Below are positions 1 to 64,000 of a stretch of 64,000 nt of DNA, piece after piece. How positions within the stretch are numbered: position 1 is the stretch's first letter; the number at the start of each line of letters is the position of its first letter. The position numbers were made by a program, and so were the translations under genes. The stretch lies in NCBI RefSeq assembly GCF_003933745.1, contig NZ_RSEB01000004.1, forward strand, positions 248,001-312,000. The letters run 5' to 3'. A model generated the notes under the pieces. It was given only the letters and a program-made list of their open reading frames with translations, was not told the DNA's origin and did no database searches. This DNA comes from Glycomyces terrestris (GTDB taxonomy: Bacteria; Actinomycetota; Actinomycetes; Mycobacteriales; Micromonosporaceae).

Positions 1-563
1 AAGTCGAGGGACAGGTAGACGACCCAGTCGCCCTTGCGCCCGTACGCGTCGAGGTAGTACCGCTGCTCGGTGTCGGCGGCGATGTAGAGGCTCTTGTCCC
101 ACTCGCCGCCGAGCTCGCCCTCGGTCTCCCCGGTGTAGGCGATGCCCGCGGCGTTCTCGCGGCGCTGGGCGACCCGGTCGGCGAAGTTCGCCTCGGCCTC
201 GGCCTCGTCGTTCCAGGGGGCCAGGCCGCCGCGGACGGCCGCGTCGCCGGCGGCCGAGTACGCGAAGGTGCCCTGGACGTCCTCGAACACGGCGAGGTCG
301 AGCAGGGCGGCGCATCCGGCGGACTCGGCGTCGATGCCCTCCCCGATCGGGGTGCTCTGGAGATCCCCGTCGATCCCGGTGGCGCCCAACCGGGTCTGGA
401 GCTCGGCGAAGTCCCCGAAGACCTCGCAGCCGAGCCAGTCGCCCATGACGGCGTACGATCCGGCCGGCGCCTCGGGCCCGGCGCCGGGGTCGGCGGCCGA
501 GCAGCCCGCGAGGGCCAGGGCCGCGGCGGCGAGGGCGGCGGCGCCGCGCGTCCTGCGCCGCAC
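1..563 (-). CDS. Lipoprotein of unknown function (C-terminus outside window)
   Basis: A GTG at 563 opens a frame that stays open to the window edge, so about 187 residues are visible and the C-terminus is missing. Residues 1-21 form a lipoprotein signal: an Arg-rich start (VRRRTR), an Ala/Leu core and the lipobox LAGC, with Cys21 as the expected lipidation site. The mature part is acidic and soluble, with two further Cys residues, and matches no family I recognise. The start lies one base after the stop of the preceding gene, with GAGGGCGAGC just upstream as a weak ribosome site, so it is probably co-transcribed with the WXG-like genes running from 3173. An outer-face role linked to those secreted proteins is inference only. 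Confidence 0.75.
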   Translation of the reverse strand, partial: MRRRTRGAAALAAAALALAGCSAADPGAGPEAPAGSYAVMGDWLGCEVFGDFAELQTRLGATGIDGDLQSTPIGEGIDAESAGCAALLDLAVFEDVQGTFAYSAAGDAAVRGGLAPWNDEAEAEANFADRVAQRRENAAGIAYTGETEGELGGEWDKSLYIAADTEQRYYLDAYGRKGDWVVYLSLD

Positions 564-564
564 G

Positions 565-888
565 CTAGAGCTCGCCCTCGTAGCTGTTCAACTCGGTGAC
601 CGCGGCGTCGTCGGACTCCTCGGAGAGGTCGGCCGAGTCCTGGAGCGTCGCCATCATGCCGCTCAGGGCGACGCGGAGGTTCTGGAGGTTGTCCCATGTG
701 GTCGAGTGGAAGGTCTCGTAGTTCGTCCGCGCGGTGGCGGACGCGTCGAGCTGGCCGAAGGCGGGGAGCCGGCCGAGCACCTGCCCCTTCTTGAGCCGGG
801 GGATGATCTCGTCGAGATGGTCCAGCTGCTCCTGGATGAGCGCCTTGTACTCCTGGATCGCCTCGGTGTCGATCTCTCTTGCTGCCAT
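565..888 (-). CDS. WXG100-like small helical protein
   Basis: This 107-residue acidic protein has no signal peptide or membrane segment. It reads as two amphipathic helices (about 8-33 and 58-90) around a turn. Trp65 in the motif TTWDNL sits near the expected position of the WXG turn, although the exact WxG is not kept. Size and pattern fit the WXG100/EsxAB-like substrates of type VII secretion, which are exported as helical hairpins. It lies between a larger WXG-like membrane protein gene and a lipoprotein gene, all on the same strand. No strong ribosome site precedes the ATG. It could instead be a generic helical protein; substrate status is inferred from size and context. Confidence 0.6.
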   Translation of the reverse strand: MAAREIDTEAIQEYKALIQEQLDHLDEIIPRLKKGQVLGRLPAFGQLDASATARTNYETFHSTTWDNLQNLRVALSGMMATLQDSADLSEESDDAAVTELNSYEGEL

Positions 889-1026
889 GGGGTCGTCGCC
901 GATCTGTGCCAGTCGCGGCCGAGTAGGTGGGTACGGCGCCGCGATCGTCCGAAAGGGTATGAATACGTGGTATTTAGTTGGGCGCGTTCACGATACTGAC
1001 GCGGGTGGTGTCCGGGCCGACCGGGT

Positions 1027-2052
1027 TCACGCGGCCGCCTCCGCCTCGGGCTCGGGCTTCGAGCCGTCCGGGCGCCAGCTCCCGATCTCGTCCCCGGCCC
1101 GCGCCTGGTCCTCGAAGGAGTCGGGGATGAAGTCGTAGGTGCCGACGTCGACGCCGGCGTCCTTCATCTTGTTCTCCGCGTCCTCCCCGGCGGCGTTGTT
1201 GCCGATCGTGTACACGCCCTGGGCCCCGACGCCGCCGAGCAGGCCCGGTCCGGCCTTGGCGAACGCGTCGGTGAGGCCGCCGAGCGGCCCGCCCTTGCCG
1301 GGGGTCTTGCCCGGTGCCATGATCCGCACGACCGCGAGCTGCGCCAGGCCCTGGAGGAGGCTGAACCCGGTGGACCCGATCGTGGCCGCGGGGCTGATGA
1401 TGTTCCCGTTGGCGGCCATGTTGGCCCACGAGACGGTCATGTTCGCGGCGATGAACGCGGCCAGGGCCTTGCCCGCCGCACCGGCCGCCGAGTCCATCGC
1501 CTTGAGCACCACCAGCGCCTGGGTCGCGAACGACATCGCGGTGGCCCGCCACGCGGTCGCCAGCGCCTGCCCGGAGATCGGTACGAACTGGACGGCGAGC
1601 ACGAACACCGCCATCGCCATGAGCGCGGTGGAGATCGCGAGCATGATCGGCACCATGACCGCCAGGATCAGGCCGATCGAGAACAGCGAGATCCCCAGGT
1701 GCATCGCGAAGGCGTGCATGTTCTCCAGCTGGTTGACGATCTGCCGCGCCCGCTTGTCGTAGGCGTCGCGGTCCTCGCCCCGCCACACCTCGGCGGGGAG
1801 GCCGTCGATCCGGGACTGCATCGCCTCGCGGGCCTCGTCGAACTTCTGGGCCAGCACCAGCCAGGTGGCCGCGCCCTTGAGGATCTCCCCGGGGTTGCAC
1901 TGGTTGAGGTAGATGATCCGGGAGAGCTTGACGCAGGGGCCGCCGAAGGTGAAGGACGGCAGCGTGATGTTGACCGCGGAGAGCGGCGCCATGTACCCGT
2001 ACGCCTCTTCCATCCCGGAGAACTGCTCGGGGTCGGGTGCCTGGTATGCCAT
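1027..2052 (-). CDS. WXG-domain protein with hydrophobic central region
   Basis: This 341-residue protein starts at an ATG preceded by GGAAGG at five-base spacing. Residues about 60-115 form a helical segment with the motif EVWRGEDRDAY, where W90-R91-G92 is the classical WxG turn followed by a YxxxR-type helix. Residues about 117-165 are strongly hydrophobic and should form one or two membrane helices. A Gly/Ala-rich stretch (about 170-260) and an acidic soluble tail follow. The architecture resembles large WXG-containing T7SS-associated proteins of actinomycetes, but I cannot assign a toxin or enzyme domain. It sits 43 bases after the 97-residue WXG-like gene, in the same orientation. Confidence 0.6.
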   Translation of the reverse strand: MAYQAPDPEQFSGMEEAYGYMAPLSAVNITLPSFTFGGPCVKLSRIIYLNQCNPGEILKGAATWLVLAQKFDEAREAMQSRIDGLPAEVWRGEDRDAYDKRARQIVNQLENMHAFAMHLGISLFSIGLILAVMVPIMLAISTALMAMAVFVLAVQFVPISGQALATAWRATAMSFATQALVVLKAMDSAAGAAGKALAAFIAANMTVSWANMAANGNIISPAATIGSTGFSLLQGLAQLAVVRIMAPGKTPGKGGPLGGLTDAFAKAGPGLLGGVGAQGVYTIGNNAAGEDAENKMKDAGVDVGTYDFIPDSFEDQARAGDEIGSWRPDGSKPEPEAEAAA

Positions 2053-2095
2053 GGGGGCCTTCCTTATCGGCTCGCGGATGCGCTGCGGGGGCGGG

Positions 2096-2389
2096 TCATT
2101 TGAAGCTCGTCTCGGCGCTGCCGTCGGCGTCCTCCCAGGACGCGGCGGTCTCGGTGAGCGCGGTGGTGAGCGCGTTGAAGCACTCGGCGGCTCCCTGGAT
2201 CATCTCGATCATGTAGCCGACCGCGAGCGCGTGGGACGCGGCCAGGAACGGGTCCACGGAGACCATGAGCATCTGGTCGAGCTCGCGCAGCTCCGGCGGG
2301 ATCGCGCTGGCCTCTTCGAGCTTGGGCGCGACGTCGGCGACGATGCCCTCGGCGAGCTCGGTCAGCCGGGCGGGTTCGATCTCAGGCAA
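2096..2389 (-). CDS. WXG100/EspC-like small protein
   Basis: This 97-residue predicted all-helical protein starts at a TTG supported by GGAGG at five-base spacing, and overlaps the end of the preceding gene by eight bases. The C-terminal motif SWEDADGSAETSF resembles the Trp-acidic tail of small actinobacterial type VII secretion targets of the EspC/DUF2580 type. The N-terminal half (residues 5-35) is an amphipathic helix. It has no signal peptide, which fits export by a type VII system rather than Sec. Its placement between a YbaB-like gene and a larger WXG gene is typical of substrate clusters. The precise family is inferred. Confidence 0.55.
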   Translation of the reverse strand: MPEIEPARLTELAEGIVADVAPKLEEASAIPPELRELDQMLMVSVDPFLAASHALAVGYMIEMIQGAAECFNALTTALTETAASWEDADGSAETSFK

Positions 2390-3173
2390 AGTGGCCTCCG
2401 TCCTTGAACATGCGGGTGATGCGGTCCTGGCTCTCGCTGATCCGCTGGACGATCGCGAGGCCCTCGGCGTTCAGGGCGTTGCCGCGGTCGAGGACCTCCT
2501 TGGCCTCGCCGGGCGCGTAGGGGAGGCCGAGCGCGTCGAAGTAGGGGCCCTGCTTGGCGTCGCGGTCGGCGACCGCCGCGGCGGCGGTCTCGGTGAGCTC
2601 CAGCGACAGACCCTTGGCGCCGATCTCCAAGGCGCGCTTGGAGAGGATCACCTGCGACACCGGGTAGGCGAGTGTGGACTCGACGGTGACCAGTTTGGAC
2701 TCGCTCCTGGCGCGCCCGACGGGGGCGTGCTCGTCGCCGTCCTTGGTGCCCGGCGCGAGGCGCTCGGAGCGCTTCCACAGCTCCAGGACGTCGTCGAGCA
2801 TCGCCACGGCCGCCGGGTCGAGCGCGAGCTTCGCGCGGCCGGGGTCGGCGGGCCGGGGCCGCTCCTCGGGGTCGTCGTCCTCGAACGCCTTGCGGCGCTC
2901 CAGGAGTGCGCCGACGCCGCGCTCGCGCAGGTCGCCGGCGAACGCGGCGAGCATCTCGGCGGCCTCCTCGACGCGCGGGCCCTCGGGCTCGTCGTCCAGG
3001 GCCTCGGCGGCCTTGCGCGCGGTGTCGGTGACGAGCTCGGCGAGGTCGCGGGTGAACATGCGCTCGGCGGCGGCGGTGAGTTCGATGCGGGGCGCCGCGC
3101 CGGGCGCGACGGTCACCGTCACGCTGCCGCAGTCGCTGGTCAGAGAGCGTTCTCTACTGGGGACGTCGGTCAA
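2382..3173 (-). CDS. YbaB/EbfC-like N-domain protein heading T7SS-like run
   Basis: This 263-residue protein is first in the five-gene run. Residues about 15-60 read like the YbaB fold used in actinobacterial T7SS loci: a beta hairpin (SVTVTVAPG, RIELTAAAERMF) then a long helix rich in Ala and charged residues (DLAELVTDTARKAAEAL). The remaining 200 residues are charged, probably alpha-helical and soluble, with an acidic low-complexity part around residues 85-105. No catalytic motif is visible. YbaB-like proteins in such loci are usually annotated as nucleoid-associated or chaperone-like, but their role is not settled. A possible -10 (TACTAT on the minus strand, 3217-3222) lies upstream. Confidence 0.5.
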   Translation of the reverse strand: MTDVPSRERSLTSDCGSVTVTVAPGAAPRIELTAAAERMFTRDLAELVTDTARKAAEALDDEPEGPRVEEAAEMLAAFAGDLRERGVGALLERRKAFEDDDPEERPRPADPGRAKLALDPAAVAMLDDVLELWKRSERLAPGTKDGDEHAPVGRARSESKLVTVESTLAYPVSQVILSKRALEIGAKGLSLELTETAAAAVADRDAKQGPYFDALGLPYAPGEAKEVLDRGNALNAEGLAIVQRISESQDRITRMFKDGGHFA

Positions 3174-3545
3174 CGGGGCTCCTGACGGCTCGTCGGCTGC
3201 GATGTTTGGCAGGCCAATAGTATGCAGTCTTTTCGGAAGTATGGGACCGCCGGGCCCGGATGCCGACGAGGGCGATCAAAGGCGCGGTTCGGACCCCGTC
3301 CGCCCCGGACCTGGGCGTTGGAACGCGCGTACTAACTCACTTGTGGACTTGCGATCGATTCCGTTGTGCGGGGCGGTGACCAATGCTTGAACTCTCAACC
3401 ATTCGGCAACGCGATCGTTATCGAGATTTAACGGGAGAGCGCGTTCTGTTCACGGCCCCACCCGGTCGCGGCGGCCGCCCGGCACGCGGGCGCGGCCGCG
3501 CGGCGGCCGTGAACGAAGCGAGCCGGCCTCCCGTAGGCTGGCACG
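3174..3545. other. Divergent intergenic region
   Basis: These 372 bases separate the minus-strand T7SS-like run from the plus-strand phosphatase. On the minus side a TACTAT hexamer (3217-3222) could be a -10. On the plus side TAGGCT (3534-3539) lies six bases before the phosphatase ATG. A GC-rich imperfect inverted stretch lies around 3468-3512. I see no gene in between. Confidence 0.5.
3534..3539 (+). promoter_or_regulatory. Leaderless-type -10 box for the PP2C-like gene
   Basis: TAGGCT fits TANNNT and ends exactly six bases before the ATG at 3546, so transcription would start at or next to the start codon. No Shine-Dalgarno sequence is present, which agrees with a leaderless mRNA. Confidence 0.45.
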
Positions 3546-4349
3546 ATGATCGAGGCGAGGGCGGCCGGGTGGGAGGCGCGGGCGCAGTCGCGCCCCGGCT
3601 CCGCGGCGCCCAATGAGGACGCCTACCGCACCGGCGGCGACTGGGCCCTGGTCCTGGACGGCATCACCCGCTACCCCGACGACGGCTGCGTCCACGACGT
3701 CCCCTGGTACACCGCGGCCCTGGCCGAGTCCATAGCGGACGGCATCACCGGGCCTGACGCCCTCGCCGACGTCCTTGCCGCCGCCATCGCGGCCGTCAAC
3801 GCCCGCCACGAGTCCACCTGCGACCTCGGCAACCCCGTCTCGCCCGGCGCGACCGCCGCGCTCGTGCGCCGCCGCGGCGACCGCCTCGAATGGCTCGTCC
3901 TCGGCGACTGCGCGGTCGCCTGGCGCGGCCCGGACGGCGCGTGCCGGGTCGAGACCGACGGGCGCCTCGCCGCCCTTCCCGGCGTCCCCGCCGTGGAGCT
4001 GGCCGGCATCCGGCGCTGGCCGGTGCCGTACGTCGCGAGCGTGCGCAATCGCGAGGGCGGCTTCTGGGTCGCCTCGACCGACCCCGAGGCCGCCGCCCGG
4101 GCCCGGACCGGCGCCGTGCCCCTCGCCGGCGTCGCGGACCTGCTGCTGTGCACCGACGGCCTGACGCGGCTGGTGGACCGCTACGGGCACACCTGGCCGC
4201 AGCTGCTCGCGGCCGTCTTCGACCGCGGCGTGGGCGCCGCCCTCGACCTCGTGCGCGCGCACGGCGACCGCGACCCGCGCCCCGGGTCGAAGCGCCACGA
4301 CGACGCCACCGCCGTCCACCTGCGGCTCCCCGAGTTTGCATCGTTGTAG
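3546..4349 (+). CDS. PP2C-family protein phosphatase-like protein
   Basis: This 267-residue soluble protein carries the ordered PP2C metal and catalytic motifs: NEDAY (N23-E24-D25), VLDGI (D38-G39), a central LGDCAVAWR strand, CTDGLTR (D204-G205) and the C-terminal DDATAVH (D252-D253). These acidic residues bind the Mn/Mg pair in Ser/Thr phosphatases of the PPM family. Length is close to a stand-alone catalytic domain, and no membrane or sensor segment is seen, so it is probably cytoplasmic. It is transcribed divergently from the T7SS-like run and ends 40 bases before a LacI gene. Its last codons contain a near-copy of that regulator's operator (4337-4348). The substrate is unknown. Confidence 0.8.
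   Translation: MIEARAAGWEARAQSRPGSAAPNEDAYRTGGDWALVLDGITRYPDDGCVHDVPWYTAALAESIADGITGPDALADVLAAAIAAVNARHESTCDLGNPVSPGATAALVRRRGDRLEWLVLGDCAVAWRGPDGACRVETDGRLAALPGVPAVELAGIRRWPVPYVASVRNREGGFWVASTDPEAAARARTGAVPLAGVADLLLCTDGLTRLVDRYGHTWPQLLAAVFDRGVGAALDLVRAHGDRDPRPGSKRHDDATAVHLRLPEFASL
4337..4348. promoter_or_regulatory. Degenerate LacI operator inside the end of the PP2C gene
   Basis: TGCATCGTTGTA matches 10 of 12 bases of the perfect palindrome TACAACGTTGTA found twice upstream of 5675, with one half-site intact. It overlaps the final codons and stop of the phosphatase gene and lies 41 bases before the lacI-type ATG. It could serve autoregulation of that regulator. Confidence 0.5.
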
Positions 4350-4389
4350 AATCGTGGCCGACGAGCCGGCCGACTGAGGAGGAGGCGCC

Positions 4390-5403
4390 ATGGCGGTGAC
4401 CCTGCGCGACGTCGCGGAACTGGCGGGCGTGTCGTTCAAGACCGTCTCGAACGTCATCAACGGCTACCCCCACATCCGCCCCGCGACCCGCGAGAAGGTC
4501 GAGCGGGCCATCGCCGAACTCGGCTACAAGCCCAACCTCAGCGCCCGCAGCCTGCGGTCGGGCCGCACCGACACGATCGCGCTCGCCGTCCCCGAACTCA
4601 ACCTGAGCTACTTCGCCGAGCTCGCGAGCTTCGTCATCGCCGCGGCCGAGGAAGCCGGGCTGGTGACGCTGGTGGAGCAGACCGGCGGCGACCGCGCCCG
4701 CGAGCTCGCCCTGCTCCAGAGTCCGCGCCTCAACCGCACCGACGGCCTCATCCTCAGCCCCCTGGGCCTCGGCCAGGAGGACGCCGCGGCGCTCGCCGGG
4801 CCGCTCCCGGTCGTCATGCTCGGCGAGCGGACCTTCGACTGGCCCTGCGACCACGTCACCATGCGGAACGTCGAGGCGGCGCGGGCGGCCACGGAGTACC
4901 TCATCGCCTCCGGGCGGCGCCGCATCGCCGTCATCGGCGAGAACGAGGCCGAGGTCATGGGCTCGGCCCGGCTGCGCCTGCGCGGCTACCGCGAGGCCCT
5001 GGCGGCCCACGGCATCGAGTACGACGAGCGGCTGGTCGCGCGCGCGACCCTGTGGCACCGCGCCGACGGCGCCCGCGCCATGCACGACCTGCTCGACCGC
5101 GGCGCCGAGTTCGACGCCGTCTTCGGCTTCAACGACACCCTCGCCCTCGGCGCGATGCGCGTCCTCCAGGAGGCCGGCCTGCGCGTGCCCGCGGACGTGG
5201 CCGTCCTCGGCTTCGACGACCTCGACGAGGCCGCCTACGCCATCCCCTCGCTCACCACCGTGGACCCCGGCCGGGAGTGGATCGCCCGCACCGCCGTCGA
5301 GACCCTGCTCTCGCGCATCGCGCCCGGCGGCGCCGACGCCGAGCCGCGCACCCGCGCCGCCGCGTTCGCCGTCGTCGAGCGCGAGTCCGCCCCGCCCGCG
5401 TGA
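4390..5403 (+). CDS. LacI-family sugar-responsive repressor
   Basis: This 337-residue protein has the LacI plan: an N-terminal helix-turn-helix (VTLRDVAELAGVSFKTVSN, residues 2-21), hinge helix (about 45-58) and a periplasmic-binding-like sugar domain (about 62-335) with typical segments GYREALAAHGI, FGFNDTLALGAM and LGFDDLDEAAY. GAGGAGGAG upstream gives a strong ribosome site. It lies directly before a sugar ABC operon whose upstream region has two perfect copies of a LacI-type palindrome, so it probably represses that operon and itself until a sugar binds. The ligand is unknown; the operon's glycosidase suggests a glycoside or oligosaccharide. Confidence 0.9.
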   Translation: MAVTLRDVAELAGVSFKTVSNVINGYPHIRPATREKVERAIAELGYKPNLSARSLRSGRTDTIALAVPELNLSYFAELASFVIAAAEEAGLVTLVEQTGGDRARELALLQSPRLNRTDGLILSPLGLGQEDAAALAGPLPVVMLGERTFDWPCDHVTMRNVEAARAATEYLIASGRRRIAVIGENEAEVMGSARLRLRGYREALAAHGIEYDERLVARATLWHRADGARAMHDLLDRGAEFDAVFGFNDTLALGAMRVLQEAGLRVPADVAVLGFDDLDEAAYAIPSLTTVDPGREWIARTAVETLLSRIAPGGADAEPRTRAAAFAVVERESAPPA

Positions 5404-5445
5404 GGAACCCGCCCCGATGCGGCGACCCACCCGACTTCGGTCGTT

Positions 5446-5457
5446 TACAACGTTGTA
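5446..5457. promoter_or_regulatory. LacI operator, distal copy
   Basis: TACAACGTTGTA is a perfect 12-base palindrome with the central CG usual for LacI-family sites. It lies 43 bases after the lacI-type stop. Its centre is 145 bases from the second identical copy, a distance that would allow looping by a tetramer. Confidence 0.7.
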
Positions 5458-5552
5458 TAAGTTCCCGAGCGGTTTAGTCTGTTCTGACGTATCCGCTGGT
5501 CCACCGCTTGATCACGAAACGGGAAAGAACTGCGCCGCGCGGCCCGGGGGCG

Positions 5553-5582
5553 TTGACAGCGGGCCGCCCGCGTCCTTACGAT
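5553..5582 (+). promoter_or_regulatory. Promoter of the first sugar ABC operon
   Basis: TTGACA (5553-5558) is followed after 18 bases by TACGAT (5577-5582), a TANNNT -10. The predicted start near 5590 falls at the edge of the proximal operator. The 18 bases from 5553 to 5570 are identical to 38898-38915 in front of another LacI gene. Confidence 0.65.
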
Positions 5583-5590
5583 CCAGAAGT

Positions 5591-5602
5591 TACAACGTTG
5601 TA
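5591..5602. promoter_or_regulatory. LacI operator, proximal copy
   Basis: This is a second perfect TACAACGTTGTA, eight bases downstream of the -10 box and so over the transcription start. A repressor bound here would block initiation or early elongation of the operon starting at 5675. Confidence 0.75.
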
Positions 5603-5674
5603 GAACGAAGGTCTCGGACTCGGCGTTGGACGACGCGCAGACAGCGCAGTCTCGCTTTGAGAGGGAACTCCGAA

Positions 5675-6928
5675 ATGACACGCAAGCGAATCCTCGCGGG
5701 AGCCGTCGGCGCGGCGCTCGCCGTCACCGCGACCGGCTGCTCCGCGGGCGACGACGGCGGCCCCGTCGAGCTCACCTTCTGGCACGGCTACACCGAGGCC
5801 GACGGCGACGTCCTCCAGGGCATCGTCGACGACTTCAACGCCGCCCACGACGACGTCGAGATCACCACCGAGCTCAAGACCTGGGCCAGCATCGACGACA
5901 CCCTCCTGACGGCCCTGTCGGCCGGCGAGGGGCCCGACATCGTCGCGATGCCCGCCGAGCGCCTCCCGGTCTACGCCTCCCGCGGCGCCTTCGCCGAACT
6001 CGACGACTTCTACGCCGACGAGGCGAGCAACACCGCGAACCTCAACCCCGGCGCCGTCGAGATGGTCGAGGTCGAGGGCGCCAAGTACGGCGTGCCCACC
6101 GGCTTCGTGCCGCTGGCCGTCTACTACAACCAGGCCCTGTTCGACGCCGCCGGCGTCACCGCGTTCCCGCAGACCTGGGACGAGTGGGTCGCCGTCTCCC
6201 GGCAGCTGACGGTCGACGAGGACGGCGACGGCACGCCCGAGCAGTACGGCGTGGTCCTGCCCGACCACGCCACCGTCGCCAACGGCCTGTGGCCGTCCCT
6301 GTTCGCCGCGGGCGGCGGCGCCGTCGTCGACGGCGGCACCGCCGTCATCGACTCGCCCGAGAACGCCGCGACCCTCGAATACTGGACCCAGGCCATCGCC
6401 GCCGACCGGATCTCGCCCACCGGCGTCGACGGCATCGGCGCCGACGAGCTCTTCAGCGGCGGCAAGGCCGCGATGACCGTCGGCGGGCCCTGGATGGCCT
6501 CCATCGCCACCGAGAACGGCATCGACTACGGCATCGCCGCGCTCCCGGCCGGCCCGGCCGCGCAGGCCGCCTCCGCGATCGGCGTCTCCATGGCCGTCAC
6601 CGTCGACACCTCGCGCGACGAGCAGGCCGCCGCCGAGGAGTTCTTCTCCTTCTTCCTGAACGAGGACAACTCCGTCGCCTGGTCGCTCGGCTCGGGCTGG
6701 CCGCCGCTGCGCACCGACATCCCGGCCGACGCCGTCGCCGAGAACCCGGTCGTCGCCTCGCTCACCGAGATCGCCGGCACCGGCCAGCCGCTCCTGCCCG
6801 GCGTCGTCAACAGCACCGACGTGCTCGGCGCGGTCGACGAACTCACCCAGCAGGCCGTCGCCGGCGGCGACATCGACGCCCTCCTGGCCGAGGCCCAGAC
6901 CAAGGTCCAGGAAGCGCTCGACGAATGA
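5675..6928 (+). CDS. ABC sugar-binding lipoprotein
   Basis: This is a 417-residue extracellular solute-binding protein of the family 1 (MalE/UgpB) type. The start at 5675 is preferred over an in-frame extension to 5417 because it has GAGAGGGAA upstream and begins a proper signal: MTRKR, a hydrophobic core and lipobox ATGC with Cys22. The mature protein begins VELTFWHGYTEADG, the usual first strand, and continues with GVPTGFVPLAVYYNQALF and GGKAAMTVGGPWM, both characteristic hinge and ligand-face segments. It should be lipid-anchored outside the membrane and deliver a sugar to the permeases at 7001 and 7951. A hairpin lies between this gene and the first permease gene. The ligand is unknown. 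Confidence 0.9.
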   Translation: MTRKRILAGAVGAALAVTATGCSAGDDGGPVELTFWHGYTEADGDVLQGIVDDFNAAHDDVEITTELKTWASIDDTLLTALSAGEGPDIVAMPAERLPVYASRGAFAELDDFYADEASNTANLNPGAVEMVEVEGAKYGVPTGFVPLAVYYNQALFDAAGVTAFPQTWDEWVAVSRQLTVDEDGDGTPEQYGVVLPDHATVANGLWPSLFAAGGGAVVDGGTAVIDSPENAATLEYWTQAIAADRISPTGVDGIGADELFSGGKAAMTVGGPWMASIATENGIDYGIAALPAGPAAQAASAIGVSMAVTVDTSRDEQAAAEEFFSFFLNEDNSVAWSLGSGWPPLRTDIPADAVAENPVVASLTEIAGTGQPLLPGVVNSTDVLGAVDELTQQAVAGGDIDALLAEAQTKVQEALDE

Positions 6929-6934
6929 CGGGCC

Positions 6935-6965
6935 GGCGGGGGCGCCGCCCCTCGGCGCCCCCGCC
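6935..6965 (+). other. Intra-operon hairpin between binding protein and permease genes
   Basis: Twelve perfectly paired bases (6935-6946 with 6954-6965) around a seven-base loop, with no T-run. It lies just after the binding-protein stop. Such hairpins commonly cause partial termination or protect upstream mRNA, giving more binding protein than permease. Confidence 0.55.
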
Positions 6966-7000
6966 CCGCCCCGCCGCCCGACCGCCTGGAAGAGGAAGCC

Positions 7001-7954
7001 ATGACCACCACGAATCCGACCTCCCGCCGGTACCGGCCGCCGGCGCCGCTCGGCGGGCGCCGCCGCGCCACCGGCAGCCCCGCGGGCCGCAACGCGAGGG
7101 CCTGGGCCTTCCTCGCGCCCGCGCTCCTCGTCATCGGCCTGTTCACCGCCTGGCCCATGGTCGCCGCCCTGCGCCTGTCCTTCATGGACGCGAGCGGGTT
7201 CGGCCGCGAGGAGTTCATCGGCCTCGACAACTACGTCACGGTCTTCACCGACCCCGACATCCGCGACGCCGTCCTGAACACCCTCTGGTACACCGTCCTG
7301 TTCACGCCCACCGCCGTCATCGCGGCCCTGGCCCTGGCCCTGCTGCTCAACAGCCCGCACATGCCCTTCCGGTCCTTCTTCCGGACCGCGCTGTTCGTGC
7401 CGTTCGTCGTCTCCTTCGCCGTGGCCGCCTTCGCCTGGAGCTACCTCATCGACCCCCAGGTCGGCCTCCTCAACCACTGGCTCCGCGGCCTCGGCCTCCA
7501 GCTCGGCAACGTCCTCGAGGACCCCGAGCTCGCCATGCCGGCCGTCGCCCTCGTCGCCGTCTGGAAGCTCTTCGGCTTCTACTTCGTGATCTTCCTGGCC
7601 GGCCTCCAGGACATCCCCTCCTCGCTCTACGAGGCCGCCCGCATGGACGGCGCCGGACCGTGGTCCCGCTTCCGCAACGTCACGCTCCCCATGCTGTCCA
7701 ACACCATGGCGTTCGTGCTCATCTTCGCGATGATCGCCGCCCTCCAGGCCTTCGACCAGATCTACGTCATGACCGGCGGCGGCCCCTACGGCCACACCCA
7801 GACCCTCGTCATGGAGATCTACGAGTCCGGCTTCCGCAAGCTCGACATCGGGTTCGCCTCGGCGCTGTCGTACGTACTGCTCATCGCGACCCTGCTGCTC
7901 AGCCTCGTGCAATTCCTGTTCTTCGGCCGCAAGGAAAAGGACCTGACCTCATGA
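7001..7954 (+). CDS. ABC sugar permease (MalF type)
   Basis: This 317-residue inner-membrane protein has six predicted helices. The first lies at about residues 35-55 (AFLAPALLVIGLFTAWPM) after a basic cytoplasmic N-terminus. The coupling EAA loop reads YEAARMDGAGPWSRFRNVTL, the segment that docks to the ATPase. It belongs to the binding-protein-dependent MalF/UgpA-type family. AGAGGAAGCC lies upstream of the ATG. The last four bases (ATGA) overlap the start of the partner permease, indicating translational coupling. No ATP-binding gene is found in the operon. Confidence 0.92.
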   Translation: MTTTNPTSRRYRPPAPLGGRRRATGSPAGRNARAWAFLAPALLVIGLFTAWPMVAALRLSFMDASGFGREEFIGLDNYVTVFTDPDIRDAVLNTLWYTVLFTPTAVIAALALALLLNSPHMPFRSFFRTALFVPFVVSFAVAAFAWSYLIDPQVGLLNHWLRGLGLQLGNVLEDPELAMPAVALVAVWKLFGFYFVIFLAGLQDIPSSLYEAARMDGAGPWSRFRNVTLPMLSNTMAFVLIFAMIAALQAFDQIYVMTGGGPYGHTQTLVMEIYESGFRKLDIGFASALSYVLLIATLLLSLVQFLFFGRKEKDLTS

Positions 7955-8802
7955 GCGCCCCCGCCCGCCGCTCTCGCCCGCGCGGCCTCCGCCCCGGCAC
8001 CGTCCTCGCGGTGATCGCGCTCGTCCTCGTCAGCGCCGTCGTCCTGCTGCCCATCGCGATCATCGTCCTCACCGCGTTCAAACCCGTCGCCGAGGTCAAC
8101 GCCTACCCGCCGAGCCTCCTGCCCGACGCCTGGACCCTCGACAACGTCAAGGAGGTCACCGCCGAGCTCCCGTTCGCGCGCCTGGTCGCCAACAGCTTCC
8201 TGTTCGCCGGCGGCGTCACCGCGTTCGCGCTCGTCTTCGACTCGCTCGCCGCCTACGCCCTGGCCCGCATCGACTTCGCCGGGCGCAAGGTCCTCCTCGT
8301 CGCGATCATCGCCACCCTCATGATCCCGTTCCAGGCCACCCTCATCCCGTTGTACCAGCTCGTCGCCGACCTCGGCTGGGTCAACACCTACGCCGGGCTC
8401 ATCGCGCCCCGCGCCGCCGACGCCTTCGGGATCTTCTTCCTGCGCCAGTTCTTCCTCTCGCTCCCGCGCGACGTCGACGCGGCCGCCCGCATCGACGGCG
8501 CCTCCGAGTTCCGGGTCTTCCGGTCGGTCGTCCTCCCCAACGCCGTCCCGGCCCTGCTCACCCTCGGGCTCTTCACCTTCGTCAACAACTGGAACGACCT
8601 GCTGTGGCCGCTGGTGTTCACCACCGACGCGGACATGGGCACCATCACCTCCGGCCTGACCCTCCTCACCGGGCCCGGCGGCATCGTCCCCCACGGCGTG
8701 ATGATGGCCGGCTCGCTCATCGCGATCCTGCCGCTCGTCATCGCGTTCCTCCTCATCCAGCGCCGCTTCATCGAGAACATCGCAACGACAGGACTCAAAT
8801 GA
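7951..8802 (+). CDS. ABC sugar permease (MalG type)
   Basis: This 283-residue inner-membrane protein is the second transmembrane half of the importer. Helix one spans about residues 16-40, and the EAA loop is present as DAAARIDGASEFRVFRSVVL. The C-terminus ends with QRRFIENIATTGLK, typical of MalG-type subunits. It is coupled by ATGA overlaps both to the MalF-type gene upstream and to the glycosidase gene downstream, so all four proteins are made together. Confidence 0.92.
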   Translation: MSAPARRSRPRGLRPGTVLAVIALVLVSAVVLLPIAIIVLTAFKPVAEVNAYPPSLLPDAWTLDNVKEVTAELPFARLVANSFLFAGGVTAFALVFDSLAAYALARIDFAGRKVLLVAIIATLMIPFQATLIPLYQLVADLGWVNTYAGLIAPRAADAFGIFFLRQFFLSLPRDVDAAARIDGASEFRVFRSVVLPNAVPALLTLGLFTFVNNWNDLLWPLVFTTDADMGTITSGLTLLTGPGGIVPHGVMMAGSLIAILPLVIAFLLIQRRFIENIATTGLK

Positions 8803-10058
8803 CCTCCCACCCATGGCACCGCGACGGCAGGCTCCACTTCGCGGTCGGCGTCGAGGACACCTTCGTGCCGCAGTCGAGGCCCGGCGAGCGCGCGATCGAC
8901 GAGTACGCGCTCACCGAGCACTACGACCGGTGGCACGCCGACCTCGCGCTGGCCGCCGACGCCGGAGCCGAGCTGGTGCGCTGGGGCGTGCCCTGGCACC
9001 GGATCGAGCCCGCGCGCGGACGCTGGGACTGGACCTGGCTCGACCGCGTCATGGACCGCTTCGCCGAACTCGGGCTGCGCCCCGTCGTCGACCTCATGCA
9101 CTACGGCACGCCGCTGTGGATGGAGGGGGAGTTCGCGCACCCCGACTACCCCAAGCACGTCGCCGAGTACTCCGCGGCCGTTGCCGAGCGCTACGCGCAC
9201 CTGGGGGTCGCCGACTACACGCCGGTGAACGAGCCGATGATCCACGCCCTGTTCTCGGGGGAGTACGCCTACTGGCCCCCGTACCTATCCGGCCCCGAGG
9301 GCCTGGCCGCCATGGTCGGCCAGCTCGGGCGCGGCTTCGTCCTCGCCCAGCGCGCCATCGGCGACGTCCTCGACGGCGCCGTGTTCGTCCACGTGGACGC
9401 CGGGATGCGCTTCACCGGCGACACCGACGCGCCCGAGCACCGCGAGCACGCGGCCCGCCTGAAGGAGCAGGTCTTCCTCGTGGAGGACCTGGTCACCGGG
9501 AAGGTCGGCGAGGACCACGCGCTGGCGCCGTTCCTGCGCCGCCACGGCTGGACCGACGCGGACTTCGCGTGGTTCGCCGAGGCGCCGGTGCGCCCGGACG
9601 TGGTGGGCGTCAACTACTACCCGCTGCACTCGACCGAGGTGTTCGAGGCGGGCGTGTTCCACTCCGGCGGGTTCCCCGACCCGCGCCCGGTCCAGGACGA
9701 CGGCACCGCCGGCATGGTCGAGCTGCTGCGCGAGGCCGCCGCCCGGTACGGCGCGCCGGTGATGCTCACCGAGACGTGCGTGACCGGCCCGGTCGAGGCC
9801 CGCCTGGCCTGGCTCGACGAGTCGGTCGCGGCCCTGCACGCGCTGCGCGAGGCCGGCACCGACGTCGTCGGGTACACCTGGTGGCCGCTGTTCGACATGT
9901 ACGAGTGGACCTACCGGCATTCGGTGGAGCCGCGGGAGGCGCACCGCCTCACGATGGGCCTGTGGGAGCTCCAGGAGCGCCCGGACGGGCTCGCCCGGGT
10001 GCGCACGCCGATCGCCGACCGGTTCCGATTCCACGCCGAACAGGCTGCGGCGCAATAG
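8799..10058 (+). CDS. GH1-type (clan A) glycosidase
   Basis: This 419-residue TIM-barrel glycosidase has no signal peptide and so is cytoplasmic. The start at 8799 overlaps the permease stop (ATGA). The acid/base motif TPVNEP places Glu145 at the end of strand 4, and LTETC places the likely nucleophile at Glu325. The nucleophile motif differs from the usual GH1 TENG. Other GH1-like segments are RWGVPWHRIEPARGRWDW and VGVNYYP. Length is slightly short for GH1 (about 450). It would cleave the oligosaccharide imported by this operon. Exact specificity cannot be read; it could be a GH1 side branch or a related clan A family. Confidence 0.75.
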   Translation: MTSHPWHRDGRLHFAVGVEDTFVPQSRPGERAIDEYALTEHYDRWHADLALAADAGAELVRWGVPWHRIEPARGRWDWTWLDRVMDRFAELGLRPVVDLMHYGTPLWMEGEFAHPDYPKHVAEYSAAVAERYAHLGVADYTPVNEPMIHALFSGEYAYWPPYLSGPEGLAAMVGQLGRGFVLAQRAIGDVLDGAVFVHVDAGMRFTGDTDAPEHREHAARLKEQVFLVEDLVTGKVGEDHALAPFLRRHGWTDADFAWFAEAPVRPDVVGVNYYPLHSTEVFEAGVFHSGGFPDPRPVQDDGTAGMVELLREAAARYGAPVMLTETCVTGPVEARLAWLDESVAALHALREAGTDVVGYTWWPLFDMYEWTYRHSVEPREAHRLTMGLWELQERPDGLARVRTPIADRFRFHAEQAAAQ

Positions 10059-10162
10059 CGCACAGAAAATCCCCGCCGATCGTGCATAGTCCGCCGGGGC
10101 CCGGGTAGCCGAACTTCAGCAAGGCTGCACGGGGCTTTTTCCTGAGGCTTTCACGAGGGGAC

Positions 10163-10209
10163 AGAGGCCGCCGGTCCGGCGCCAGGGGGGATCCGGACCG
10201 GCGGCCTCT
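10163..10209. terminator. Bidirectional hairpin terminator
   Basis: Seventeen perfectly paired bases (10163-10179 with 10193-10209) around a 13-base loop, lying between the convergent ends of the glycosidase (10058) and the glycosyltransferase (10216). There is no clear T-run on either side. Confidence 0.75.
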
Positions 10210-10215
10210 CCTCGT

Positions 10216-11196
10216 CTACCGCAGCTTCCGCTCGGCGACCGCGAGCGTCTCGCGCGACCGGGCCAGCACCTCTTCCCAGTCGAGTTCGAGCAGGCCCGGG
10301 TCGGGCTTGTCCGCGTGCGGGTCGCCGCGCCGCCCGGCCCACAGGGCCCGGTGGCGCCGCCGCCACGGCGGCGGGCCCCACAGCGTCGGCGGCATCGGTC
10401 CGAACAGGACGACTGAGGGCGTGCCGAACGCGGTCGCCAGGTGCGCCACTCCGGTGTCGCCGCACAGGACGAGCCGCGCGGAGGCGACGATCGCGGCGAG
10501 CTCCTCGAGGTTCGTGCGCCCGGCCATGACCCGCCACGGCGCGATGCCGGCGGCCGCCGCGACCGACCGCGCGAGCGCGATCTCGCTGTGGTCCCCGGTG
10601 ATGGTGATCTCCTGGCCGTCGTCCTGGAGGGCGCGGGCGACGCGCGCGAAGCGGTCGGCCGGCCACCGGTTCGCCGGCTCCCGCGCGCCCGGGTGGACGA
10701 CGACGGTGCCCGCGTGCGGGGTCGGGCGCGGCGGCGGGGCCAGCAGCAGGTCGGTGGGGTCGGCGCTGAGGCCGCGCTGCTCCAGGAGCCGGCACCAGCG
10801 GTCGATCTCGTGGAGCTCGGGCCTCCAGGCGGGGCCGGTGACGCCGGGGAGGTCGGGGTGGCGGTGCGTGATGAGCTCGTCGGGGCCGGTGCCGAGCAGG
10901 TCGTAGGCGCTGCCGGGGCCCTTCCCGTGGAGGTTGACGGCGAGGTCGGGGGCGTCGCCGTGCCAGTCGAGCCCGCCGACGCCGGGGGTGGGGTGGAGGA
11001 GGTCGACCGCCTCGACCAGGTCGGCCAGCGGCCGCAGCCGCTCGGGTGCGGCCAGGACGATCCGCTTGTGCGGGAACGCCTTCCGCAAGGCCCGCAGCGC
11101 CGGGACGGCGGTGAGCAGGTCGCCTATGCCGAGCGCCCGCAGCGCCAGCACCGTCCCGTCGGTCGTCTCGTAGGTGTCGGATCCTGCCGAATCCAT
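10216..11196 (-). CDS. Glycosyltransferase family 9 (heptosyltransferase-like)
   Basis: This 326-residue protein has the GT-B plan of ADP-heptose:LPS heptosyltransferases. The N-terminal Rossmann start is VLALRALGIGDLLTAVPALR (residues 15-34). The C-terminal domain has VVVHPGAREPANRWPADRFA and the signature CGDTGVAHLATAFGTPSVVLFGP, where the Asp/Thr-Gly-His group contacts the nucleotide sugar. AGGAGGAGA precedes the ATG. Actinomycetes have no LPS, so GT9 proteins here probably decorate other surface glycans or glycolipids. It follows a second glycosyltransferase gene by 13 bases, which suggests one pathway. Acceptor and donor are unknown. Confidence 0.85.
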   Translation of the reverse strand: MDSAGSDTYETTDGTVLALRALGIGDLLTAVPALRALRKAFPHKRIVLAAPERLRPLADLVEAVDLLHPTPGVGGLDWHGDAPDLAVNLHGKGPGSAYDLLGTGPDELITHRHPDLPGVTGPAWRPELHEIDRWCRLLEQRGLSADPTDLLLAPPPRPTPHAGTVVVHPGAREPANRWPADRFARVARALQDDGQEITITGDHSEIALARSVAAAAGIAPWRVMAGRTNLEELAAIVASARLVLCGDTGVAHLATAFGTPSVVLFGPMPPTLWGPPPWRRRHRALWAGRRGDPHADKPDPGLLELDWEEVLARSRETLAVAERKLR

Positions 11197-11209
11197 ATCG
11201 CGTCTCCTC

Positions 11210-12181
11210 CTAGGTCACGGCGCGCTCCAGCAGCACGTCCCAGCGGTTCAGGAAGTCATCGAGTCCGTGGTGGGCGAGCGCGTGCGCGCGGGCGGCGGCC
11301 CCGGCCTCGGCCGCGAGGTCGCGGTCGGCGGTGAGGGCGGCCAGGCGCGCGGCGAGCGCGCCGAGATCGCAGGAGACGGCGCCGACCGCCGGCGGGAGGG
11401 TCGCGGCGGGGCCGGTCGCGACCGCCACGACCGGCAGGCCCAGGAGCATCGCCTCGACGAGCGCCGGCCCGGGGGAGGTCCAGCGGGAGGGGTGGACGTA
11501 GGCGCGGCGGCGGGCCATCGCGGTGTGCAGCTCCTCCAAGGGGATCGGGGGGTTCCCGGTGAGCGCGTGGCCGCGCCCGTCGGGCCAGGAGCGGATCTCC
11601 TCGGCGCCGGAGCCGAACAGGTCGATGGGCGCGGCGGCCCGGAGCGCGTCGAGGAGGTCGGTGCCGGCGTCGCGCCCGAACGGCTCGTCGACGACGGCCA
11701 CGGCGTGCGGCAGCTCCCCGGTGAACCGCCGGCCCGGGTCCGCGGCCCCGTGTTCGACCACTGTGGTGGGTGCGAGTCCGCAGTCCCACATGAGCCGGTT
11801 GAAGTCGCTGGTGTGGACGACGGGGATGTCGTCGCGGTCGGCGAGGGGGTGGCGGCTGGTGGCGGGCCTGCCGGGCGGGGCGCCGTGCTCGACGTAGACG
11901 GCGGGGACGTCGCGGCCCGGCTTCCGCCCGAGCCACCGCTCGGCGAGCGCGAGCTCCTCCGGGCGCTGGAGGACCACCACGTCGACCTCGGTGTCCCGCA
12001 AGGCTTCCGCGGGTACGTCGACGACGTGCCGGGGCCAGGGCCGCCCGGCCCGGCCCAGCCCGTACGGTCCGCCCTCGGGCTCCTTGGGCAGCAGGTAGAC
12101 ATGGCGCCCTTGGATGAAGGACTCCATCCACGCGCCGTCCGCGTGCCAGCACAGGATCCGGAGCGCATTCGAACCTCGCAT
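11210..12181 (-). CDS. GT-B glycosyltransferase (family 1/4-like)
   Basis: This 323-residue cytoplasmic protein begins with a short Rossmann strand (LRILCWHADGAW). It keeps the GT4-type C-terminal motifs: AYVHPSRWTSPGPALVEAMLLGLPVV, with Pro-Gly-Pro then the conserved Glu of the E-x7-E-like region, and YVEHGAPPG in the N-domain. It is somewhat shorter than typical GT4 enzymes (about 370-400). It is followed 13 bases later by the GT9 gene and preceded by an EamA exporter gene on the same strand. A role in synthesis of a surface glycan is inferred from this pairing. Donor and acceptor are unknown. Confidence 0.78.
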   Translation of the reverse strand: MRGSNALRILCWHADGAWMESFIQGRHVYLLPKEPEGGPYGLGRAGRPWPRHVVDVPAEALRDTEVDVVVLQRPEELALAERWLGRKPGRDVPAVYVEHGAPPGRPATSRHPLADRDDIPVVHTSDFNRLMWDCGLAPTTVVEHGAADPGRRFTGELPHAVAVVDEPFGRDAGTDLLDALRAAAPIDLFGSGAEEIRSWPDGRGHALTGNPPIPLEELHTAMARRRAYVHPSRWTSPGPALVEAMLLGLPVVAVATGPAATLPPAVGAVSCDLGALAARLAALTADRDLAAEAGAAARAHALAHHGLDDFLNRWDVLLERAVT

Positions 12182-12229
12182 GTGTACGCGGTACCCGATG
12201 CGGACCGGCTCAACCGCACTGCGGCGGAT

Positions 12230-13066
12230 TCACGCCACCGCGAGCAGGCACACCGCGACCGCGGCGACGCCGAGCCCGGCGAGTTGGCTGCGCTGCAACC
12301 GCTCCGCGAGGACCCGCCGGGCCAGCAGCACCGTCGCGGCCGGGTACAGCGCCACGATGACGGCGACGACGGCGAGGTCGCCCCCGCGGGCGGCCAGGAG
12401 GAACAGCAGGTTCGCGAGCGAGTCGAGGGCCCCGGCCGCCGCCGAGAGCGCGTACGCGGGCCGCTCCGGGCCCAGCCGCCGGTGCAGTGCGAGCGCGGCT
12501 GCGAGCGTCAGGGCCGAGGCGACCGCGCGGCCGACGATGAGCGGCGCGACGCCGCTGTGGGCGGGCGCCTCGTGGAGGAACACCAGTTGCAGCGCGATCG
12601 CGGCCCCCGCGCCGAACGCGAGCAGCAGCGCCGTCGCCGAGGGCCGCGAGGACCGCGCCCCCGGCCCGGCGCTCACCAGCACCACCGCCGCGAGCGCGAG
12701 CGGCAGCCCGGCGAGCCCGGCCGCCCCGAGCCGTTCGCCCTGCACCAGGCCGACCGCGACCGGCAGGACCGCCGAGACGAGCGCCGTCACCGGCGACAGG
12801 ACGTTCATCGGACCGATCGCCAGCGTCCGGTACAGCAGCAGGAACGCCGCCGCCGAGGCCGCGCCCGAGGCCGCGCCCCACGCCACGCTCCCGGCGGTGA
12901 ACGAGGCCCCCAGGAACGGCCACACCGCCAGCTCCACGACCAGGCTCGCCGGGGCCGCGATCACCACGGTCCGCAGCACGTGCGCCCGGCGCGCGCCGAG
13001 ACCGCCCAGGAAGTCGGCGCAGCCGTAGGCCAGCGAGCTGCCCAGGGCGAGCACGAGTGCGATCAC
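12230..13066 (-). CDS. EamA/DMT-family membrane transporter
   Basis: This 278-residue inner-membrane protein has ten predicted helices in two EamA repeats: the first with YGCADFLGGLGA and LLYRTLAIGPMNVLSPVTAL, the second ending PAATVLLARRVLAERLQRSQ. The GTG at 13066 is chosen because GGAGGA lies five bases before it; the longer upstream frame is not credible coding sequence. DMT-family proteins export or import small metabolites. This one sits upstream of two glycosyltransferase genes, which alone does not identify its substrate. Confidence 0.85.
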   Translation of the reverse strand: MIALVLALGSSLAYGCADFLGGLGARRAHVLRTVVIAAPASLVVELAVWPFLGASFTAGSVAWGAASGAASAAAFLLLYRTLAIGPMNVLSPVTALVSAVLPVAVGLVQGERLGAAGLAGLPLALAAVVLVSAGPGARSSRPSATALLLAFGAGAAIALQLVFLHEAPAHSGVAPLIVGRAVASALTLAAALALHRRLGPERPAYALSAAAGALDSLANLLFLLAARGGDLAVVAVIVALYPAATVLLARRVLAERLQRSQLAGLGVAAVAVCLLAVA

Positions 13067-13174
13067 GGCGTCCTCCACTCCGCGGGGCCGGCGTGCGCGG
13101 CCCCGCCGAAACCCTAGGTCACCCCCGGCCCCACCCGCCCGGCGCGGGCCGCGTCCCGATGGCAGCATTGGGGA

Positions 13175-13489
13175 GTGATCATCCTGCCGCGACTGGGGGG
13201 CGCCGGGGCCCCGGCCGAGACGGCCGACACCGCGACCGGCGAGGCCGCCTCGCCCGACGTGCCGTGGACGACGATCGTGCACAACGACCCGGTCAACCTC
13301 ATGAGCTACGTGTCGTACGTCTTCCGCACCTACTTCGGGTACACCGAGGCCATGGCCGAGAAGCTCATGCTCGACGTCCACCACAAGGGCCGCGCCGTCG
13401 TCTCCAGCGGCAGCCGCGAGGAGATGGAGCGCGACGTCCACGCCATGCACGGCTACGGCCTGTGGGCCACCCTGAGGCAGGACCGCTGA
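13175..13489 (+). CDS. clpS: ClpS, ATP-dependent Clp protease adaptor
   Basis: This 104-residue protein has the ClpS core after a disordered N-terminus (1-28). The motif [20 protein letters not shown] gives the N-degron pocket residues Asn-Asp. The segment [15 protein letters not shown] contains the His that lines the pocket. The adaptor recognises N-end-rule substrates and passes them to ClpC/ClpP. The start is GTG with GGGG just upstream. The stop overlaps the next start (TGATG), linking it to the DUF2017 gene, a conserved actinobacterial pair. Confidence 0.93.
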
Positions 13490-14064
13490 TGGAGGGCTTC
13501 GAACCGTTCCCCGGCGGCGCCGCCGTCCGCCTCGGCCAGGCCGAGGCGAGCATCCTCCGCGGCCTCGCCGACCAGCTTCTCGACCTCCTCGCCACCCGCG
13601 GCGAGCCCGTCGAGGACCCCGTCGCCGCGATCTTCGCGCCCGGCCCGACCGAGCCGCCCGCCGACCCCGTCCTCGCCCGGCTGCTCCCCGACGCCTACGA
13701 CGACGCCGACGACGCCCGCGAGCGCTCCGCTGAGTTCCGCCGCTTCACCGAGGACGACCTGCGCGCCCGCAAGCGCGACGACGCCCGCGCCCTCATCGCC
13801 GACGTCGACGCCCTCGGCCCCGGCGGCGGCGTCCTCAGCCTCGACGCCGAGGACTGCCGGCGCTGGCTCGGCGCCCTGAACGACCTGCGCCTCGCGCTGG
13901 CCGTGCGGCTGGAGATCGCCACCGAGGAGGACGCCGACAAGCTCTACGACCTGCCGCCCGACGACGAGCGCGTCCCCACGGTCATCGTCTACTCCTGGCT
14001 CAACATGCTCCAGGACAGCCTCGTCGCGGCGGTCATGCCACCGGGACCCGGCGACGGCTCCTAG
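13489..14064 (+). CDS. DUF2017 protein linked to clpS
   Basis: This 191-residue acidic, helical, soluble protein matches the DUF2017 pattern that follows clpS in many actinobacteria: FRRFTEDDLRARKRDDA in the middle and VYSWLNMLQDSLV near the C-terminus. No catalytic motif is evident. It starts within the clpS stop (TGATG), so it is translated together with the adaptor. A role in Clp-mediated proteolysis is suggested only by this conserved neighbourhood. Confidence 0.85.
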   Translation: MEGFEPFPGGAAVRLGQAEASILRGLADQLLDLLATRGEPVEDPVAAIFAPGPTEPPADPVLARLLPDAYDDADDARERSAEFRRFTEDDLRARKRDDARALIADVDALGPGGGVLSLDAEDCRRWLGALNDLRLALAVRLEIATEEDADKLYDLPPDDERVPTVIVYSWLNMLQDSLVAAVMPPGPGDGS

Positions 14065-14185
14065 TCGCTGCGCCAGCAGCCCGGCCTTCCCGGTTGTAGG
14101 ACCGACGAAGCGGCGAGCGGGCGGCATGGCCGGACGGCGGCCGTCTTCCGCCGTGCGAGCCACCGGATGACCCGGACCGCACCCC

Positions 14186-15091
14186 TTAGCCGAAGCGCGC
14201 CTCCACGAGCGCGCCCGCCCGGCGGAACGCCTCCAGGACCCGCGCGACCGCCAGCCGCTCCGCGCGGTCGGTCCGCAGGATCGCCGTCACGTGGCGGCGG
14301 GTCGGGATGTCCTCGATCTCGCGCAGCACCAGGCCCGCGCCCGTCGGCGTGGTGAACCGCGGCAGCACCGCCACCCGCCGGCTCCCGGCCACCAGCGACT
14401 CCACCAGCCGGTTGTCCCTGATCCGCTGCGACACCCGCAGTGAGACCCCGGTGGCCTGCTCGATCGAGATGAGCACCGAGTCGAACGGGTAGCCCTTCGG
14501 CACCCCGATCCACTCGCAGTCGACGAGGTCGGCGGTGCGCACGGCCGACCGCGCCGCCAGCGGATGGTCCGGGGCCAACGCCACGTCGAGCGGCTCGCGC
14601 GCCAGCGGCACCGCCCGCAGTGCCGCCGTCCCCTCCGGGCGCACCCCCGTGAAGCTGTGCGCCACGACGATGTCGTTGTCGGCCGCGAGCGCCGCGAACT
14701 CCGCCTCGGCGATGTCGATGTCGCTGCACGCCAGCTCGATCGCGGTGCCCTCCAGCTCCCGCAGCACCTCCGGCAGCAGGAACGCCCCCGCGCTCGGCAG
14801 CATCGCGACCGTCACCGTCCCCGACGGCTCGCCGCGGAAGGCGTCCCACCGGGCCCGCACCCGCTCGACCGCGGCCGCGACTTCCGCGCCGCCCCCGGCC
14901 AGCAGCCGCCCCGCCTCGGTCAGCCGCAGCCCGCGACCCGACGGCTCGGCCAGCACCATGCCGAACTCGCGCTGGGCGGCCTTCAGCTGCTGCGAGACCG
15001 CCGACGGCGTCCGGTGCGTGGCGCGCGCCACCTCGGTGACGGAGCCCCGCAGGGCCAGTTCGCGCAGCAACTCCAGGTGACGCACGTCCAT
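14186..15091 (-). CDS. LysR-family transcriptional regulator
   Basis: This 301-residue protein starts with the LysR winged helix-turn-helix (MDVRHLELLRELALRGSVTE, then RTPSAVSQQLKAAQREFG, residues 1-45). A helical linker and a two-lobed effector domain follow (about 88-295). It is transcribed divergently from an EamA transporter gene with 71 bases between the starts, the classical arrangement in which a LysR regulator controls its neighbour. TAGCAT lies six bases before the ATG, so its mRNA is probably leaderless. The effector is unknown; an exported amino acid or amine would be a reasonable guess. Confidence 0.88.
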   Translation of the reverse strand: MDVRHLELLRELALRGSVTEVARATHRTPSAVSQQLKAAQREFGMVLAEPSGRGLRLTEAGRLLAGGGAEVAAAVERVRARWDAFRGEPSGTVTVAMLPSAGAFLLPEVLRELEGTAIELACSDIDIAEAEFAALAADNDIVVAHSFTGVRPEGTAALRAVPLAREPLDVALAPDHPLAARSAVRTADLVDCEWIGVPKGYPFDSVLISIEQATGVSLRVSQRIRDNRLVESLVAGSRRVAVLPRFTTPTGAGLVLREIEDIPTRRHVTAILRTDRAERLAVARVLEAFRRAGALVEARFG

Positions 15092-15162
15092 GAAGCGATG
15101 CTACACAGTGCCTTAAGCAGTTTTCATTTGTGCTTCACAGCCGCGGCGCCGATCATGGACGC
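15092..15162. promoter_or_regulatory. LysR-EamA divergent control region
   Basis: This 71-base spacer is AT-richer than its surroundings. It contains the LysR -10 (TAGCAT on the minus strand, 15098-15103) and a short inverted element around CTTAAG near 15112-15119, which could be part of a LysR box. Exact operator boundaries cannot be fixed by eye. Confidence 0.45.
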
Positions 15163-16077
15163 ATGCCCGTTCGCCACGTACTGCTCGCCATGGCCGTCGC
15201 CGTCATGTGGGGCCTGAACTTCATCGCCATCGACGCCTCCCTCCAGCACTTCCCGCCCATGTTCCTCGTCGCCCTCCGCTTCGCGCTCCTGGCGATCCCC
15301 ACCCTGCTCCTCGTCAAGCGCCCCGACGTGCCGCTGCGCTGGCTCATCGGCTACGGACTCGGCTTCGGCACCCTCCAGTTCCTGTTCCTGTACTGGGGCA
15401 TGGCCGCCGGCATGCCCGCCGGGCTCGCCTCGCTCGTCCTCCAGGCCTCCGGGCCGTTCACGATGCTCCTGGGCGCGACGCTCCTGCGCGAGCGCGTGAC
15501 CGGCCCCCAGCTCATCGGCGTCCTCGTCGCCCTCGGCGGCCTCGCCGTCGTCGGCTGGCAGCGCGCCGAGCACGCCAGCGTCATCCCGTTCCTGCTCACC
15601 CTCGCCGGCGCCCTCGGCTGGGCGATCGGGAACATCTGCAACCGCCAGGCCCGCGCCGCCGACCCGCTCCGCCTGACGCTGTGGATGTCGACCGTCCCGC
15701 CCCTGCCGATGCTCGCGCTCGCCCTCGGCGTCGAGGGCCCCGACCGCATCCTCGACTCGCTCGCCTCCTGGACCGACCCCGGCGCCCTCGGCGCCGTGAT
15801 CGGCCTGGCCTACACCGTCGTCATCGGCACGATCCTCGGCTCGGGCCTGTGGACCTGGCTCATGTCCCGCCACCCCGCCGGCGTCGTGGCCCCGTTCTCG
15901 ATGCTCGTGCCCGTCACCGGCATGACCGCCGCCTGGCTCATCCTCGGCGAGACCGCCACGGTCCCCGAGATCCTCGGCGGCCTCCTCGTCGTCGGCGGCG
16001 TGCTCCTGGGCGGCCTGCGCCGGCGCCCCCGCCTGCCCGGCCTCGCCGACGCGCCCAGCCCCGCGGCGGTCCGGTGA
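15163..16077 (+). CDS. EamA/DMT-family exporter controlled by the adjacent LysR gene
   Basis: This 304-residue protein has ten predicted membrane helices in two EamA halves. The start at 15163 (MPVRHVLLAMAVAVMWGLNF) begins directly with helix one; an in-frame ATG at 15130 would add a polar, unlikely N-terminus. Typical DMT segments are IDASLQHFPPMFLVALRFAL and LSSLVLQASGPFTMLLGATL-like repeat borders, with a second repeat ending in LILGETATVPEILGGLLVV. It resembles the YdcZ/RhaT-type metabolite exporters (O-acetylserine, amino acids, purines). The substrate cannot be read from sequence. Confidence 0.88.
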   Translation: MPVRHVLLAMAVAVMWGLNFIAIDASLQHFPPMFLVALRFALLAIPTLLLVKRPDVPLRWLIGYGLGFGTLQFLFLYWGMAAGMPAGLASLVLQASGPFTMLLGATLLRERVTGPQLIGVLVALGGLAVVGWQRAEHASVIPFLLTLAGALGWAIGNICNRQARAADPLRLTLWMSTVPPLPMLALALGVEGPDRILDSLASWTDPGALGAVIGLAYTVVIGTILGSGLWTWLMSRHPAGVVAPFSMLVPVTGMTAAWLILGETATVPEILGGLLVVGGVLLGGLRRRPRLPGLADAPSPAAVR

Positions 16078-16126
16078 CCCCGTCCCGGATCGCGGACGGC
16101 CTTTGGGAGATTTCCTAGCGAAGATG

Positions 16127-16132
16127 TAGGAT
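16127..16132 (+). promoter_or_regulatory. Candidate -10 for the DUF4395 gene
   Basis: TAGGAT lies 37 bases before the ATG at 16170, which itself has GGAG upstream. No convincing -35 is visible. Confidence 0.3.
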
Positions 16133-16169
16133 TCGCAGGCTGCCCGTGCTGACACCGACGGAGTGATCC

Positions 16170-16688
16170 ATGCCCGAACTCTTCCGCTTCCCGAACCCGG
16201 TCAACGAGGTCGCCGCCCGCCTCGTCGCCGCCGGCGTCGTCCTCATGAGCGCCGCCGCCCTCGCCCTCCAGGCCGAGTGGCTCGTGGTCGTCATCGCCCT
16301 CGGCTTCATCGCCCGCGTCGCCACCGGCCCGACCCTGAGCGTCCTGGGCCAGTTCGTGACCCGCGTGCTCACGCCCCGCCTGCCGTTCGCGGCGAAGCCG
16401 GTCCCCGGCCCGCCCAAGCGCTTCGCGCAGGGCATCGGCGTCGTCTTCTCGGTCGCCTCGGCGCTGCTGCTCCTCGTCTTCGACGCCGACCTCGCCGGGT
16501 GGATCGTCCTGGCCGCGCTGGCCGTGGCCGCCACCCTGGAGTCGGCGTTCGGGTTCTGCCTGGGCTGCAAGATGTTCGCGCTCCTCATCCGCGCCGGGCT
16601 CATCCCCGACTCGGTCTGCGAGGCGTGCGGCGACATCTCCGCCCGCACCGAGGCCGCCCTGCGCCGCAAGGCCGCCGCGTCCGCCTAG
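16170..16688 (+). CDS. DUF4395 membrane protein with paired cysteines
   Basis: This 172-residue protein has about four membrane helices. It carries the DUF4395 hallmark FGFCLGCKMF (CxxC) in the membrane region and a second CEACGD motif near the C-terminus. Such proteins often accompany sulfur or redox genes and have been suggested to act in thiol or sulfur handling, but no reaction is established. Its start has a good GGAG ribosome site. The next gene, 76 bases downstream, is another small membrane protein, with its own possible -10. Confidence 0.8.
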   Translation: MPELFRFPNPVNEVAARLVAAGVVLMSAAALALQAEWLVVVIALGFIARVATGPTLSVLGQFVTRVLTPRLPFAAKPVPGPPKRFAQGIGVVFSVASALLLLVFDADLAGWIVLAALAVAATLESAFGFCLGCKMFALLIRAGLIPDSVCEACGDISARTEAALRRKAAASA

Positions 16689-16722
16689 CGGCCCGCGGGG
16701 CGGTCCCGTCGGTGCTCCTGAG

Positions 16723-16728
16723 TAGATT
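16723..16728 (+). promoter_or_regulatory. Candidate -10 for the small membrane protein gene
   Basis: TAGATT, 36 bases before the ATG at 16765. The spacing would give a short 5' leader; the -35 is not clear. Confidence 0.3.
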
Positions 16729-16764
16729 CGGGGGAGTCCCACCCCTGCTCGAAAGGCGCCGCTC

Positions 16765-17151
16765 ATGGCGAGAATCATCACCGTCCTCCACTTCTTCGCG
16801 GCCGTGTTCCTCGGCTTCGGACTCGCGTTCCTCGGCGTCCCGGTCATGTACTCGTGGCCGGTCGCCCTCGTCGTCGTCGGCATCGCGGCGATGTGGTTCG
16901 GCCGCACGATCAACGAGCGGGAGGCCCCGGGCGCGCCGCCCAGCCTCCTGACGGCGATCGGCTACGGCTTCGTGCTCGTGTTCGCCCCGCTCGTCTTCGC
17001 CGGGGGCGCCTCCAGCGACGGCGTCCTGAACTTCCCGCTGGCCCTGGGTATCGGCCTGGCCGCCGGGATCGCGCTGGTCGCCGCCTACCGGTTCGCGTAC
17101 AAGGCGCTGCGCGGCAAGGCGAACGAGCCCCAGGGCCCCGCTCCCGCGTGA
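16765..17151 (+). CDS. Small four-helix membrane protein
   Basis: This 128-residue hydrophobic protein has four predicted helices: about 5-22, 27-45, 62-80 and 88-108. A polar loop NEREAPGAPP lies between helices 2 and 3, and the tail is basic and Pro-rich. I recognise no family. CGAAAGGCG lies upstream of the ATG. A strong hairpin follows the gene, so it is the last gene transcribed in this direction before the convergent aidB. Confidence 0.65.
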   Translation: MARIITVLHFFAAVFLGFGLAFLGVPVMYSWPVALVVVGIAAMWFGRTINEREAPGAPPSLLTAIGYGFVLVFAPLVFAGGASSDGVLNFPLALGIGLAAGIALVAAYRFAYKALRGKANEPQGPAPA

Positions 17152-17160
17152 CTCCGCGAA

Positions 17161-17196
17161 CGGCGGCGGCCCCGGTCGAGACCGGGGCCGCCGCCG
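17161..17196. terminator. Bidirectional hairpin terminator
   Basis: Sixteen perfectly paired bases (17161-17176 with 17181-17196) closing a four-base loop (CGAG), between the convergent membrane protein gene and aidB. No T-run. Confidence 0.8.
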
Positions 17197-17199
17197 TGT

Positions 17200-18810
17200 T
17201 CACACCGGCAGGTGCCGTTCGACGATCGCCGCGGCGTCCGGCACCGGGGTCGCGCCGTACTGCCGCCCCCGGTCGGGCCCGAGCCGGGAGGCGCAGAACG
17301 CGTCGGCGACCGCGGCGGGGGAGTGGCGGACGAGCAGCGACGCCTGGAGGGCGAGCCCGAGGTCCTCGGTGAGGCGCCGGGCCCCGGCCGGCTCCACGCC
17401 GGCGGCCAGCGCCCGCTTGACGCCTGCGACGTGCGCGGCCAGGCGCGCGTCCGCGGCAGCGGCCGGCTCGACCTCGGCGAGGAACGCCTCGGCGGACTGC
17501 GGGGCGGTCGCCAGGGCGCGGAGCACGTCGAGGCAGATGACGTTGCCCGACCCCTCCCAGATCGACAGGAGCGGCTGCTCGCGGTAGCGGCGCGCGAGGG
17601 GCGCCTCCTCGACGTACCCGTTGCCGCCCAGGCATTCGAGGGCCTCGGCGGCGTGGGCGGGGCCGCGCTTGCACACCCAGTACTTGGCGACGGCGGTCGC
17701 GAGGCGCCGGAACGGGCCCTGGCCCGGGTCGTCGTACGCGGCGGCCAGGCGCATCATGACGGCGGTGGCGGCCTCGGACTCGACGGCGAGGTCGGCCAGG
17801 ACCTGCGTCATGAGCGGCTGGTCGACCAGTCGCCGGCCGAAGGCGCTGCGGTGGGCGGCGTGCCAGGCGGCCTCGGCGACGGACTGGCGCATCCCGGCGG
17901 CGGTGGCGATGACGCAGTCGAGGCGGGTGTGGTTGACCATCCCGATGATGACGGCGACGCCGCGGCCCTCCTCGCCGACGCGGTGGGCGAGGGCGTCGTG
18001 GAGTTCGATCTCGGCGGAGGCGTTCGAGCGGTTCCCGAGCTTGTCCTTCAAGCGCTGCAACCGGATCGCGTTCCGCGTGCCGTCCGGCAGGACCCGCGGC
18101 AGCAGGAAGCAGGTGAGGCCGCCGGGGGCTTGCGCGAGGACGAGGAACGCGTCGTTCATCGGCGCCGAGCAGAACCACTTGTGGCCGCGCAGCGCGTAGG
18201 CGCCGTCGGCGGTCGGGGTCGCGGCGGTGGTGTTGGCGCGGACGTCGGAGCCGCCCTGCTTCTCGGTCATGGCCATGCCGACGAGGACGCCGGCCTTGTC
18301 GGCGGCCGGGCGCAGCCCGAAGTCGTAGGCGCGGGAGGTGATCCGCGGCTCCCACTCGGCCGCGAGCGCGGGCTCGGCCCGCAGCGCGGGGACGGCGGCG
18401 TACGTCATCGAGACGGGGCAGCAGTGGCCGGGTTCGGCCTGCGCGAGCAGCGACATGAGCACGGCGCGGGCGGCGTGCGCGCCGGGTCTCGGCTCGCCCC
18501 AGGGCATCGCGTGGGCGCCGTGCGCGACGGCCAGGCCCATGAACCGGTGCCAGGAGGGGTGGAAGTCGACCTCGTCGACGCGGTTGCCGTACCGGTCGTG
18601 GGTGCGCAGGACCGGCGGGTACCGGTGGGCCTCCTCGGCCCAGCGGGCGGCCTCGGCGGAGCCGAGGGTCTTCCCGAGTGCGCGGGCGTCGGCCTCGATC
18701 CAGCCGGCGCCGGCGCGCTCGGCGGCCTCGCGCAGCGGCGCGTCGTCGTCGTAGGGGTTGCGGTCCGTCAGGGGCGGCGGCTGGTTGGCGACGGTGTGGG
18801 TCTCGTTCAC
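17200..18810 (-). CDS. aidB: AidB-type acyl-CoA dehydrogenase (alkylation response)
   Basis: This 536-residue protein matches the AidB branch of the acyl-CoA dehydrogenase superfamily in length (E. coli AidB is about 540) and motifs: GHCCPVSMTYAAVPAL, AMTEKQGGSDVRANTT (FAD-contacting), HKWFCSAPMNDAFLVLAQ, ECLGGNGYVEE and SIWEGSGNVICLDVLRAL. AidB binds FAD and DNA and is linked to protection against alkylating agents, although its exact activity is debated. The GTG at 18810 is chosen because GGGGAGA lies just before it. The longer frame upstream overlaps a hydrolase gene and is rejected. Its -10 lies against the terminator of the upstream gene. Confidence 0.9.
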   Translation of the reverse strand: MNETHTVANQPPPLTDRNPYDDDAPLREAAERAGAGWIEADARALGKTLGSAEAARWAEEAHRYPPVLRTHDRYGNRVDEVDFHPSWHRFMGLAVAHGAHAMPWGEPRPGAHAARAVLMSLLAQAEPGHCCPVSMTYAAVPALRAEPALAAEWEPRITSRAYDFGLRPAADKAGVLVGMAMTEKQGGSDVRANTTAATPTADGAYALRGHKWFCSAPMNDAFLVLAQAPGGLTCFLLPRVLPDGTRNAIRLQRLKDKLGNRSNASAEIELHDALAHRVGEEGRGVAVIIGMVNHTRLDCVIATAAGMRQSVAEAAWHAAHRSAFGRRLVDQPLMTQVLADLAVESEAATAVMMRLAAAYDDPGQGPFRRLATAVAKYWVCKRGPAHAAEALECLGGNGYVEEAPLARRYREQPLLSIWEGSGNVICLDVLRALATAPQSAEAFLAEVEPAAAADARLAAHVAGVKRALAAGVEPAGARRLTEDLGLALQASLLVRHSPAAVADAFCASRLGPDRGRQYGATPVPDAAAIVERHLPV

Positions 18811-18838
18811 GGCTCTCCCCGGGCTCGGCAGGTCCCAC

Positions 18839-18844
18839 ATCGTA
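18839..18844 (-). promoter_or_regulatory. Candidate aidB -10 box
   Basis: On the minus strand TACGAT (18844 to 18839) lies 28 bases before the aidB GTG. The -35 region would fall inside the terminator stem of the upstream gene, so no normal -35 hexamer can be recognised. Confidence 0.35.
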
Positions 18845-18847
18845 GTA

Positions 18848-18890
18848 CGCGCGGGGGCGGCCGGACGACTGGTCCGGCCGCCCCCGCGCG
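18848..18890 (-). terminator. Terminator of the secreted hydrolase gene
   Basis: Nineteen perfectly paired bases (18848-18866 with 18872-18890) around a five-base loop, beginning seven bases after the hydrolase stop. This is the longest perfect stem seen in the window. Confidence 0.8.
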
Positions 18891-18896
18891 TGCGTT

Positions 18897-20426
18897 CTAG
18901 AAGGCGCCGTTCGCGATCCGGTCGCGCACCGACGACGCGTCCAGCGCGCCCGGGAAGTCCAGGTTCGGGCAGCTCAGGCCCGCGTCCGGAGTCTCGCGGT
19001 CGACGAAGTACGCGTTGACGGCGTCGTCGACGCAGGTCGAGTAGCCGCCGTAGATGGTGTGGAAGTAGCCCTCGTAGGTGATGAGGTGCCCGTCGGCCTG
19101 GTCGGCCGCGGCGAGCGTCCACGGGTAGACCGTGGCCGGGTCGTGCTCGTTGCCGATGAACACGATCGGGGGCGCCGAGCGGGGGATGTCGAGCTCGTCG
19201 CGCTCGTTCGTGTGCTCGATGCCGGAGCCGACGCAGGTGAGCGCGTGCTGGTTGTACGGCGTCCACTCCACGTTCGGGGAGTCCTCGGCGAGCTTGCCCA
19301 GGAGCGTCGCGAACTCGTCGTAGTCCTCGATCTCCCAGCCCCAGTCCTGGCACCAGGCCGGGTAGTAGAGGTACTCGAACAGCTCGGGCTCCTCCTCCTG
19401 GAGCAGTCCGGCGCCGCCGGGCAGCAGGACGCCGTCGCGCATGGCGGCGTACTCCTCGGCGAGCGCGGGCCAGCCCTGCGGGTAGTTCGCGGTGAAGGTG
19501 AAGTTCTCGGCCAGGCCGATGAAGTCGAGCGGCAGGCCCTCGTACGGGTCGGTCAGCTCGCCGGCCCGGGCCTTCGCCTTCAGCCCGGCGTAGACGGTCT
19601 CGACGTCCTCGCCGTGCAGCGCGCACTCGGGGGCGGACTCGCACCAGTCGGCGAAGGCCACGAAGTTCTCCTCCACGGCCGCGGTCTCGGTCCGCATGAA
19701 GTCCCATGTGGATTCGAGGCTGTGGTCCATGTTGCCGTCCAGGACCATGGTGCGGATGTGGCGCGGGTACTTCTCGGCGTACTGCTGGCCCATGATGGTC
19801 CCGTACGAGTAGCCGAGGTAGTTCAGCCTGCCCTCGCCGAGGGCGCGGCGGATGCGCTCCATGTCCTCGACGGTCTCCAGGTTGGAGACGTGGTCGAAGA
19901 GGCGGCCGGTGTGCTCGCGGCAGTCCTCGGTGAGCGCGGCGTTGGCGGCCTCGCGGGCGTCCCACGTCTCCTGGTCGGTGGGGAAGGGCACCGAGAGCGC
20001 GTCCATGAGCGCGTCCTCGCTGCACTGCACCTGCGTGCTGGTGTTGATGCCGCGCGGGTCGAAGCCGACGATGTCGAAGTGCTCGGCGGTCTCGCCGGTA
20101 AGCGGGCTGCCGTCGATGATCGACCCGACGCCGGAGCCGCCGGGGCCGCCCGGGTCCATGAGGATCGTGCCGATCTTCTCGTCGGGGTTCGCGGCCTCGC
20201 GCTTGGCGAGGCCGATCTCGATGGTGCCGCGCCAGGGCCGGGAGTAGTCGAGCGGGACGTCGATGGTCGCGCACTCGACCGGTTCGGCCGGGTCGACCTC
20301 GGGGCAGGGGCCCCAGTCGATGCCGCGCGGGTGCGCCGCCGCCGCGAGCGGGTTGACGGCGAGGAACGTGAGCGTGAGCGCGGCGGCCGAGGCGGCCGCC
20401 GCGAGGGTGCGGGTGAGTGGTCTCAA
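18897..20426 (-). CDS. Secreted alpha/beta-hydrolase (tripeptidyl aminopeptidase-like)
   Basis: This 509-residue precursor has a Sec-type signal (LRPLTRTLAAAASAAALTLT, then cleavage near AAAAH). A large alpha/beta-hydrolase domain carries DPGGPGGSG, the oxyanion loop typical of the Streptomyces SCO7095/Tap-like family, and the nucleophile elbow GYSYGT with Ser207. Near the C-terminus GNEHDPAT and GYFHTIYGG supply the Asp and His. Members cleave N-terminal tripeptides or small peptides outside the cell. The TTG at 20426 is chosen because GGAAGG precedes it and it starts the signal peptide; an ATG at 20513 is possible but would add 29 polar residues. Conserved Cys residues suggest disulfides. 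Confidence 0.85.
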   Translation of the reverse strand: MRPLTRTLAAAASAAALTLTFLAVNPLAAAAHPRGIDWGPCPEVDPAEPVECATIDVPLDYSRPWRGTIEIGLAKREAANPDEKIGTILMDPGGPGGSGVGSIIDGSPLTGETAEHFDIVGFDPRGINTSTQVQCSEDALMDALSVPFPTDQETWDAREAANAALTEDCREHTGRLFDHVSNLETVEDMERIRRALGEGRLNYLGYSYGTIMGQQYAEKYPRHIRTMVLDGNMDHSLESTWDFMRTETAAVEENFVAFADWCESAPECALHGEDVETVYAGLKAKARAGELTDPYEGLPLDFIGLAENFTFTANYPQGWPALAEEYAAMRDGVLLPGGAGLLQEEEPELFEYLYYPAWCQDWGWEIEDYDEFATLLGKLAEDSPNVEWTPYNQHALTCVGSGIEHTNERDELDIPRSAPPIVFIGNEHDPATVYPWTLAAADQADGHLITYEGYFHTIYGGYSTCVDDAVNAYFVDRETPDAGLSCPNLDFPGALDASSVRDRIANGAF

Positions 20427-20880
20427 GCCGGAGAGCCTTCCAGTCGAAGGGGGTCCGTTCCGATCCGCGCGGATGTGCGCGGTTCCTCTCAGGATTGTAA
20501 GGAACGCACCCATTTGCCGGGGGTCCCGAACGCAGTCCCTTTCGCCCGGCCGGTCGCGTTGCGCCCCAACCGCACCGGCGGCCCCGCCCCGGGGGCGGGT
20601 CCGCCTCCGCTCACCTGGCGAGCGGCGGCGGCCGCCCGCGAGGCCGCGCCGCGGCTGCCGCTGGGCGTCTCCCCGCGAAGGACGGCGACCCCCGGCCTGC
20701 ACCCGTCGCGCGAACCCGGACGCCTCCGGTGAGGACCCGCTCGCTGCGGCCGCCGGCCGCCGCCGGCCGCCGCCGGTCGCCGCCGACCACCGGTGTGCCC
20801 TTCGACACCGGTCGCCCGCGCTGCCTGGGGGAACACGCCCGGTCGTGCTGCCGGATTCGTCGGATGCGGGAAGCGTGTGC
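20427..20880. other. Intergenic region between hydrolase and DAHP synthase leader
   Basis: I see no gene in these 454 bases. A tandem GC-rich stretch of GCCGCCGGC-type units runs from about 20746 to 20790. The leftmost part would hold the hydrolase promoter; no confident hexamers stand out. Confidence 0.4.
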
Positions 20881-20886
20881 TACGGT
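20881..20886 (+). promoter_or_regulatory. Leaderless-type -10 before the aromatic leader peptide
   Basis: TACGGT (TANNNT) ends six bases before the leader ATG at 20893, so the transcript would start at or next to the ATG. A possible but poor -35 (TTCGTC) lies at 20856-20861. A perfect nine-base inverted repeat (20864-20872 with 20886-20894) spans this promoter and the ATG, and could be an operator. Confidence 0.5.
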
Positions 20887-20892
20887 TCCCGC

Positions 20893-20961
20893 ATGTCCGC
20901 CGTCCGCTGGTATCAGCGCTTTACGCAGGCTCCGGGTGGAGCCCGCGGTCACTTGCGCTGA
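20893..20961 (+). CDS. Aromatic leader peptide (putative attenuator)
   Basis: This 22-codon reading frame has the sequence MSAVRWYQRF then TQAPGGARGHLR. It places Trp6, Tyr7 and Phe10, all three end products of the aromatic pathway, within five codons. It ends 129 bases before the DAHP synthase start and is followed by a terminator-like hairpin. There is no Shine-Dalgarno, but a -10 box six bases upstream fits a leaderless mRNA, where the ribosome starts on the 5'-terminal ATG. Ribosome stalling at these codons when charged aromatic tRNAs are low would control the downstream gene. A leaderless aromatic leader (aroR) before aroF is known in Corynebacterium glutamicum; equivalence is inferred. 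Confidence 0.65.
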   Translation: MSAVRWYQRFTQAPGGARGHLR

Positions 20962-20981
20962 CCTGACGGACACCCGGAGCC
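20928..20981 (+). promoter_or_regulatory. Leader RNA helix competing with translation
   Basis: GGCTCCGGGTG (20928-20938, inside the leader peptide after the aromatic codons) pairs perfectly with CACCCGGAGCC (20971-20981, after the leader stop). A ribosome stalled at codons 6-10 would leave it free to form, while a ribosome reaching the stop would block it. Extra CGC/GCG pairing just touches the foot of the next hairpin. Confidence 0.5.
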
Positions 20982-20984
20982 ACG

Positions 20985-21008
20985 CGGCAGAGACACCCGT
21001 CTCTGCCG
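20985..21008 (+). terminator. Attenuator hairpin in the DAHP synthase leader
   Basis: Ten perfectly paired bases (20985-20994 with 20999-21008) close a four-base loop and are followed by TTCGTCGTTT, which is T-rich for this genome. It lies 23 bases after the leader peptide stop, the position expected for an attenuator terminator. Confidence 0.55.
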
Positions 21009-21018
21009 TTCGTCGTTT

Positions 21019-21077
21019 GAGGCGGGCCGGCCCGGGTCGATGCCGAGTGGATTCCCACCCGCCTCTGCAACCAGAGG
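21019..21077 (+). promoter_or_regulatory. Possible ribosome-site switch before DAHP synthase
   Basis: CCTCT (21062-21066) can pair with the ribosome site AGAGG (21073-21077). The overlapping CCCGCCTC (21058-21065) can instead pair with GAGGCGGG (21019-21026). The two helices exclude each other, so the ribosome site is free only when the upstream pairing forms. Confidence 0.4.
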
Positions 21078-21090
21078 AGACTTCCGCTCG

Positions 21091-22176
21091 ATGAGCACGC
21101 CGACCGACACCGCCGCCCCGCAGACCAGCGACCTCCGCGTCCGCGGCTTCCAGCCGCTCGTGGCCCCGGCCGTCCTGCGCGGCGAGCTGCCGCTGGGCCC
21201 CGACCGCGCCGCCCTCGTGGCGCACAGCCGCGCCGCCGTCAAGGACGTCCTCGCGGGCGACGACGACCGGCTCCTCCTGGTCGTCGGGCCCTGCTCGGTC
21301 CACGACCCGGCCGCGGCCAAGGACTACGCGCAGCGCCTCGCCGCGGCGGCCGCCCCGCTCGCCGACGACCTCCTGGTGGTCATGCGCGTCTACTTCGAGA
21401 AGCCCCGCACCACCGTCGGCTGGAAGGGCCTCATCAACGACCCGCACCTGAACGGCACCCACGACATCGGGCTCGGCCTGCGCCTGGCCCGCCAGGTGCT
21501 CCTCGACGTGCTCGACACCGGCCTGCCGGTCGGCTGCGAGTTCCTGGAGCCGCTCAGCCCGCAGCACATCGCCGACGCCGTCTCCTGGGGCGCCATCGGC
21601 GCCCGCACCACCGAGAGCCAGGTCCACCGCCAGCTCGCCTCGGGCCTGTCGATGCCGATCGGGTTCAAGAACTCCACCGACGGCGACCTCGCCGGCGCGA
21701 TCGACGGCTGCCGCTCCGCCGCCGGGGAGCACACGTTCTTCGGCGTCGACGAGGACGGCCGCGCCTCCATCGTCTCCACCAGCGGCAACCCCGACTGCCA
21801 CATCATCCTGCGCGGCGGCCGCGGCGGCCCCAACTACGGGCCCGCCGACGTGCGCGACGCGCTCGCGCTCCTGGCCAAGCACGGCATGCCCGAGCGTCTG
21901 GTCGTGGACGCCAGCCACGCCAACTCCGGCAAGGACCACGTCCGCCAGGCCGAGGTCGTCCGCGAGCTCGGCGACCGGATCGCGCTGGGGGAGCGGGGCA
22001 TCGCGGGCCTGATGATCGAGTCCTTCATCGAACCGGGCCGCCAGGAGCCCGCCCCGCTCGAGACCCTCGTCTACGGCCAGAGCGTCACCGACGCCTGCGT
22101 CGGCTGGGACGAGACCGAGCGCCTCCTGAACGAGCTCGCCGCCGCCGTCCGCGCCGGCCGCGAACGCCGCGCCTAG
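21091..22176 (+). CDS. Type I DAHP synthase (AroG/AroF-like)
   Basis: This 361-residue enzyme condenses phosphoenolpyruvate and erythrose 4-phosphate, the first step of the shikimate pathway. It closely follows the E. coli AroFGH type: VVGPCSVHDPAAAKDYA, MRVYFEKPRTTVGWKG (PEP and metal site), LINDPHLNG, GAIGARTTESQVHRQLASGL, IGFKNSTDG, NPDCHIILRGGRGG and DASHANSGK. Type I enzymes of this class are feedback-inhibited through an N-terminal extension; residues 1-40 are present here. The ATG at 21091 has AGAGGAG upstream; an earlier in-frame start would sit inside the leader. The preceding leader peptide and hairpins suggest control by aromatic amino acid supply. Confidence 0.95.
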   Translation: MSTPTDTAAPQTSDLRVRGFQPLVAPAVLRGELPLGPDRAALVAHSRAAVKDVLAGDDDRLLLVVGPCSVHDPAAAKDYAQRLAAAAAPLADDLLVVMRVYFEKPRTTVGWKGLINDPHLNGTHDIGLGLRLARQVLLDVLDTGLPVGCEFLEPLSPQHIADAVSWGAIGARTTESQVHRQLASGLSMPIGFKNSTDGDLAGAIDGCRSAAGEHTFFGVDEDGRASIVSTSGNPDCHIILRGGRGGPNYGPADVRDALALLAKHGMPERLVVDASHANSGKDHVRQAEVVRELGDRIALGERGIAGLMIESFIEPGRQEPAPLETLVYGQSVTDACVGWDETERLLNELAAAVRAGRERRA

Positions 22177-22188
22177 ACGCACCCGGAG

Positions 22189-22218
22189 ACGGCGCGCCCG
22201 CGACCGCGGGCGCGCCGT
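22189..22218 (+). terminator. Terminator of the DAHP synthase gene
   Basis: Fourteen complementary bases on each side (22189-22202 with 22205-22218), 12 bases after the stop. The two-base loop implies that the innermost pair opens. It lies immediately upstream of the PadR promoter. Confidence 0.75.
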
Positions 22219-22242
22219 TCGCATCACCCCGAACCGCCTGCT

Positions 22243-22260
22243 TATTCTAGCGCTAGAATA
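22243..22260. promoter_or_regulatory. PadR operator overlapping its leaderless -10
   Basis: TATTCTAGCGCTAGAATA is a perfect 18-base palindrome ending five bases before the ATG at 22266. Its right arm contains TAGAAT (22254-22259), a -10 box six bases before the ATG. A dimeric repressor bound here would cover the promoter, so autorepression is likely. Confidence 0.7.
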
Positions 22261-22265
22261 GAGGG

Positions 22266-23414
22266 ATGGACGCCCTCACCGACGCCGAGCTGACCGTGCT
22301 CGGCCTGCTCGCAGAGACCCCCAGGCACGGGTACGAGCTCGAGCGCGTGATCGAGGAGCGCGGGGTGCGCTCGTGGACCGCGCTCGGGTTCTCCTCGATC
22401 TACTACGTCGTCGACCGGCTCGCCAAGCGCGGCCTGGTCGAACCGGCCGGGCCGCGCGGCCCGGGCAAGTCCCGCGTCGTCTACCGCCCCACGCCCGCCG
22501 GGCTCGACCAGTGCGCCGCCGCCACCCGCGAGGCGCTCGCCCGGCCCGCGCCGGTGCGCTCGCGCGTGCTCGTCGGCATGGCCAACAGCTCCGGCCTGCC
22601 CGACGCCGAGGTCGCCGCCGCCCTGACCGAGCGCCGCTCGCACCTGCGCGAACGCCTCGCCGAGGTCCGCGCGGCGCGCGCCGCCCAGGAGCCCCTGCCG
22701 ACCGCCGCCCGCGCGGTCTTCGACTACAGCGAGGCCCTCCTCGCCGCCGAGATCGCCTGGACCGAGACCACGACCGCCGCCTACGAGCAGGAGCGCTCCA
22801 TGGACAAGTACGACGTCAAGCAGGCCCGCAAGGACCTCTACGCCCCCTCCGCGAAGGACTTCGGCATCGTCGACGTCCCCGAACTGCGCTACCTCGCCGT
22901 CGACGGCCACGGCGATCCCAACACCGCGCCCGCCTACACGCAGGCCGTCGAAGCCCTCTACGCGACCGCGTACGCCCTCAAGTTCGCCTCCAAGACCCTC
23001 GGGCGCGACTTCACCGTCGGCCCCCTCGAAGGGCTCTGGCGCGCCGACGACCCCGCCGTCTTCCTCACCCGCGCCAAGGCGGACTGGGACTGGACCATGC
23101 TCGTCAGCCTCCCCGAGTGGATCACCGACATCCAGGTCGAGACCGCCGTCGCGCACGCCGCGAAGAAGCAGGGCAACCCGGCCCTCGCGGCGCTCCGCGT
23201 CCTCACCCTGCACGAGGGGACCAGCGTCCAGATCCTCCACATCGGCTCATACGACGACGAGGCGCCCGTCCTCGACCGCCTCCACAACGCCTACATGCCC
23301 GAGCACGGCCTCGCCTTCAACGGCGACCACCACGAGATCTACCTCAGCGACCCCCGCCGCACCGACCCGTCCCGGCTCAAGACGGTGCTGCGCCAACCGG
23401 TCAAGCCGGCCTGA
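22266..23414 (+). CDS. PadR-family regulator fused to GyrI-like domain
   Basis: This 382-residue protein has two parts. Residues 1-95 are a PadR winged helix (ELTVLGLLAETPRHGYELER, then SSIYYVVDRLAKRGLVEPAG), followed by a helical dimerisation region to about 175. Residues 179-382 form a GyrI-like ligand-binding domain that begins MDKYDVKQARKDLYAPSAKD, a sequence usually found at the start of a separate protein. An ATG at 22800 with AGGAG seven bases upstream lies exactly at the junction, so a free GyrI-like protein may also be made. The fusion suggests a small-molecule sensor joined to a repressor. A perfect palindrome lies over its promoter. No linked efflux gene is obvious. Confidence 0.82.
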   Translation: MDALTDAELTVLGLLAETPRHGYELERVIEERGVRSWTALGFSSIYYVVDRLAKRGLVEPAGPRGPGKSRVVYRPTPAGLDQCAAATREALARPAPVRSRVLVGMANSSGLPDAEVAAALTERRSHLRERLAEVRAARAAQEPLPTAARAVFDYSEALLAAEIAWTETTTAAYEQERSMDKYDVKQARKDLYAPSAKDFGIVDVPELRYLAVDGHGDPNTAPAYTQAVEALYATAYALKFASKTLGRDFTVGPLEGLWRADDPAVFLTRAKADWDWTMLVSLPEWITDIQVETAVAHAAKKQGNPALAALRVLTLHEGTSVQILHIGSYDDEAPVLDRLHNAYMPEHGLAFNGDHHEIYLSDPRRTDPSRLKTVLRQPVKPA

Positions 23415-23424
23415 ACGGACGCGC

Positions 23425-23937
23425 CTAGGTCTCCTCGGTGCGGTACACGCGGAAGCCCCGGCGCTCGTAGTTGCCCAGGGCCACAGGGGAGTCGTCGGTG
23501 CACGTGTGGCCCCAGACCCGCCGGGGCTCATCGAGCCCGGGCCAGCGGTCCGCGAGCGTCCAAGCCCGCCGGACCGCCTCGGTCAGCAGGTGGCCGCCGA
23601 GGCCCCGGCCGATGAAGTCCGGCAGCAGCCCGAAGTAGGCGAGCTCGACCTCGCCGGGGACCGTGCCGTCGAGCTCGGCGAACCCCGCGGGCGTGCCGCG
23701 CACGTACCCCACCCACGTCTCGACGCCGGGCCGCTCCAGGTGCCCGCGCCACCGCTCCTCCGACCACGGGAGGCGGTCGGTCCAGTTCCACCGCCCGCCC
23801 ACGGCCGCGTACAGGAAGCGGCTGAACTCGGGGCTCGGGAGCTCGGCGCGCACGACCGCGACCTCCTCGGCCGGGGCCTTCGCCGGGGCCAGCCCGCCCG
23901 GGTCGCGCATCTCGAAGTACCAGGTGGTCAATGTCAT
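23425..23937 (-). CDS. GNAT-family N-acetyltransferase
   Basis: This 170-residue soluble protein has the GNAT core. ELAYFGLLPDFIGRGLGGHLL (residues about 98-118) includes the acetyl-CoA pyrophosphate loop (Q/R-x-x-G-x-G/A as IGRGLGG), and the C-terminal ALGNYERRGFRVYR is the usual last motif. The N-terminal half (FLYAAVGGRWNWTDRLPW) is typical of a small subgroup of uncharacterised acetyltransferases. GAAAGGGA precedes the ATG. It ends 11 bases from the convergent PadR-GyrI gene and starts 54 bases from the divergent exporter gene. The acceptor substrate is unknown. Confidence 0.88.
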   Translation of the reverse strand: MTLTTWYFEMRDPGGLAPAKAPAEEVAVVRAELPSPEFSRFLYAAVGGRWNWTDRLPWSEERWRGHLERPGVETWVGYVRGTPAGFAELDGTVPGEVELAYFGLLPDFIGRGLGGHLLTEAVRRAWTLADRWPGLDEPRRVWGHTCTDDSPVALGNYERRGFRVYRTEET

Positions 23938-23990
23938 GCGGTCCCTTTCTCGCGGTGGCCGGATGATCGCACATGCGAGGATGCGGAACC

Positions 23991-24752
23991 ATGACCGCCC
24001 TACCGACCGACGCCCTCGCCTGGGGCGCGCTGGCCCTCGGCGCCCTCTTCGTCGGCTTCGCGAAGGCCGGGATCAGCGGGACCTCCTCGATCGCGATCGT
24101 CCTGTTCGCCGCGGTGATGCCCGCGAAGGAGTCGACCGGGGCGATGCTGCTGTGCCTCATCCTCGGCGACCTGTTCGCGATCCGCTACTACTCGCGGCAC
24201 GTGGAGTGGCGCCTCCTCGCGCGCCTGGCGCCGTGGACGGTCCTCGGCGTCGTCGCCGGCGCGCTCGTCCTCGACGCGGTCGACGACGCGGTGGTGCGAC
24301 CGCTCATCGGCGTGATCCTGCTGGCGCTCCTGGCCCTGCAACTGGTCATGACCTACGCCCGCCGCGGCCGCGAGGGGACCCCCGACCTGCCGCCGCTGCT
24401 GCGGCACGGCGCCTCGGCCGCGACCGGCACGGCCGCCGGGGCGGCCACGATGCTCGCGAACGCCGCCGGGCCCGTCATGGTCCTCTACCTGTTCCTCGCC
24501 GGGTTCACCAAGCTCCAGTTCCTCGGCACCATGGCCTGGTTCTTCCTGGCGGTCAACCTGTTCAAGGTCCCCTTCAGCGTGGGCCTGGGCATCGTCGACT
24601 GGTCGACGCTGCTGCTGGCCGCCTGCCTGCTGCCCGCCGTGGCGCTCGGCGCGCTCGCCGGCAGGGCCGTCGTCAAGCGGGTCGCGCAGCGCCAGTTCGA
24701 GATCTGGACGCTGGCGATGACCGCGGTCGGCGCGGCCCTGTTGATCGTCTAG
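23991..24752 (+). CDS. TauE/SafE-family anion exporter
   Basis: This 253-residue inner-membrane protein has about eight helices in two TauE/SafE repeats: GALFVGFAKAGISGTSSIAI in the first and GAAAGAATMLANAAGPVMVL in the second, the latter holding the family's central small-residue motif. Members are linked to export of sulfite, sulfoacetate or similar anions, although many remain untested. The ATG at 23991 is preferred because GAGG lies upstream; an ATG at 23973 would add six residues. Its stop overlaps the stop of the convergent DUF2218 gene through the shared bases CTAG. Confidence 0.85.
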   Translation: MTALPTDALAWGALALGALFVGFAKAGISGTSSIAIVLFAAVMPAKESTGAMLLCLILGDLFAIRYYSRHVEWRLLARLAPWTVLGVVAGALVLDAVDDAVVRPLIGVILLALLALQLVMTYARRGREGTPDLPPLLRHGASAATGTAAGAATMLANAAGPVMVLYLFLAGFTKLQFLGTMAWFFLAVNLFKVPFSVGLGIVDWSTLLLAACLLPAVALGALAGRAVVKRVAQRQFEIWTLAMTAVGAALLIV

Positions 24753-25066
24753 CGCCAGACCACGCGCAGCTTGTCGCGGTGCCCGAGCCGTTCGAGGTGG
24801 ACGGCCAGGGCGTCGCGCAGGTTGCTCAACGACGCGCCGTCGTCGGCGGTCACCAGGAGCGACAAGGACTCCGGGCCGAAGTTCAGCAGGCCCTCCCCGA
24901 TGCCGAAGTCGAGCCGGTAGCCGCCGGGCAGCGGCTCGACCGGGACCTTGCGGCCCAGGAGCTCCGCGAGCAGGTCGGCGTAGGCGGACGACCTGGTGGT
25001 CGCGACCTCGGCCGTGGAGACCAGGAGGACGCCCTGGTCGTCGCGGATGGTAGTCGTCTCGATCAT
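24749..25066 (-). CDS. DUF2218 protein
   Basis: This 105-residue small soluble protein has the DUF2218 pattern: AEVATTRSSAYADLLAELLG, then LLVTADDGASLSNLRDALAV and the end motif HLERLGHRDKLRVVW. The fold is alpha/beta and small; no activity is established, though relatives often lie near metal or siderophore genes. The ATG at 25066 is chosen because GGAGGGGAA precedes it. A good promoter (TTGACA, 18 bases, TAACCT) lies upstream on the minus strand within the spacer shared with the divergent GH127 gene. Confidence 0.82.
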   Translation of the reverse strand: MIETTTIRDDQGVLLVSTAEVATTRSSAYADLLAELLGRKVPVEPLPGGYRLDFGIGEGLLNFGPESLSLLVTADDGASLSNLRDALAVHLERLGHRDKLRVVWR

Positions 25067-25121
25067 GCGTTCCCCTCCGAGAACTGCCGCTTCACTGCCC
25101 CTCGCCGCGGGGTGCATCCGC

Positions 25122-25165
25122 AGGTTAATCACTGCGGGACCCATTTGTCAATGACGACAACAAAT
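25122..25165 (-). promoter_or_regulatory. DUF2218 promoter with overlapping inverted repeats
   Basis: On the minus strand TTGACA (25151 to 25146) and TAACCT (25127 to 25122) are 18 bases apart. The -35 lies within nested inverted repeats: ATTTGT...ACAAAT (25143-25148 with 25160-25165) and TTGTC...GACAA (25145-25149 with 25156-25160). This suggests a repressor site. Confidence 0.5.
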
Positions 25166-25190
25166 CCAGGTGCGGGCGGGTTGCGGCGGG

Positions 25191-25228
25191 TTGACAGGCA
25201 TGTTATCGATAAATATATTGGTATCGAT
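25191..25228 (+). promoter_or_regulatory. GH127 promoter with two ATCGAT elements
   Basis: TTGACA (25191-25196), a 17-base spacer and TATATT (25214-25219) make the most consensus-like promoter in the window. The palindrome TTATCGATAA (25203-25212) sits in the spacer. A second TATCGAT (25222-25228) follows the -10, 18 bases further on. These look like a repeated operator. Confidence 0.65.
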
Positions 25229-25262
25229 GTGATCGTTCACCTACTCCAGTTTGGAGCATCCT

Positions 25263-27992
25263 ATGCCCTCCTCCCCGCTGAGCCGCCGCCGGCTCTTCCA
25301 GGCCGCCGGCGCGGCAGCGGCCGCGGCGGCCGTGACCGCTCCCGGCACCGGGCACGCCGCCGTCGCCCCCGTCCGCGCCGACATCGGCACCCTCGCCCAC
25401 CCCTTCGCCCTCGGCCGCGTCCGGCTGAACGCGGGCCGCTGGCTCGACAACCAGAACCGCACCCTCGCCTACCTCCGCGACGTCGACGTCAACCGCCTCC
25501 TCTACAACTTCCGCGCCAACCACCGCCTCTCCACCGGCGGCGCCGCCGCCAACGGCGGCTGGGACGCCCCGACCTTCCCCTTCCGCACCCACGTCCAGGG
25601 CCACTTCCTCACCGCCTGGGCCCAGGCCTGGGCCGTCCTCGGCGACACCGCCGCCCGCGACAAGGCGAACACGATGGTCGCCGAACTCGCCAAGTGCCAG
25701 AACAACAACGCCGCCGCCGGCTTCAGCGCCGGCTACCTCTCCGGCTTCCCCGAATCCGACTTCACCGCCCTCGAGAACGGCACCCTCACCAACGGCAACG
25801 TCCCCTACTACTGCATCCACAAGACCCTCGCCGGCCTCCTCGACGTCTGGCGCCTCAACGAGAACACCCAGGCCCGCGACGTCCTCCTCGCCCTCGCCGG
25901 CTGGGTCGACACCCGCACCGCCCGCCTCAGCCCCGCCCAGATGCAGACCGTCCTCGGCCGCGAGTTCGGCGGCATGAACGCCGTCCTCACCGACCTCTAC
26001 CAGCAGACCGGCACCGCGCGCTGGCTCACCGCCGCGCAGCGCTTCGACCACGCCGCCGTCTTCGACCCGCTCGCGAGCGGCCGGGACGCGCTCAACGGCC
26101 TCCACGCGAACACCCAGGTGCCCAAGGCGATCGGGGCCGCCCGCGAGTACAAGGCCACCGGCACGGCCCGCTACCGCACCATCGCCGACAACTTCTGGTC
26201 CATCGTCACCGCCGCCCACACCTACGCCATCGGCGGCAACTCCGAGGCCGAGCACTTCCGGCCCGCCAACGCCATCGCCGCCTACCTCGACACCGACACG
26301 TGCGAGGGCTGCAACACCTACAACATGCTCAAGCTCACCCGCGAGCTGTGGCAGCTCGACCCCGAGGACGCCGGCTACTTCGACTACTACGAGCGCGCCC
26401 TCCTCAACCACCTCATCGGCTGGCAGGACCCCGGCAGCGCCCACGGGCACATCACCTACTTCACGCCCCTGAACCCCGGCGGCCGCCGCGGCGTCGGCCC
26501 GGCCTGGGGCGGCGGCACCTGGTCGACCGACTACAACTCGTTCTGGTGCTGCCAGGGCACCGGCATCGAGACGTTCACCAAGCTCATGGACTCGGTGTAC
26601 TTCCACAACGGCACCACGCTGTGGGTGAACCTCTACACGCCCTCGACCCTCACCTGGTCCGAGCGCGGCATCACCGTCACCCAGACCACGACCTACCCCG
26701 TCGGCGACACCACCACCCTCACCGTCACCGGCACCGCCGCCGGCTCCTGGACGATGCGCCTGCGGATCCCCGCCTGGACCACCGGCGCCACCGTGAGCGT
26801 CAACGGCGCCGCCCAGAACGTCACCGCCGCGCCCGGCACCTACGCGACCCTCACCCGCACCTGGGCCGCCGGCGACACCGTCACCCTCCGCCTGCCGATG
26901 AGCCTGGACCTGGAGCCCGCCAACGACAACGCGAACGTCGCCGCCGCCGTCTTCGGCCCCACCGTCCTCTCCGGGAACTACGGGTCCACGGCCTTGAGCG
27001 CCCTGCCGGTGCTCGACCCCGACTCGATCCGGCGCACCAGCACCTCCTCGCTCGCGTTCACCGCCACCGCGAACGGCGCCGCCGTGAACCTCGGCCCCTT
27101 CTGGGACGCCCACGGCCACAACTACACCGTCTACTGGAACACCGGCGGCGGCAGCACCGACGCCCCCGCCTTCAAGCTCTACAACGCCGCCTCGAACCTC
27201 GTCCTGGGCGTCCAGGACATGTCGACCGCCGACGGCGGCCTCGCCCTCCAGTGGAACGACACGGGCACCGCCGACCACTACTGGGAGCCCGTCGTCTCCG
27301 GCTCGGCCCTGAAGCTCCGCAACCGCAACAGCGGCAAGGTCCTCGGCGTCCAGGACATGTCCACGGCCGACAACGCCCCGGCCCTCCAGTGGGCCGACAA
27401 CGGCACCGCCGACCACCTGTGGACCCCCGTCGACCAGGGCGACGGCACCCACAAGCTCCGCAACGCCCACAGCGGCAAGCTCCTCGGCATCCTCAACGGC
27501 TCGACCTCGGCCGGCGCCCAGGCCGTGCAGGCCCCCGACGACGGGACCGCCGACAACCGCTGGCGCTTCGTCCCCGTCGGCGCGCGGCGCATCCAGAACG
27601 TCAACAGCGGCCTCGTCCTGGGCGTCCAGAACATGTCGACCGCCAACGGGGGCCTGGTGATCCAGTGGACCGACAACGGCACCGCCGACCACCTGTGGAC
27701 CGCCGTACTCGACACCGGCGGCTACTTCCGGCTGCGCAACGCCAACAGCGCCAAGGTCCTCGGCGTCGAGAACGCCTCCACCGCCAACGGCGCCCGCGCC
27801 GTGCAGTGGGACGACAACGGCACGGCCGACCACCGCTGGCGCCTGCGGTGGGGGAGCGGGAACGCCTTCCGCATCCAGTGCGCCAACGGCGGCCGCGTCC
27901 TCGGCGTCTCCGGCGCCTCGACCGCCACCGGCGCCCAGGTCGTCCTCTGGGACGACAACGGCACCGCCGACCACCTGTGGCGCTTCATCTGA
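25263..27992 (+). CDS. Secreted GH127 beta-L-arabinofuranosidase-like enzyme with ricin-type lectin repeats
   Basis: This 909-residue precursor has a Tat signal (SRRRLFQAAGAAAAAAAVTA), implying export after folding, consistent with a metal-binding enzyme. Residues about 40-620 form the GH127 (alpha/alpha)6 barrel and beta domain. The expected catalytic Zn site is present: CEGC with Glu348 and Cys350, and WCCQGTG with Cys429-Cys430, matching Glu338, Cys340, Cys417 (nucleophile) and Cys418 of HypBA1. Residues about 636-909 hold six ricin-like repeats of about 45 residues (LGVQDMSTADG, QW.DNGTADHLW), forming two beta-trefoils that should bind plant glycans. The ATG at 25263 has GGAG six bases before it. 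The likely substrate is an arabinose-containing plant polymer. Confidence 0.9.
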   Translation: MPSSPLSRRRLFQAAGAAAAAAAVTAPGTGHAAVAPVRADIGTLAHPFALGRVRLNAGRWLDNQNRTLAYLRDVDVNRLLYNFRANHRLSTGGAAANGGWDAPTFPFRTHVQGHFLTAWAQAWAVLGDTAARDKANTMVAELAKCQNNNAAAGFSAGYLSGFPESDFTALENGTLTNGNVPYYCIHKTLAGLLDVWRLNENTQARDVLLALAGWVDTRTARLSPAQMQTVLGREFGGMNAVLTDLYQQTGTARWLTAAQRFDHAAVFDPLASGRDALNGLHANTQVPKAIGAAREYKATGTARYRTIADNFWSIVTAAHTYAIGGNSEAEHFRPANAIAAYLDTDTCEGCNTYNMLKLTRELWQLDPEDAGYFDYYERALLNHLIGWQDPGSAHGHITYFTPLNPGGRRGVGPAWGGGTWSTDYNSFWCCQGTGIETFTKLMDSVYFHNGTTLWVNLYTPSTLTWSERGITVTQTTTYPVGDTTTLTVTGTAAGSWTMRLRIPAWTTGATVSVNGAAQNVTAAPGTYATLTRTWAAGDTVTLRLPMSLDLEPANDNANVAAAVFGPTVLSGNYGSTALSALPVLDPDSIRRTSTSSLAFTATANGAAVNLGPFWDAHGHNYTVYWNTGGGSTDAPAFKLYNAASNLVLGVQDMSTADGGLALQWNDTGTADHYWEPVVSGSALKLRNRNSGKVLGVQDMSTADNAPALQWADNGTADHLWTPVDQGDGTHKLRNAHSGKLLGILNGSTSAGAQAVQAPDDGTADNRWRFVPVGARRIQNVNSGLVLGVQNMSTANGGLVIQWTDNGTADHLWTAVLDTGGYFRLRNANSAKVLGVENASTANGARAVQWDDNGTADHRWRLRWGSGNAFRIQCANGGRVLGVSGASTATGAQVVLWDDNGTADHLWRFI
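27168..27989 (+). repeat. Six in-frame lectin-repeat units
   Basis: Six imperfect units of about 130-140 bases encode the ricin-type repeats at the end of the GH127 gene. Segments for LGVQ(D/N)MSTA and DNGTADHLW recur almost unchanged at the protein level. Repeat-mediated variation in copy number is possible. Confidence 0.7.
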
Positions 27993-28009
27993 CCTCCACT
28001 TCGACCTTC

Positions 28010-28046
28010 GGGCCGGAATCCCTTGCACTGCAGGGGATTCCGGCCC
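28010..28046 (+). terminator. Terminator of the GH127 gene
   Basis: Thirteen perfectly paired bases (28010-28022 with 28034-28046) around an 11-base loop, 17 bases after the stop. It separates the GH127 gene from the following sugar cluster. Confidence 0.75.
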
Positions 28047-28168
28047 GTTCCGCGTCCGTCGCCGGCAGCCGGATCGACGGCGGCCCTTGCCAACCATGCG
28101 GTTGCCCAAGTAGCATCCACTACTCCACAGGGGAACTTCGATGTGGCTTAGGTCACATCACGCTGCGG

Positions 28169-28241
28169 TTGTTCACGGTCACGCGATCCCCTATATTCCA
28201 TGTGTAAGCATTTCATGTACAAGCATATTAGGTATATGCAT
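28169..28241 (+). promoter_or_regulatory. Promoter and three direct repeats before the sugar cluster
   Basis: TTGTTC (28169-28174), 17 bases and TATATT (28192-28197) form a plausible promoter starting near 28204. From there three 10-base repeats lie exactly 15 bases apart: GTGTAAGCAT (28202-28211), GTACAAGCAT (28217-28226) and GTATATGCAT (28232-28241). They cover the start site and run up to the ribosome site. They probably bind a repressor. Confidence 0.55.
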
Positions 28242-28251
28242 GGAGGTGACG

Positions 28252-29442
28252 ATGGTACGGGTGCCGCGATTCGACCGCGAGGTGATCGCCGACGGACTCA
28301 CCGACGGGTACTGGATCCAAGCCGTCGACCTCGACGGCAGCGGACGCCCCGGACTCCTGACCTCCGGGCTGGCCGAAGGCGTCGTCCGCTGGTACGCCAA
28401 CCCCGGCTGGACCGAGCACACCATCGCCGAACTCACCCAGCCCGTCGCGTTCGACGCCGCCGACCTCACCGGCGACGGCCTCCCCGACCTCGTGGTCTGC
28501 CACGACTACGGCGAGAGCATGTACGCGCACAAGCCCGACGACGGCCTCGTCTCCTGGCTCCGCAACCCCGGCTCCCCGAGCGGGCACTGGGAGCGGCGGC
28601 GCATCGGACAGCTCGTCTCGGCCCACCGGCTGCGGTTCGGCCACTACACCGGCACCGAAGGGCTGCAACTGCTCGCGCTCCCCGTCGTCGGCGGCGCCGG
28701 CGGCCGCGCCGGCATGGAGCAGCCCGCGAACATCACCGTCTACGAACCCCCCGCCGACCTCCTCACCGCCGAGGAGTGGCCCGTCGCCGCCGTCGACGAC
28801 GGCTCGTTCGGCATCCTCCACGACTACACCCGCTTCGGCGCCGACCCCGACGGCCGCGAACGGCTCCTCGTCGCCAGCCGCGAAGGGCTCAGCGCCTACG
28901 GCTGGGACGCCCGCGCCGCGGACTGGACCGCCACCCGCATCGGCGCGGGCGAGCAGGGCCAGCGCGACCGCACCGGCTTCGCCGGCAGCAGCAGCGTCGC
29001 CGCGGGAGCGCTGCCCTCGCAAGGGCTCCGCTACGCCGCCGCGCTCGAACCCTTCCACGGCAACACCGTCGCGGTCTACACCGACACCGGCGCCGGGCCC
29101 TGGGAGCGGACCGTCCTCGACGTCTACGGCGACCCCAACGAGGCCGGCGAAGGCCCCGGCCACCACGTGGTCGCCGCCGACTTCGACGGCGACGGCGAGG
29201 ACGAGTTCCTCGTCGCCCTGCGCGGACCCGAACCGTGGCAGGGCGTCTTCTACTACAAGGCGATCGACGCGGCCGCCGGCCTGTGGGTCAAGCGGCGCGT
29301 CTCGCGGGACTCCGCCGCCCGCATCGCGGTGGCCGACTTCAACGGCGACGGCCGCCTCGACTTCGCCACCATCGGCTACTGCACCCCCGGCTACTTCCTC
29401 GCCGACGACCCCACCGTTGCGGTCTTCCACAACCTCGGCTGA
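28252..29442 (+). CDS. FG-GAP/VCBS beta-propeller protein, first gene of sugar cluster
   Basis: This 396-residue protein has no signal peptide or membrane helix, so it is probably cytoplasmic, which is unusual for FG-GAP proteins. Calcium-binding-type FG-GAP motifs recur: DLDGSGRPGLL, DLTGDGLPDLV, DFDGDGEDEFLVA and DFNGDGRLDFAT, consistent with a seven-bladed propeller. The C-terminal part (WQGVFYYKAID, RIAVADFNGDGRLDFATIGY) reminds me of the propeller domain of aldos-2-ulose dehydratase, an enzyme of 1,5-anhydrofructose metabolism, but that is from memory. The ATG at 28252 has GGAGG five bases upstream; an ATG at 28240 lies within the repeats. It heads a five-gene operon-like run. Confidence 0.7.
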   Translation: MVRVPRFDREVIADGLTDGYWIQAVDLDGSGRPGLLTSGLAEGVVRWYANPGWTEHTIAELTQPVAFDAADLTGDGLPDLVVCHDYGESMYAHKPDDGLVSWLRNPGSPSGHWERRRIGQLVSAHRLRFGHYTGTEGLQLLALPVVGGAGGRAGMEQPANITVYEPPADLLTAEEWPVAAVDDGSFGILHDYTRFGADPDGRERLLVASREGLSAYGWDARAADWTATRIGAGEQGQRDRTGFAGSSSVAAGALPSQGLRYAAALEPFHGNTVAVYTDTGAGPWERTVLDVYGDPNEAGEGPGHHVVAADFDGDGEDEFLVALRGPEPWQGVFYYKAIDAAAGLWVKRRVSRDSAARIAVADFNGDGRLDFATIGYCTPGYFLADDPTVAVFHNLG

Positions 29443-29478
29443 TCTCCCCACCGCTCAGACCAACCGAAGGAACACCCG

Positions 29479-30138
29479 ATGGCGCCACGCGCGTTCTACC
29501 TCTACGGCGGCTGGCCGGGCCACCGCCCCTACGACGTCGCCGACTGGGCCGTGGCCCAGATGGAGCTCCTCGGCATCACCGTCGACGCCGTCAACGACCC
29601 CTACCGCCTCGAACAGGACCTGACCGGCTACGACCTCGTCGTCATCGGCTGGACCCAGGCCCACCCCACCGAGAACCTCACCGTCCGCCAGGAGGACAGC
29701 CTCCTCCACGCCGTCGAGCACGGCACCGGCGTCGCCGGCTGGCACGGCATGGGCGCCTCCTTCCGCGCCAGCCTCCGCTACAACCACCTCGTGGGCGGCA
29801 ACTGCGTCTCCCACCCCGGCGGCGAGGGCGTCGAGGTCCCCTACAAGGTCCACATCACCGACCCCGACCACCCCGTCACCGCCGGAGTGTCCGACTTCGA
29901 CGTCGCCTCCGAGCAGTACTACATGCACGTCGACCCCACCAACCACGTCCTGGCCGAGACCGTGTTCAGCGGCGAGCACCTGCCCTGGATCGACGGCTAC
30001 CGGATGCCGGTCGCCTGGACCCGCACCTGGGGGAGGGGCCGCGTCTTCTACTGCTCGGTCGGCCACTACCCCAAGGACCTCGACACGCCCGACGCGACCC
30101 GCCTGGTCCGCCAGGGCATCGCCTGGGCCTGCCGCTGA
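29479..30138 (+). CDS. ThuA-domain protein
   Basis: This 219-residue protein fits the ThuA (trehalose utilisation) family, which has a class I glutamine amidotransferase-like fold without the usual catalytic set. Matching segments are FYLYGGWPGHRPYD at the start, GTGVAGWHGMGASFR in the centre and FYCSVGHYPKDLDTPDA near the end, the last being a ThuA hallmark (GH...). ThuA proteins occur with sugar and inositol catabolic genes, often beside dehydrogenases, but their reaction is not firmly known. It begins 36 bases after the FG-GAP gene. Confidence 0.85.
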   Translation: MAPRAFYLYGGWPGHRPYDVADWAVAQMELLGITVDAVNDPYRLEQDLTGYDLVVIGWTQAHPTENLTVRQEDSLLHAVEHGTGVAGWHGMGASFRASLRYNHLVGGNCVSHPGGEGVEVPYKVHITDPDHPVTAGVSDFDVASEQYYMHVDPTNHVLAETVFSGEHLPWIDGYRMPVAWTRTWGRGRVFYCSVGHYPKDLDTPDATRLVRQGIAWACR

Positions 30139-30282
30139 CGCGGGCCCTCCCCGCCGCCCGCCGCGGCCGCGCACACCGCCGTGCCCGCCGCGCCCCCGAC
30201 CGTGCCCTCGCCGGCGCGCGCCCGAACCGGGCCGCGCTCCCCGCCGAATCGAGCAACCCTCCGAAGCACAGAGGACGGTGCC

Positions 30283-31440
30283 ATGCACAACCCTGCCGTG
30301 AACCGCGTCCCCGCCCGCCTGGGCGTGGGCCCCATGTCCAAGAACGCGGTCGACGCCGCGATCGACGTCGCCTACCGCAACCGCCGCCCCATCATGCTCA
30401 TCCCCAGCCGCCGCCAGGTCGAGGCCCAGTCCCAGGGCGGCGGCTACGTCGAGGGCTGGAGCACCGAGACCTTCGCCCAGTACGTGCGCTCCCGCGACCC
30501 CGAGGGGCTCCTCCTGCTCTGCCGCGACCACGGCGGGCCCTACCAGAACCCGCGCGAGAAGCAGCAGCGCTACAGCCTGAGCGAGGCCCTCAAGTCCGCC
30601 GCGCTGTCCTATGAGGAGGACATCCGGCAGGGCTTCGACCTGCTCCACATCGACACCTCCGTCGGCCTCGACGGGACCGCGCCCGTCGAGGCGGCGATCG
30701 ACCGCGCCGTCGAGCTGTACGCCGGGGCGGTCGAGTACGCCGCCTCCCAGGGCGCCCGGCCGATGTTCGAGATCGGGTTCGAGGACCAGGGACCCGACAC
30801 CAACGACCCGGCCGAGTTCGAGGAGCAGGTCGGCGCCGCGCTCGCCCGGCTGCGGGCCGCGGGCCTGCCCGACCCCGTCTTCATCGTGGCGCAGACCGGC
30901 ACCAAGGTCCTGGAGACGGTCAACGTCGGCGCGCTCACCCTGGCGCCGTTCGCCGTCGCCTCCACCGTGCGGGCGCTCGCCGCGGCCACCCGCCGCCACG
31001 GCGTCGCCCTCAAGGCCCACAACTGCGACTACCTGACCCGCGAGCAGCTGCGCCACCTCGACCGGGCCGGCGTCGACGCGCTCAACGTCGCCCCCGAGTT
31101 CGGGGTGGTCGAGAGCCGCGCGCTCGCCGCGCTGCTGCGCGAGCTCGGGCTCAACGTCCAGCTGGAGCGGTTCCTGGCCCTGTCCTACGAGTCCCGCTCC
31201 TGGGAGAAGTGGATGCGGCCGGGCACCCTCGCGAGCGACACCGACCGGGCCCCCATCTCGGGCCACTACGTGTTCGCGACCGACGCCTTCCGCGACATCA
31301 AGGAGGCCGCCCGCGACCGCGCCGAGCGCCGCGGCATCGACCTGGACGCGCGCCTGCGGGACGCGGTCGCCGCCGCCATCGAGCACTACAGCGCCGCGCT
31401 GCCGGTCACCGAGGCCGTCAAGCAGCCCGTCGCCGCCTAG
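30283..31440 (+). CDS. GatZ/KbaZ-like tagatose-bisphosphate aldolase subunit family protein
   Basis: This 385-residue protein aligns by eye with GatZ/KbaZ, the non-catalytic partner of class II tagatose-bisphosphate aldolase: IMLIPSRRQVEAQSQGGGYV (GatZ: LIEATSNQVNQFGGY), CRDHGGPYQNP (GatZ: GGDHLGPN), DLLHIDTSVGLDG and LKAHNCDYLT (GatZ: EAHSTDYQT). The fold should be a TIM barrel. No catalytic GatY-type class II aldolase is encoded in the window, so it may act alone, perhaps as an epimerase or aldolase. The ATG at 30283 has AGAGGA upstream. It is followed 12 bases later by a kinase-like gene, so a phosphorylated sugar is a likely intermediate. Confidence 0.72.
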   Translation: MHNPAVNRVPARLGVGPMSKNAVDAAIDVAYRNRRPIMLIPSRRQVEAQSQGGGYVEGWSTETFAQYVRSRDPEGLLLLCRDHGGPYQNPREKQQRYSLSEALKSAALSYEEDIRQGFDLLHIDTSVGLDGTAPVEAAIDRAVELYAGAVEYAASQGARPMFEIGFEDQGPDTNDPAEFEEQVGAALARLRAAGLPDPVFIVAQTGTKVLETVNVGALTLAPFAVASTVRALAAATRRHGVALKAHNCDYLTREQLRHLDRAGVDALNVAPEFGVVESRALAALLRELGLNVQLERFLALSYESRSWEKWMRPGTLASDTDRAPISGHYVFATDAFRDIKEAARDRAERRGIDLDARLRDAVAAAIEHYSAALPVTEAVKQPVAA

Positions 31441-31452
31441 AGAGGACGCCGC

Positions 31453-32697
31453 ATGAACACCCGACAGACCGTCGCCCCCCTGGACGCCACCGACATCGAG
31501 GACGTCGAAGCGCGCGTCCTCGCCGACCTCGTCGACCGCATGGGCGCGGTCGCCAGCGAGGAGCTGACCGAGGGCGGCTCCCCGGCCCGCCTCGTCCGCG
31601 TCTCGCTGCCCGACGGCCCCGACCAGGTCGTCAAGCTCCTGGTCGACCTCCCCGGCGCGGTCGACGGCCACGACCTCGAGTCGTTCCGCGTCAAGATCCG
31701 CCAGATCGAGAAGGTCCGCCGGGACGCCCCCGAGCTCCGGGACGTCTACACCGAGCTGTCCTCGGAGTTCTACGGGGACGAATGGGCCGCGTACACGATG
31801 CCGTTCTACCCCAACCGCGACATCGCCGAGCCGCTGCGGCGCGGCGAGGCGCCCGGGGAGCGGTACGAGACCGAGCTCAAGGCGATCCTGAGCGACCTCA
31901 TCGGCCACGGCTACCTGCGCGAGCGCACGCCCGCCGACCGCGGGCAGATCGCCGACATCCACGGCGACCGGCTCTCGCGCCGGTTCTGGCTGCTGCGCCA
32001 GTACCTCCCGGCCGAGCTGACCGAGGCCGACCGGATCACCGTCAACGGCGTCTCGTGCCGCAACCCGCTCGAACTCGCCATGCGGGTCATCGAGGACCCG
32101 GCCCTGACCGCGGGCATCGACCCGCCCCACCTGTTCCACCCCGTGCACGGGGACCTGAACACCCGCAACATCCTGGTCACCGACGGGGACCGGCTCGCGG
32201 CAGGCGGCGGCGGGTACCGCATCATCGACCCGCGCGGCACCCTCGACCCGTGGGACCCCGCGTACGACCTGGCGAAGATCCTCTTCAGCTTCACGGTCTG
32301 GGACCCGGGGCTGCGCAAGGGCTTCGACATGGCGTCCACCGCGGACGGCTGGACCGTGGCGATCCGGGGCGGGAACTACCCGTCCTACCTGGAGGCCGCG
32401 CACGGGCTGCTGCCGCTCATGCGCTCGCTGGAGCCGTTCCGCGAGATGACCGCGGGCGACCCCGGCTGGGAGAGCCGGTACCTGCTCGGGCACGCCTTCC
32501 ACCTGCTCGGCGAGGCGGCCTGCCGCCTCTCGGACATCAAGAAGCGCACCAACGAGGACGACGACGCCGCGCTCAGCCCGATCGACCTCGCCCAGGGCCA
32601 CTACCTGTACGGGGTGCTGTTCCTGGAGAACGCGGTCCGGCAGCTGGAGACCGGCGGCGCCGTCTCCCAGCACGAGGCGCTCCGGCTCCTCGGGTGA
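31453..32697 (+). CDS. APH-fold phosphotransferase, probable sugar kinase
   Basis: This 414-residue protein has the aminoglycoside-phosphotransferase/protein-kinase-like fold. Key motifs are VHGDLNTRNIL (catalytic loop with the HGD aspartate and Mg-binding Asn) and RIIDPRGTLDPWDPAYDLAKIL (metal-binding Asp in place of DFG). The N-terminal lobe includes LPDGPDQVVKLLV, with the ATP-binding Lys. It lies within an operon-like run of sugar genes, so it more likely phosphorylates a sugar or polyol than an antibiotic. Spacing from the GatZ-like gene is 12 bases, with AGAGGACGCC as the ribosome site. A long perfect hairpin follows before the HAD gene. Confidence 0.75.
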   Translation: MNTRQTVAPLDATDIEDVEARVLADLVDRMGAVASEELTEGGSPARLVRVSLPDGPDQVVKLLVDLPGAVDGHDLESFRVKIRQIEKVRRDAPELRDVYTELSSEFYGDEWAAYTMPFYPNRDIAEPLRRGEAPGERYETELKAILSDLIGHGYLRERTPADRGQIADIHGDRLSRRFWLLRQYLPAELTEADRITVNGVSCRNPLELAMRVIEDPALTAGIDPPHLFHPVHGDLNTRNILVTDGDRLAAGGGGYRIIDPRGTLDPWDPAYDLAKILFSFTVWDPGLRKGFDMASTADGWTVAIRGGNYPSYLEAAHGLLPLMRSLEPFREMTAGDPGWESRYLLGHAFHLLGEAACRLSDIKKRTNEDDDAALSPIDLAQGHYLYGVLFLENAVRQLETGGAVSQHEALRLLG

Positions 32698-32734
32698 CGA
32701 CCCCCGGGGCGCGGCAGTCCCCCCGCCGCGCCCG

Positions 32735-32769
32735 CCGCTCCCGGCACGGACGCCCCGTGCCGGGAGCGG
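32735..32769 (+). other. Hairpin between kinase-like and HAD genes
   Basis: Fifteen perfectly paired bases (32735-32749 with 32755-32769) around a five-base loop, 38 bases after the kinase stop and 23 before the HAD ATG. No T-run. It may reduce expression of the last gene or mark the operon end. Confidence 0.55.
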
Positions 32770-32792
32770 TCCCGCGACGCAAGGAGCCTCCC

Positions 32793-33452
32793 ATGGAGAC
32801 CAGATCAACTGTGGACGCCGCGGCTTCGGCGCGCGCCGTCCTGTTCGACCTCGACGGCGTCCTGGTCGACTCCTCGGCGGTCATCGACCGCGTGTGGCGC
32901 GACTGGGCCGCCCGCCACCGGCTGCGCTGGGACGACGTGGTCCCGCTGCTGCCGGGCCGGCGCGCCTTCGAGACCGTGCAGCTGCTGACCCCGCACCTCG
33001 ACCCCGCCGCCGAGGGCGCCGAGCTCGAACGCGTCCAGGCCGCCGACCTCGCCGGCGTGCGCGCCTGCGCCGGGGCCGTCGAGCTCACCGAGGAGCTCAC
33101 CTCCCGCGGCCTGCCGTGGGCGATCGTCACCTCGGGCAGCCGCCCGACCGCCTCGACCCGGCTGCGCGCCACCGGATTCCGCGTGCCCGACGTGCTGGTC
33201 ACGGCCGACGACGTCGTCCGCGGCAAGCCCGATCCGGAGGGCTACCTCGCGGCCGCGCGCCGCCTCGGCGTGCCGCCCGGGGACTGCCTGGTGGTCGAGG
33301 ACGCCGAAGTGGGCGTCCGGGCCGCCCGCGCGGCGGGCGCGCGGGTCTCGGGGATCGCCGGGCCGGGGCTCGGGGCGGCCGCGGGCGAGGTCGACCTGAC
33401 GGTCGCCGCACCGCGGGACCTGCTGGGCCGCATCGCGACCGCGCGGGGCTAG
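32793..33452 (+). CDS. HAD-family sugar-phosphate phosphatase
   Basis: This 219-residue cytoplasmic HAD hydrolase has all motifs: I FDLDGVLVDS (nucleophile Asp and acid/base Asp), II IVTSGS, III KPDPEGYL (Lys) and IV VVEDAEVGVRAA. The helical cap between motifs I and II is of the C1 type seen in beta-phosphoglucomutases and 2-deoxyglucose-6-phosphatases. It probably removes phosphate from a sugar phosphate. AAGGAG precedes the ATG. Its stop overlaps the stop of the convergent MarR gene (shared CTAG, 33449-33452). Pairing a kinase and a phosphatase in one cluster suggests an isomerisation pathway through a phosphorylated intermediate. Confidence 0.88.
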   Translation: METRSTVDAAASARAVLFDLDGVLVDSSAVIDRVWRDWAARHRLRWDDVVPLLPGRRAFETVQLLTPHLDPAAEGAELERVQAADLAGVRACAGAVELTEELTSRGLPWAIVTSGSRPTASTRLRATGFRVPDVLVTADDVVRGKPDPEGYLAAARRLGVPPGDCLVVEDAEVGVRAARAAGARVSGIAGPGLGAAAGEVDLTVAAPRDLLGRIATARG

Positions 33453-33925
33453 GCCCCGCCGTCCTCCGCCAGGGTCCGGCCGAGCGGCTGCGCGACCGCG
33501 GTGGAGCCGGATTCCGCCGCCTCGCCCAGGTGCTCGCGCAGGACCCGCAGGTAGGTCGGGCGGGCCTCCTCCACTTTGGCCCGTCCGGCCGCGGTGATCT
33601 GGGTGTAGACGCCGCGGCGGTCGTTCGGGCACACGTACCGCTCCGTCAGGCCCAGCTTCTCGAGGCGCCCGACGAGGCGGCTGAGCGAGCTCTGGTTCAG
33701 CGGGATGGCGTCGGCGAGGATCTGCTGGCGCAGGTGCCCGTCGTCGTCGGAGTAGTGGAGCGCGGCGAGCGCGGTGTACTCGGAGAGCGAGAGGCCGTGC
33801 TCGGCGCTCAGGGCGCGGCCGGCCGCGTCGTCGATCCGGCCCTGGAGGAGGCGCATCGACTGCCAGTGCCGCTCGAGCGCGGAGGGGAGTTCGATGCGCG
33901 GGCTCACCGTGCTGACGAGTGGCAT
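33449..33925 (-). CDS. MarR-family transcriptional regulator
   Basis: This 158-residue protein has the MarR winged helix: LSLSEYTALAALHYS (helix), LRQQILADAIPLNQSSLSRLVGRLEKLGLTERY (recognition helix at residues about 78-97) and the wing CPNDRRGVYTQITAAGRA. It is transcribed divergently from an MFS transporter gene and convergently with the sugar cluster. The spacer to the MFS gene holds TTGCGCTTGCAA and three ATGCAT-type elements. Related elements lie before the sugar cluster, so it may control both. The effector is unknown. Confidence 0.88.
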   Translation of the reverse strand: MPLVSTVSPRIELPSALERHWQSMRLLQGRIDDAAGRALSAEHGLSLSEYTALAALHYSDDDGHLRQQILADAIPLNQSSLSRLVGRLEKLGLTERYVCPNDRRGVYTQITAAGRAKVEEARPTYLRVLREHLGEAAESGSTAVAQPLGRTLAEDGGA

Positions 33926-33993
33926 GTCGTCGACCTCCTCGATCCGGCCGTGTCGCGGCGCTGCAAGAGAACTTTACCATGCACTTCCATAAC

Positions 33994-34110
33994 TTGCGCT
34001 TGCAATACATGCATCGGCGTCTTATGCTTATGCATAGAATGGCTTCGGGGCGCGAGGCGTCCCCGTCCTACCGGGAGGCTCCGGCCGCCGCCCGCCCAAC
34101 GTCCATGCAT
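33994..34110. promoter_or_regulatory. MarR-MFS control region
   Basis: Contains the inverted repeat TTGC-GCTT-GCAA (33994-34005) and three 10-base elements resembling the repeats before 28252: ATACATGCAT (34005-34014), GCTTATGCAT (34026-34035) and GTCCATGCAT (34101-34110). TAGAAT (34035-34040) could be the MFS -10. Unusually AT-rich for this genome. Confidence 0.5.
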
Positions 34111-34135
34111 TCCAAGAGAAGGAGTCCGGAGGGCC

Positions 34136-35326
34136 ATGCCTCTTGCACTCTTCGCGCTGATGATCAGCGCATTCGGTATCGGCACCACCGAGTTCGTGGT
34201 CTCGGGCCTGCTGCCCGAGATCGCCGACGAGATGGGGGTGAGCCTGCCGACCGCGGGCCTCCTCATCTCCGGCTACGCGCTCGGCGTCGTGGTCGGCGGG
34301 CCCATCGCCACCGCCGCGGGGACCCGCCTGCCGCGCAAGCACATGCTCGTCATCCTCATGCTGCTGTTCATCGCCGGCAACATGATCGCCGCGGTCGTGG
34401 AGACCTACGGCCTGCTCATGGCCGGCCGCATCGTGGCCGCCGTCTGCCACGGCGCGTTCTTCGGCGTCGCCTCCGTGGTCGCCGCCGACCTCGTCGACGA
34501 GTCGAAGCGCTCGCGCGCGATCTCGATGGTCTTCACCGGCCTCACCGTCGCCAACGTGGTCGGCTCCCCGCTCGGGACCTGGGTCGGCCAGGGCTACGGC
34601 TGGCGCGCGACGTTCTGGATGATCACCGTGTTCGGCGTGGTCAGCCTCCTCGGCATCGTGTTCCTGGTGCCGAAGCAGCCGCGGCCCGAGGAGACGAGCC
34701 TGCGTCGCGAGCTCGCCGAGTTCAAGCGCCTCCAGGTCTGGCTCGCGGTCGCCATCGCGGGCTTGAGCATCGGCGCGCTGTTCGCGGGCTACAGCTACGT
34801 CGCGCCGCTCATGACCGAGGTCGCGGGGTACTCGTCCGGGTCGCTCACCGGCCTGCTCGTCCTGTTCGGCGTCGGCCTGGTCGTCGGCAACCTCCTGGGC
34901 GGCCGCTTCGCCGACCGGGCCCAGGTGCCGACGCTGCTGGTCACCACGGCCCTGCTCACGGTCGTGCTGGTCGCGTTCACGTTCACCGCGCACTTCCAGG
35001 TCGCCGCCGCGGTCACGCTGATGCTCCTGGGCGGCGCGGGCTTCTCCACGGTGCCGGGCTTCATGACCCGCGCGATCGACAAGGCGAAGGGCGCGCCGAC
35101 GCTCGCCTCGGCCATCGCCTCCTCCGGCGCGAACCTCGGCATCTCCATCGGCGCGTACGTCGGCGGCGTGACCATCGGCGCGGGCCTGGGCTTCACCTCG
35201 CCGCTGTGGGTCGGCGCGGTCATGGCCGCGCTCGCCTTCGCCGTCACCGCCTGGTCCGGCGCCCTGGACCGCTCCAGCGGCCCCGCGCTCCGGCCGGTGC
35301 CGGCGCCCGCGTCCGCCCGCTCCTGA
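34136..35326 (+). CDS. MFS transporter, DHA1 type
   Basis: This 396-residue protein has twelve predicted helices. The N-terminus (FALMISAFGIGTTEFVVSGL) and LLISGYALGVVVGGPIATA are typical of the CmlR/AraJ/YdeA branch of drug:H+ antiporters and sugar-efflux proteins, and the loop 2-3 motif appears as GTRLPRKHML. The ATG at 34136 is preceded by AAGGAG and GGAGGG. It is divergent from a MarR gene, a common efflux arrangement. Beside a sugar cluster, export of a sugar or arabinoside by an AraJ-like protein is an alternative to drug efflux. Confidence 0.88.
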   Translation: MPLALFALMISAFGIGTTEFVVSGLLPEIADEMGVSLPTAGLLISGYALGVVVGGPIATAAGTRLPRKHMLVILMLLFIAGNMIAAVVETYGLLMAGRIVAAVCHGAFFGVASVVAADLVDESKRSRAISMVFTGLTVANVVGSPLGTWVGQGYGWRATFWMITVFGVVSLLGIVFLVPKQPRPEETSLRRELAEFKRLQVWLAVAIAGLSIGALFAGYSYVAPLMTEVAGYSSGSLTGLLVLFGVGLVVGNLLGGRFADRAQVPTLLVTTALLTVVLVAFTFTAHFQVAAAVTLMLLGGAGFSTVPGFMTRAIDKAKGAPTLASAIASSGANLGISIGAYVGGVTIGAGLGFTSPLWVGAVMAALAFAVTAWSGALDRSSGPALRPVPAPASARS

Positions 35327-35331
35327 CCGCC

Positions 35332-35360
35332 GGCCCGGCCGCGCCCCGCGCGGCCGGGCC
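35332..35360 (+). terminator. Terminator of the MFS gene
   Basis: Twelve perfectly paired bases (35332-35343 with 35349-35360) around a five-base loop, six bases after the stop. Confidence 0.65.
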
Positions 35361-35449
35361 TCGCAGCCGGTGCCTCGGCTCGGTGCGGTCGATGAGGCGT
35401 GCCCCCGCGCGCGGCCGGGCCTCGCGGGACCGGTCCCGCCGACCGGGGA

Positions 35450-35455
35450 TACCTT
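35450..35455 (+). promoter_or_regulatory. Candidate -10 for the TPR-like gene
   Basis: TACCTT, 24 bases before the GTG at 35480, leaving room for the GGAGG ribosome site. No clear -35. Confidence 0.3.
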
Positions 35456-35479
35456 GGTCCCCTGAGGAGCGGAGGCCGG

Positions 35480-36460
35480 GTGTTCGGGAAGACGGAGCAG
35501 GAGCGGTACGAGGAGACCGCCGCGATGCTGCGGCGCTTCGTCGCCGAGGACGACGACCCGGGGCACCGCGTCCCGGCCCGCCGCCGCGTCAACGCCGCGA
35601 ACCGCGCCGTCAACCTCGCCGAGCTCCAGCTGTCCCGGCTCGACCCCGTGCTCCACGAGGTCCGCCTCCGATACGCGGAGGCCCTCGACGCGGCCGGGGC
35701 GCACGCCCGCCACCTGCGCGACCACCTCGGGACCGCCGTCAGGGAGGCGAGCGTCCTGCTCGGCCCCGACGACCCCGTCCTCGTGGCCCGCCTGCGCGCG
35801 GTCCAGCGCGCCGAGCAGCCGATCGGCGGCGCCCGCGCCGCGCGCAGGATCGAACGCGCGCAGCAGGAGGCGGCGTCACTGCACGACGGCGGCGGCGCCC
35901 CGTACGTGCTCGCCGTGCTCGACCTCGCCGACCGCCACCGCGCGGCGGGCGGCCACGCCCGGTTCACCGCGCTGCTCGAGGGCCTCATCGGCGAGCGGCG
36001 CCGCCTCGGCCTCGACGCCGACCAGCGGCACTGGTTCGCGCAGCTCCTCGGCGGCATGCTCCATGACGCCGGTGAAGTGGCGCTCGCCCTGCCGCTGCTG
36101 GAGGAGGCCCGCAAGCGGCCCCGCGCCGACGACGCCTGGGAGCGCGAGTACCTCAACCTCACCGCCGCCCAGTGCCTGCTGGCGAACGGCAGGGACGCGG
36201 CCGCCGAAGCCCTGCTGCGCCGGTCGCTGTCCGCCCTCGCCGACCCCGGGCGCGACCGCTCCCTCGCCAGGCTCCGGTACCGGGCCGTCCACGAACTGGG
36301 GACCGCGCTGTTCTGCCAGGACCGGTTCCCCGAGGCGCTTGAGCGCTTCCGGGAGGCGTGCGACCTCCTCGCCGCCGACCCGCGGCCGCACGAGCGCACC
36401 TTCAGGGCCTACCGCAACGCCCGGGTCCACGCCGCGATCGCGGTCCGCGACGGCGCCTGA
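35480..36460 (+). CDS. TPR-like alpha-helical protein
   Basis: This 326-residue, charged, all-helical cytoplasmic protein has TPR-like helical pairs in the second half, with Ala and aromatic spacing as in AGEVALALPLLEEARKRP, AAEALLRRSLSALADPG and RFPEALERFREACDLLA. The first 150 residues are Arg-rich helices without a recognised domain. The GTG at 35480 is chosen because GGAGG lies four bases upstream; an ATG at 35399 would add a Pro/Gly-rich stretch. TPR arrays mediate protein contacts; the partner is unknown. Confidence 0.6.
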   Translation: MFGKTEQERYEETAAMLRRFVAEDDDPGHRVPARRRVNAANRAVNLAELQLSRLDPVLHEVRLRYAEALDAAGAHARHLRDHLGTAVREASVLLGPDDPVLVARLRAVQRAEQPIGGARAARRIERAQQEAASLHDGGGAPYVLAVLDLADRHRAAGGHARFTALLEGLIGERRRLGLDADQRHWFAQLLGGMLHDAGEVALALPLLEEARKRPRADDAWEREYLNLTAAQCLLANGRDAAAEALLRRSLSALADPGRDRSLARLRYRAVHELGTALFCQDRFPEALERFREACDLLAADPRPHERTFRAYRNARVHAAIAVRDGA

Positions 36461-36525
36461 ACCGCACCGGGGGAGCGGCGTCGGACCGAACTCCGCGAGG
36501 ATGAATCCACCCGCCGCCGCCTCGC

Positions 36526-37284
36526 TTACGCGCCCGCCACGAGCCGCGGCAGCACCTCGCCGATCGGCTCGCGCAGCACGGCGTCGGCGTCCTCGTCGTA
36601 CGGGGTCGGCTCGGCGTTGACGATGACGAGTCGGATGCCGCGGGCGACCGCGTAGTCGCACAGGCCCGCGGCGGGGTAGACGCCGAGGGAGGTGCCGACG
36701 GCGGCGAACAGGTCCGCGCCGCGCGTCGCGGCCACCGCCGCCTCGATCACGTCGGGTTCGAGCGACTGCCCGAAGGAGATCGTGGCGGACTTCAGGATGC
36801 CGCCGCACTCCAGGCAGGCCGGGTCGTCCTCGCCCGCCTCGATCCGCGGCAGCACCTCGGGCATGGGGTTGCGGTCGCCGCAGGAGAGGCACACGACCTC
36901 CCGGGCCGTGCCGTGCAGCTCGACGACCCGGTTCGCCGCCGAGCCGGCGGCCTGGTGGAGGCCGTCGATGTTCTGGGTCAGGACCGCCCGGAGCCGCCCG
37001 GTCCGCTCGTAGTCGACCAGGGCCCGGTGCCCCGCGTTCGGCTCGGCAGTCCACACCGGACTCGCCAGGCGCGCCGCCCACGCCTTGCGGCGGATCTCGG
37101 GTTCGGCCACGTAGTTGTCGTAGGTGAACATGAACTGGGCCGCCGGGTTCTTCGTCCAGACCCCCTGCGGCCCGCGGAAGTCCGGGATGCCCGACTCGGT
37201 GGAGATGCCGGCCCCGGTCAGCACCACGGCCGCCTCGGCCTCCGCGAACCAGCGGGCCACCTCGGATACGGAAGTCTCGCTCAC
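36526..37284 (-). CDS. Sirtuin (NAD-dependent protein deacylase)
   Basis: This 252-residue SIR2-family enzyme has the NAD-binding [15 protein letters not shown], the catalytic region [12 protein letters not shown] and VVELHGTA (His), the zinc ribbon CLSC...CLEC (two Cys pairs) and the Rossmann [11 protein letters not shown] and NAEPTPYD. It removes acetyl or acyl groups from lysines using NAD. The Ala-His and Tyr-x-x-Arg pair that marks Sir2 desuccinylases is not obvious, so deacetylase is more likely. The GTG at 37284 is favoured: it starts just before the Sir2 core and has a leaderless-type TACGTT seven bases upstream. A longer frame to 37422 is Pro/Gly-rich and unlikely. Confidence 0.92.
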
Positions 37285-37291
37285 CCCACGG

Positions 37292-37297
37292 AACGTA
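37292..37297 (-). promoter_or_regulatory. Leaderless-type -10 for the sirtuin gene
   Basis: On the minus strand TACGTT (37297 to 37292) ends seven bases before the GTG at 37284; no Shine-Dalgarno is present. The rest of 37298-37418 is GC-rich with no feature I can identify. Confidence 0.4.
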
Positions 37298-37418
37298 CCG
37301 CAGGCCGGCCGCGCGCGCCCGGGCCGGGCACTTCCCCCGCCCGCGGCCTCCGCGCCGCGGACCGACGCGGGCGGCGGGCTGGCCCCGCCGGGCCGGCCCG
37401 CCTGGTTTCCCTTGCGGA

Positions 37419-37553
37419 TCAAGTGGTGCGGTCGGGCGGCGGGGGTGCGGCGCCGGGGGCCGGCTTCGCCGCGTCCGCGCGCTCGGGCGGGGCCGGCGCG
37501 GGCGCCCGCCTCGGCGGCGGGTAGAGGGTGAGCAGCAGGCCCAGGCCGATCAC
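37419..37553 (-). CDS. Possible 44-residue membrane-anchored peptide
   Basis: A GTG at 37553, two bases after the stop of the SHOCT-like gene, opens a 44-codon frame. It has a short hydrophobic start (VIGLGLLLTLY) followed by a Pro/Ala-rich basic tail ending PPPPDRTT. Position suggests translational coupling and membership of the DUF2089 operon. The hydrophobic stretch is only about ten residues and the rest is low complexity, so it may not be a real gene. Confidence 0.3.
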   Translation of the reverse strand: MIGLGLLLTLYPPPRRAPAPAPPERADAAKPAPGAAPPPPDRTT

Positions 37554-37555
37554 GG

Positions 37556-37975
37556 CTACTCGCAGTAGATGCGGACCTTGGTGTCGGTCTGGTCCACGTC
37601 CAGGGTGAGGTCGTCGAGGGCGTCGACGAGGTCTTCGAGCTGGTTCGGCTTGATCTCGGTGAGGTCGATCGGCACCCCCTGCTTGACCAGCTCCTGGTTG
37701 GCCCGCTCGAGCGCCTGGGGCGGCACGAAGACCGCGAGGCGCATGCCGGCGCGCAGCAGCTTGAGGGGGACGCGGATGTTCACCTTCGTCTCGCCGCTGT
37801 GCTCGTCGTTCGCGTCCACGATGAGCCGCAGGTACTTCGGCCGCGCCTTGCCGCGGGCCGGGGCCGCGTCGGGCTCCTCGACCGTCTCGACGGCGGTGAG
37901 GAGGCGCTCGGCCTCGTCGGCGGTGATCTTGCCTTCGGCCAGCATCTGGAGGATCTGGCGTCGCTGTTCGTTCAT
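37556..37975 (-). CDS. SHOCT-like/YvlB N-domain protein
   Basis: This 139-residue soluble protein begins with MNEQRRQILQMLAEGKITAD, then EAERLLTAV, the short bihelical SHOCT-like domain found at the start of YvlB/LiaX-type proteins. The remainder (residues 45-139) is an alpha/beta region with VNIRVPLKLLRAGMRLAVFV, a pattern seen in proteins encoded beside DUF2089 regulators. The ATG at 37975 has AGGAG upstream. It is third in an operon of DUF2089 and a small membrane protein. YvlB-type proteins act in envelope-stress circuits in Firmicutes; a similar role here is inference. Confidence 0.7.
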   Translation of the reverse strand: MNEQRRQILQMLAEGKITADEAERLLTAVETVEEPDAAPARGKARPKYLRLIVDANDEHSGETKVNIRVPLKLLRAGMRLAVFVPPQALERANQELVKQGVPIDLTEIKPNQLEDLVDALDDLTLDVDQTDTKVRIYCE

Positions 37976-37992
37976 GGCTCCTGGTTTCCTTT

Positions 37993-38253
37993 TCATCTGA
38001 CGGAGACGAACACGGCCGTGCGGCCCTGCTCGAACTCGAAGCGGGCGCCCGGCAGCGCCCCGAAGAGCCGCCCCACGCCGGCGAGTGTTCGCAGGGGCGG
38101 CAGGCCGTACATGAGGCAGGCGACGATCCCGCCGATGACGGTGAACACGAGCAGCGGCGACAGCAGCAGCACGATCGGCACCACGGGGAGGAACAGCCGC
38201 CGCCGGCGGCCGTCGCGGCGGCGCCAGCGCGCCGTCACCAGCTGGGGCATCAT
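37993..38253 (-). CDS. Small membrane protein of the DUF2089 operon
   Basis: This 86-residue protein has a basic start (RWRRRDGRRRR), one long or two short membrane helices (LFLPVVPIVLLLSPLLVFTVIG, residues about 19-45, given here in part) and a soluble C-terminal tail ending in VFVSVR. The start ATG overlaps the stop of the DUF2089 gene (ATGA), and AGAGG lies five bases upstream. I recognise no family. It could be the membrane partner of the DUF2089 regulator and the SHOCT-like protein. Confidence 0.6.
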   Translation of the reverse strand: MMPQLVTARWRRRDGRRRRLFLPVVPIVLLLSPLLVFTVIGGIVACLMYGLPPLRTLAGVGRLFGALPGARFEFEQGRTAVFVSVR

Positions 38254-38612
38254 CTCGACCTCTCGAGTTCCGCGAGCGCCTCCTCGACGCTGATCCGGCC
38301 CTGCCGGAGGCGCTCGATGACGTCCGCTCCGGTCGGGACGGGCTCGGTCTCGACGAAGTCGAGCTGGTCGGCGATCCGGTTGAGCCGGGCCTTGACCGTC
38401 GGGTAGCTGATGCCGAAGACCCGCTCCATCTCCTTGATCGACCCGTGGGACCGGACGAACGCGGCGACGAACACCTGGTCCTCGGCGCTGAGCTGCGCCA
38501 GCTGCGGCGGCTCGAACTCGCCTTCGATCGCAATCCAGCTCTCGGTGAGCCGGACCCGCTCGACCTTGAACTCCTGTCCGCGCGTCAGATCGGTCAGCTC
38601 CTGCCAGTCCAT
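38250..38612 (-). CDS. DUF2089-family putative regulator
   Basis: This 120-residue soluble protein has the DUF2089 plan. A beta-strand N-terminus is followed by a helix-turn-helix-like core (AFVRSHGSIKEMERVFGISY, then PTVKARLNRIADQL, residues about 52-86), and a short SHOCT-like tail ends in RQGRISVEEALAELERS. The helical core suggests DNA binding. AGGAAGGG precedes the ATG. It is first in the operon, and inverted repeats upstream (38655-38671) may be its own operator. Function is not established for this family. Confidence 0.75.
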   Translation of the reverse strand: MDWQELTDLTRGQEFKVERVRLTESWIAIEGEFEPPQLAQLSAEDQVFVAAFVRSHGSIKEMERVFGISYPTVKARLNRIADQLDFVETEPVPTGADVIERLRQGRISVEEALAELERSR

Positions 38613-38897
38613 CCCGTGCCCTTCCTCGACGACGATTCCCGTCCTTCATTTGTATCTTGAGATATTCAAGAAGTCAACGCGAGAATCTTAATTTTCTTGA
38701 TCTCAACTTCAAGGCACGGAGGAATCGCCCTGTTGATAGCGGTTTGCCCGCCGGGCTCGGAGCCGCCCTGATGGCAGTCGGCCGGGGCGGGCGACGCGGC
38801 GTCGTCCCGGGCGTCGACGCGCAACCCGGAGTGAAAACGATGCAACTCCCAGACCGCCCACCCCGACCCGGCCGATCCCGCTCCGCCCGCCCCCGAC
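38613..38897. other. Divergent region between DUF2089 and LacI genes
   Basis: No gene seen. The left third (38640-38715) is strikingly AT-rich and holds TCTTGA-N5-TCAAGA (38655-38671), a second looser copy TCTTGA-N8-TCAAGG (38695-38714) and a wide repeat TTGAGAT/ATCTCAA (38657-38663 with 38700-38706). The rest is ordinary GC-rich sequence. Confidence 0.5.
38655..38671. promoter_or_regulatory. Inverted repeat before the DUF2089 operon
   Basis: TCTTGA and TCAAGA separated by five bases, 43 bases upstream of the DUF2089 ATG. Candidate operator for that protein or another dimeric regulator. Confidence 0.45.
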
Positions 38898-38951
38898 TTG
38901 ACAGCGGGCCGCCCGGCGGGGAATCATCGTTTCAGGAACCGTTTCCTGAAA
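38898..38951 (+). promoter_or_regulatory. Promoter and operator of the second LacI gene
   Basis: TTGACA (38898-38903), 18 bases and AATCAT (38922-38927). The perfect inverted repeat TTTCAGGAA-N4-TTCCTGAAA (38930-38951) covers the predicted start, and another half-site CCTGAAAC follows at 38954-38961. The first 18 bases are identical to 5553-5570. Confidence 0.65.
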
Positions 38952-38974
38952 ACCCTGAAACAAAGGCGGTCAGC

Positions 38975-40039
38975 TTGGCGCGCAAGACGAGCGGCACCGG
39001 CAAGCGCAGCACCACCATCCGCGAGGTCGCCGAGCGCGCCGGGGTGTCGGTGGCGACCGTCTCCCGCATCCTCTCGGGCACCTACCCGGCCGCCCCCGCC
39101 ACCCGCGCCAAGGTCATGAAGGCCGTCGACGAGCTCGACTACGTCGCCAACCACCACGCCCGCGCCCTCCAGGGCAGCACCCGCAAGAGCATCGCCATCA
39201 TCGTCAACTCGGTGACCTCCCCGCACTACGCCCATGTGGCCCAAGGCGTCCAGACCCAGGCCGCCGAGGACTCGCGCCTGTGCCAGATCGGCACCAGCGG
39301 CGGCGACGCCGAACGCGAGCTCGCCATGGTCCGGTTCATGCGCGAGCAGCACCCCGAGGCCGTCATCCTCGCCGGCGACGTCAACGCCGACGACGAGTAC
39401 CGCGCCCGCATGAGCCGCTACGCCCACGCGCTGGCCGCCATCGGCTCGCGCCTCGTCCTGTGCGGCCGCCCGCCCCTGGGCCCCGACGCGCCCGCCGTCG
39501 TCGTGGAGTACGACAACACCGGCGGCGCGTTCGCCGCCACCAGCCACCTGCTCTCCAACGGCCACAAGCGCATCCTCTACCTGGGCCGGCGCACCGGCTT
39601 CACCACCGCCGACGCGCGCGTCGAGGGCTACCGCAGCGCCCTGGCCGCGCACGGCGTCCCCCACGACCCCGGCCTCGAAGCCGACGGCACCTTCGAACGC
39701 CGCGAGGGCTACCGCATGATGCAGGAGCGCCTCACGGCCGGCGCCCCCGACTTCACCGCCGTCTTCGCCGCCAACGACCAGATCGCCGCCGGCGCCCGCC
39801 AGGCCCTCCTCGAACGGGGCCTGACCGTCCCCGGCGACGTCTCCCTCATCGGCTTCGACGACCTCCCGCCCGCCGCCGACATCGACCTCACCACCGTCTA
39901 CCAGCCCCACGAGGAGCTCGGCCGCACCGCCGTGCGACTCGCCCTCGAACACGCCCGCCACGGCGGCCCGCCCCCGCACACCGTCCTCGGCGCCCACCTC
40001 GTCCTCCGCGGCTCGGTCCGGCCCGTCCTCGCCGGATAG
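38975..40039 (+). CDS. LacI-family repressor
   Basis: This 354-residue protein has the LacI plan: helix-turn-helix at residues about 13-35 (TIREVAERAGVSVATVSRIL), hinge, then sugar-binding domain with FAANDQIAAGARQALLERGL and LIGFDDLPPAADIDLTTVYQ. The TTG at 38975 is chosen with AAAGGCGG upstream; earlier in-frame codons overlap its promoter and operator. It has no linked importer, but a HAD hydrolase gene follows 37 bases later and is probably co-transcribed. The operator over its own promoter indicates autoregulation. Confidence 0.88.
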   Translation: MARKTSGTGKRSTTIREVAERAGVSVATVSRILSGTYPAAPATRAKVMKAVDELDYVANHHARALQGSTRKSIAIIVNSVTSPHYAHVAQGVQTQAAEDSRLCQIGTSGGDAERELAMVRFMREQHPEAVILAGDVNADDEYRARMSRYAHALAAIGSRLVLCGRPPLGPDAPAVVVEYDNTGGAFAATSHLLSNGHKRILYLGRRTGFTTADARVEGYRSALAAHGVPHDPGLEADGTFERREGYRMMQERLTAGAPDFTAVFAANDQIAAGARQALLERGLTVPGDVSLIGFDDLPPAADIDLTTVYQPHEELGRTAVRLALEHARHGGPPPHTVLGAHLVLRGSVRPVLAG

Positions 40040-40076
40040 CATCGCCCCCGACGCACCGCGAGCGACAGGAGCACAC

Positions 40077-40754
40077 ATGAACGCGCCGATCGAAGCCGTC
40101 GTCTTCGACGTCCTGGGCACCATGGTCGACGAGACCCGCGGCCTCGCCGCCGCCATCCGGGAGGCCGCCCCCGGCGCCGACACCGCCCCGCTCCTCGCAC
40201 TGTGGCAGCGGCACATCGAACGCGAACAGGACCGCATCGTCAAGGGCGAGCGGCCCTTCGCCACCACCGACGTCCTCGACCGCGAGGCCGCCGAGTTCGT
40301 GGCCGAGCACGCCGGGATCACCGACGCGGCCGTCCTCGACCGCCTCGCCACCGCCGGCCGCCGCCACCCCGCCTGGGACGACGCCGCCGCCGGCCTCGAG
40401 CGCATCGCCCGCCGCCGGCCCGTGCTCGCCCTCTCCAACGCCGGCCGCGCCGCCCTGCTCCACCTCACCGCGAACGCCGGACTGCGCTGGCACCAGGCGC
40501 TCACGGCCGAGGACGCCCGCACGTACAAGCCCGCGCCCGAGGTCTACCGGCTCGCCGTCGAAGCCGTCGGCTGCCCGCCCGAGCGCCTGCTCATGGTCGC
40601 CGCCCACGCCTGGGACCTGCGCGGCGCGCAGGCGATCGGGATGCGCACCGCCTACGTCCGCCGCCCCGTCGGCGACCCGCCCGGCGACGGCGACGCCTTC
40701 GACTGGCACGCCGAGAGCCTCGGCGAACTCGCCGAGGCCCTCGGAACCCGCTGA
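40077..40754 (+). CDS. Haloacid dehalogenase type II-like HAD hydrolase
   Basis: This 225-residue HAD protein resembles L-2-haloacid dehalogenases: FDVLGTMVDE (nucleophile Asp followed by a non-acidic second position, FDVLGT rather than FDxDGT), LSNAGR, TYKPAPEVYRLA and VAAHAWDLRGAQAIGMRTAYV. The AHxWDLxGA motif in place of the second acidic pair is characteristic of the type II dehalogenase subgroup. Many such proteins in soil actinomycetes act on other substrates, so dehalogenation is not assured. AGGAG precedes the ATG. It follows a LacI gene and meets a convergent membrane protein gene two bases on. Confidence 0.85.
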   Translation: MNAPIEAVVFDVLGTMVDETRGLAAAIREAAPGADTAPLLALWQRHIEREQDRIVKGERPFATTDVLDREAAEFVAEHAGITDAAVLDRLATAGRRHPAWDDAAAGLERIARRRPVLALSNAGRAALLHLTANAGLRWHQALTAEDARTYKPAPEVYRLAVEAVGCPPERLLMVAAHAWDLRGAQAIGMRTAYVRRPVGDPPGDGDAFDWHAESLGELAEALGTR

Positions 40755-40756
40755 TG

Positions 40757-41272
40757 TCAGGCGCGCCTGCGCAGCACCAGCACCGCGACGACCGCGGCGA
40801 GCGCCGCGGCCACGAGCGCCGCGGCCTCGACAGGGCCGTACCAGCCCGGCACCCCGTCGCGCACGTACTCGGCCACCCACCGGTCGGGCTCCGAGGAGGC
40901 CGCGATCGCGAAGCGCCACCCCAGGTCGAACACGCCCGGCACGACGGCGAGGACGACCGCCAGGACCGCGACCACCAGCGCGAACCGCCGGCCGGCGCCG
41001 CGAGCGGCCCGCACGGCCGCGACCGCGAACAGGACCGCGAAGGCGGTGTAGCCGAGGACCGCCAGCCAGTAGGGCAGGTACCAGGCGGCCGGCTCGAACT
41101 GCTCGCACGAGGCCACGAAGTCCGGGTTCTGCCGGGAGACGCACCCGACGCCGGAGTCCGCGGTGAAGTCCCCGTACAGCGCGATCTTCGCGACCGCCAA
41201 GGCCGCGAACAGCACCGCCGCCGTCCACAGTGCTACCGCCGCGCCAGGCCTCGCCCCGGTCTCCGTCGCCAT
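40757..41272 (-). CDS. Four-helix membrane protein of unknown function
   Basis: This 171-residue protein has four predicted helices (about 15-33, 60-80, 90-110 and 142-165). An extracytoplasmic loop between helices 1 and 2 holds two cysteines (GVGCVSRQNPDFVASCEQF) that could form a disulfide. I recognise no family. The ATG at 41272 is preferred over the start at 41311 because it has GGGAGCGGG upstream and avoids a charged extension. It lies downstream of kdpE but with a 128-base gap, so co-transcription is uncertain. Confidence 0.6.
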   Translation of the reverse strand: MATETGARPGAAVALWTAAVLFAALAVAKIALYGDFTADSGVGCVSRQNPDFVASCEQFEPAAWYLPYWLAVLGYTAFAVLFAVAAVRAARGAGRRFALVVAVLAVVLAVVPGVFDLGWRFAIAASSEPDRWVAEYVRDGVPGWYGPVEAAALVAAALAAVVAVLVLRRRA

Positions 41273-41400
41273 GTCCCGCTCCCGTTCTCGCGTCCACTGC
41301 TGCGGCCACAACTCTAGGTGCGCGCCGCGCTCCCGTCACGCCCCGCCGCGCACCTGGCACGAACCCGGGGGAGGAGCGGCTGTCAGAGGTTCGGCACCGG

Positions 41401-42075
41401 CTAGGGCCGGAACCGGTACCCCATGCCCGGCTCGGTCAGCAGGTGCACCGGCCGCGCCGGGTCGGCCTCGAGCTTGCGCCGCAGCTGCGCCATGTACTGG
41501 CGCAGGTAGTTCGTCTCCCGGTCGTAGTTGGGGCCCCAGACGCGGTGCAGGAGCTCGCGCTGGCTCACCAGCTTCCCGGGGTTGCGCAGCAGCACTTCGA
41601 GGAGCTGCCACTCGGTCGGCGTCAGCCGCACCTCCTCGCCGTCCCGGCGGACCTCCCGCGCCGCCAGGTCCACCGTCACCGGCCCGATCGCCGTCACCGG
41701 CGAGTCCGAACCGGGCCCGGAGCGGCGCGTGGCCGCGCGCACCCGCGCCAGCAGCTCCCCGATGTCGAACGGCTTGGTCACGTAGTCGTCCGCGCCCGCG
41801 TCGAGCGCCGCGATCTTCTCCGCGCTCGCGGCCCGGCCCGACAGGACCAGGATCGGCGCCTTCGACCAGCCGCGCAGGCCCTCGATCACCTCCGAGCCGT
41901 CCATGTCCGGCAGGCCCAGGTCGAGCACCACCAGGTCCGGCACCACCGCCGCGGCCGCCCGCAGCGCCTGCGCGCCGTCGGCCGCAGTCGTCACCTCGTA
42001 GCCGTGCGCCGCCAGGTTGATCCGCAGCGCCCGCGCGATCTGCGGCTCGTCGTCCACCACCAGGACCTTGATCAC
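41401..42075 (-). CDS. kdpE: KdpE response regulator
   Basis: This 224-residue OmpR-type regulator has a receiver domain (1-115) with Asp8-Asp9, phosphoacceptor Asp52 in VVLDLGLPDMDG and KPFDIGELLARV. A winged helix follows (about 130-224) with LTPTEWQLLEVLLRNPGKLV and TNYLRQYMAQLRRKLE, strongly KdpE-like. It should activate potassium-uptake genes when phosphorylated by KdpD. The GTG start overlaps the kdpD stop (GTGA). No kdpFABC genes are present in the window. Confidence 0.93.
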   Translation of the reverse strand: MIKVLVVDDEPQIARALRINLAAHGYEVTTAADGAQALRAAAAVVPDLVVLDLGLPDMDGSEVIEGLRGWSKAPILVLSGRAASAEKIAALDAGADDYVTKPFDIGELLARVRAATRRSGPGSDSPVTAIGPVTVDLAAREVRRDGEEVRLTPTEWQLLEVLLRNPGKLVSQRELLHRVWGPNYDRETNYLRQYMAQLRRKLEADPARPVHLLTEPGMGYRFRP

Positions 42076-44618
42076 TCGGCACCCTCTCCATCGGACGCCG
42101 CGACCCGCAGCGCCAGCACCATCGTCAGCCCGCCGCCCGGAGTCGCCTCCGCGGTCAGCGAGCCGCCCATCGCCTCGGCCAGGCCGCGCGAGAGCGCCAG
42201 CCCCAGGCCGACGCCCGTCGTGTTGTCCCGGTCCCCGAGCCGCTGGAACGGGCGGAACATCGTCTCGCGGTCCTCGTCGGGCACGCCCGGGCCGCGGTCG
42301 ACCACCCGCAGCTCCACCGCGCCGCCGTGGATGCCCGCCGTCACCCGCGGCGGCTCGCCCCCGGGGCTGTACCGCAGCGCGTTCGCGATGACGTTCACCA
42401 GGATCCGCTGGAGCAGGCCCGGATCGGCCAGGACCTCCGGCAGGTCCGGGCGCACGTCCAGGCTGACGTCGGCCGCGGCGTCGCCGATCTCGTCGAGCGC
42501 CCACGGCACCGCCTCGTCGAGCGCGATCGGCACCGGGTCGGCCCCGAGCACCCCCGCCTGGAGCCGGCTCATGTCCAGCAGGTTGTCCACCAGGCCCGTC
42601 AAGCGCGCCAGCGACTGCTCCGCCGAGTCCAGCAGCTCCTCGCGCTCGGCCGCCGAGAACAGCTCCCCGGTGGACTTCAGGCTCGACACCGCGACCCGCG
42701 CCGACGCCAGCGGCGTGCGCAGGTCGTGCGAGACGGCCGCCAGCAGCGCCGTCCGCAGCTTGTCCGCGTCCGTCAGGCGCTGCACCGTCGCGGCCTGCCG
42801 CTCCAGCCGCTCGCGCTCCAGGGCCGCCGCGGCGTGCATCGCGAACGCCTGCGCGATGCGCCGGTCGGCCGCCTCCAGCGTGTGCCCGCGCAGCGCCATC
42901 GCGAGGTCGTCGTCGATCGGCAGGTCGTTCTCGGCCGCCCCCGGCGACCCGCACGCCGCGCCCGCGTGCGCGACCACCCGCCACGCCTTCGGGTCGCGCC
43001 GCTCGTCCGGGCCCGCGCCCGGCTGCGCCCGCTCCAGCAGCGTCACCGACGCCAGCCCGAACGTCTCCCGCAGCTGCTCCAGCAGGTCGTCGAGGCGGTT
43101 CCCGCCCCGCAGCACGTTCCCCGCGAGCGTCGCCAGGGTCTGCGCCTCGGCGCTGGCCCGCGCCGCCAGCCGCGCCCGCGCGGCCGACAGGTTCACCACC
43201 GCGGCCCCGCCGAGCGCCAGCGCCACGAAGATCACCAGGGCGATCAGCTGCTCCTGGTCGTGGATCTTCAACTCGTAGTACGGGGTCGCGAAGAAGTAGT
43301 TGAGGAGGAAGAACCCGATGAGCGCGCCCAGCAGGGCCGGCCACATGCCGCCGGTGAGCGTCAGCGCCATGACCGCGGTGAGGACGATGAGGATCATCGT
43401 CGTCAGCGACAGCTCCTCGTGGAAGGGGATGAGCACCACCACGAGCGCGGGGATGCCGAGGAACGCCAGGCCGATGCCCAGGCGCCGGCGCGCCGCGCCG
43501 ATCAGGTACCGGCCGGTGCGGCTCCGCTTGACCGACGCCACCCGCTCGTGGCTGACCAGGTGCACGTCGATCTTCCCCGACCGGGCCGTGGTCGTCACCC
43601 CGACGCCGCGGGAGATCGCCTGCGCGAACCGGCCCCGCCGCGAGGCGCCGAGGACCAGCTGGGTCGCGTTCGCGCCGCGCGCGAACTCCAGCAGCGCGTC
43701 GGGGATCGAGTCGCCCACGACCTGGTGGTAGGAGCCGCCGAGGGCCTCGACGAGGTTGCGCTGGCGGGCGAGGTTCCGCGCCGACGTCGCGCTGGTGAGC
43801 CCGTCCCCAGAGGCGACGTGCACGGCCCTGAGGTCGGCGCCGCCCGAGCGCGCGGCGATGCGCGCGGCCCGCCGGATGAGCGTGTCGCCCTCGTCGCCGC
43901 CCGACAGCGCCACCACGACCCGCTCCTTGGACTCCCACACCTTCGTGATGTGCTGGGCCTCGCGGTACTGCTCGAGCTGGTCCTCGACCTTGTCGGCCAG
44001 CCACAGCAGGGCGATCTCGCGCAGCGCGGTGAGGTTGCCGAGCCGGAAGTAGTTCGACAGGGCCGCGTCCACCTTCTCGGGCGGGTACACGTTGCCGTGG
44101 ATCATGCGGCGCCGCAGCGCCTCCGGGGTGATGTCGGCGAGCTCGACCTGGTCGGCGCGGCGCACCACCTCGTCGGGGACGGTCTCGCGCTGCGGCACGC
44201 CGGTGATCTCGGCGACGACGTCGCTGAGGGATTCGAGGTGCTGCACGTTCACCGTCGAGATCACGTCGATCCCGGCGTCGAGGAGCTCGTCGACGTCCTG
44301 CCAGCGCTTCTCGTTGCGCGAGCCGGGGGCGTTGGTGTGCGCGAGCTCGTCGACGAGCGCGACCGCGGGGGCGCGGCGCAGGACGGCGTCCACGTCGAAC
44401 TCCTCGACGACCGCCCCGCGGTGCTCCAGGGCGCGGCGGGGCACGGTCTCGAGGCCGCCGATCAGCGCGGCGGTGGCGCGGCGGCCGTGGGTCTCGACGA
44501 AGCCGATGACGACGTCGGTGCCGCGCGCCGCGCGGCGGCGGGCCTCCTCGAGCGCGGTGAAGGTCTTCCCGACGCCGGGGGCCGCGCCGAGATAGATCCG
44601 GAGTTGTCCACGTGGCAC
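42072..44618 (-). CDS. kdpD: KdpD sensor histidine kinase
   Basis: This 848-residue full-length KdpD has the N-terminal KdpD domain with Walker A GAAPGVGKT (residues 11-19) and GIDVISTVNVQHLESL. A USP-like domain follows (about 230-365) with VVALSGGDEGD and LVLGASRRGR, then four membrane helices (about 390-490), a GAF-like region and the kinase core with His631 in SHDLRTPLASARVAV, NVIANALRYSPGG (N box) and GVGLGLALSRG (G box). It senses potassium limitation and turgor-related signals and phosphorylates KdpE. Starts at GTG 44618 without a strong ribosome site. The genes it normally controls (kdpFABC) are not adjacent. Confidence 0.95.
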   Translation of the reverse strand: MPRGQLRIYLGAAPGVGKTFTALEEARRRAARGTDVVIGFVETHGRRATAALIGGLETVPRRALEHRGAVVEEFDVDAVLRRAPAVALVDELAHTNAPGSRNEKRWQDVDELLDAGIDVISTVNVQHLESLSDVVAEITGVPQRETVPDEVVRRADQVELADITPEALRRRMIHGNVYPPEKVDAALSNYFRLGNLTALREIALLWLADKVEDQLEQYREAQHITKVWESKERVVVALSGGDEGDTLIRRAARIAARSGGADLRAVHVASGDGLTSATSARNLARQRNLVEALGGSYHQVVGDSIPDALLEFARGANATQLVLGASRRGRFAQAISRGVGVTTTARSGKIDVHLVSHERVASVKRSRTGRYLIGAARRRLGIGLAFLGIPALVVVLIPFHEELSLTTMILIVLTAVMALTLTGGMWPALLGALIGFFLLNYFFATPYYELKIHDQEQLIALVIFVALALGGAAVVNLSAARARLAARASAEAQTLATLAGNVLRGGNRLDDLLEQLRETFGLASVTLLERAQPGAGPDERRDPKAWRVVAHAGAACGSPGAAENDLPIDDDLAMALRGHTLEAADRRIAQAFAMHAAAALERERLERQAATVQRLTDADKLRTALLAAVSHDLRTPLASARVAVSSLKSTGELFSAAEREELLDSAEQSLARLTGLVDNLLDMSRLQAGVLGADPVPIALDEAVPWALDEIGDAAADVSLDVRPDLPEVLADPGLLQRILVNVIANALRYSPGGEPPRVTAGIHGGAVELRVVDRGPGVPDEDRETMFRPFQRLGDRDNTTGVGLGLALSRGLAEAMGGSLTAEATPGGGLTMVLALRVAASDGEGAE

Positions 44619-44695
44619 CTGCTAATCATTCCCGCGTTTCGCCGGTTCGGCCGTCAAGAACGCGTCAAAGGTGATCCGGCGGCCCTTGCGACCTG

Positions 44696-45877
44696 TCACG
44701 CGCCGCCGAGGAACCGCGAGATGACCGGGGTGGCGGCGCCTTTCGCGACGGCGTCGGGGCCGAGGCGCCCGGGGACGATGCGGGCGCTGGCGAACGGCTG
44801 CTTGAGCGCGTACTCGCCGGTGGCGGCGGTGATGTCGGCGAGGCGGCGGCCGGCGAGCATGAGGCCGGCCCAGCCGCCGATGACGATGAGCTCGGGGTTG
44901 AACAGGTTGAGCAGGTCGGCCAGGCCGGCGCCGAGGTAGCGGACGGTCTCGTCGACGACCGCGCGCGCGGCGGGGGAGGGGTCGTCCAGGAGGCGGGCGA
45001 GCGCGGCCTCCTCGCCGCCGGCGAGGTCCACCGCGCCGGCGGCGGCGAGGTACCGGTCGAGGATGCCCTCGGCGCCGACGTACGCCTCCAGGCAGCCGCG
45101 GCTGCCGCAGCGGCAGCGGGGCCCGTCGACGCGCATGGTGGTGTGCCCCCATTCGCCGGCGCTGGAGCCGGCGCCGCGGTACAGGGCCCCGTCGGCGACG
45201 ACGCACGAGCCGACGCCGGAGCCGATGAGGGCGATGATGGCGTTCGCCGCGCCCCGGCCCGCGCCGAACCACAGCTCGGCCTGGCCCATCGTCATCGCGC
45301 CGTTCTCGACGTGGACCTGGAGCGGGTCGAGGCGTTCGGCGAGCATGCGCCCCAAGGGGACGGCGTCCCAGCCGAACGCCTGGGCGTGCACCACGCCGCC
45401 GGGCCCGTACTCGACGATGCCGGGCACCCCGACCCCGACGCCGAGGACGGGCGCGCCCGCGGCGGCGGCGAGCACCTCCTTGACGCCGGCGGCGACGTGC
45501 TCGATGACGGTGGCCGGGTCGTGCCGCCCGGTCTCGAGGGCGTACCGGGCGGCGGCGCGCGCGGTCAGGGCGAGGTCGAGGAGCTCGACCTGGACGTGGG
45601 TCTCGCCGACGTCGACGCCGACGACCAGGGCGTGCCCGGGGTCGACCTCGAGGAGGATGTGGGGCCGGCCGCCGTCGGAGTCGACCTTCCCGGCCTCGCG
45701 GAGGATGCCCTCGGCGATGAGCTCGGCCGTCGCGTTGGAGACCGTGGCGGTGCTCAGGTCGGTGGCGGGGGCGAGGTCGCGGCGGGTGAGCGGGCCGTCG
45801 AAGTACAGCGTCCGCAGCAGGCGCGTCCGGTTGCCGAGCTTGAGGTCGCGCGTGGTCATCCGCTTGGGGCGTGCCAT
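44696..45877 (-). CDS. ROK-family transcriptional repressor
   Basis: This 393-residue protein has an N-terminal winged helix (LTRRDLAPATDLSTATVSNA, residues about 30-50) followed by a ROK sugar-kinase-like domain. The latter has VVGVDVGETHVQVELLD (phosphate loop remnant), GIGVGVPGIV-like glycine motif VGVGVPGIVEYG, EWGHTTM and the zinc cluster CRCGSRGCLE. These are XylR/NagC-type repressors that release DNA on binding a sugar. It is divergent from the second sugar ABC operon, and an inverted repeat ACTTA-ATC-TAAGT overlaps that operon's -10, so it probably represses it. Confidence 0.9.
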   Translation of the reverse strand: MARPKRMTTRDLKLGNRTRLLRTLYFDGPLTRRDLAPATDLSTATVSNATAELIAEGILREAGKVDSDGGRPHILLEVDPGHALVVGVDVGETHVQVELLDLALTARAAARYALETGRHDPATVIEHVAAGVKEVLAAAAGAPVLGVGVGVPGIVEYGPGGVVHAQAFGWDAVPLGRMLAERLDPLQVHVENGAMTMGQAELWFGAGRGAANAIIALIGSGVGSCVVADGALYRGAGSSAGEWGHTTMRVDGPRCRCGSRGCLEAYVGAEGILDRYLAAAGAVDLAGGEEAALARLLDDPSPAARAVVDETVRYLGAGLADLLNLFNPELIVIGGWAGLMLAGRRLADITAATGEYALKQPFASARIVPGRLGPDAVAKGAATPVISRFLGGA

Positions 45878-45933
45878 CTGTCCACCAGTCCGTGTCGTTA
45901 CCCGTCCGGGACCATGCCGTTATTGCGGGGAGA

Positions 45934-45974
45934 TTGACGGCACGGGTCGGGCTACTTAATCTAAGTCTTAACAG
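45934..45974 (+). promoter_or_regulatory. Promoter and ROK-type repeats of the second ABC operon
   Basis: TTGACG (45934-45939), 17 bases and TAATCT (45957-45962). The inverted repeat ACTTA-ATC-TAAGT (45954-45966) covers the -10, and CTTA-ACAG-TAAG follows directly downstream. The resulting mRNA leader is about 200 bases long. Confidence 0.5.
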
Positions 45975-46073
45975 TAAGTCGTAGACCTACTGCTCCAGCC
46001 TACCTCCGGGCCCCAGACCGGAGCGCGTCGATTCCCGGTCGTCCCGGGCGGCGCAGGGACCGCGACGCCCGTC

Positions 46074-46087
46074 AGAGAGCGCTCCCC
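46074..46087. promoter_or_regulatory. GAGCGCTC operator-like site
   Basis: AGAGAGCGCTCCCC has an eight-base palindromic core shared with AGAGAGCGCTCTCT before the GH16 gene, and resembles the CebR site TGGGAGCGCTCCCA of Streptomyces. It lies about 84 bases before the binding-protein ATG. Confidence 0.5.
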
Positions 46088-46170
46088 GACCCTTGACCCT
46101 CCGAAAAGGAACCTTCCCGAATCCCTCCCCGGTCGCCGGCGTCCTCCGGCGGCCCCACCAAGGAGCATCC

Positions 46171-47583
46171 ATGAGGATCACACCTCCCCGCCGCGCCCGC
46201 GGCGCCGCGGCCGCCAAGGCCGCCGCCGTCGGCGCCACCGCCCTGCTCGCCGCGGCCGCCTGCCTCAGCGGCGGCGGCTCCAGCGCCTCCGACAAGGTCG
46301 AGATCCGCTGGTTCGTCGGCATGGGCGCCGGTTCCGACGCCCCCACCATCCCCGCCCAGGAAGCGGTCGTCGAGGAGTTCAACGCCAGCCAGGACGAGAT
46401 CGAACTCGTCCTCGAGATCGTCGACGCCGACCAGGCCCCCAACATCCTCTCCACCCAGATCGCCACCGGCGACGCCCCCGACATCGTCGGCCCCATGGGC
46501 ATCCGCGGCCGCTCCACCTTCCCCGGCGCCTGGCTCGACCTCACCCCCCACATCGAGGCGAACGAGTACGACCTCACCGACTTCGACCCCGCCCTGGTCG
46601 ACTTCTACCGCATCGAGGAGGAGGGCCAGATCGGTCTGCCCTTCGCCGTCTTCCCCTCCTTCATGTACGTCAACCTCGACCTGTTCGACGAGGCCGGACT
46701 GCCCTACCCGCCCCAGGAGTACGGCGCCCCCTACATCGACGCCGACGGCACCGAGCACGTCTGGGACATCGCGACCATGACCGAGCTCGCCAAGCAGCTC
46801 ACCGTCGACGCCGAGGGCAACGACGCCACCAGCCCCGACTTCGACCCCGCGAACATCGTCCAGTTCGGCTTCGGCAACGTCTTCGCCGACATCCGCGCCC
46901 AGTCCACCCTCTTCGGCGCCGGCTCCCTCGTCGACGCCGACGGCAACGCCCAGATCCCGCCCCACTGGGCCGAGGCCCAGCAGTGGTACTACGACGGCAT
47001 GTGGACCGACCACTTCATCCCCAACGGCCCCTACGGCGACTCCGACATGCTCAACGCCGGCTCCTGGTTCGAGTCCGGCAACCTCGCCATGGGCTACACC
47101 CACCTGTGGTACGCCACCTGCTGCATGGCCGGCTTCGAAGGCACCTGGGACACCGCCGCCGCCCCCTCCTACGACGGCACCGCCACCGCCAAGCTCCACG
47201 CCGACACGTTCTCCATCACCAAGGACACCGCCCACCCCGACGAGGCGTTCGAAGTCCTCACCTACCTCATCGGCGACGCCGCCGAGACCCTCACCCAGAC
47301 CTACGGCGGCATGCCCGCCCGCATCAGCCTCCAGGACGGCTACTTCGACCGCGTCGGCGCCGCCAACTTCGAAGGCCAGGACATCAACTGGGACACCGCC
47401 GTCGAAGGCATGTCCTACGTCGACAACCCCTCCCACGAAGGCGGCATGCCCAACTTCCTCGAATCCGAGGCCGTCCTCGCCGAGTACGCCACCAGGTTCA
47501 ACCAGGAGGCCGGACTCGACGTCCCCACCGAACTGGCCAACCTCCAGGCCGAACTCCAAGCGGTCTTCGACGCCGCCGAATAG
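46171..47583 (+). CDS. ABC sugar-binding lipoprotein
   Basis: This 470-residue family 1 solute-binding protein has a basic start (MRITPPRRARG), a hydrophobic Ala/Leu core and lipobox AAAC with Cys31. The mature part opens with VEIRWFVGMGAGSD and contains VVEEFNASQDEIELVLEI, IGLPFAVFPSFMYVNLDLFD and GNLAMGYTHLWYATCC, matching oligosaccharide-binding proteins. AAGGAG gives a strong ribosome site. Its partners are the permeases at 47689 and 48672, with a GH1 enzyme downstream, so a beta-glucoside such as cellobiose is the likely cargo. A 13-base-pair hairpin separates it from the permease genes. Confidence 0.9.
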   Translation: MRITPPRRARGAAAAKAAAVGATALLAAAACLSGGGSSASDKVEIRWFVGMGAGSDAPTIPAQEAVVEEFNASQDEIELVLEIVDADQAPNILSTQIATGDAPDIVGPMGIRGRSTFPGAWLDLTPHIEANEYDLTDFDPALVDFYRIEEEGQIGLPFAVFPSFMYVNLDLFDEAGLPYPPQEYGAPYIDADGTEHVWDIATMTELAKQLTVDAEGNDATSPDFDPANIVQFGFGNVFADIRAQSTLFGAGSLVDADGNAQIPPHWAEAQQWYYDGMWTDHFIPNGPYGDSDMLNAGSWFESGNLAMGYTHLWYATCCMAGFEGTWDTAAAPSYDGTATAKLHADTFSITKDTAHPDEAFEVLTYLIGDAAETLTQTYGGMPARISLQDGYFDRVGAANFEGQDINWDTAVEGMSYVDNPSHEGGMPNFLESEAVLAEYATRFNQEAGLDVPTELANLQAELQAVFDAAE

Positions 47584-47622
47584 CCGCACTCCCTGAGGCC
47601 CGCCACCCCGGGCCCCACCTCC

Positions 47623-47652
47623 GCCGGGCGGGCGGCACCCCGCCCGCCCGGC
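47623..47652 (+). other. Intra-operon hairpin between binding protein and permease genes
   Basis: Thirteen perfectly paired bases (47623-47635 with 47640-47652) around a four-base loop, 39 bases after the binding-protein stop. Same position as the hairpin at 6935-6965 in the first importer operon. Confidence 0.6.
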
Positions 47653-47688
47653 CCCCGCCTCCCACCACGCCCCCGAAAGGCCACACCC

Positions 47689-48675
47689 ATGTCCGGATTC
47701 ACCGACGCGGTCCTGCCCGCGCGGCGGCGGCGCGGCGACCGCCCCGCGCGCCGCCCCGCCGGGCCCATGCAGCGCCGCGAAGCGCGCTGGGGCTACGCCT
47801 TCATCAGCCCCTGGCTCATCGGCTTCCTCCTCTTCTGGGCCGTCCCCATCGGCGCCTCCCTCGTCTTCTCCACCCTCGACTTCCAGCTCACCGACCCCGG
47901 CGCGACCACCTTCGCCGGCACCTCCAACTGGGAGCGGGCCCTGTCCGACCCCGACACCTGGACCGCGCTGGCCGCCACCTTCCGCTTCACCGTGCTGTTC
48001 CTGCCCCTCAGCCTCGTCGCCGCCCTCGGCCTCGCGCTCCTGCTCAACTCGAAGCACCTGAAGTTCACCGGGTTCTTCCGGCTGCTGTTCTACGCGCCCT
48101 CGATGATCCCGCTCGTCGCCGGCGTCCTCATCTGGCAGCAGGTCCTCAACCCCCAGACCGGCTGGGTCAACCGGCTCATCGGCCTCACCGGGATCGACGC
48201 CGTCGGCACCGACGGCATCCGCTGGTTCGACAACCCCGTCCTGGTCCTGTTCGCGTTCAGCTTCATCGGCCTGTGGGGCATCGGCAACGCCATGATGGTC
48301 AACCTCGCCGGCCTCCAGGGCATCCCCACCGAGCTGTACGAGGCCGCCGAGATCGACGGCGCCGGCTGGTGGCGGCGCCTGCGCAGCGTCACCCTGCCGC
48401 TGCTGTCCCCGATCATCTTCTACAACCTCGTGATCGGCTCGGTCGCGATCCTCCAGTACTTCGTCGTCCCGTGGGTCCTCTTCGGCGCCACCGGCCGGCC
48501 CGGCGGCGCCAGCCGCTTCCTGCTCGTGCACTTCTACCAGCAGGCGTTCGTCTTCGGCGACATGGGCTACGGCGCCGCCCTGGCCTGGCTCATCTTCCTC
48601 CTCGTCGCCGTCTTCACCGCCGTCCTCTTCGGCACCTCCCGCCACTGGGTCCACTACGGAACGGAGCGCTCGTGA
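47689..48675 (+). CDS. ABC sugar permease (MalF type)
   Basis: This 328-residue inner-membrane protein has six predicted helices, with an Arg-rich N-terminus before helix one (YAFISPWLIGFLLFWAVPIG). The EAA loop reads YEAAEIDGAGWWRRLRSVTL. GAAAGG precedes the ATG. The stop overlaps the next start (GTGA). It forms the importer channel with the gene at 48672; the ATPase must be encoded elsewhere. Confidence 0.92.
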   Translation: MSGFTDAVLPARRRRGDRPARRPAGPMQRREARWGYAFISPWLIGFLLFWAVPIGASLVFSTLDFQLTDPGATTFAGTSNWERALSDPDTWTALAATFRFTVLFLPLSLVAALGLALLLNSKHLKFTGFFRLLFYAPSMIPLVAGVLIWQQVLNPQTGWVNRLIGLTGIDAVGTDGIRWFDNPVLVLFAFSFIGLWGIGNAMMVNLAGLQGIPTELYEAAEIDGAGWWRRLRSVTLPLLSPIIFYNLVIGSVAILQYFVVPWVLFGATGRPGGASRFLLVHFYQQAFVFGDMGYGAALAWLIFLLVAVFTAVLFGTSRHWVHYGTERS

Positions 48676-49769
48676 CCGCCACCGCCACCGCCGCGCACCC
48701 CGAGGCCGCCGAGGCCCCGCCCGCCGAGCGCGCCCTGCGCCGCAGGCGCCGCGGCATCACCCTCACCCTCGCGACCACCCTCGGCGCGCTCCTGCTCGCC
48801 GTCCTGTTCCTCATGCCCCTCGGCTACGGCGCCGCCACCGCCCTCAAGGACAAGGACGGCGTCTCCGACCCGAACACCGGCGTCCTCCCCGTCTCCGCGC
48901 TCACCTTCGAACACGAGGGCGAGGTCCACGACGTCTACGCCGTCCCCATGCCCGACGGCACCACCCGCGAGCTCGCCCTCGTCGAGCCCGGCCGCGAGTC
49001 GAGCGTCTTCATCGACCCCGGCGACCCCGGCGCCGGCCCCATCGAGTGGGACGGCCGCTGGCGCACCCTCGAACCGGTCACCGGCCTCAACCCCCAGTGG
49101 GGCAACTTCGCCGAAGCCTGGAACACCATCTCGTTCCTGCGCCTGACCGGCTGGACCCTCATGTACGCCCTCGTCACCATGGTCCTGACCGTCGTCTCCT
49201 CCGCCGTCGTCGCCTACGGCTTCGCCCGCTTCCGCTTCCCCGGCCGCGGCGTCCTCTTCGGACTCCTCATGGCGACGATCCTGCTGCCCCCGGCCGTCAC
49301 CCTCGTGCCCAAGTACGCGGTGTTCCTCCAGATGGGCTGGGTCGGCACCTACCTGCCGCTCATCGTCCCGCAGCTGTTCGCCAACGCCTTCAACGTGTTC
49401 CTGCTGCGCCAGTACTTCCTGACGATCCCCCGGGAACTGGAGGAGGCCGCCCGCATCGACGGCGCCGGCCCGATCCGCACCTTCCTGCGCGTCATCGTCC
49501 CCCAGTCCGTCCCCGCCCTGACGGCCGTGAGCCTGTTCCACTTCTTCTACGCCTGGAACGACTTCTTCGAACCGCTGCTCTACCTCGCCGGCAACCGCGA
49601 CATCGTCCCCATCGGCGTGGGCCTGAGCTACTTCAGCGGCGTCTACAACTCCGAACCCCACCTCATCCTCGCCGCCTCGCTCCTGGCGCTGGCCCTGCCC
49701 GTCGCGATCTTCCTCGCGGCCCAGCGGGTCTTCGTCCAGGGGATCGTCGTGACCGGCGTGGACAAATGA
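48672..49769 (+). CDS. ABC sugar permease (MalG type) with large external insert
   Basis: This 365-residue permease is about 80 residues longer than the usual MalG type. The extra length lies between helix 1 (about 28-50) and helix 2 (about 150-170) as a polar, acidic stretch (VSALTFEHEGEVHDVYAVPM, then TGLNPQWGNFAEAWNTISF) that should face outward. The EAA loop is present as LEEAARIDGAGPIRTFLRV. Such inserted first loops occur in some actinobacterial and Thermus-group sugar permeases and may contact the binding protein. It starts at a GTG overlapping the upstream stop. Confidence 0.9.
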   Translation: MTATATAAHPEAAEAPPAERALRRRRRGITLTLATTLGALLLAVLFLMPLGYGAATALKDKDGVSDPNTGVLPVSALTFEHEGEVHDVYAVPMPDGTTRELALVEPGRESSVFIDPGDPGAGPIEWDGRWRTLEPVTGLNPQWGNFAEAWNTISFLRLTGWTLMYALVTMVLTVVSSAVVAYGFARFRFPGRGVLFGLLMATILLPPAVTLVPKYAVFLQMGWVGTYLPLIVPQLFANAFNVFLLRQYFLTIPRELEEAARIDGAGPIRTFLRVIVPQSVPALTAVSLFHFFYAWNDFFEPLLYLAGNRDIVPIGVGLSYFSGVYNSEPHLILAASLLALALPVAIFLAAQRVFVQGIVVTGVDK

Positions 49770-49789
49770 CACCACCCAAGGAGCACACC

Positions 49790-51133
49790 ATGACCAGTCC
49801 CTTCCCCGACGGCTTCCTCTGGGGCGCCTCGACCGCCGCCTACCAGATCGAGGGCGCCGCCGCCGAGGGCGGGCGCGGCCCGTCCATCTGGGACACCTTC
49901 GCGGCCACCCCCGGGAAGGTCAAGAACGGCGACACCGGCGCGGTCGCCTGCGACCACTACCACCGCTGGCGCGAGGACTTCGCGATCGCCGCCGACATCG
50001 GCCTGAACGCCTACCGGCTCTCGGTGTCCTGGTCCCGCCTCCAGCCCGCCGGGCGCGGCGACCTCAACCCCGCGGCGGTCGCGTTCTACCGCGAGCAGCT
50101 GGCCGACCTGCGCGCCAAGGGCATCCGCTCGGCCGTCACCCTCTACCACTGGGACCTCCCGCAGCCGCTGGAGGACGAGGGCGGCTGGCCCGAGCGCGCC
50201 GTCGCCGAGTGCTTCGGCGACTACGCGCGGCGCACCGCGCAGGCCCTGGGCGACCTCGTCGACGAGTGGATCCCGATCAACGAGGCGTGGTGCGCGGCCT
50301 TCCTCGGCTACCACTCCGGCGTGCACGCCCCCGGCCGCCAGGACCGCACCGCGGCCCTGCGCGCGGCCCACCACCTCAACGTCGCCCACGGCCTGGCCGC
50401 GGCCGCCGTCCGCGAGCACGCCCCCGGGCGCGTGGGCTCGGCGGTCATCCTGACCGACATCGAGGCCGCCTCCGACAGGCCCGAGGACGTCGCGGCCGCG
50501 CGCCTCGCGGACGGCGGCGGCAACCGCCTCTTCCTCGACCCGCTCTTCCGCGGCGCCTACCCCGAGGACATGCTCGCCCACTTCGCGCCCACCGGCGCGT
50601 TCGCGGCGGTCCGGCCCGGCGACATGGAGCTCATCGCCCAGCCCCTGGACTTCGTGGGCGTCAACCACTACCACCGGTTCGTCGTCGAGGCCGACCCCGG
50701 CGACGACCACCTCGGCAACCGGGCCCTGCCCCCGCAGCACGCCGTCACCGGCTTCGGCTGGGAGATCCACCCCGAGAGCCTGCGCCGGGTCCTGACGCGC
50801 CTGTCGGCCGAGTACACCGGGCTGCCGGTCTACATCACCGAGTCGGGGGCGTCCTTCGAGGACGCCGTGGCCGCGGACGGCTCGGTCGACGACGCCGACC
50901 GCGTCGACTACCTCGAGGGCTACATGCGCGCGGCCGGGCGCGCCATCGAGGACGGCGTCGACCTGCGGGGCTACTTCGTGTGGTCGCTGCTCGACAACTT
51001 CGAGTGGGCCGAGGGCTACTCGAAGCGGTTCGGGCTGGTGCGGGTCGACTACGAGACCCAGCGGCGCACCCTCAAGCGCAGCGCCCACTGGTACCGCGAG
51101 GTCATCGCGAGCAACGGCGCGGCCCTCGCCTAA
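49790..51133 (+). CDS. GH1 beta-glucosidase-like enzyme with altered motifs
   Basis: This 447-residue cytoplasmic enzyme has the full GH1 frame: FLWGASTAAYQIEGAAAEGG, YRLSVSWSRLQPAG, TLYHWDLPQPLEDEGGW, WSLLDNFEWAEGYSKRFGL. The catalytic pair is in place but in variant motifs: acid/base Glu165 in PINEAW (usual NEP) and nucleophile Glu351 in ITESG (usual TENG). It is the last gene of the second importer operon and would split imported beta-glucosides. AAGGAG lies 8 bases before the ATG. Its stop overlaps the stop of the convergent globin gene (shared TTAA). Confidence 0.9.
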   Translation: MTSPFPDGFLWGASTAAYQIEGAAAEGGRGPSIWDTFAATPGKVKNGDTGAVACDHYHRWREDFAIAADIGLNAYRLSVSWSRLQPAGRGDLNPAAVAFYREQLADLRAKGIRSAVTLYHWDLPQPLEDEGGWPERAVAECFGDYARRTAQALGDLVDEWIPINEAWCAAFLGYHSGVHAPGRQDRTAALRAAHHLNVAHGLAAAAVREHAPGRVGSAVILTDIEAASDRPEDVAAARLADGGGNRLFLDPLFRGAYPEDMLAHFAPTGAFAAVRPGDMELIAQPLDFVGVNHYHRFVVEADPGDDHLGNRALPPQHAVTGFGWEIHPESLRRVLTRLSAEYTGLPVYITESGASFEDAVAADGSVDDADRVDYLEGYMRAAGRAIEDGVDLRGYFVWSLLDNFEWAEGYSKRFGLVRVDYETQRRTLKRSAHWYREVIASNGAALA

Positions 51134-51600
51134 CGCTCCGGGCCGGGGTCCGAAGGGGACTCCGGCCCGTGCCAGCCCCACCGCGGCAGCGGCGGCTCCA
51201 GGCCGCCCGCGCCCGGGTCGTGCGGGTGGGCGGCCATGAGCCCGACGGCCCACCGGAACCAGTCCCGCAGCAGCCCCCGCAGGCCGGCCGGGATGCCGGC
51301 GTCGTCGAGCGCCAGCGCGAAGCACGCCTGCGCGGCCTCGTCGAGGTCGGCGTGCTCGCCGTTGCCCGAGTGCATCCGCAGCACCCCGCCGTGGGACCCG
51401 TACAGGCCGGTGTAGACGGCGGGGCCGCCGAGCTGCTCGCCCCAGTAGGCGGCGAGGCGCTCGAGGTGGTCGGGGTGCTGCCCGGGGTGGCTGAAGGGGT
51501 GGCGGGTCAGTTCGTCCTCGAGGCAGCGGGCGTGCCAGGCGCGCGCGAGCGCCCGCATCGCCGGGGCCCCGCCGGCGGCCTCGTACACGGTCTCGTCCAT
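51130..51600 (-). CDS. Group II truncated haemoglobin-like protein
   Basis: This 156-residue protein fits the 2-on-2 truncated globin family. VYEAAGGAPAMRALARAWHA forms helices A-B and HPFSHPGQHPDHLERLAAYW is the typical group II stretch, including the paired Pro and the E-F region. GGVLRMHSGNGEHADLDEAA and WFRWAVGLMAAHP hold the proximal His region and the helix H Trp. Such proteins bind O2 or NO and may detoxify reactive species. The C-terminal 20 residues are Pro-rich. It is convergent with the GH1 gene, and 33 bases downstream of the Cys-repeat protein gene. Confidence 0.85.
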   Translation of the reverse strand: MDETVYEAAGGAPAMRALARAWHARCLEDELTRHPFSHPGQHPDHLERLAAYWGEQLGGPAVYTGLYGSHGGVLRMHSGNGEHADLDEAAQACFALALDDAGIPAGLRGLLRDWFRWAVGLMAAHPHDPGAGGLEPPLPRWGWHGPESPSDPGPER

Positions 51601-51633
51601 GCCCCCATCCTGGCACCGGCGTCCGACACGCGC

Positions 51634-52338
51634 TCAGTACAGCTGGCCCGTCCAGTAACTGTTCGGGTCGCGGTACCAGGAGCCGTCGCACTCCTCCCAG
51701 GTGTAGCCGCCGTAGTCCTGGCACTCCTGCACGTACACGTCGTACTCCGAGGCGGTCGGGCCGGGGGCGAGCTGCCCGGTCCACTCGGTGCTCGTGTCGT
51801 GCTGCCAGGAGGTGTCGCATTCGTCGAACGTGTGGCCGGCGGCCTCGCATTCGCGGATGTAGGCGTCGTAGGGGGTGTAGAGGACGCCCCTCCAGACGCC
51901 CTCCGGGTCGTACTCCCAGGAGAACTCGCAGTCGATCTGGGGGTTGCCGTCCTCCTCGCACTCCTCGACGTAGACCTCCCGCGGGTCCGGGCCCTCGGTC
52001 GGGTCGGTGCCGCCGTCCCCGTCCCCGTCGCCTCCGGGGTCCGGGTCGCCGGTGGGCTCTCGGGTGTCCCCGCCCTCCTCGTAGAGCTTCCCCGTCCACT
52101 CGGGCGAGGGGTCGAGGTCGCGGGAGGCACGGCACTGCTCCCGGGTGTAGCCGTCGTCCTCGCAGTCGCTGACGTACTGCGCCGCGACGGACGCGCCCTC
52201 GCCCTCGGGGCCGTAGCCGAGCCATCCGGCGATCGTGGTGAGGTTGGCAAGGAGCGCCACGATGCCCCCGACGGCGGCGAGGGCGCCGGCGAGCCAACCG
52301 GTCTTCTTCCAGTTCACGGACGAGGAATCTGCGTTCAC
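51634..52338 (-). CDS. Membrane-anchored Cys-repeat protein (undescribed repeat)
   Basis: This 234-residue protein has a short cytoplasmic N-terminus, one membrane helix (about residues 15-40) and an extracellular part made of four copies of a unit of about 33 residues: 54-86, 122-154, 158-190 and 200-234. Each has the pattern Y(V/I)x(D/E)C, a second Cys 10-11 residues later, an aromatic or Asp-rich turn and a final WTG(K/Q)LY or variant. Cys pairs are 59/69, 127/137, 164/174 and 206/217. An acidic Gly/Pro/Asp linker (87-121) separates copy 1 from the rest. I know no family with this repeat. Disulfide-locked extracellular binding modules are likely. Function unknown. Confidence 0.65.
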   Translation of the reverse strand: MNADSSSVNWKKTGWLAGALAAVGGIVALLANLTTIAGWLGYGPEGEGASVAAQYVSDCEDDGYTREQCRASRDLDPSPEWTGKLYEEGGDTREPTGDPDPGGDGDGDGGTDPTEGPDPREVYVEECEEDGNPQIDCEFSWEYDPEGVWRGVLYTPYDAYIRECEAAGHTFDECDTSWQHDTSTEWTGQLAPGPTASEYDVYVQECQDYGGYTWEECDGSWYRDPNSYWTGQLY

Positions 52339-52481
52339 CGGCTCAGATTACGCAGCGCCGGCCGCCGCCCCCGCCCCGTTTTCGGCCACGCAGCGCGACC
52401 TTCCGGACACAGGTGCACCCTGATCGCAAGCCGACCGGCAGGTGTCGGGCATCCGACACCCCAAAGAGGTGTAACCGCCGG

Positions 52482-53507
52482 TCAGCGGGCCGGCGGGGGG
52501 CCGGCGGTGCCGCGTTCGATGAGGGCCACGTCGAGCGAGACGGCCTGCGCGGGGCGGTCCCTGCCGGCGAGGCGGTCCATCATGAGCCGCACCGCCTCGG
52601 CGGCCTTGCCGGGCAGGTCCTGGGCCACGGTGGTGAGCTTGGGGGTCACGTACGCCGCGAGGTCGGCGTTGTCGTAGCCGACCACCGACACGTCCCCGGG
52701 CACCGACCTGCCCGCGGCCGCCAGGCCCTCGATGAGGCCGATCGCGAGGATGTCGGCGGTGGTGAACACGGCGGTGACGTCCGGGTGCTCCCGCGGCAGG
52801 CGCCGCCCGTACGCGAGGCCGTCCGCGTGCGTGGTCTCCACTTCGGATACGAGGTCGGGGTCGAAGCCGATGCCGTGCTCGGCCAGGACCTTCCGGTAGC
52901 CCTCGAAGCGGCGGCGCACGACGCCGGTGGCCGAGAACGCGGGGCCGGCGAAGGCGATGCGGCGGTGGCCGAGGCCGACGAGGTGGCGGGTGGCGAGCTC
53001 GGCGCCGCCGAAGTCGTCGGAGCGGACCTCGAGCGCGAGCGGGTTCTCCGAGTAGGAGTCCATGGCGACCAGGGCGACGCCGCCGACGTCGGCGGCGGTG
53101 AGGCGGTCGATGACGACGTCGTTGAAGCCCAGGAGGACCGCGCCGTCGAGGTTCCACGAGCGCAGGGCCTCGGTGATCTCGCCGTGGCGGGAGATGCCGC
53201 GGAGCATGAGGTGGTAGTCCAGGCGGCGCAGCTCGCGCTCGAGCATGCCGACGACCTCGACGGTGTGCGGGTCGATCGTCAGGCTCGACTCGCCGACGGC
53301 GGGGACGAGGAGCCCGACCAGGCGGGAGGAGCGGGCGGCGAGGCTGCGCGCGGAGGCGCTGGGGACGTACCCGCGCTCCTTGACGATGCGCATGATGCGC
53401 TCGCGGGTGGCCGCCGAGACGCGGGCCTGCTTCCCGTTGACCACGTTGGACACGGTCATGAGGCTGACGCCGGCCTCCGCCGCGATGTCCTTCAGCGTGA
53501 CGCCCAA
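52482..53507 (-). CDS. LacI-family repressor of the third importer
   Basis: This 341-residue protein has helix-turn-helix VTLKDIAAEAGVSLMTVSNV (residues 3-22), hinge, then sugar-binding domain with VFTTADILAIGLIEGLAAAG and VVGYDNADLAAYVTPKLTTV. The TTG at 53507 is chosen because AAGGAG lies seven bases upstream and the helix-turn-helix starts at once; the longer frame runs through the control region. It is divergent from a GH13 gene and sugar importer, and a near-perfect palindrome (53590-53605) lies at the start of the opposite transcript. It probably senses a maltose- or sucrose-type sugar. Confidence 0.9.
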   Translation of the reverse strand: MGVTLKDIAAEAGVSLMTVSNVVNGKQARVSAATRERIMRIVKERGYVPSASARSLAARSSRLVGLLVPAVGESSLTIDPHTVEVVGMLERELRRLDYHLMLRGISRHGEITEALRSWNLDGAVLLGFNDVVIDRLTAADVGGVALVAMDSYSENPLALEVRSDDFGGAELATRHLVGLGHRRIAFAGPAFSATGVVRRRFEGYRKVLAEHGIGFDPDLVSEVETTHADGLAYGRRLPREHPDVTAVFTTADILAIGLIEGLAAAGRSVPGDVSVVGYDNADLAAYVTPKLTTVAQDLPGKAAEAVRLMMDRLAGRDRPAQAVSLDVALIERGTAGPPPAR

Positions 53508-53551
53508 GAGGGCTCCTTCCGGTCGAGCAAGCGGATTCCGGTGGCCCGCCG

Positions 53552-53605
53552 TTGACAAGTGTGACATCCACGGGCTAAGCTTCCGCCAAGGTATAGCGCT
53601 AAACC
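53552..53605 (+). promoter_or_regulatory. Promoter and operator of the GH13-importer operon
   Basis: TTGACA (53552-53557), 18 bases and TAAGCT (53576-53581). The palindrome GGTATAGCGCTAAACC (53590-53605, one mismatched pair) begins eight bases after the -10, so it covers the transcription start, as in the first importer operon. Confidence 0.65.
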
Positions 53606-53676
53606 TAGCATGTGCTGGGCATTCACCATGCCCCCACCCCCTCCTAGGCCGCGCCCGACGCACGAACGGAGCCACA

Positions 53677-55326
53677 TTGCACGCGCGACAGCAGCCCGGA
53701 CCCGCCCCCGAGTGGTGGCGGAACGCGGTGATCTACCAGGTCTACCCGCGCAGCTTCGCGGACGCCGACGGCGACGGCACCGGCGACCTCGCCGGCGTGC
53801 GCGAGCGCCTGCCCTACCTCGCCGCCCTCGGCGTCGACGCGCTCTGGTTCACCCCCTGGTACCGCTCGCCCCAGGCCGACGGCGGCTACGACGTCGCCGA
53901 CTACCGCGAGATCGACCCCGCCCTCGGCACCCTCGCCGACGCCGAGGCCCTCATCGCCGACGCGCTCGCCCTCGGCATCCGCACCATCGTCGACGTCGTC
54001 CCCAACCACGTCTCCTCCGCGCACGCCTGGTTCCAGGAGGCCCTCGCCGCGCCCCCCGGGCACCCGGCCCGCGGCCGCTTCTGGTTCCACGACGGCAAGG
54101 ACGGCGGCCGCCGCATGCCCACCGCCTGGACCTCCAGCTTCGGCGGCGACACCTGGACGCGCACCGCCGGCCCCGACGGCGAGCCCGGCCAGTGGTACCT
54201 GCACCTGTTCACCCCCGAGCAGCCCGACCTCAACTGGAACCACCCCGACGTCGTCGCCGAGCACGAAGCGGTGCTGCGCTTCTGGTACGACCGCGGCGTC
54301 GCCGGCATCCGCATCGACTCCGCGGCCCTCATCGCCAAGGACCCCGACCTGCCCGAGGTGGGGGAGCACCACGAGCCCGGCACGCACCCCCACCTCGACC
54401 GCGACGAGCTCCACGACGTCTACCGCGGCTGGCGCAAGGTCGCCGACTCCTACGGCGGCGACCGCCTCCTGGTCGGCGAGGTCTGGCTCGAGGACATCGA
54501 CCGCTTCGTGCGCTACCTGCGCGACGACGAGATGCACATGGCCTTCAACTTCGACTTCATGACCCGCCCCTGGGACGCCGCGGCCCTCGCCGAGTCGATC
54601 CGCGCCACCCTCGACGCCCACGCCCGCGTCGGCGCCCCGCCCACCTGGGTCCTGTCCAACCACGACGTCACCCGCCCCGTCACCCGCTACGGCCGCGAGG
54701 ACACCTCGTTCTCCTTCGCCGCCAAGCGCTTCGGCACCCCCACCGACCTCGCCCTCGGCGCCCGCCGCGCCCGCGCCGCCGCCCTCCTCACCGCCGCCCT
54801 CCCCGGCGTCCTCTACGTCTACCAGGGCGACGAGCTCGGCCTGCCCGAAGTCGAGGACCTCCCCGAAGGCGCCCGCCGGGACCCCATGCACTTCCGCTCC
54901 GGCGGCACCGACCCCGGCCGCGACGGCTGCCGCGTCCCCCTCCCGTGGACCGCCGCCGGCGACACCTGCGGCTTCAACACCACCGGCGCTCCCCCCTGGC
55001 TGCCCCAGCCCGCCGGCTGGGGCAGCCGCGCCGCCGACCTCCAGGAGGCCGACCCCGACTCCTTCCTCAACCTCTACCGCACCGCGATCCGCCTGCGCCG
55101 CACCGAACCGGCACTGCGCACCGGCGACTTCGCCTGGACCGAGGCCGCGCCCGGCACCCTCGCCTTCCGGCGCGGCGCCGACCTGACCTGCGTCGTCAAC
55201 TTCGGCGACGCCCCCGCGGACCTGCCCGCCCACACCGAGGCGCTGCTCGCCAGCGCCCCGCTCGACCGCGACGCGAACGGCGGCGGCCGCCTGCCCGGCG
55301 ACGCCGCCGCGTGGCTGCGGAACTGA
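53677..55326 (+). CDS. GH13 alpha-glucosidase-type enzyme
   Basis: This 549-residue cytoplasmic alpha-amylase-family enzyme has region I DVVPNH, region II GIRIDSA (nucleophile Asp214), region III LVGEVW (acid/base Glu268) and region IV LSNHDVTR (Asp330). WWRNAVIYQVYPRSFADADG at the start and DLNWNHPDV are typical of the oligo-1,6-glucosidase/alpha-glucosidase subgroup. It should hydrolyse short alpha-glucosides (maltose, sucrose, isomaltose or trehalose). The TTG at 53677 has GGAG six bases upstream. It is followed after 61 bases by the sugar-binding protein gene. Confidence 0.9.
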   Translation: MHARQQPGPAPEWWRNAVIYQVYPRSFADADGDGTGDLAGVRERLPYLAALGVDALWFTPWYRSPQADGGYDVADYREIDPALGTLADAEALIADALALGIRTIVDVVPNHVSSAHAWFQEALAAPPGHPARGRFWFHDGKDGGRRMPTAWTSSFGGDTWTRTAGPDGEPGQWYLHLFTPEQPDLNWNHPDVVAEHEAVLRFWYDRGVAGIRIDSAALIAKDPDLPEVGEHHEPGTHPHLDRDELHDVYRGWRKVADSYGGDRLLVGEVWLEDIDRFVRYLRDDEMHMAFNFDFMTRPWDAAALAESIRATLDAHARVGAPPTWVLSNHDVTRPVTRYGREDTSFSFAAKRFGTPTDLALGARRARAAALLTAALPGVLYVYQGDELGLPEVEDLPEGARRDPMHFRSGGTDPGRDGCRVPLPWTAAGDTCGFNTTGAPPWLPQPAGWGSRAADLQEADPDSFLNLYRTAIRLRRTEPALRTGDFAWTEAAPGTLAFRRGADLTCVVNFGDAPADLPAHTEALLASAPLDRDANGGGRLPGDAAAWLRN

Positions 55327-55387
55327 CCGCACCGTCCCAACGAAACGCCGACCCCTCCACCACAACCGGAACCGACAAGGAGCAACG

Positions 55388-56749
55388 ATGCTTACCTCTC
55401 GCACCGCCGCGGCCAGGACCGCGGCCGCCCTCACCGCCCTGGGCGTCGCCGCGCTCGGCCTCGCCGCCTGCTCGGACGAGCCCGACGACGGCAGGACCCA
55501 CATCACCGTCACCATCGACGCCGGGCTCGAACAGGAGGCCATCGACGCCTTCAACGCCCGCGTCGCGCAGTTCGAGGACGCCCACCCCGACATCGACGTG
55601 GAGACCCAGGAGTACACCTGGACCGCCGGGACCTTCACCGCCCAGCTCGCCGGCGGCACCCTCCCCGACGTGTTCACCATCCCCTTCACCGACGGGCGCG
55701 GCCTCATCGAGCGCGGCCAGATCGCCGACGTCTCCGCCTACACCGCCGAACTGCCCTACCGCGACGCGTTCAACCCGAACATCGCCGCCGCCGGCGAGGA
55801 CGCCGACGGCGACCTCTGGGCCATCCCGATCGCCGCCTACGGCCAGGGCCTCCACTACAACCGGACCCTGTTCGCGGCCGCCGGCCTCGACCCCGACGCC
55901 CCGCCCACCACCTGGGCCGAGGTCCAGACCGCCGCCAAGGCCATCAGCGACGCCACCGGCGAGGCCGGCTACGCGGTGATGACCAACGACAACACCGGCG
56001 GCTGGATCCTCACCACCGTCGTCAACGCCCTCGGCGGCCGCACCGAGGACGGCGGCGCCGCCACCATCGACACCCCGCAGATGCGCGAGGCCCTCGGCCT
56101 GCTCCAGGCCATGCGCTGGCAGGACGACTCGATGGGCGACACCCTCCAGTACGACTGGGCCACCATCAACCAGGACTTCGCGGCCGGCCGCATCGGCATG
56201 TACGTCTCCGGCGGCGGCAACTACGGGAACCTGTTCACCCAGAACGGCCTCAACCCCGACGACTACGGCCTGACCGTCCTCCCGCTCGCCGACTCGCCCG
56301 ACGCCGGCGTCCTCGGCGGCGGCACCCTCGCCGCCGTCAGCCCCGGCGCCGAGCCCGAGGAGCAGGAGGCCGCGGTCGCCTGGATCGACTTCTACTACAT
56401 GGAGAAGCTCACCGACCAGGCCGCCGCCGTCGCCGACGCCGAGGTCAAGGCCGAGACCGGCCAGCCCGTCGGCGCCCCCGAGCTCCCCGTGTTCGACCAG
56501 GCCACCTACGACGAGCAGCAGACCTGGATCGCCGAGTACGTCAACGTCCCGGTCGAGCAGATGGCCCCCTACACCTCCCAGGTGTTCGCCCAGCCGCTGC
56601 TGACCGAGCCGGTCACCGCCACCCAGGAGGTCTACGGCGTCCTCGACACCGTCGTCCAGTCCCTCCTCACCGACGAGAACGCCGACATCGACGCGCTCCT
56701 GGAGACGGCCCAGGCCGAAGCCCAGGCCGCCATGGACGCCGCCGCCTAA
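55388..56749 (+). CDS. ABC sugar-binding lipoprotein
   Basis: This 453-residue family 1 solute-binding protein has a signal with lipobox LAAC and Cys28. The mature start is ITVTIDAGLEQEAIDAFNAR. Other matching segments are LAGGTLPDVFTIPFTDGRG, AIPIAAYGQGLHYNRTLF and GRIGMYVSGGGNYGNLF. AAGGAG lies six bases before the ATG. It works with the permeases at 56766 and 57734. The linked GH13 enzyme points to an alpha-glucoside ligand. Only 16 bases separate it from the permease gene, with no hairpin, unlike the other two importers. Confidence 0.9.
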   Translation: MLTSRTAAARTAAALTALGVAALGLAACSDEPDDGRTHITVTIDAGLEQEAIDAFNARVAQFEDAHPDIDVETQEYTWTAGTFTAQLAGGTLPDVFTIPFTDGRGLIERGQIADVSAYTAELPYRDAFNPNIAAAGEDADGDLWAIPIAAYGQGLHYNRTLFAAAGLDPDAPPTTWAEVQTAAKAISDATGEAGYAVMTNDNTGGWILTTVVNALGGRTEDGGAATIDTPQMREALGLLQAMRWQDDSMGDTLQYDWATINQDFAAGRIGMYVSGGGNYGNLFTQNGLNPDDYGLTVLPLADSPDAGVLGGGTLAAVSPGAEPEEQEAAVAWIDFYYMEKLTDQAAAVADAEVKAETGQPVGAPELPVFDQATYDEQQTWIAEYVNVPVEQMAPYTSQVFAQPLLTEPVTATQEVYGVLDTVVQSLLTDENADIDALLETAQAEAQAAMDAAA

Positions 56750-56765
56750 CCGAAGGCAACCGACC

Positions 56766-57734
56766 ATGACCACCACCGACACCCGCCCCGCCGGTGTCAC
56801 GGGAGACCTGGCCGGGCCGCAGCACGCGGCCCGGCCCGGCCGCCCGGGCGCCCGCCTCGCCCGCGCCCGCGCCGGGCTGCACACCCTCGTCTTCCTGGCC
56901 CCCATGCTCCTCGTCTTCGGCGTCTTCTCGTGGGTCCCCATCGGACGCGCCGTCGTCATGAGCTTCCAGCGCACCAACCTCGTCGCCGACCCCGTCTTCG
57001 TGGGCTTCGCGAACTTCCAGCAGGTCGCCGCCGACCCGCTGCTGTGGACGGCCGTCCAGAACACCGGGTACTTCGCGCTCCTGGCCCTCCTCTTCGGCTA
57101 CCCCGTCCCGCTCGTGGCCGCGATCCTCATGAGCGAGGTCCGCAGGCTCCGCGGCCTGTTCTCGGCCCTCGCCTACCTGCCGGTCGTCGTCCCGCCCGTC
57201 GTCGCCGTCCTGCTGTGGAAGCTGTTCTACGACGCCGGCGAGGACGGGGTCTTCAACACCGTCCTCGGCTGGTTCGGCCTCGGCCCGGTCGCCTGGCTCC
57301 AAGACGCGGACGCCGTCATGCCCGCCCTCGTCCTCGAGGCGACCTGGGCCGCCGCCGGCGGCACCGTCGTCATCTACCTCGCCGCCCTCATCGGCGTCGA
57401 CCCCTCGCTCTACGAGGCCGCCGAGATCGACGGCGCCGGCGTGTGGCGCAAGCTCTGGCACATCACGCTCCCGCAACTGCGCGGCGTCCTGCTCATCACC
57501 TTCATCCTCCAGATCATCGGCACCGCCCAGGTCTTCCTGGAGCCGTTCCTGTTCACCGACGGCGGCCCCGCCAACCGGACCCTGACGCTGCTGCTGCTCA
57601 TCTACCGGTACGCGTTCACCAACTCCCTCGGCGGCGACTACGGCGCCGCGGCCGCCCTGAGCCTCATGCTCGCCCTCGTCCTCGCCGCCTTCTCCATGCT
57701 GTACTTCCGCCTCACCCGATCCTGGAGCAGCTGA
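56766..57734 (+). CDS. ABC sugar permease (MalF type)
   Basis: This 322-residue inner-membrane protein has six predicted helices after a basic N-terminus, starting LHTLVFLAPMLLVFGVFSWV. The EAA loop reads YEAAEIDGAGVWRKLWHITL. The stop and next start overlap by one base (TGATG). It forms one half of the third importer channel. Confidence 0.92.
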   Translation: MTTTDTRPAGVTGDLAGPQHAARPGRPGARLARARAGLHTLVFLAPMLLVFGVFSWVPIGRAVVMSFQRTNLVADPVFVGFANFQQVAADPLLWTAVQNTGYFALLALLFGYPVPLVAAILMSEVRRLRGLFSALAYLPVVVPPVVAVLLWKLFYDAGEDGVFNTVLGWFGLGPVAWLQDADAVMPALVLEATWAAAGGTVVIYLAALIGVDPSLYEAAEIDGAGVWRKLWHITLPQLRGVLLITFILQIIGTAQVFLEPFLFTDGGPANRTLTLLLLIYRYAFTNSLGGDYGAAAALSLMLALVLAAFSMLYFRLTRSWSS

Positions 57735-58621
57735 TGGCCGCCGCCACCGACCGGGCCCTCCTGGCCCCCACCGACCGCAGGCGCGCCAGCGTCCGCTGGA
57801 GCACCCGCATCCTCCACGGCCTGCTCCTGACCGTCCTCGCCGTCGCCGGCCTCGGGCCCATGCTCTGGCTCGCCAAGGCCGCCGTCACCCCCACCCAGGA
57901 CACCCTGCGCCAACCCATGGCCCTGTGGCCGAACGGCATCGACCTCGCCAACCTCGCCGAGGCCTGGACCCGCGTCGAGATCGACAAGTACTTCTTCAAC
58001 ACCGTCGCCCTCGCCGCCGGCTCCTGGGCCGTCCAGCTCCTGGTCGCCGCCACCGGCGGCTACGCCCTCGCCGTCCTGCGCCCGCGCCTGGGCCGCTACC
58101 TCTCCGGCGCCGTCCTCGCCACCCTGTTCGTGCCCAGCGTCGTCCTGCTCGTCCCGCTCTACCTGACCATCCTCGACCCGCCCGTCCTCGGCACCTCCAT
58201 GCTGAACACGTTCTGGGCCGTGTGGCTCCCCGCCGGCGCCAACGCCTTCAACGTCCTGCTCATGCAGCGCTTCTTCGCCAACCTCCCCCGGGAGATCTTC
58301 GAAGCGGCCCGCGTGGACGGCGCCGGCCCCTACCGCCTCTTCTGGTCGGTCGTGCTGCCCATGTCGCGCCCGGTGATCGGCGTCGTCTCCGTCTTCGCCG
58401 TCATCGCGTCCTGGAAGGACTTCCTGTGGCCGATGCTCGTCCTGCCGGACCCGGCCCTCCAACCCCTGTCGGTGCGCCTGCCCGCCCTCCAGCAGTTCGT
58501 CGAACTCGACGTCTTCCTGGCCGCGCTGGCGATCTCCTCGCTCATCCCGATCGCGCTGTTCCTGGTGTTCCAGCGGCTGTTCCTCTCCAGCGCCGGCCTC
58601 GGCGGCGCCGTCAAGGGCTGA
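57734..58621 (+). CDS. ABC sugar permease (MalG type)
   Basis: This 295-residue inner-membrane protein has six predicted helices; the first is LLLTVLAVAGLGPMLWLAKA. The EAA loop reads FEAARVDGAGPYRLFWSVVL. The C-terminus FLVFQRLFLSSAGLGGAVKG is typical of MalG-type subunits. It is the last gene of the operon and is followed by a terminator hairpin. No ATPase gene is present. Confidence 0.92.
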   Translation: MAAATDRALLAPTDRRRASVRWSTRILHGLLLTVLAVAGLGPMLWLAKAAVTPTQDTLRQPMALWPNGIDLANLAEAWTRVEIDKYFFNTVALAAGSWAVQLLVAATGGYALAVLRPRLGRYLSGAVLATLFVPSVVLLVPLYLTILDPPVLGTSMLNTFWAVWLPAGANAFNVLLMQRFFANLPREIFEAARVDGAGPYRLFWSVVLPMSRPVIGVVSVFAVIASWKDFLWPMLVLPDPALQPLSVRLPALQQFVELDVFLAALAISSLIPIALFLVFQRLFLSSAGLGGAVKG

Positions 58622-58626
58622 CCCGC

Positions 58627-58662
58627 GGGCGGGGGACCGGCGCTGCTCCCGGCCCCCCGCCC
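58627..58662 (+). terminator. Terminator of the third importer operon
   Basis: Stem of 58627-58640 with 58649-58662 (one mismatch in 14) around an eight-base loop, six bases after the permease stop. Confidence 0.7.
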
Positions 58663-58674
58663 CGCTTTGCCCTA

Positions 58675-58732
58675 TTGACAATGATCTATCCCGATGTTAA
58701 AAAGACAGGAACATTTACAGAGAGCGCTCTCT
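58675..58732 (+). promoter_or_regulatory. Promoter and CebR-like operator of the GH16 gene
   Basis: TTGACA (58675-58680) is followed after 17 bases by TAAAAA (58698-58703). AGAGAGCGCTCTCT (58719-58732) is a perfect 14-base palindrome resembling the Streptomyces CebR site, placed about ten bases after the predicted start. The same core lies at 46074-46087. Confidence 0.65.
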
Positions 58733-58785
58733 CATGGTGTTCCCCCCGTGACGCGCGCTCCACCACGGAACGAGAGGACGCCTCC

Positions 58786-60057
<1,272 letters not shown>

Positions 60058-60069
60058 CCTGACGCGTCC

Positions 60070-60106
60070 GAGGGCCGGCGGGGGATCAGCGCCCCCGCCG
60101 GCCCTC
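60070..60106 (+). terminator. Terminator of the GH16 gene
   Basis: Fifteen perfectly paired bases (60070-60084 with 60092-60106) around a seven-base loop, 12 bases after the stop. A further pair of GACGCGT/ACGCGTC arms flanks it. Confidence 0.8.
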
Positions 60107-60491
60107 GAACGCGTCCACGGCCCGACCACCTCGCGCCCGCGCCCGCGCCGAACCGCCCAATCGGGAGAAACGAGCCCAAGCGGGAACGGGCGGCCGTAGA
60201 GTCCCTGTATCGGCGCCGCGCCGCGGCCGACCGCCCCGGGGCCTGCCATGCGACCGGGCCGGCCGGCCGCGGCGGACCCGCCCCCGCACCCCCTCGACCC
60301 GACACAGTGGACCCGCCGTACGGCAGGTCTCACTGCCGTGCGTACACCGGCCGGTCACCCTCGCGCGTCTGGCAAGATGTCCCAGTCGCTCCGGGAGCCG
60401 CAACGCGGCGGAAGCGACGCCTGACCGTCGATGTGACGAAAGAAGCGCGAATGCACATTCCCCCCTGCCATGCACGGACGGAGGCGCCCGC
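60107..60491. other. Intergenic region before uppP
   Basis: 385 bases with no gene that I can support. The right end contains the uppP ribosome site GGAGG. No confident promoter hexamers; a GC-rich self-complementary stretch lies near 60250-60270. Confidence 0.4.
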
Positions 60492-61337
60492 ATGGTCGAC
60501 ATGACCTGGCTCGAAGCGATCGTGCTCGGCGTCGTCCAGGGCCTGACCGAGATGCTGCCGATCTCCTCCTCGGCCCACCTGCGCCTCACCTCGGCGCTGT
60601 TCTTCGAGGAGGACGCGGGGGCGTCGTTCACGGCGGTCACCCAGCTGGGCACCGAGACGGCGGTCCTCATCTACTTCTGGAAGGACATCGTCCGCATCCT
60701 CGTGGCCTGGTGGAAGGGCCTGTGGAACAAGGAGGAGCGCGGCGGCACCGACTACCGGCTCGGCTGGTACGTCATCATCGGGACCCTCCCGATCGTGTTC
60801 TTCGGCCTCCTCTTCAAGGACGCCATCCGCGACGGCGCCCGCAACCTGTGGCTCGTCGCCTTCAGCCTCATCTTCTTCGGCCTCCTCCTCGCCCTGGCCG
60901 AACTGGTCGGCAAGAAGACCCGCACCTGGGACGACTTCCGCATGAAGGACGGCCTCATCCTCGGCTTCGCCCAGGCCGGCGCCCTCATCCCCGGCGTCTC
61001 CCGCTCCGGCGGCACCATCACCGCGGGCCTGTTCATCGGCCTCGACCGCGCCGTCGCCGCCCGCTACTCGTTCCTGCTGGCGATCCCGGCCGTGTTCGGC
61101 GCCGGCATCCTCAGCCTCGGCGACGTCTTCGACCCCGCCACCGAAGGCTCGGTGCCCTCCGGCGCCCAGATGCTCGTCGCCACGCTCATCGCGTTCGTCG
61201 TCGGCTTCGGCGCCGTCCACTGGATGCTCAAGTGGGTCGCCAAGCACTCGGTCTTCATCTTCGTCTGGTACCGCTGCATCCTCGGCGTCCTCGTCATCTT
61301 CATGCTCGAGACCGGCTGGCCGGTCAAGCTCCAGTAG
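60492..61337 (+). CDS. uppP: Undecaprenyl-diphosphatase UppP
   Basis: This 281-residue integral membrane phosphatase of the BacA/UppP type recycles undecaprenyl pyrophosphate to the monophosphate carrier used for peptidoglycan and wall polymers. The two active-site motifs are present: [14 protein letters not shown] (residues about 17-30, with the Glu-rich helix) and PGVSRSGGT (about 165-175, with the catalytic Ser/Arg). About eight helices are predicted. The ATG at 60492 has GGAGG seven bases upstream; an in-frame ATG at 60501 is possible. Family members can raise bacitracin tolerance. Confidence 0.95.
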
Positions 61338-61345
61338 GACCTCTA

Positions 61346-61377
61346 GGAGGGCCGGGTCCGCGCGGACCCGGCCCTCC
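61346..61377. terminator. Bidirectional terminator between uppP and EamA gene
   Basis: Fifteen complementary bases on each side (61346-61360 with 61363-61377), between convergent genes ending at 61337 and 61381. Confidence 0.75.
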
Positions 61378-61380
61378 GCG

Positions 61381-62319
61381 CTACCCGGCGGCCGGCCGCC
61401 GCGACTCCGCGACCGCCAGCGCCGTGATCGACCCCAGCAGGACCGCCGACCCGGCGACCGTCGCGCCCGTCAGCGGCTCCCCGAGCACCCACACCGCCAG
61501 CGCCGCCGCCGTCACCGGCTCGATCAGCATCATCACCGACGCCGTCGCCGCCCGCACCCGGGCCGCGCCCGCGAAGTACAGCGGGTACGCCAGCGCCGTC
61601 GTGAACACCGCCAGGTACGCGATGAGCAGCGCCGCCGCGGCCTCGTTCCCGCCGCGGGGGAGCAGCCCCTCGAACGCCGCCGGCGCCAGCAGCACCAGCG
61701 CCCCGACTCCGAAGGACCACAGCGTGAGCGTGAACGCGTCCTCGCCGCGCCGTCCGGCGCTGCGGCCCAGGAGCGTCACGACCGCGTACCCGGCCGCCGA
61801 CAGCACCGCGAGGCCCGCCCCGGCCGGGGCGACGGTCGCGTCGGCCCCGACCAGGACCGCGAGCCCGGCGACCGCCCCGGCCACGGCCAGGACGCCGCCG
61901 CGCCCGAGGCGCTCGCCCAGCCACACCCGGGCCCCGAACGCGGTGAGCACCGGCCCCGACCCGAGCGTCAGCAGCGTCGCGACCGCCACCCCGGTGGCCT
62001 CCACCGACGCGAAGTACGCGGTCTGGAACACCGCCATGCCGAGCCCGGCGCCGACGAGGTGCCCGAGGCGGCCCGTGAGCGGGCGCCGCGCCGGCCGCCG
62101 GCGCAGGGCGCAGAACGCCCCCAGGAGCACCAGGCCCCCGAGGTGGCGCCAGAACGAGACGGCCGTCGGGCCGAGCGCGCTGGCGCCGTAGACGAGGTCC
62201 GCCGCGGCCCCGGTGGTGCCCCACGCGAGACCGGTGACGGTGAGGAACGCGAGCCCGCGCCGGGCCGAGCCGGTCGCGGGGCGCGCTTCGATGACAGTGG
62301 CCGTGCCACTCGTGGACAT
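61381..62319 (-). CDS. EamA/DMT-family transporter
   Basis: This 312-residue protein has ten predicted helices in two EamA halves: [20 protein letters not shown] opens the first, and [20 protein letters not shown] with [20 protein letters not shown] is the classical second-half motif. The ATG at 62319 has GGAGGACGC upstream; an earlier start at 62367 is less likely. It resembles RhtA/YdcZ-type metabolite exporters. No linked regulator indicates a substrate. Confidence 0.87.
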
Positions 62320-62487
62320 GCGTCCTCCAGAAGAGAGTGCTGAGCAAGGTCTCTCGTCTGCGGGCACGCCAGGAAGACGCGACCGGCCGCGGCCGGTCGC
62401 GGAGTTCGGATGCCCGCCCTAGCGGACGGGCGGGGAGATGGTCGAACGCATGGCCGCCACCCTACACGCCGGCCCGGGCGGCCCGGC

Positions 62488-63735
62488 TCAGCGCGGCAGG
62501 TGCCGCCGGTAGTTCACGGCCAGCACCAGCGCGCACCCGATCCCCAGCCCGGCGACCGCCAGCAGCCCGACCGCCGCGGCCGTCCCGGTGCCCGCCGCGA
62601 CCGCCGCCAGCAGCGCCGGCGACGCGAACCCCAGGTACGACACCGCGTAGTACACGCCCGTCAGGCCCGCCAGGTCCTGCGGGGCCGCGATCCGCTGCAC
62701 CTCCAGGAGCCCCGAGACCATCGCCGTCCCCATGCCCGCGCCCGCGACCGCCGCCGCCGCGATCCCCAGCGGCCACGACTGGAGCACGTCCGCGGCCACC
62801 ACCAGGCCCAGCCCGGCCACGATGAGCAGCAGGCCCGCGAGCGTGCCGCGCGCGCTGTCCTTCGTGTCCACGTGCTTCGCCAAGGGCTGCACGAGGGACG
62901 AGGACACCAGCGCCACCGCCGTCAGGAGCGTCGCGTACGCGATGCCCCAGCCCCGCGTCGCCTCCGCCAGCAGCACCGGCAGGTACCCGTACCCGATCGC
63001 CGAGGCCGCGAACACCCACGGCCCGCTCACCAGCACCACCCGCGTGAACCGCCGGTGCCCCGCGGCCGGGACCCGCAGCCGCTCGCGCAGCCGCCCCGGC
63101 ACGCCGACGCGCGCCGTCTCCGGCGCCCGCAGCACCAGCCACGCGAACGGCAGCGTCACCGCCGCGTGGATGAGGAACGGCAGCTGCTCGGGCCAGGGCC
63201 CCCACTGCGCGATGAGCCCGGCGACGACCGCGCCGAGCGCCGACCCGAGCGAGAACGCCAGCGTCGCCCGCCGCGCCCCCGCCCCGGTGTCCGCGGCCGG
63301 GTCGTGCGGCCACTGCGACAGCTCCTTCATCCACGCCGTGCCCACGCACGTCGCCGTCCCCACCGTCACCCCGGCCAGGAACCGGCCGACGCAGATCATC
63401 ACCGCCCCCGACTCCCCGAACGCCAGCGCCGTCGAGGCCGCCACGGCCGCGGCCACGCCCGCGAACATGACCGGGCGCCGCCCGTACCGGTCGCTCAGCG
63501 CCCCGCTGAGCAGGAACGCCGGCACCAGCCCGAGCACGTACACGCCGAGGAACCCGTTCACCGCGGCCGTCGAGTAGTGCTGGCGCTCCTGGTAGAGCAG
63601 CAGCAGCGGGCTGAACTGGTTCCCGGCCCAGCTGGTGCAGAACATGACCGCGAACAGGACCCGCCACGGCCGCGTCCGCGCCGCGGCGAGCGGCTCGGGC
63701 AGCGCCGCCACGCCCTCGGGGGCGACGGCGCTCAC
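62488..63735 (-). CDS. MFS transporter linked to FCD regulator
   Basis: This 415-residue protein has twelve predicted helices and MFS motif A in the 2-3 loop (GALSDRYGRRPVMFAG), preceded by FLGVYVLGLVPAFLLSG. The second half starts with VVLVSGPWVFAASAIGYGYL. The branch is that of uncharacterised actinobacterial drug or metabolite permeases. The GTG start overlaps the stop of the upstream regulator gene (GTGA), so the two are translated together and the regulator probably controls this transporter. Confidence 0.87.
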   Translation of the reverse strand: MSAVAPEGVAALPEPLAAARTRPWRVLFAVMFCTSWAGNQFSPLLLLYQERQHYSTAAVNGFLGVYVLGLVPAFLLSGALSDRYGRRPVMFAGVAAAVAASTALAFGESGAVMICVGRFLAGVTVGTATCVGTAWMKELSQWPHDPAADTGAGARRATLAFSLGSALGAVVAGLIAQWGPWPEQLPFLIHAAVTLPFAWLVLRAPETARVGVPGRLRERLRVPAAGHRRFTRVVLVSGPWVFAASAIGYGYLPVLLAEATRGWGIAYATLLTAVALVSSSLVQPLAKHVDTKDSARGTLAGLLLIVAGLGLVVAADVLQSWPLGIAAAAVAGAGMGTAMVSGLLEVQRIAAPQDLAGLTGVYYAVSYLGFASPALLAAVAAGTGTAAAVGLLAVAGLGIGCALVLAVNYRRHLPR

Positions 63736-64000
63736 GCCAGACCCTGGTGGCGCGACAGGTGCAGGTCCAGGACCGCGTGGTAGGCCGCGGCGTCGTGCCG
63801 GCCCAGGCAGGCGGCCATCTCGCGGTGCTCGCGGAACGACAGGTCCAGGACCAGGCCGCTGCTGGAGAGCACCAGGAACGCCAGCCGCAGCTGCCGGTCG
63901 CGCAGGAGCTCGAAGAAGTGCGCCGCGATCGGGTTGCCCGACAGGCCCACCACGGCCGCGTGGAAGTCGCAGTCGGCCTCGACGTACGCGGCCAGGTCCC
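63732..64000 (-). CDS. GntR-family FCD-domain regulator, C-terminal part
   Basis: The gene enters from beyond the right edge; about 89 C-terminal residues are visible. They contain DCDFHAAVVGLSGNPIAAHFFE, the FCD signature with Asp and the first metal-ligand His, and end with EHREMAACLGRHDAAAYHAV and DLHLSRHQGLA, with the further His ligands. FCD regulators bind organic acids through a metal site and control their transport or catabolism. The N-terminal winged helix is not visible. The stop overlaps the MFS start. Confidence 0.85.
   Translation of the reverse strand, partial: DLAAYVEADCDFHAAVVGLSGNPIAAHFFELLRDRQLRLAFLVLSSSGLVLDLSFREHREMAACLGRHDAAAYHAVLDLHLSRHQGLA

Follow-up and report, generated by a model that had tools for sequence, protein, structure and literature searches.

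Upstream of a gene for a type I DAHP synthase, Glycomyces terrestris carries a short reading frame with aromatic codons and several stretches able to pair as RNA, which raises the question of whether this gene is controlled by attenuation, in response to which amino acids and through which structures. The first step of the shikimate pathway, catalyzed by this enzyme, feeds the aromatic amino acids and many natural products. The locus was analysed within a window of 64,000 nucleotides, i.e., the whole stretch of DNA under study (contig NZ_RSEB01000004.1, positions 248,001 to 312,000), and coordinates are numbered from its first nucleotide. Our results indicate that this aroF-type gene is probably controlled by a ribosome-mediated attenuator comparable in kind to the aroR element of Corynebacterium glutamicum.

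Leader frame, promoter and control codons

The gene at 21091..22176, located on the forward strand as are all the leader features described below, encodes a protein of 361 amino acids that matches TIGR00034 (E 2.7e-145) and PF00793 (E 4.6e-86), which confirms the type I DAHP synthase (aroF/G/H family) proposed as the target in the original prediction. A probable Shine-Dalgarno sequence of this gene, AGAGGAG, is read at 21073..21079. As the genome contains one type I match and, elsewhere, one type II match (PF01474), the aroF product is one of two isozymes at the entry of the pathway. A type II DAHP synthase, the enzyme named AroG in C. glutamicum, was found in all 61 of the 61 genomes checked. 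Downstream of the aroF stop codon, a GC-rich inverted repeat, CGGCGCGCCCGC-GACC-GCGGGCGCGCCG (22190-22217), has no clear T-run and is possibly the transcript end, and an 18-bp perfect palindrome, TATTCTAGCGCTAGAATA (22243-22260), precedes by five bases the start codon (ATG, 22266) of a gene encoding PadR and GyrI-like domains, of which it is perhaps the autoregulatory operator.

Upstream of aroF, a leader peptide frame of 22 codons, MSAVRWYQRFTQAPGGARGHLR (20893..20961), extends from an ATG at 20893 to a TGA stop at 20959-20961 and carries Trp6, Tyr7 and Phe10, exactly as had been predicted. An extended -10 element, TGC-TACGGT (20878..20886), is read just before it, the hexamer TACGGT (20881-20886) being preceded by TGC and located 6 bases 5' of the leader ATG. 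This placement, also pointed out in the original prediction, is of the leaderless type, and the RNA is thus predicted to begin at the leader ATG itself. The spacing recurs in homologues: when TANNNT was searched for 4-9 nt 5' of the leader start in 75 homologous loci (composition given below), it was found in 74 of them, always at 6-8 nt (6 nt in 17, 7 nt in 54 and 8 nt in 3 loci), with TGn ahead of it in 43 of the 75. As a chance background, TANNNT stands 6-7 nt 5' of 8 out of 3017 ATG or GTG codons of the window. Leader start codons were ATG in 38 and GTG in 37 of the 75 loci. Generic promoter and terminator scans found nothing at the leader region. Upstream of the promoter, GC-rich imperfect repeats of the GCCGCCGGCC type occur at 20746-20786.

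The putative control codons, Trp6 TGG (20908-20910), Tyr7 TAT (20911-20913) and Phe10 TTT (20920-20922), occupy 20908..20922 and belong to a peptide core whose residues are conserved across the 75 loci (Tyr in 75, Phe in 74 and Trp in 70). Over these loci, core codons comprise 77 TTT and 16 TTC for Phe, and 81 TAT and 4 TAC for Tyr. The reverse is seen in 37 ORFs of the window, with 6 TTT vs. 445 TTC and 6 TAT vs. 344 TAC, a count biased by the choice of ORFs, made partly on their GC-rich third positions; an unfiltered count of the 28 longest ORFs of the window, which include some non-genes, gave 7 TTT, 226 TTC, 4 TAT and 135 TAC. Since the 75 loci differ in genome GC content, the 19 Glycomyces leaders provide the fair comparison: TAT and TTT are each found at the control positions of all 19, and the two extra TTC codons within the first 13 codons of these leaders are Phe2.

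The original prediction held that one peptide reports all three aromatic end products to the enzyme. Our data weaken this claim: Tyr and Phe are near-invariant, whereas 5 of the 75 loci, 4 of them among the 19 Glycomyces, have no Trp in the core, and 61/61 genomes encode a type II DAHP synthase as well. Trp being dispensable, sensing of all three aromatic amino acids is not established. It is quite conceivable, if somewhat short of the favored view, that the element is a Tyr/Phe sensor in which Trp6 is incidental, a judgement that bears on sensing alone and is compatible with attenuation. Against this, Trp is kept in 70 of the 75 loci and occupies two alternative positions in Glycomyces cores (WYQRF and YWRF), as if selected. 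Retention of the Trp codon where the type II enzyme is absent was also considered, and is ruled out by the presence of this enzyme in every genome checked. The suggestion that a mixed W/Y/F sensor may be new in this kind of actinomycete is also weakened: mixed codon sets are common in the family, with W+Y+F cores in Mycobacterium, Rhodococcus, Micromonospora, Arthrobacter and Isoptericola, as well as in 5 of 13 clear Corynebacterium leaders, and aroR of C. glutamicum is already published.

RNA helices, covariation and distribution

Strand 1, GGCTCCGGGTG (20928..20938), is the exact reverse complement of strand 2, CACCCGGAGCC (20971..20981), so that the 11-base-pair helix said to overlap the peptide and its stop is indeed present. 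This helix, 1:2, spans the stop codon and is the candidate antiterminator. It is followed by a terminator-like hairpin, T (20984..21009; stem of 9-11 bp, loop ACCC), whose core GGCAGAGAC-ACCC-GTCTCTGCC covers 20986-21007, with 10 bp at 20985-21008 and one further G-U pair possible. The predicted 10-bp hairpin was therefore correct, but its tail, TCGTCGTTTG (21010..21019), is only moderately T-rich. Two features are added here to the original prediction. A hairpin within the coding region, P1 (GGCTCC-GGGT-GGAGCC, 20928..20943), is a candidate anti-antiterminator that shares strand 1 with helix 1:2, since GGCTCC at 20928-20933 can pair either with 20938-20943 or with 20976-20981. Moreover, the minimum-energy fold points to strand 5, GGCCCGGGT (21029..21037), as a candidate second partner for strand 2. 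The folding energy of the leader RNA is 4.15 standard deviations below that of its shuffles. Rfam covariance models (T-box, Trp/Phe leader, riboswitches) gave no match at gathering score over the window, and no Rfam match at E up to 5 was obtained for 20860-21100. By eye, the post-stop GACGGAC could also be matched to GTTCGTC, located beyond T, but this pairing was rejected, as it looks broken in several Glycomyces.

Covariation was evaluated on a sequence-only alignment (A2; 32 of 67 loci), the structure being drawn on one of the aligned sequences; another alignment of the loci left out 12 Nocardia-type rows. In A2, 94.0% of the cells of helices 1:2 and T were paired vs. 86.4% after shuffling, with 52 two-sided change cells vs. 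12.8 and two-sided changes at 11 of 22 pairs vs. 6.4, and none of 500 shuffles was as high for either paired cells or two-sided cells. Sliding the partner columns by 1 to 3 positions lowered pairing to 36-53%. Two-sided changes affected 7 of the 11 pairs of T, and G-U changes were among the RNA-type covariation of the helices. Further pair types showed no excess in helices 1:2 and T of A2 (24 vs. 24.1 shuffled). Each of the six pairs of P1 forms in 26 to 32 of 32 sequences, with almost no compensatory change, so that this hairpin is weakly tested.

Duplex energies were compared in the 75 loci. Helix 1:2 averaged -25.0 kcal/mol with its own partner vs. -19.3 kcal/mol with the partner of other clades and, in narrow windows, beat 95% of shuffles in 69/75 loci; pairing 2:5 averaged -19.2 vs. 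-15.7 kcal/mol after swapping and beat 95% of shuffles in 46/75 loci, being weak within Glycomyces (6/19) and frequent in Nocardia-type loci (11/14). Own partners beat 95% of the swaps in only 39 (1:2) and 21 (2:5) loci, probably because several clades share similar strands. Over long windows, comparison with shuffles was unconvincing, values of 0.05 or less being reached in 19/67 loci for 1:2 and in 14/67 for 2:5. A further helix, 5:6, was weak, beating 95% of shuffles in 21/75 loci, 8 of which are of the Nocardia type. These duplex tests are not independent proofs, as the loci are related, dinucleotide composition is not preserved by the shuffles and any sequence will yield some best duplex.

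The original prediction proposed conservation in related genomes, and of W/Y/F codons and hairpins in homologous leaders, as a test. The element was indeed conserved: a type I match was found in 19 of 22 Glycomyces genomes, with the leader in 19/19, and other actinobacteria share it, with core residues conserved in the 75 loci and helices 1:2 and T covarying. A Glycomyces-led search yielded 11 further loci, of which 7 had the leader (L020-L026) and 4 (L027-L030; 44-52% identity) had none by reading; one more type I place from this search, in genome G032, lies outside the loci read. In a scan of named genomes, the best 80 of 592 matches were examined and the leader was found in 42 of them (L031 counted), i.e., in 42 of the 50 actinobacterial loci among these 80; the eight actinobacterial loci lacking it came from two Nocardiopsis, two Bifidobacterium, a Gardnerella, a Gryllotalpicola and two uncultured Streptosporangiales. 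The loose leader pattern also fired in 11 of the 30 non-actinobacterial loci among the best 80 of 592, with frames unlike the motif. In one non-actinobacterium, Pseudogemmobacter hezensis (L108), a short frame with AAVWFYYF, which starts 205 nt upstream of the match to type I DAHP synthase, is perhaps an independent aromatic leader, or chance, given how often the loose pattern fires in such loci.

In an even draw of the phylum, comprising 396 genomes, 57 places in 56 genomes matched the type I enzyme at E <= 1e-60; 42 of these places were inspected (30 loci and 12 regions), the 15 weakest being left out. In the class of the window, the leader was present in 13 of 13 genomes with a type I match, the window's own included. 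Outside this class, the 29 inspected places comprised 6 with a different aromatic leader, 1 with an aromatic-rich frame seen by eye and 22 with none. The six (L131-L133, L151, L152 and L154, from another class of the same phylum) have an FYYF or RFYY leader ahead of the type I DAHP synthase gene, with hairpins and T-runs after the leader, and the single frame (L130), MTDRLGISFAPTPAGGEYGWFSYAYAWRFS, very rich in aromatic residues and outside the search pattern, lies 192 nt before the DAHP synthase match. In the genus Corynebacterium, 15 of 61 genomes had a type I match at E <= 1e-60; among these 15 loci, 13 had a clear R-F-Y-F leader (W-R-F-Y-F in 5), one had QYY by eye and one had none. In 14 Nocardia-type loci, T is absent by reading, a clean, uninterrupted 1:2 is mostly missing, and 2:5 forms a bare hairpin; in such loci (e.g., L058, L065 and L148), CGAGCCGG-loop-CCGGCTCG stands in place of the terminator, without a T-run.

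The set of 75 loci was composed of 19 Glycomyces loci, 7 from the Glycomyces-led search, 41 from named genomes (best 80 of 592) and 8 from the even draw. L031, on the same contig as L016, the repeats L128, L129, L138, L150 and L170, L156 and the different (FYYF/RFYY-type) leaders of the even draw stand outside it. A covariance model run over the 396 genomes gave 11 hits only, under strict filters and with 9 candidates scored per genome, and the protein-first search found more. In the genome of the window, where 150 of 6847 candidates were scored, the model found the element only here, the two other hits (E 0.77 and 0.79) being the minus strand of the same place.

Ribosome position and competing mechanisms

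The proposed scheme follows the anti-antiterminator/antiterminator/terminator model supported by mutations for the ilvBNC operon of C. glutamicum (PMC11857589). With charged aromatic tRNAs plentiful, the ribosome would run through the leader, helix 1:2 would not persist and transcription would end at T. With Tyr-tRNA (or Trp-tRNA, and probably Phe-tRNA) in short supply, the ribosome would stall just upstream of strand 1, melting P1 and freeing strand 1; helix 1:2 would then form beside T and take strand 2, and transcription would continue into aroF. As to how 1:2 might weaken a hairpin that it abuts, we can only guess that it prevents an outer stem 2:5 from forming, or that it acts kinetically or sterically.

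The geometry of the leaders is regular, the first aromatic codon lying 13-20 nt 5' of strand 1 in 67 of 73 loci (Nocardia type excluded). Folds of RNA ending within the 5' arm of T were computed for 71 of 87 loci, 14 Nocardia-type loci and 2 with a helix shorter than 7 bp being left out. The mean probability of 1:2 was 0.62 without a ribosome, 0.95 with a ribosome at the first aromatic codon, 0.27 at the last one and 0.78 at the stop codon; corresponding values in the window were 0.81, 1.00, 0.18 and 0.90. A stall at the first aromatic codon, here Trp6, thus favors 1:2 in these folds. By geometry, a stall at Tyr7 would also leave strand 1 free, and one at Phe10 would do so only under a short footprint. 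The value at the last codon indeed depended on the footprint past the P-site start, falling from 0.87 at 9 nt (0.75-0.87 over 9-11 nt) to 0.64 at 12 nt and 0.27 at 15 nt. It should be noted that these are equilibrium folds of isolated RNA, which allow 1:2 to close around a ribosome at the stop codon, maybe a steric impossibility.

When RNA was folded to the end of T, with the ribosome masked at each aromatic codon, at the stop codon or absent, the probability of T stayed within 0.72-1.00 for 55 loci, and within 0.83-0.98 for 13 loci of Corynebacterium, whatever the ribosome position tried (the hairpin folded in L180 was a 5-bp one). No fold competing with the stem of T was found at any of these positions in equilibrium folds, nor was melting of the terminator stem by the antiterminator, of the trp type. 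As T forms at every position tried, no structural antitermination is predicted. Helix 1:2 abuts T, with a gap of 0-3 nt in 51 of 68 loci, of -1 in 4 and within -3 to 5 nt in 56, and the boundary bases shared by antiterminator and terminator in ilvBNC were not found. The nearest-helix script used for this measurement is unsuited to Nocardia-type loci and often misses T in Corynebacterium, for which it returned a gap of 0 in 2 of the 10 loci in which it found a hairpin; adjacency in this genus was therefore assessed by eye. The doubt expressed in the original prediction, on how the two helices exclude each other, was therefore well placed, and the predicted folds do not remove it. Sequestration of the aroF ribosome-binding site was not supported either: its mean accessibility barely changed with ribosome position (0.416 free, 0.447 with the ribosome stalled on the last aromatic codon and 0.413 with it at the stop), a shift of 0.1 being upward in 12 and downward in 4 of 67 loci.

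Besides the persistence of T in the folds, the unconvincing long-window duplex test and the lack of an excess of further pair types, several observations go against the attenuator model. Under a 15-nt footprint, the probability of 1:2 drops when the ribosome stalls on the last aromatic codon, which is mostly Phe, C. glutamicum is reported to be unaffected by Tyr limitation (PMC11802643), and the 14 Nocardia-type loci are without T by reading. The first two of these would fit the opposite polarity, in which 1:2 is the OFF state and strand 1 is masked only when the ribosome stalls on the final aromatic codon (Phe), leaving strand 2 free for strand 5 as the ON state: 1:2 averages 0.27 there vs. 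0.78 at the stop codon over 71 loci, the downstream partner of strand 2 beats 95% of shuffles in 46/75 loci, and the reported response is to Phe and not to Tyr. We nevertheless regard this polarity as unlikely, because strand 5 is transcribed only after T, so that 2:5 cannot prevent termination at T, because the masking vanishes with a shorter footprint and because the conserved upstream Tyr and Trp codons would be idle.

The decision could also be taken after T, with 1:2 vs. 2:5 (and possibly 5:6) controlling Rho-dependent termination or the start of aroF translation, and T merely accessory. The fact that T never melts in the folds points in this direction, as does the performance of 2:5 against shuffles, including in 11 of the 14 Nocardia-type loci where T is absent by reading. 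Such a mechanism appears rather improbable to us, since ribosome position has little effect on how accessible the aroF ribosome-binding site is, 5:6 outperforms 95% of shuffles in just 21/75 loci, T is followed by a long T-run in most Corynebacterium loci, where no clear strand 5 can be made out by eye, and attenuator transcripts are reported in this genus (PMC4046766). Finally, in a very GC-rich intergenic region where generic scans see neither promoter nor terminator, the inverted repeats might be protein-binding sites on DNA, or a chance GC-rich fold, with the ORF untranslated; the joint conservation of aromatic core, rare codons and promoter spacing, together with RNA-type covariation that includes G-U changes, makes this very improbable indeed. 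A ribosome-mediated attenuator is thus the reading that we retain as probable. Going further, we tentatively envisage, as a doubtful extension, a class-wide family in which antiterminator and terminator share no bases, the former excluding the latter because it abuts it and withdraws strand 2 from a partner beyond T, and in which ordered codons (Tyr/Trp, then Phe) at near-fixed distances give amino-acid-specific responses.

Relation to known attenuators

The closest known system is aroR of C. glutamicum, where a DAHP synthase gene subject to attenuation is likewise preceded by a small leader peptide with aromatic residues. Attenuator transcripts and a leader peptide are reported for aroF (cg1129) in this species (PMC4046766), where attenuated aro genes rise under starvation (PMC6892785). 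The published core of aroR, Phe-Tyr-Phe, differs from ours in containing no Trp, and the aroF operon is reported to rise under Phe limitation, Tyr having no effect (PMC11802643). Replacement of aroR has been used to relieve control by Phe and Tyr, a control called translational in that report (PMC7356990). No statement that aroR is leaderless was found in the portions of this literature available. Among the Corynebacterium loci compared, strand 1, strand 2 and hairpin T resemble the Glycomyces element in most, and GGCTCCGG-type codons come after the aromatic core, in the same position relative to the gene; the differences are a longer T-run after the hairpin in most loci (by eye), that of the window being weak, and a strand 5 that is not evident by eye.

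In ilvBNC of C. glutamicum, hairpins 1 and 2 share a strand, as is also the case here, but the control codons are branched-chain and not aromatic, and antiterminator and terminator share a GCC trinucleotide, whereas 1:2 and T abut. Leaderless attenuator peptides before aromatic pathway genes are also described as Streptomyces trpL1/trpL2 (S. lividans; PMC8079986) and among actinobacterial elements (PMC1262725); those of Streptomyces differ by having Trp-only control codons, before trpE and trpS. In the parts of these sources available, eight leaders are given for S. lividans, none of them for a DAHP synthase (PMC8079986), and three for C. diphtheriae, namely trp, ilvB and leu (PMC5784534), while a survey of actinobacteria reports that Phe and Tyr operons have no conserved RNA structure ahead of them (PMC1262725). 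The uORFC-13-1 motif before aroF in Acholeplasma (PMC8632094) is alike by its description, a predicted uORF and terminator before a DAHP synthase gene, and differs by its Phe (U-run) codons and its unrelated hosts.

In the literature consulted, mostly titles and the beginnings of abstracts with subscription journals mostly uncovered, no description of this element outside Corynebacterium was found. Judging from the leaders compared here, attenuators of the aroR kind would therefore be more widely distributed than we found in print: the element, with its almost constant codon block and covarying strands, is shared by many actinobacteria and, in these partial sources, is described only in Corynebacterium. 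It offers a compact target for studying or relieving the control of aroF, and a test case for attenuation in GC-rich bacteria without base sharing between antiterminator and terminator.
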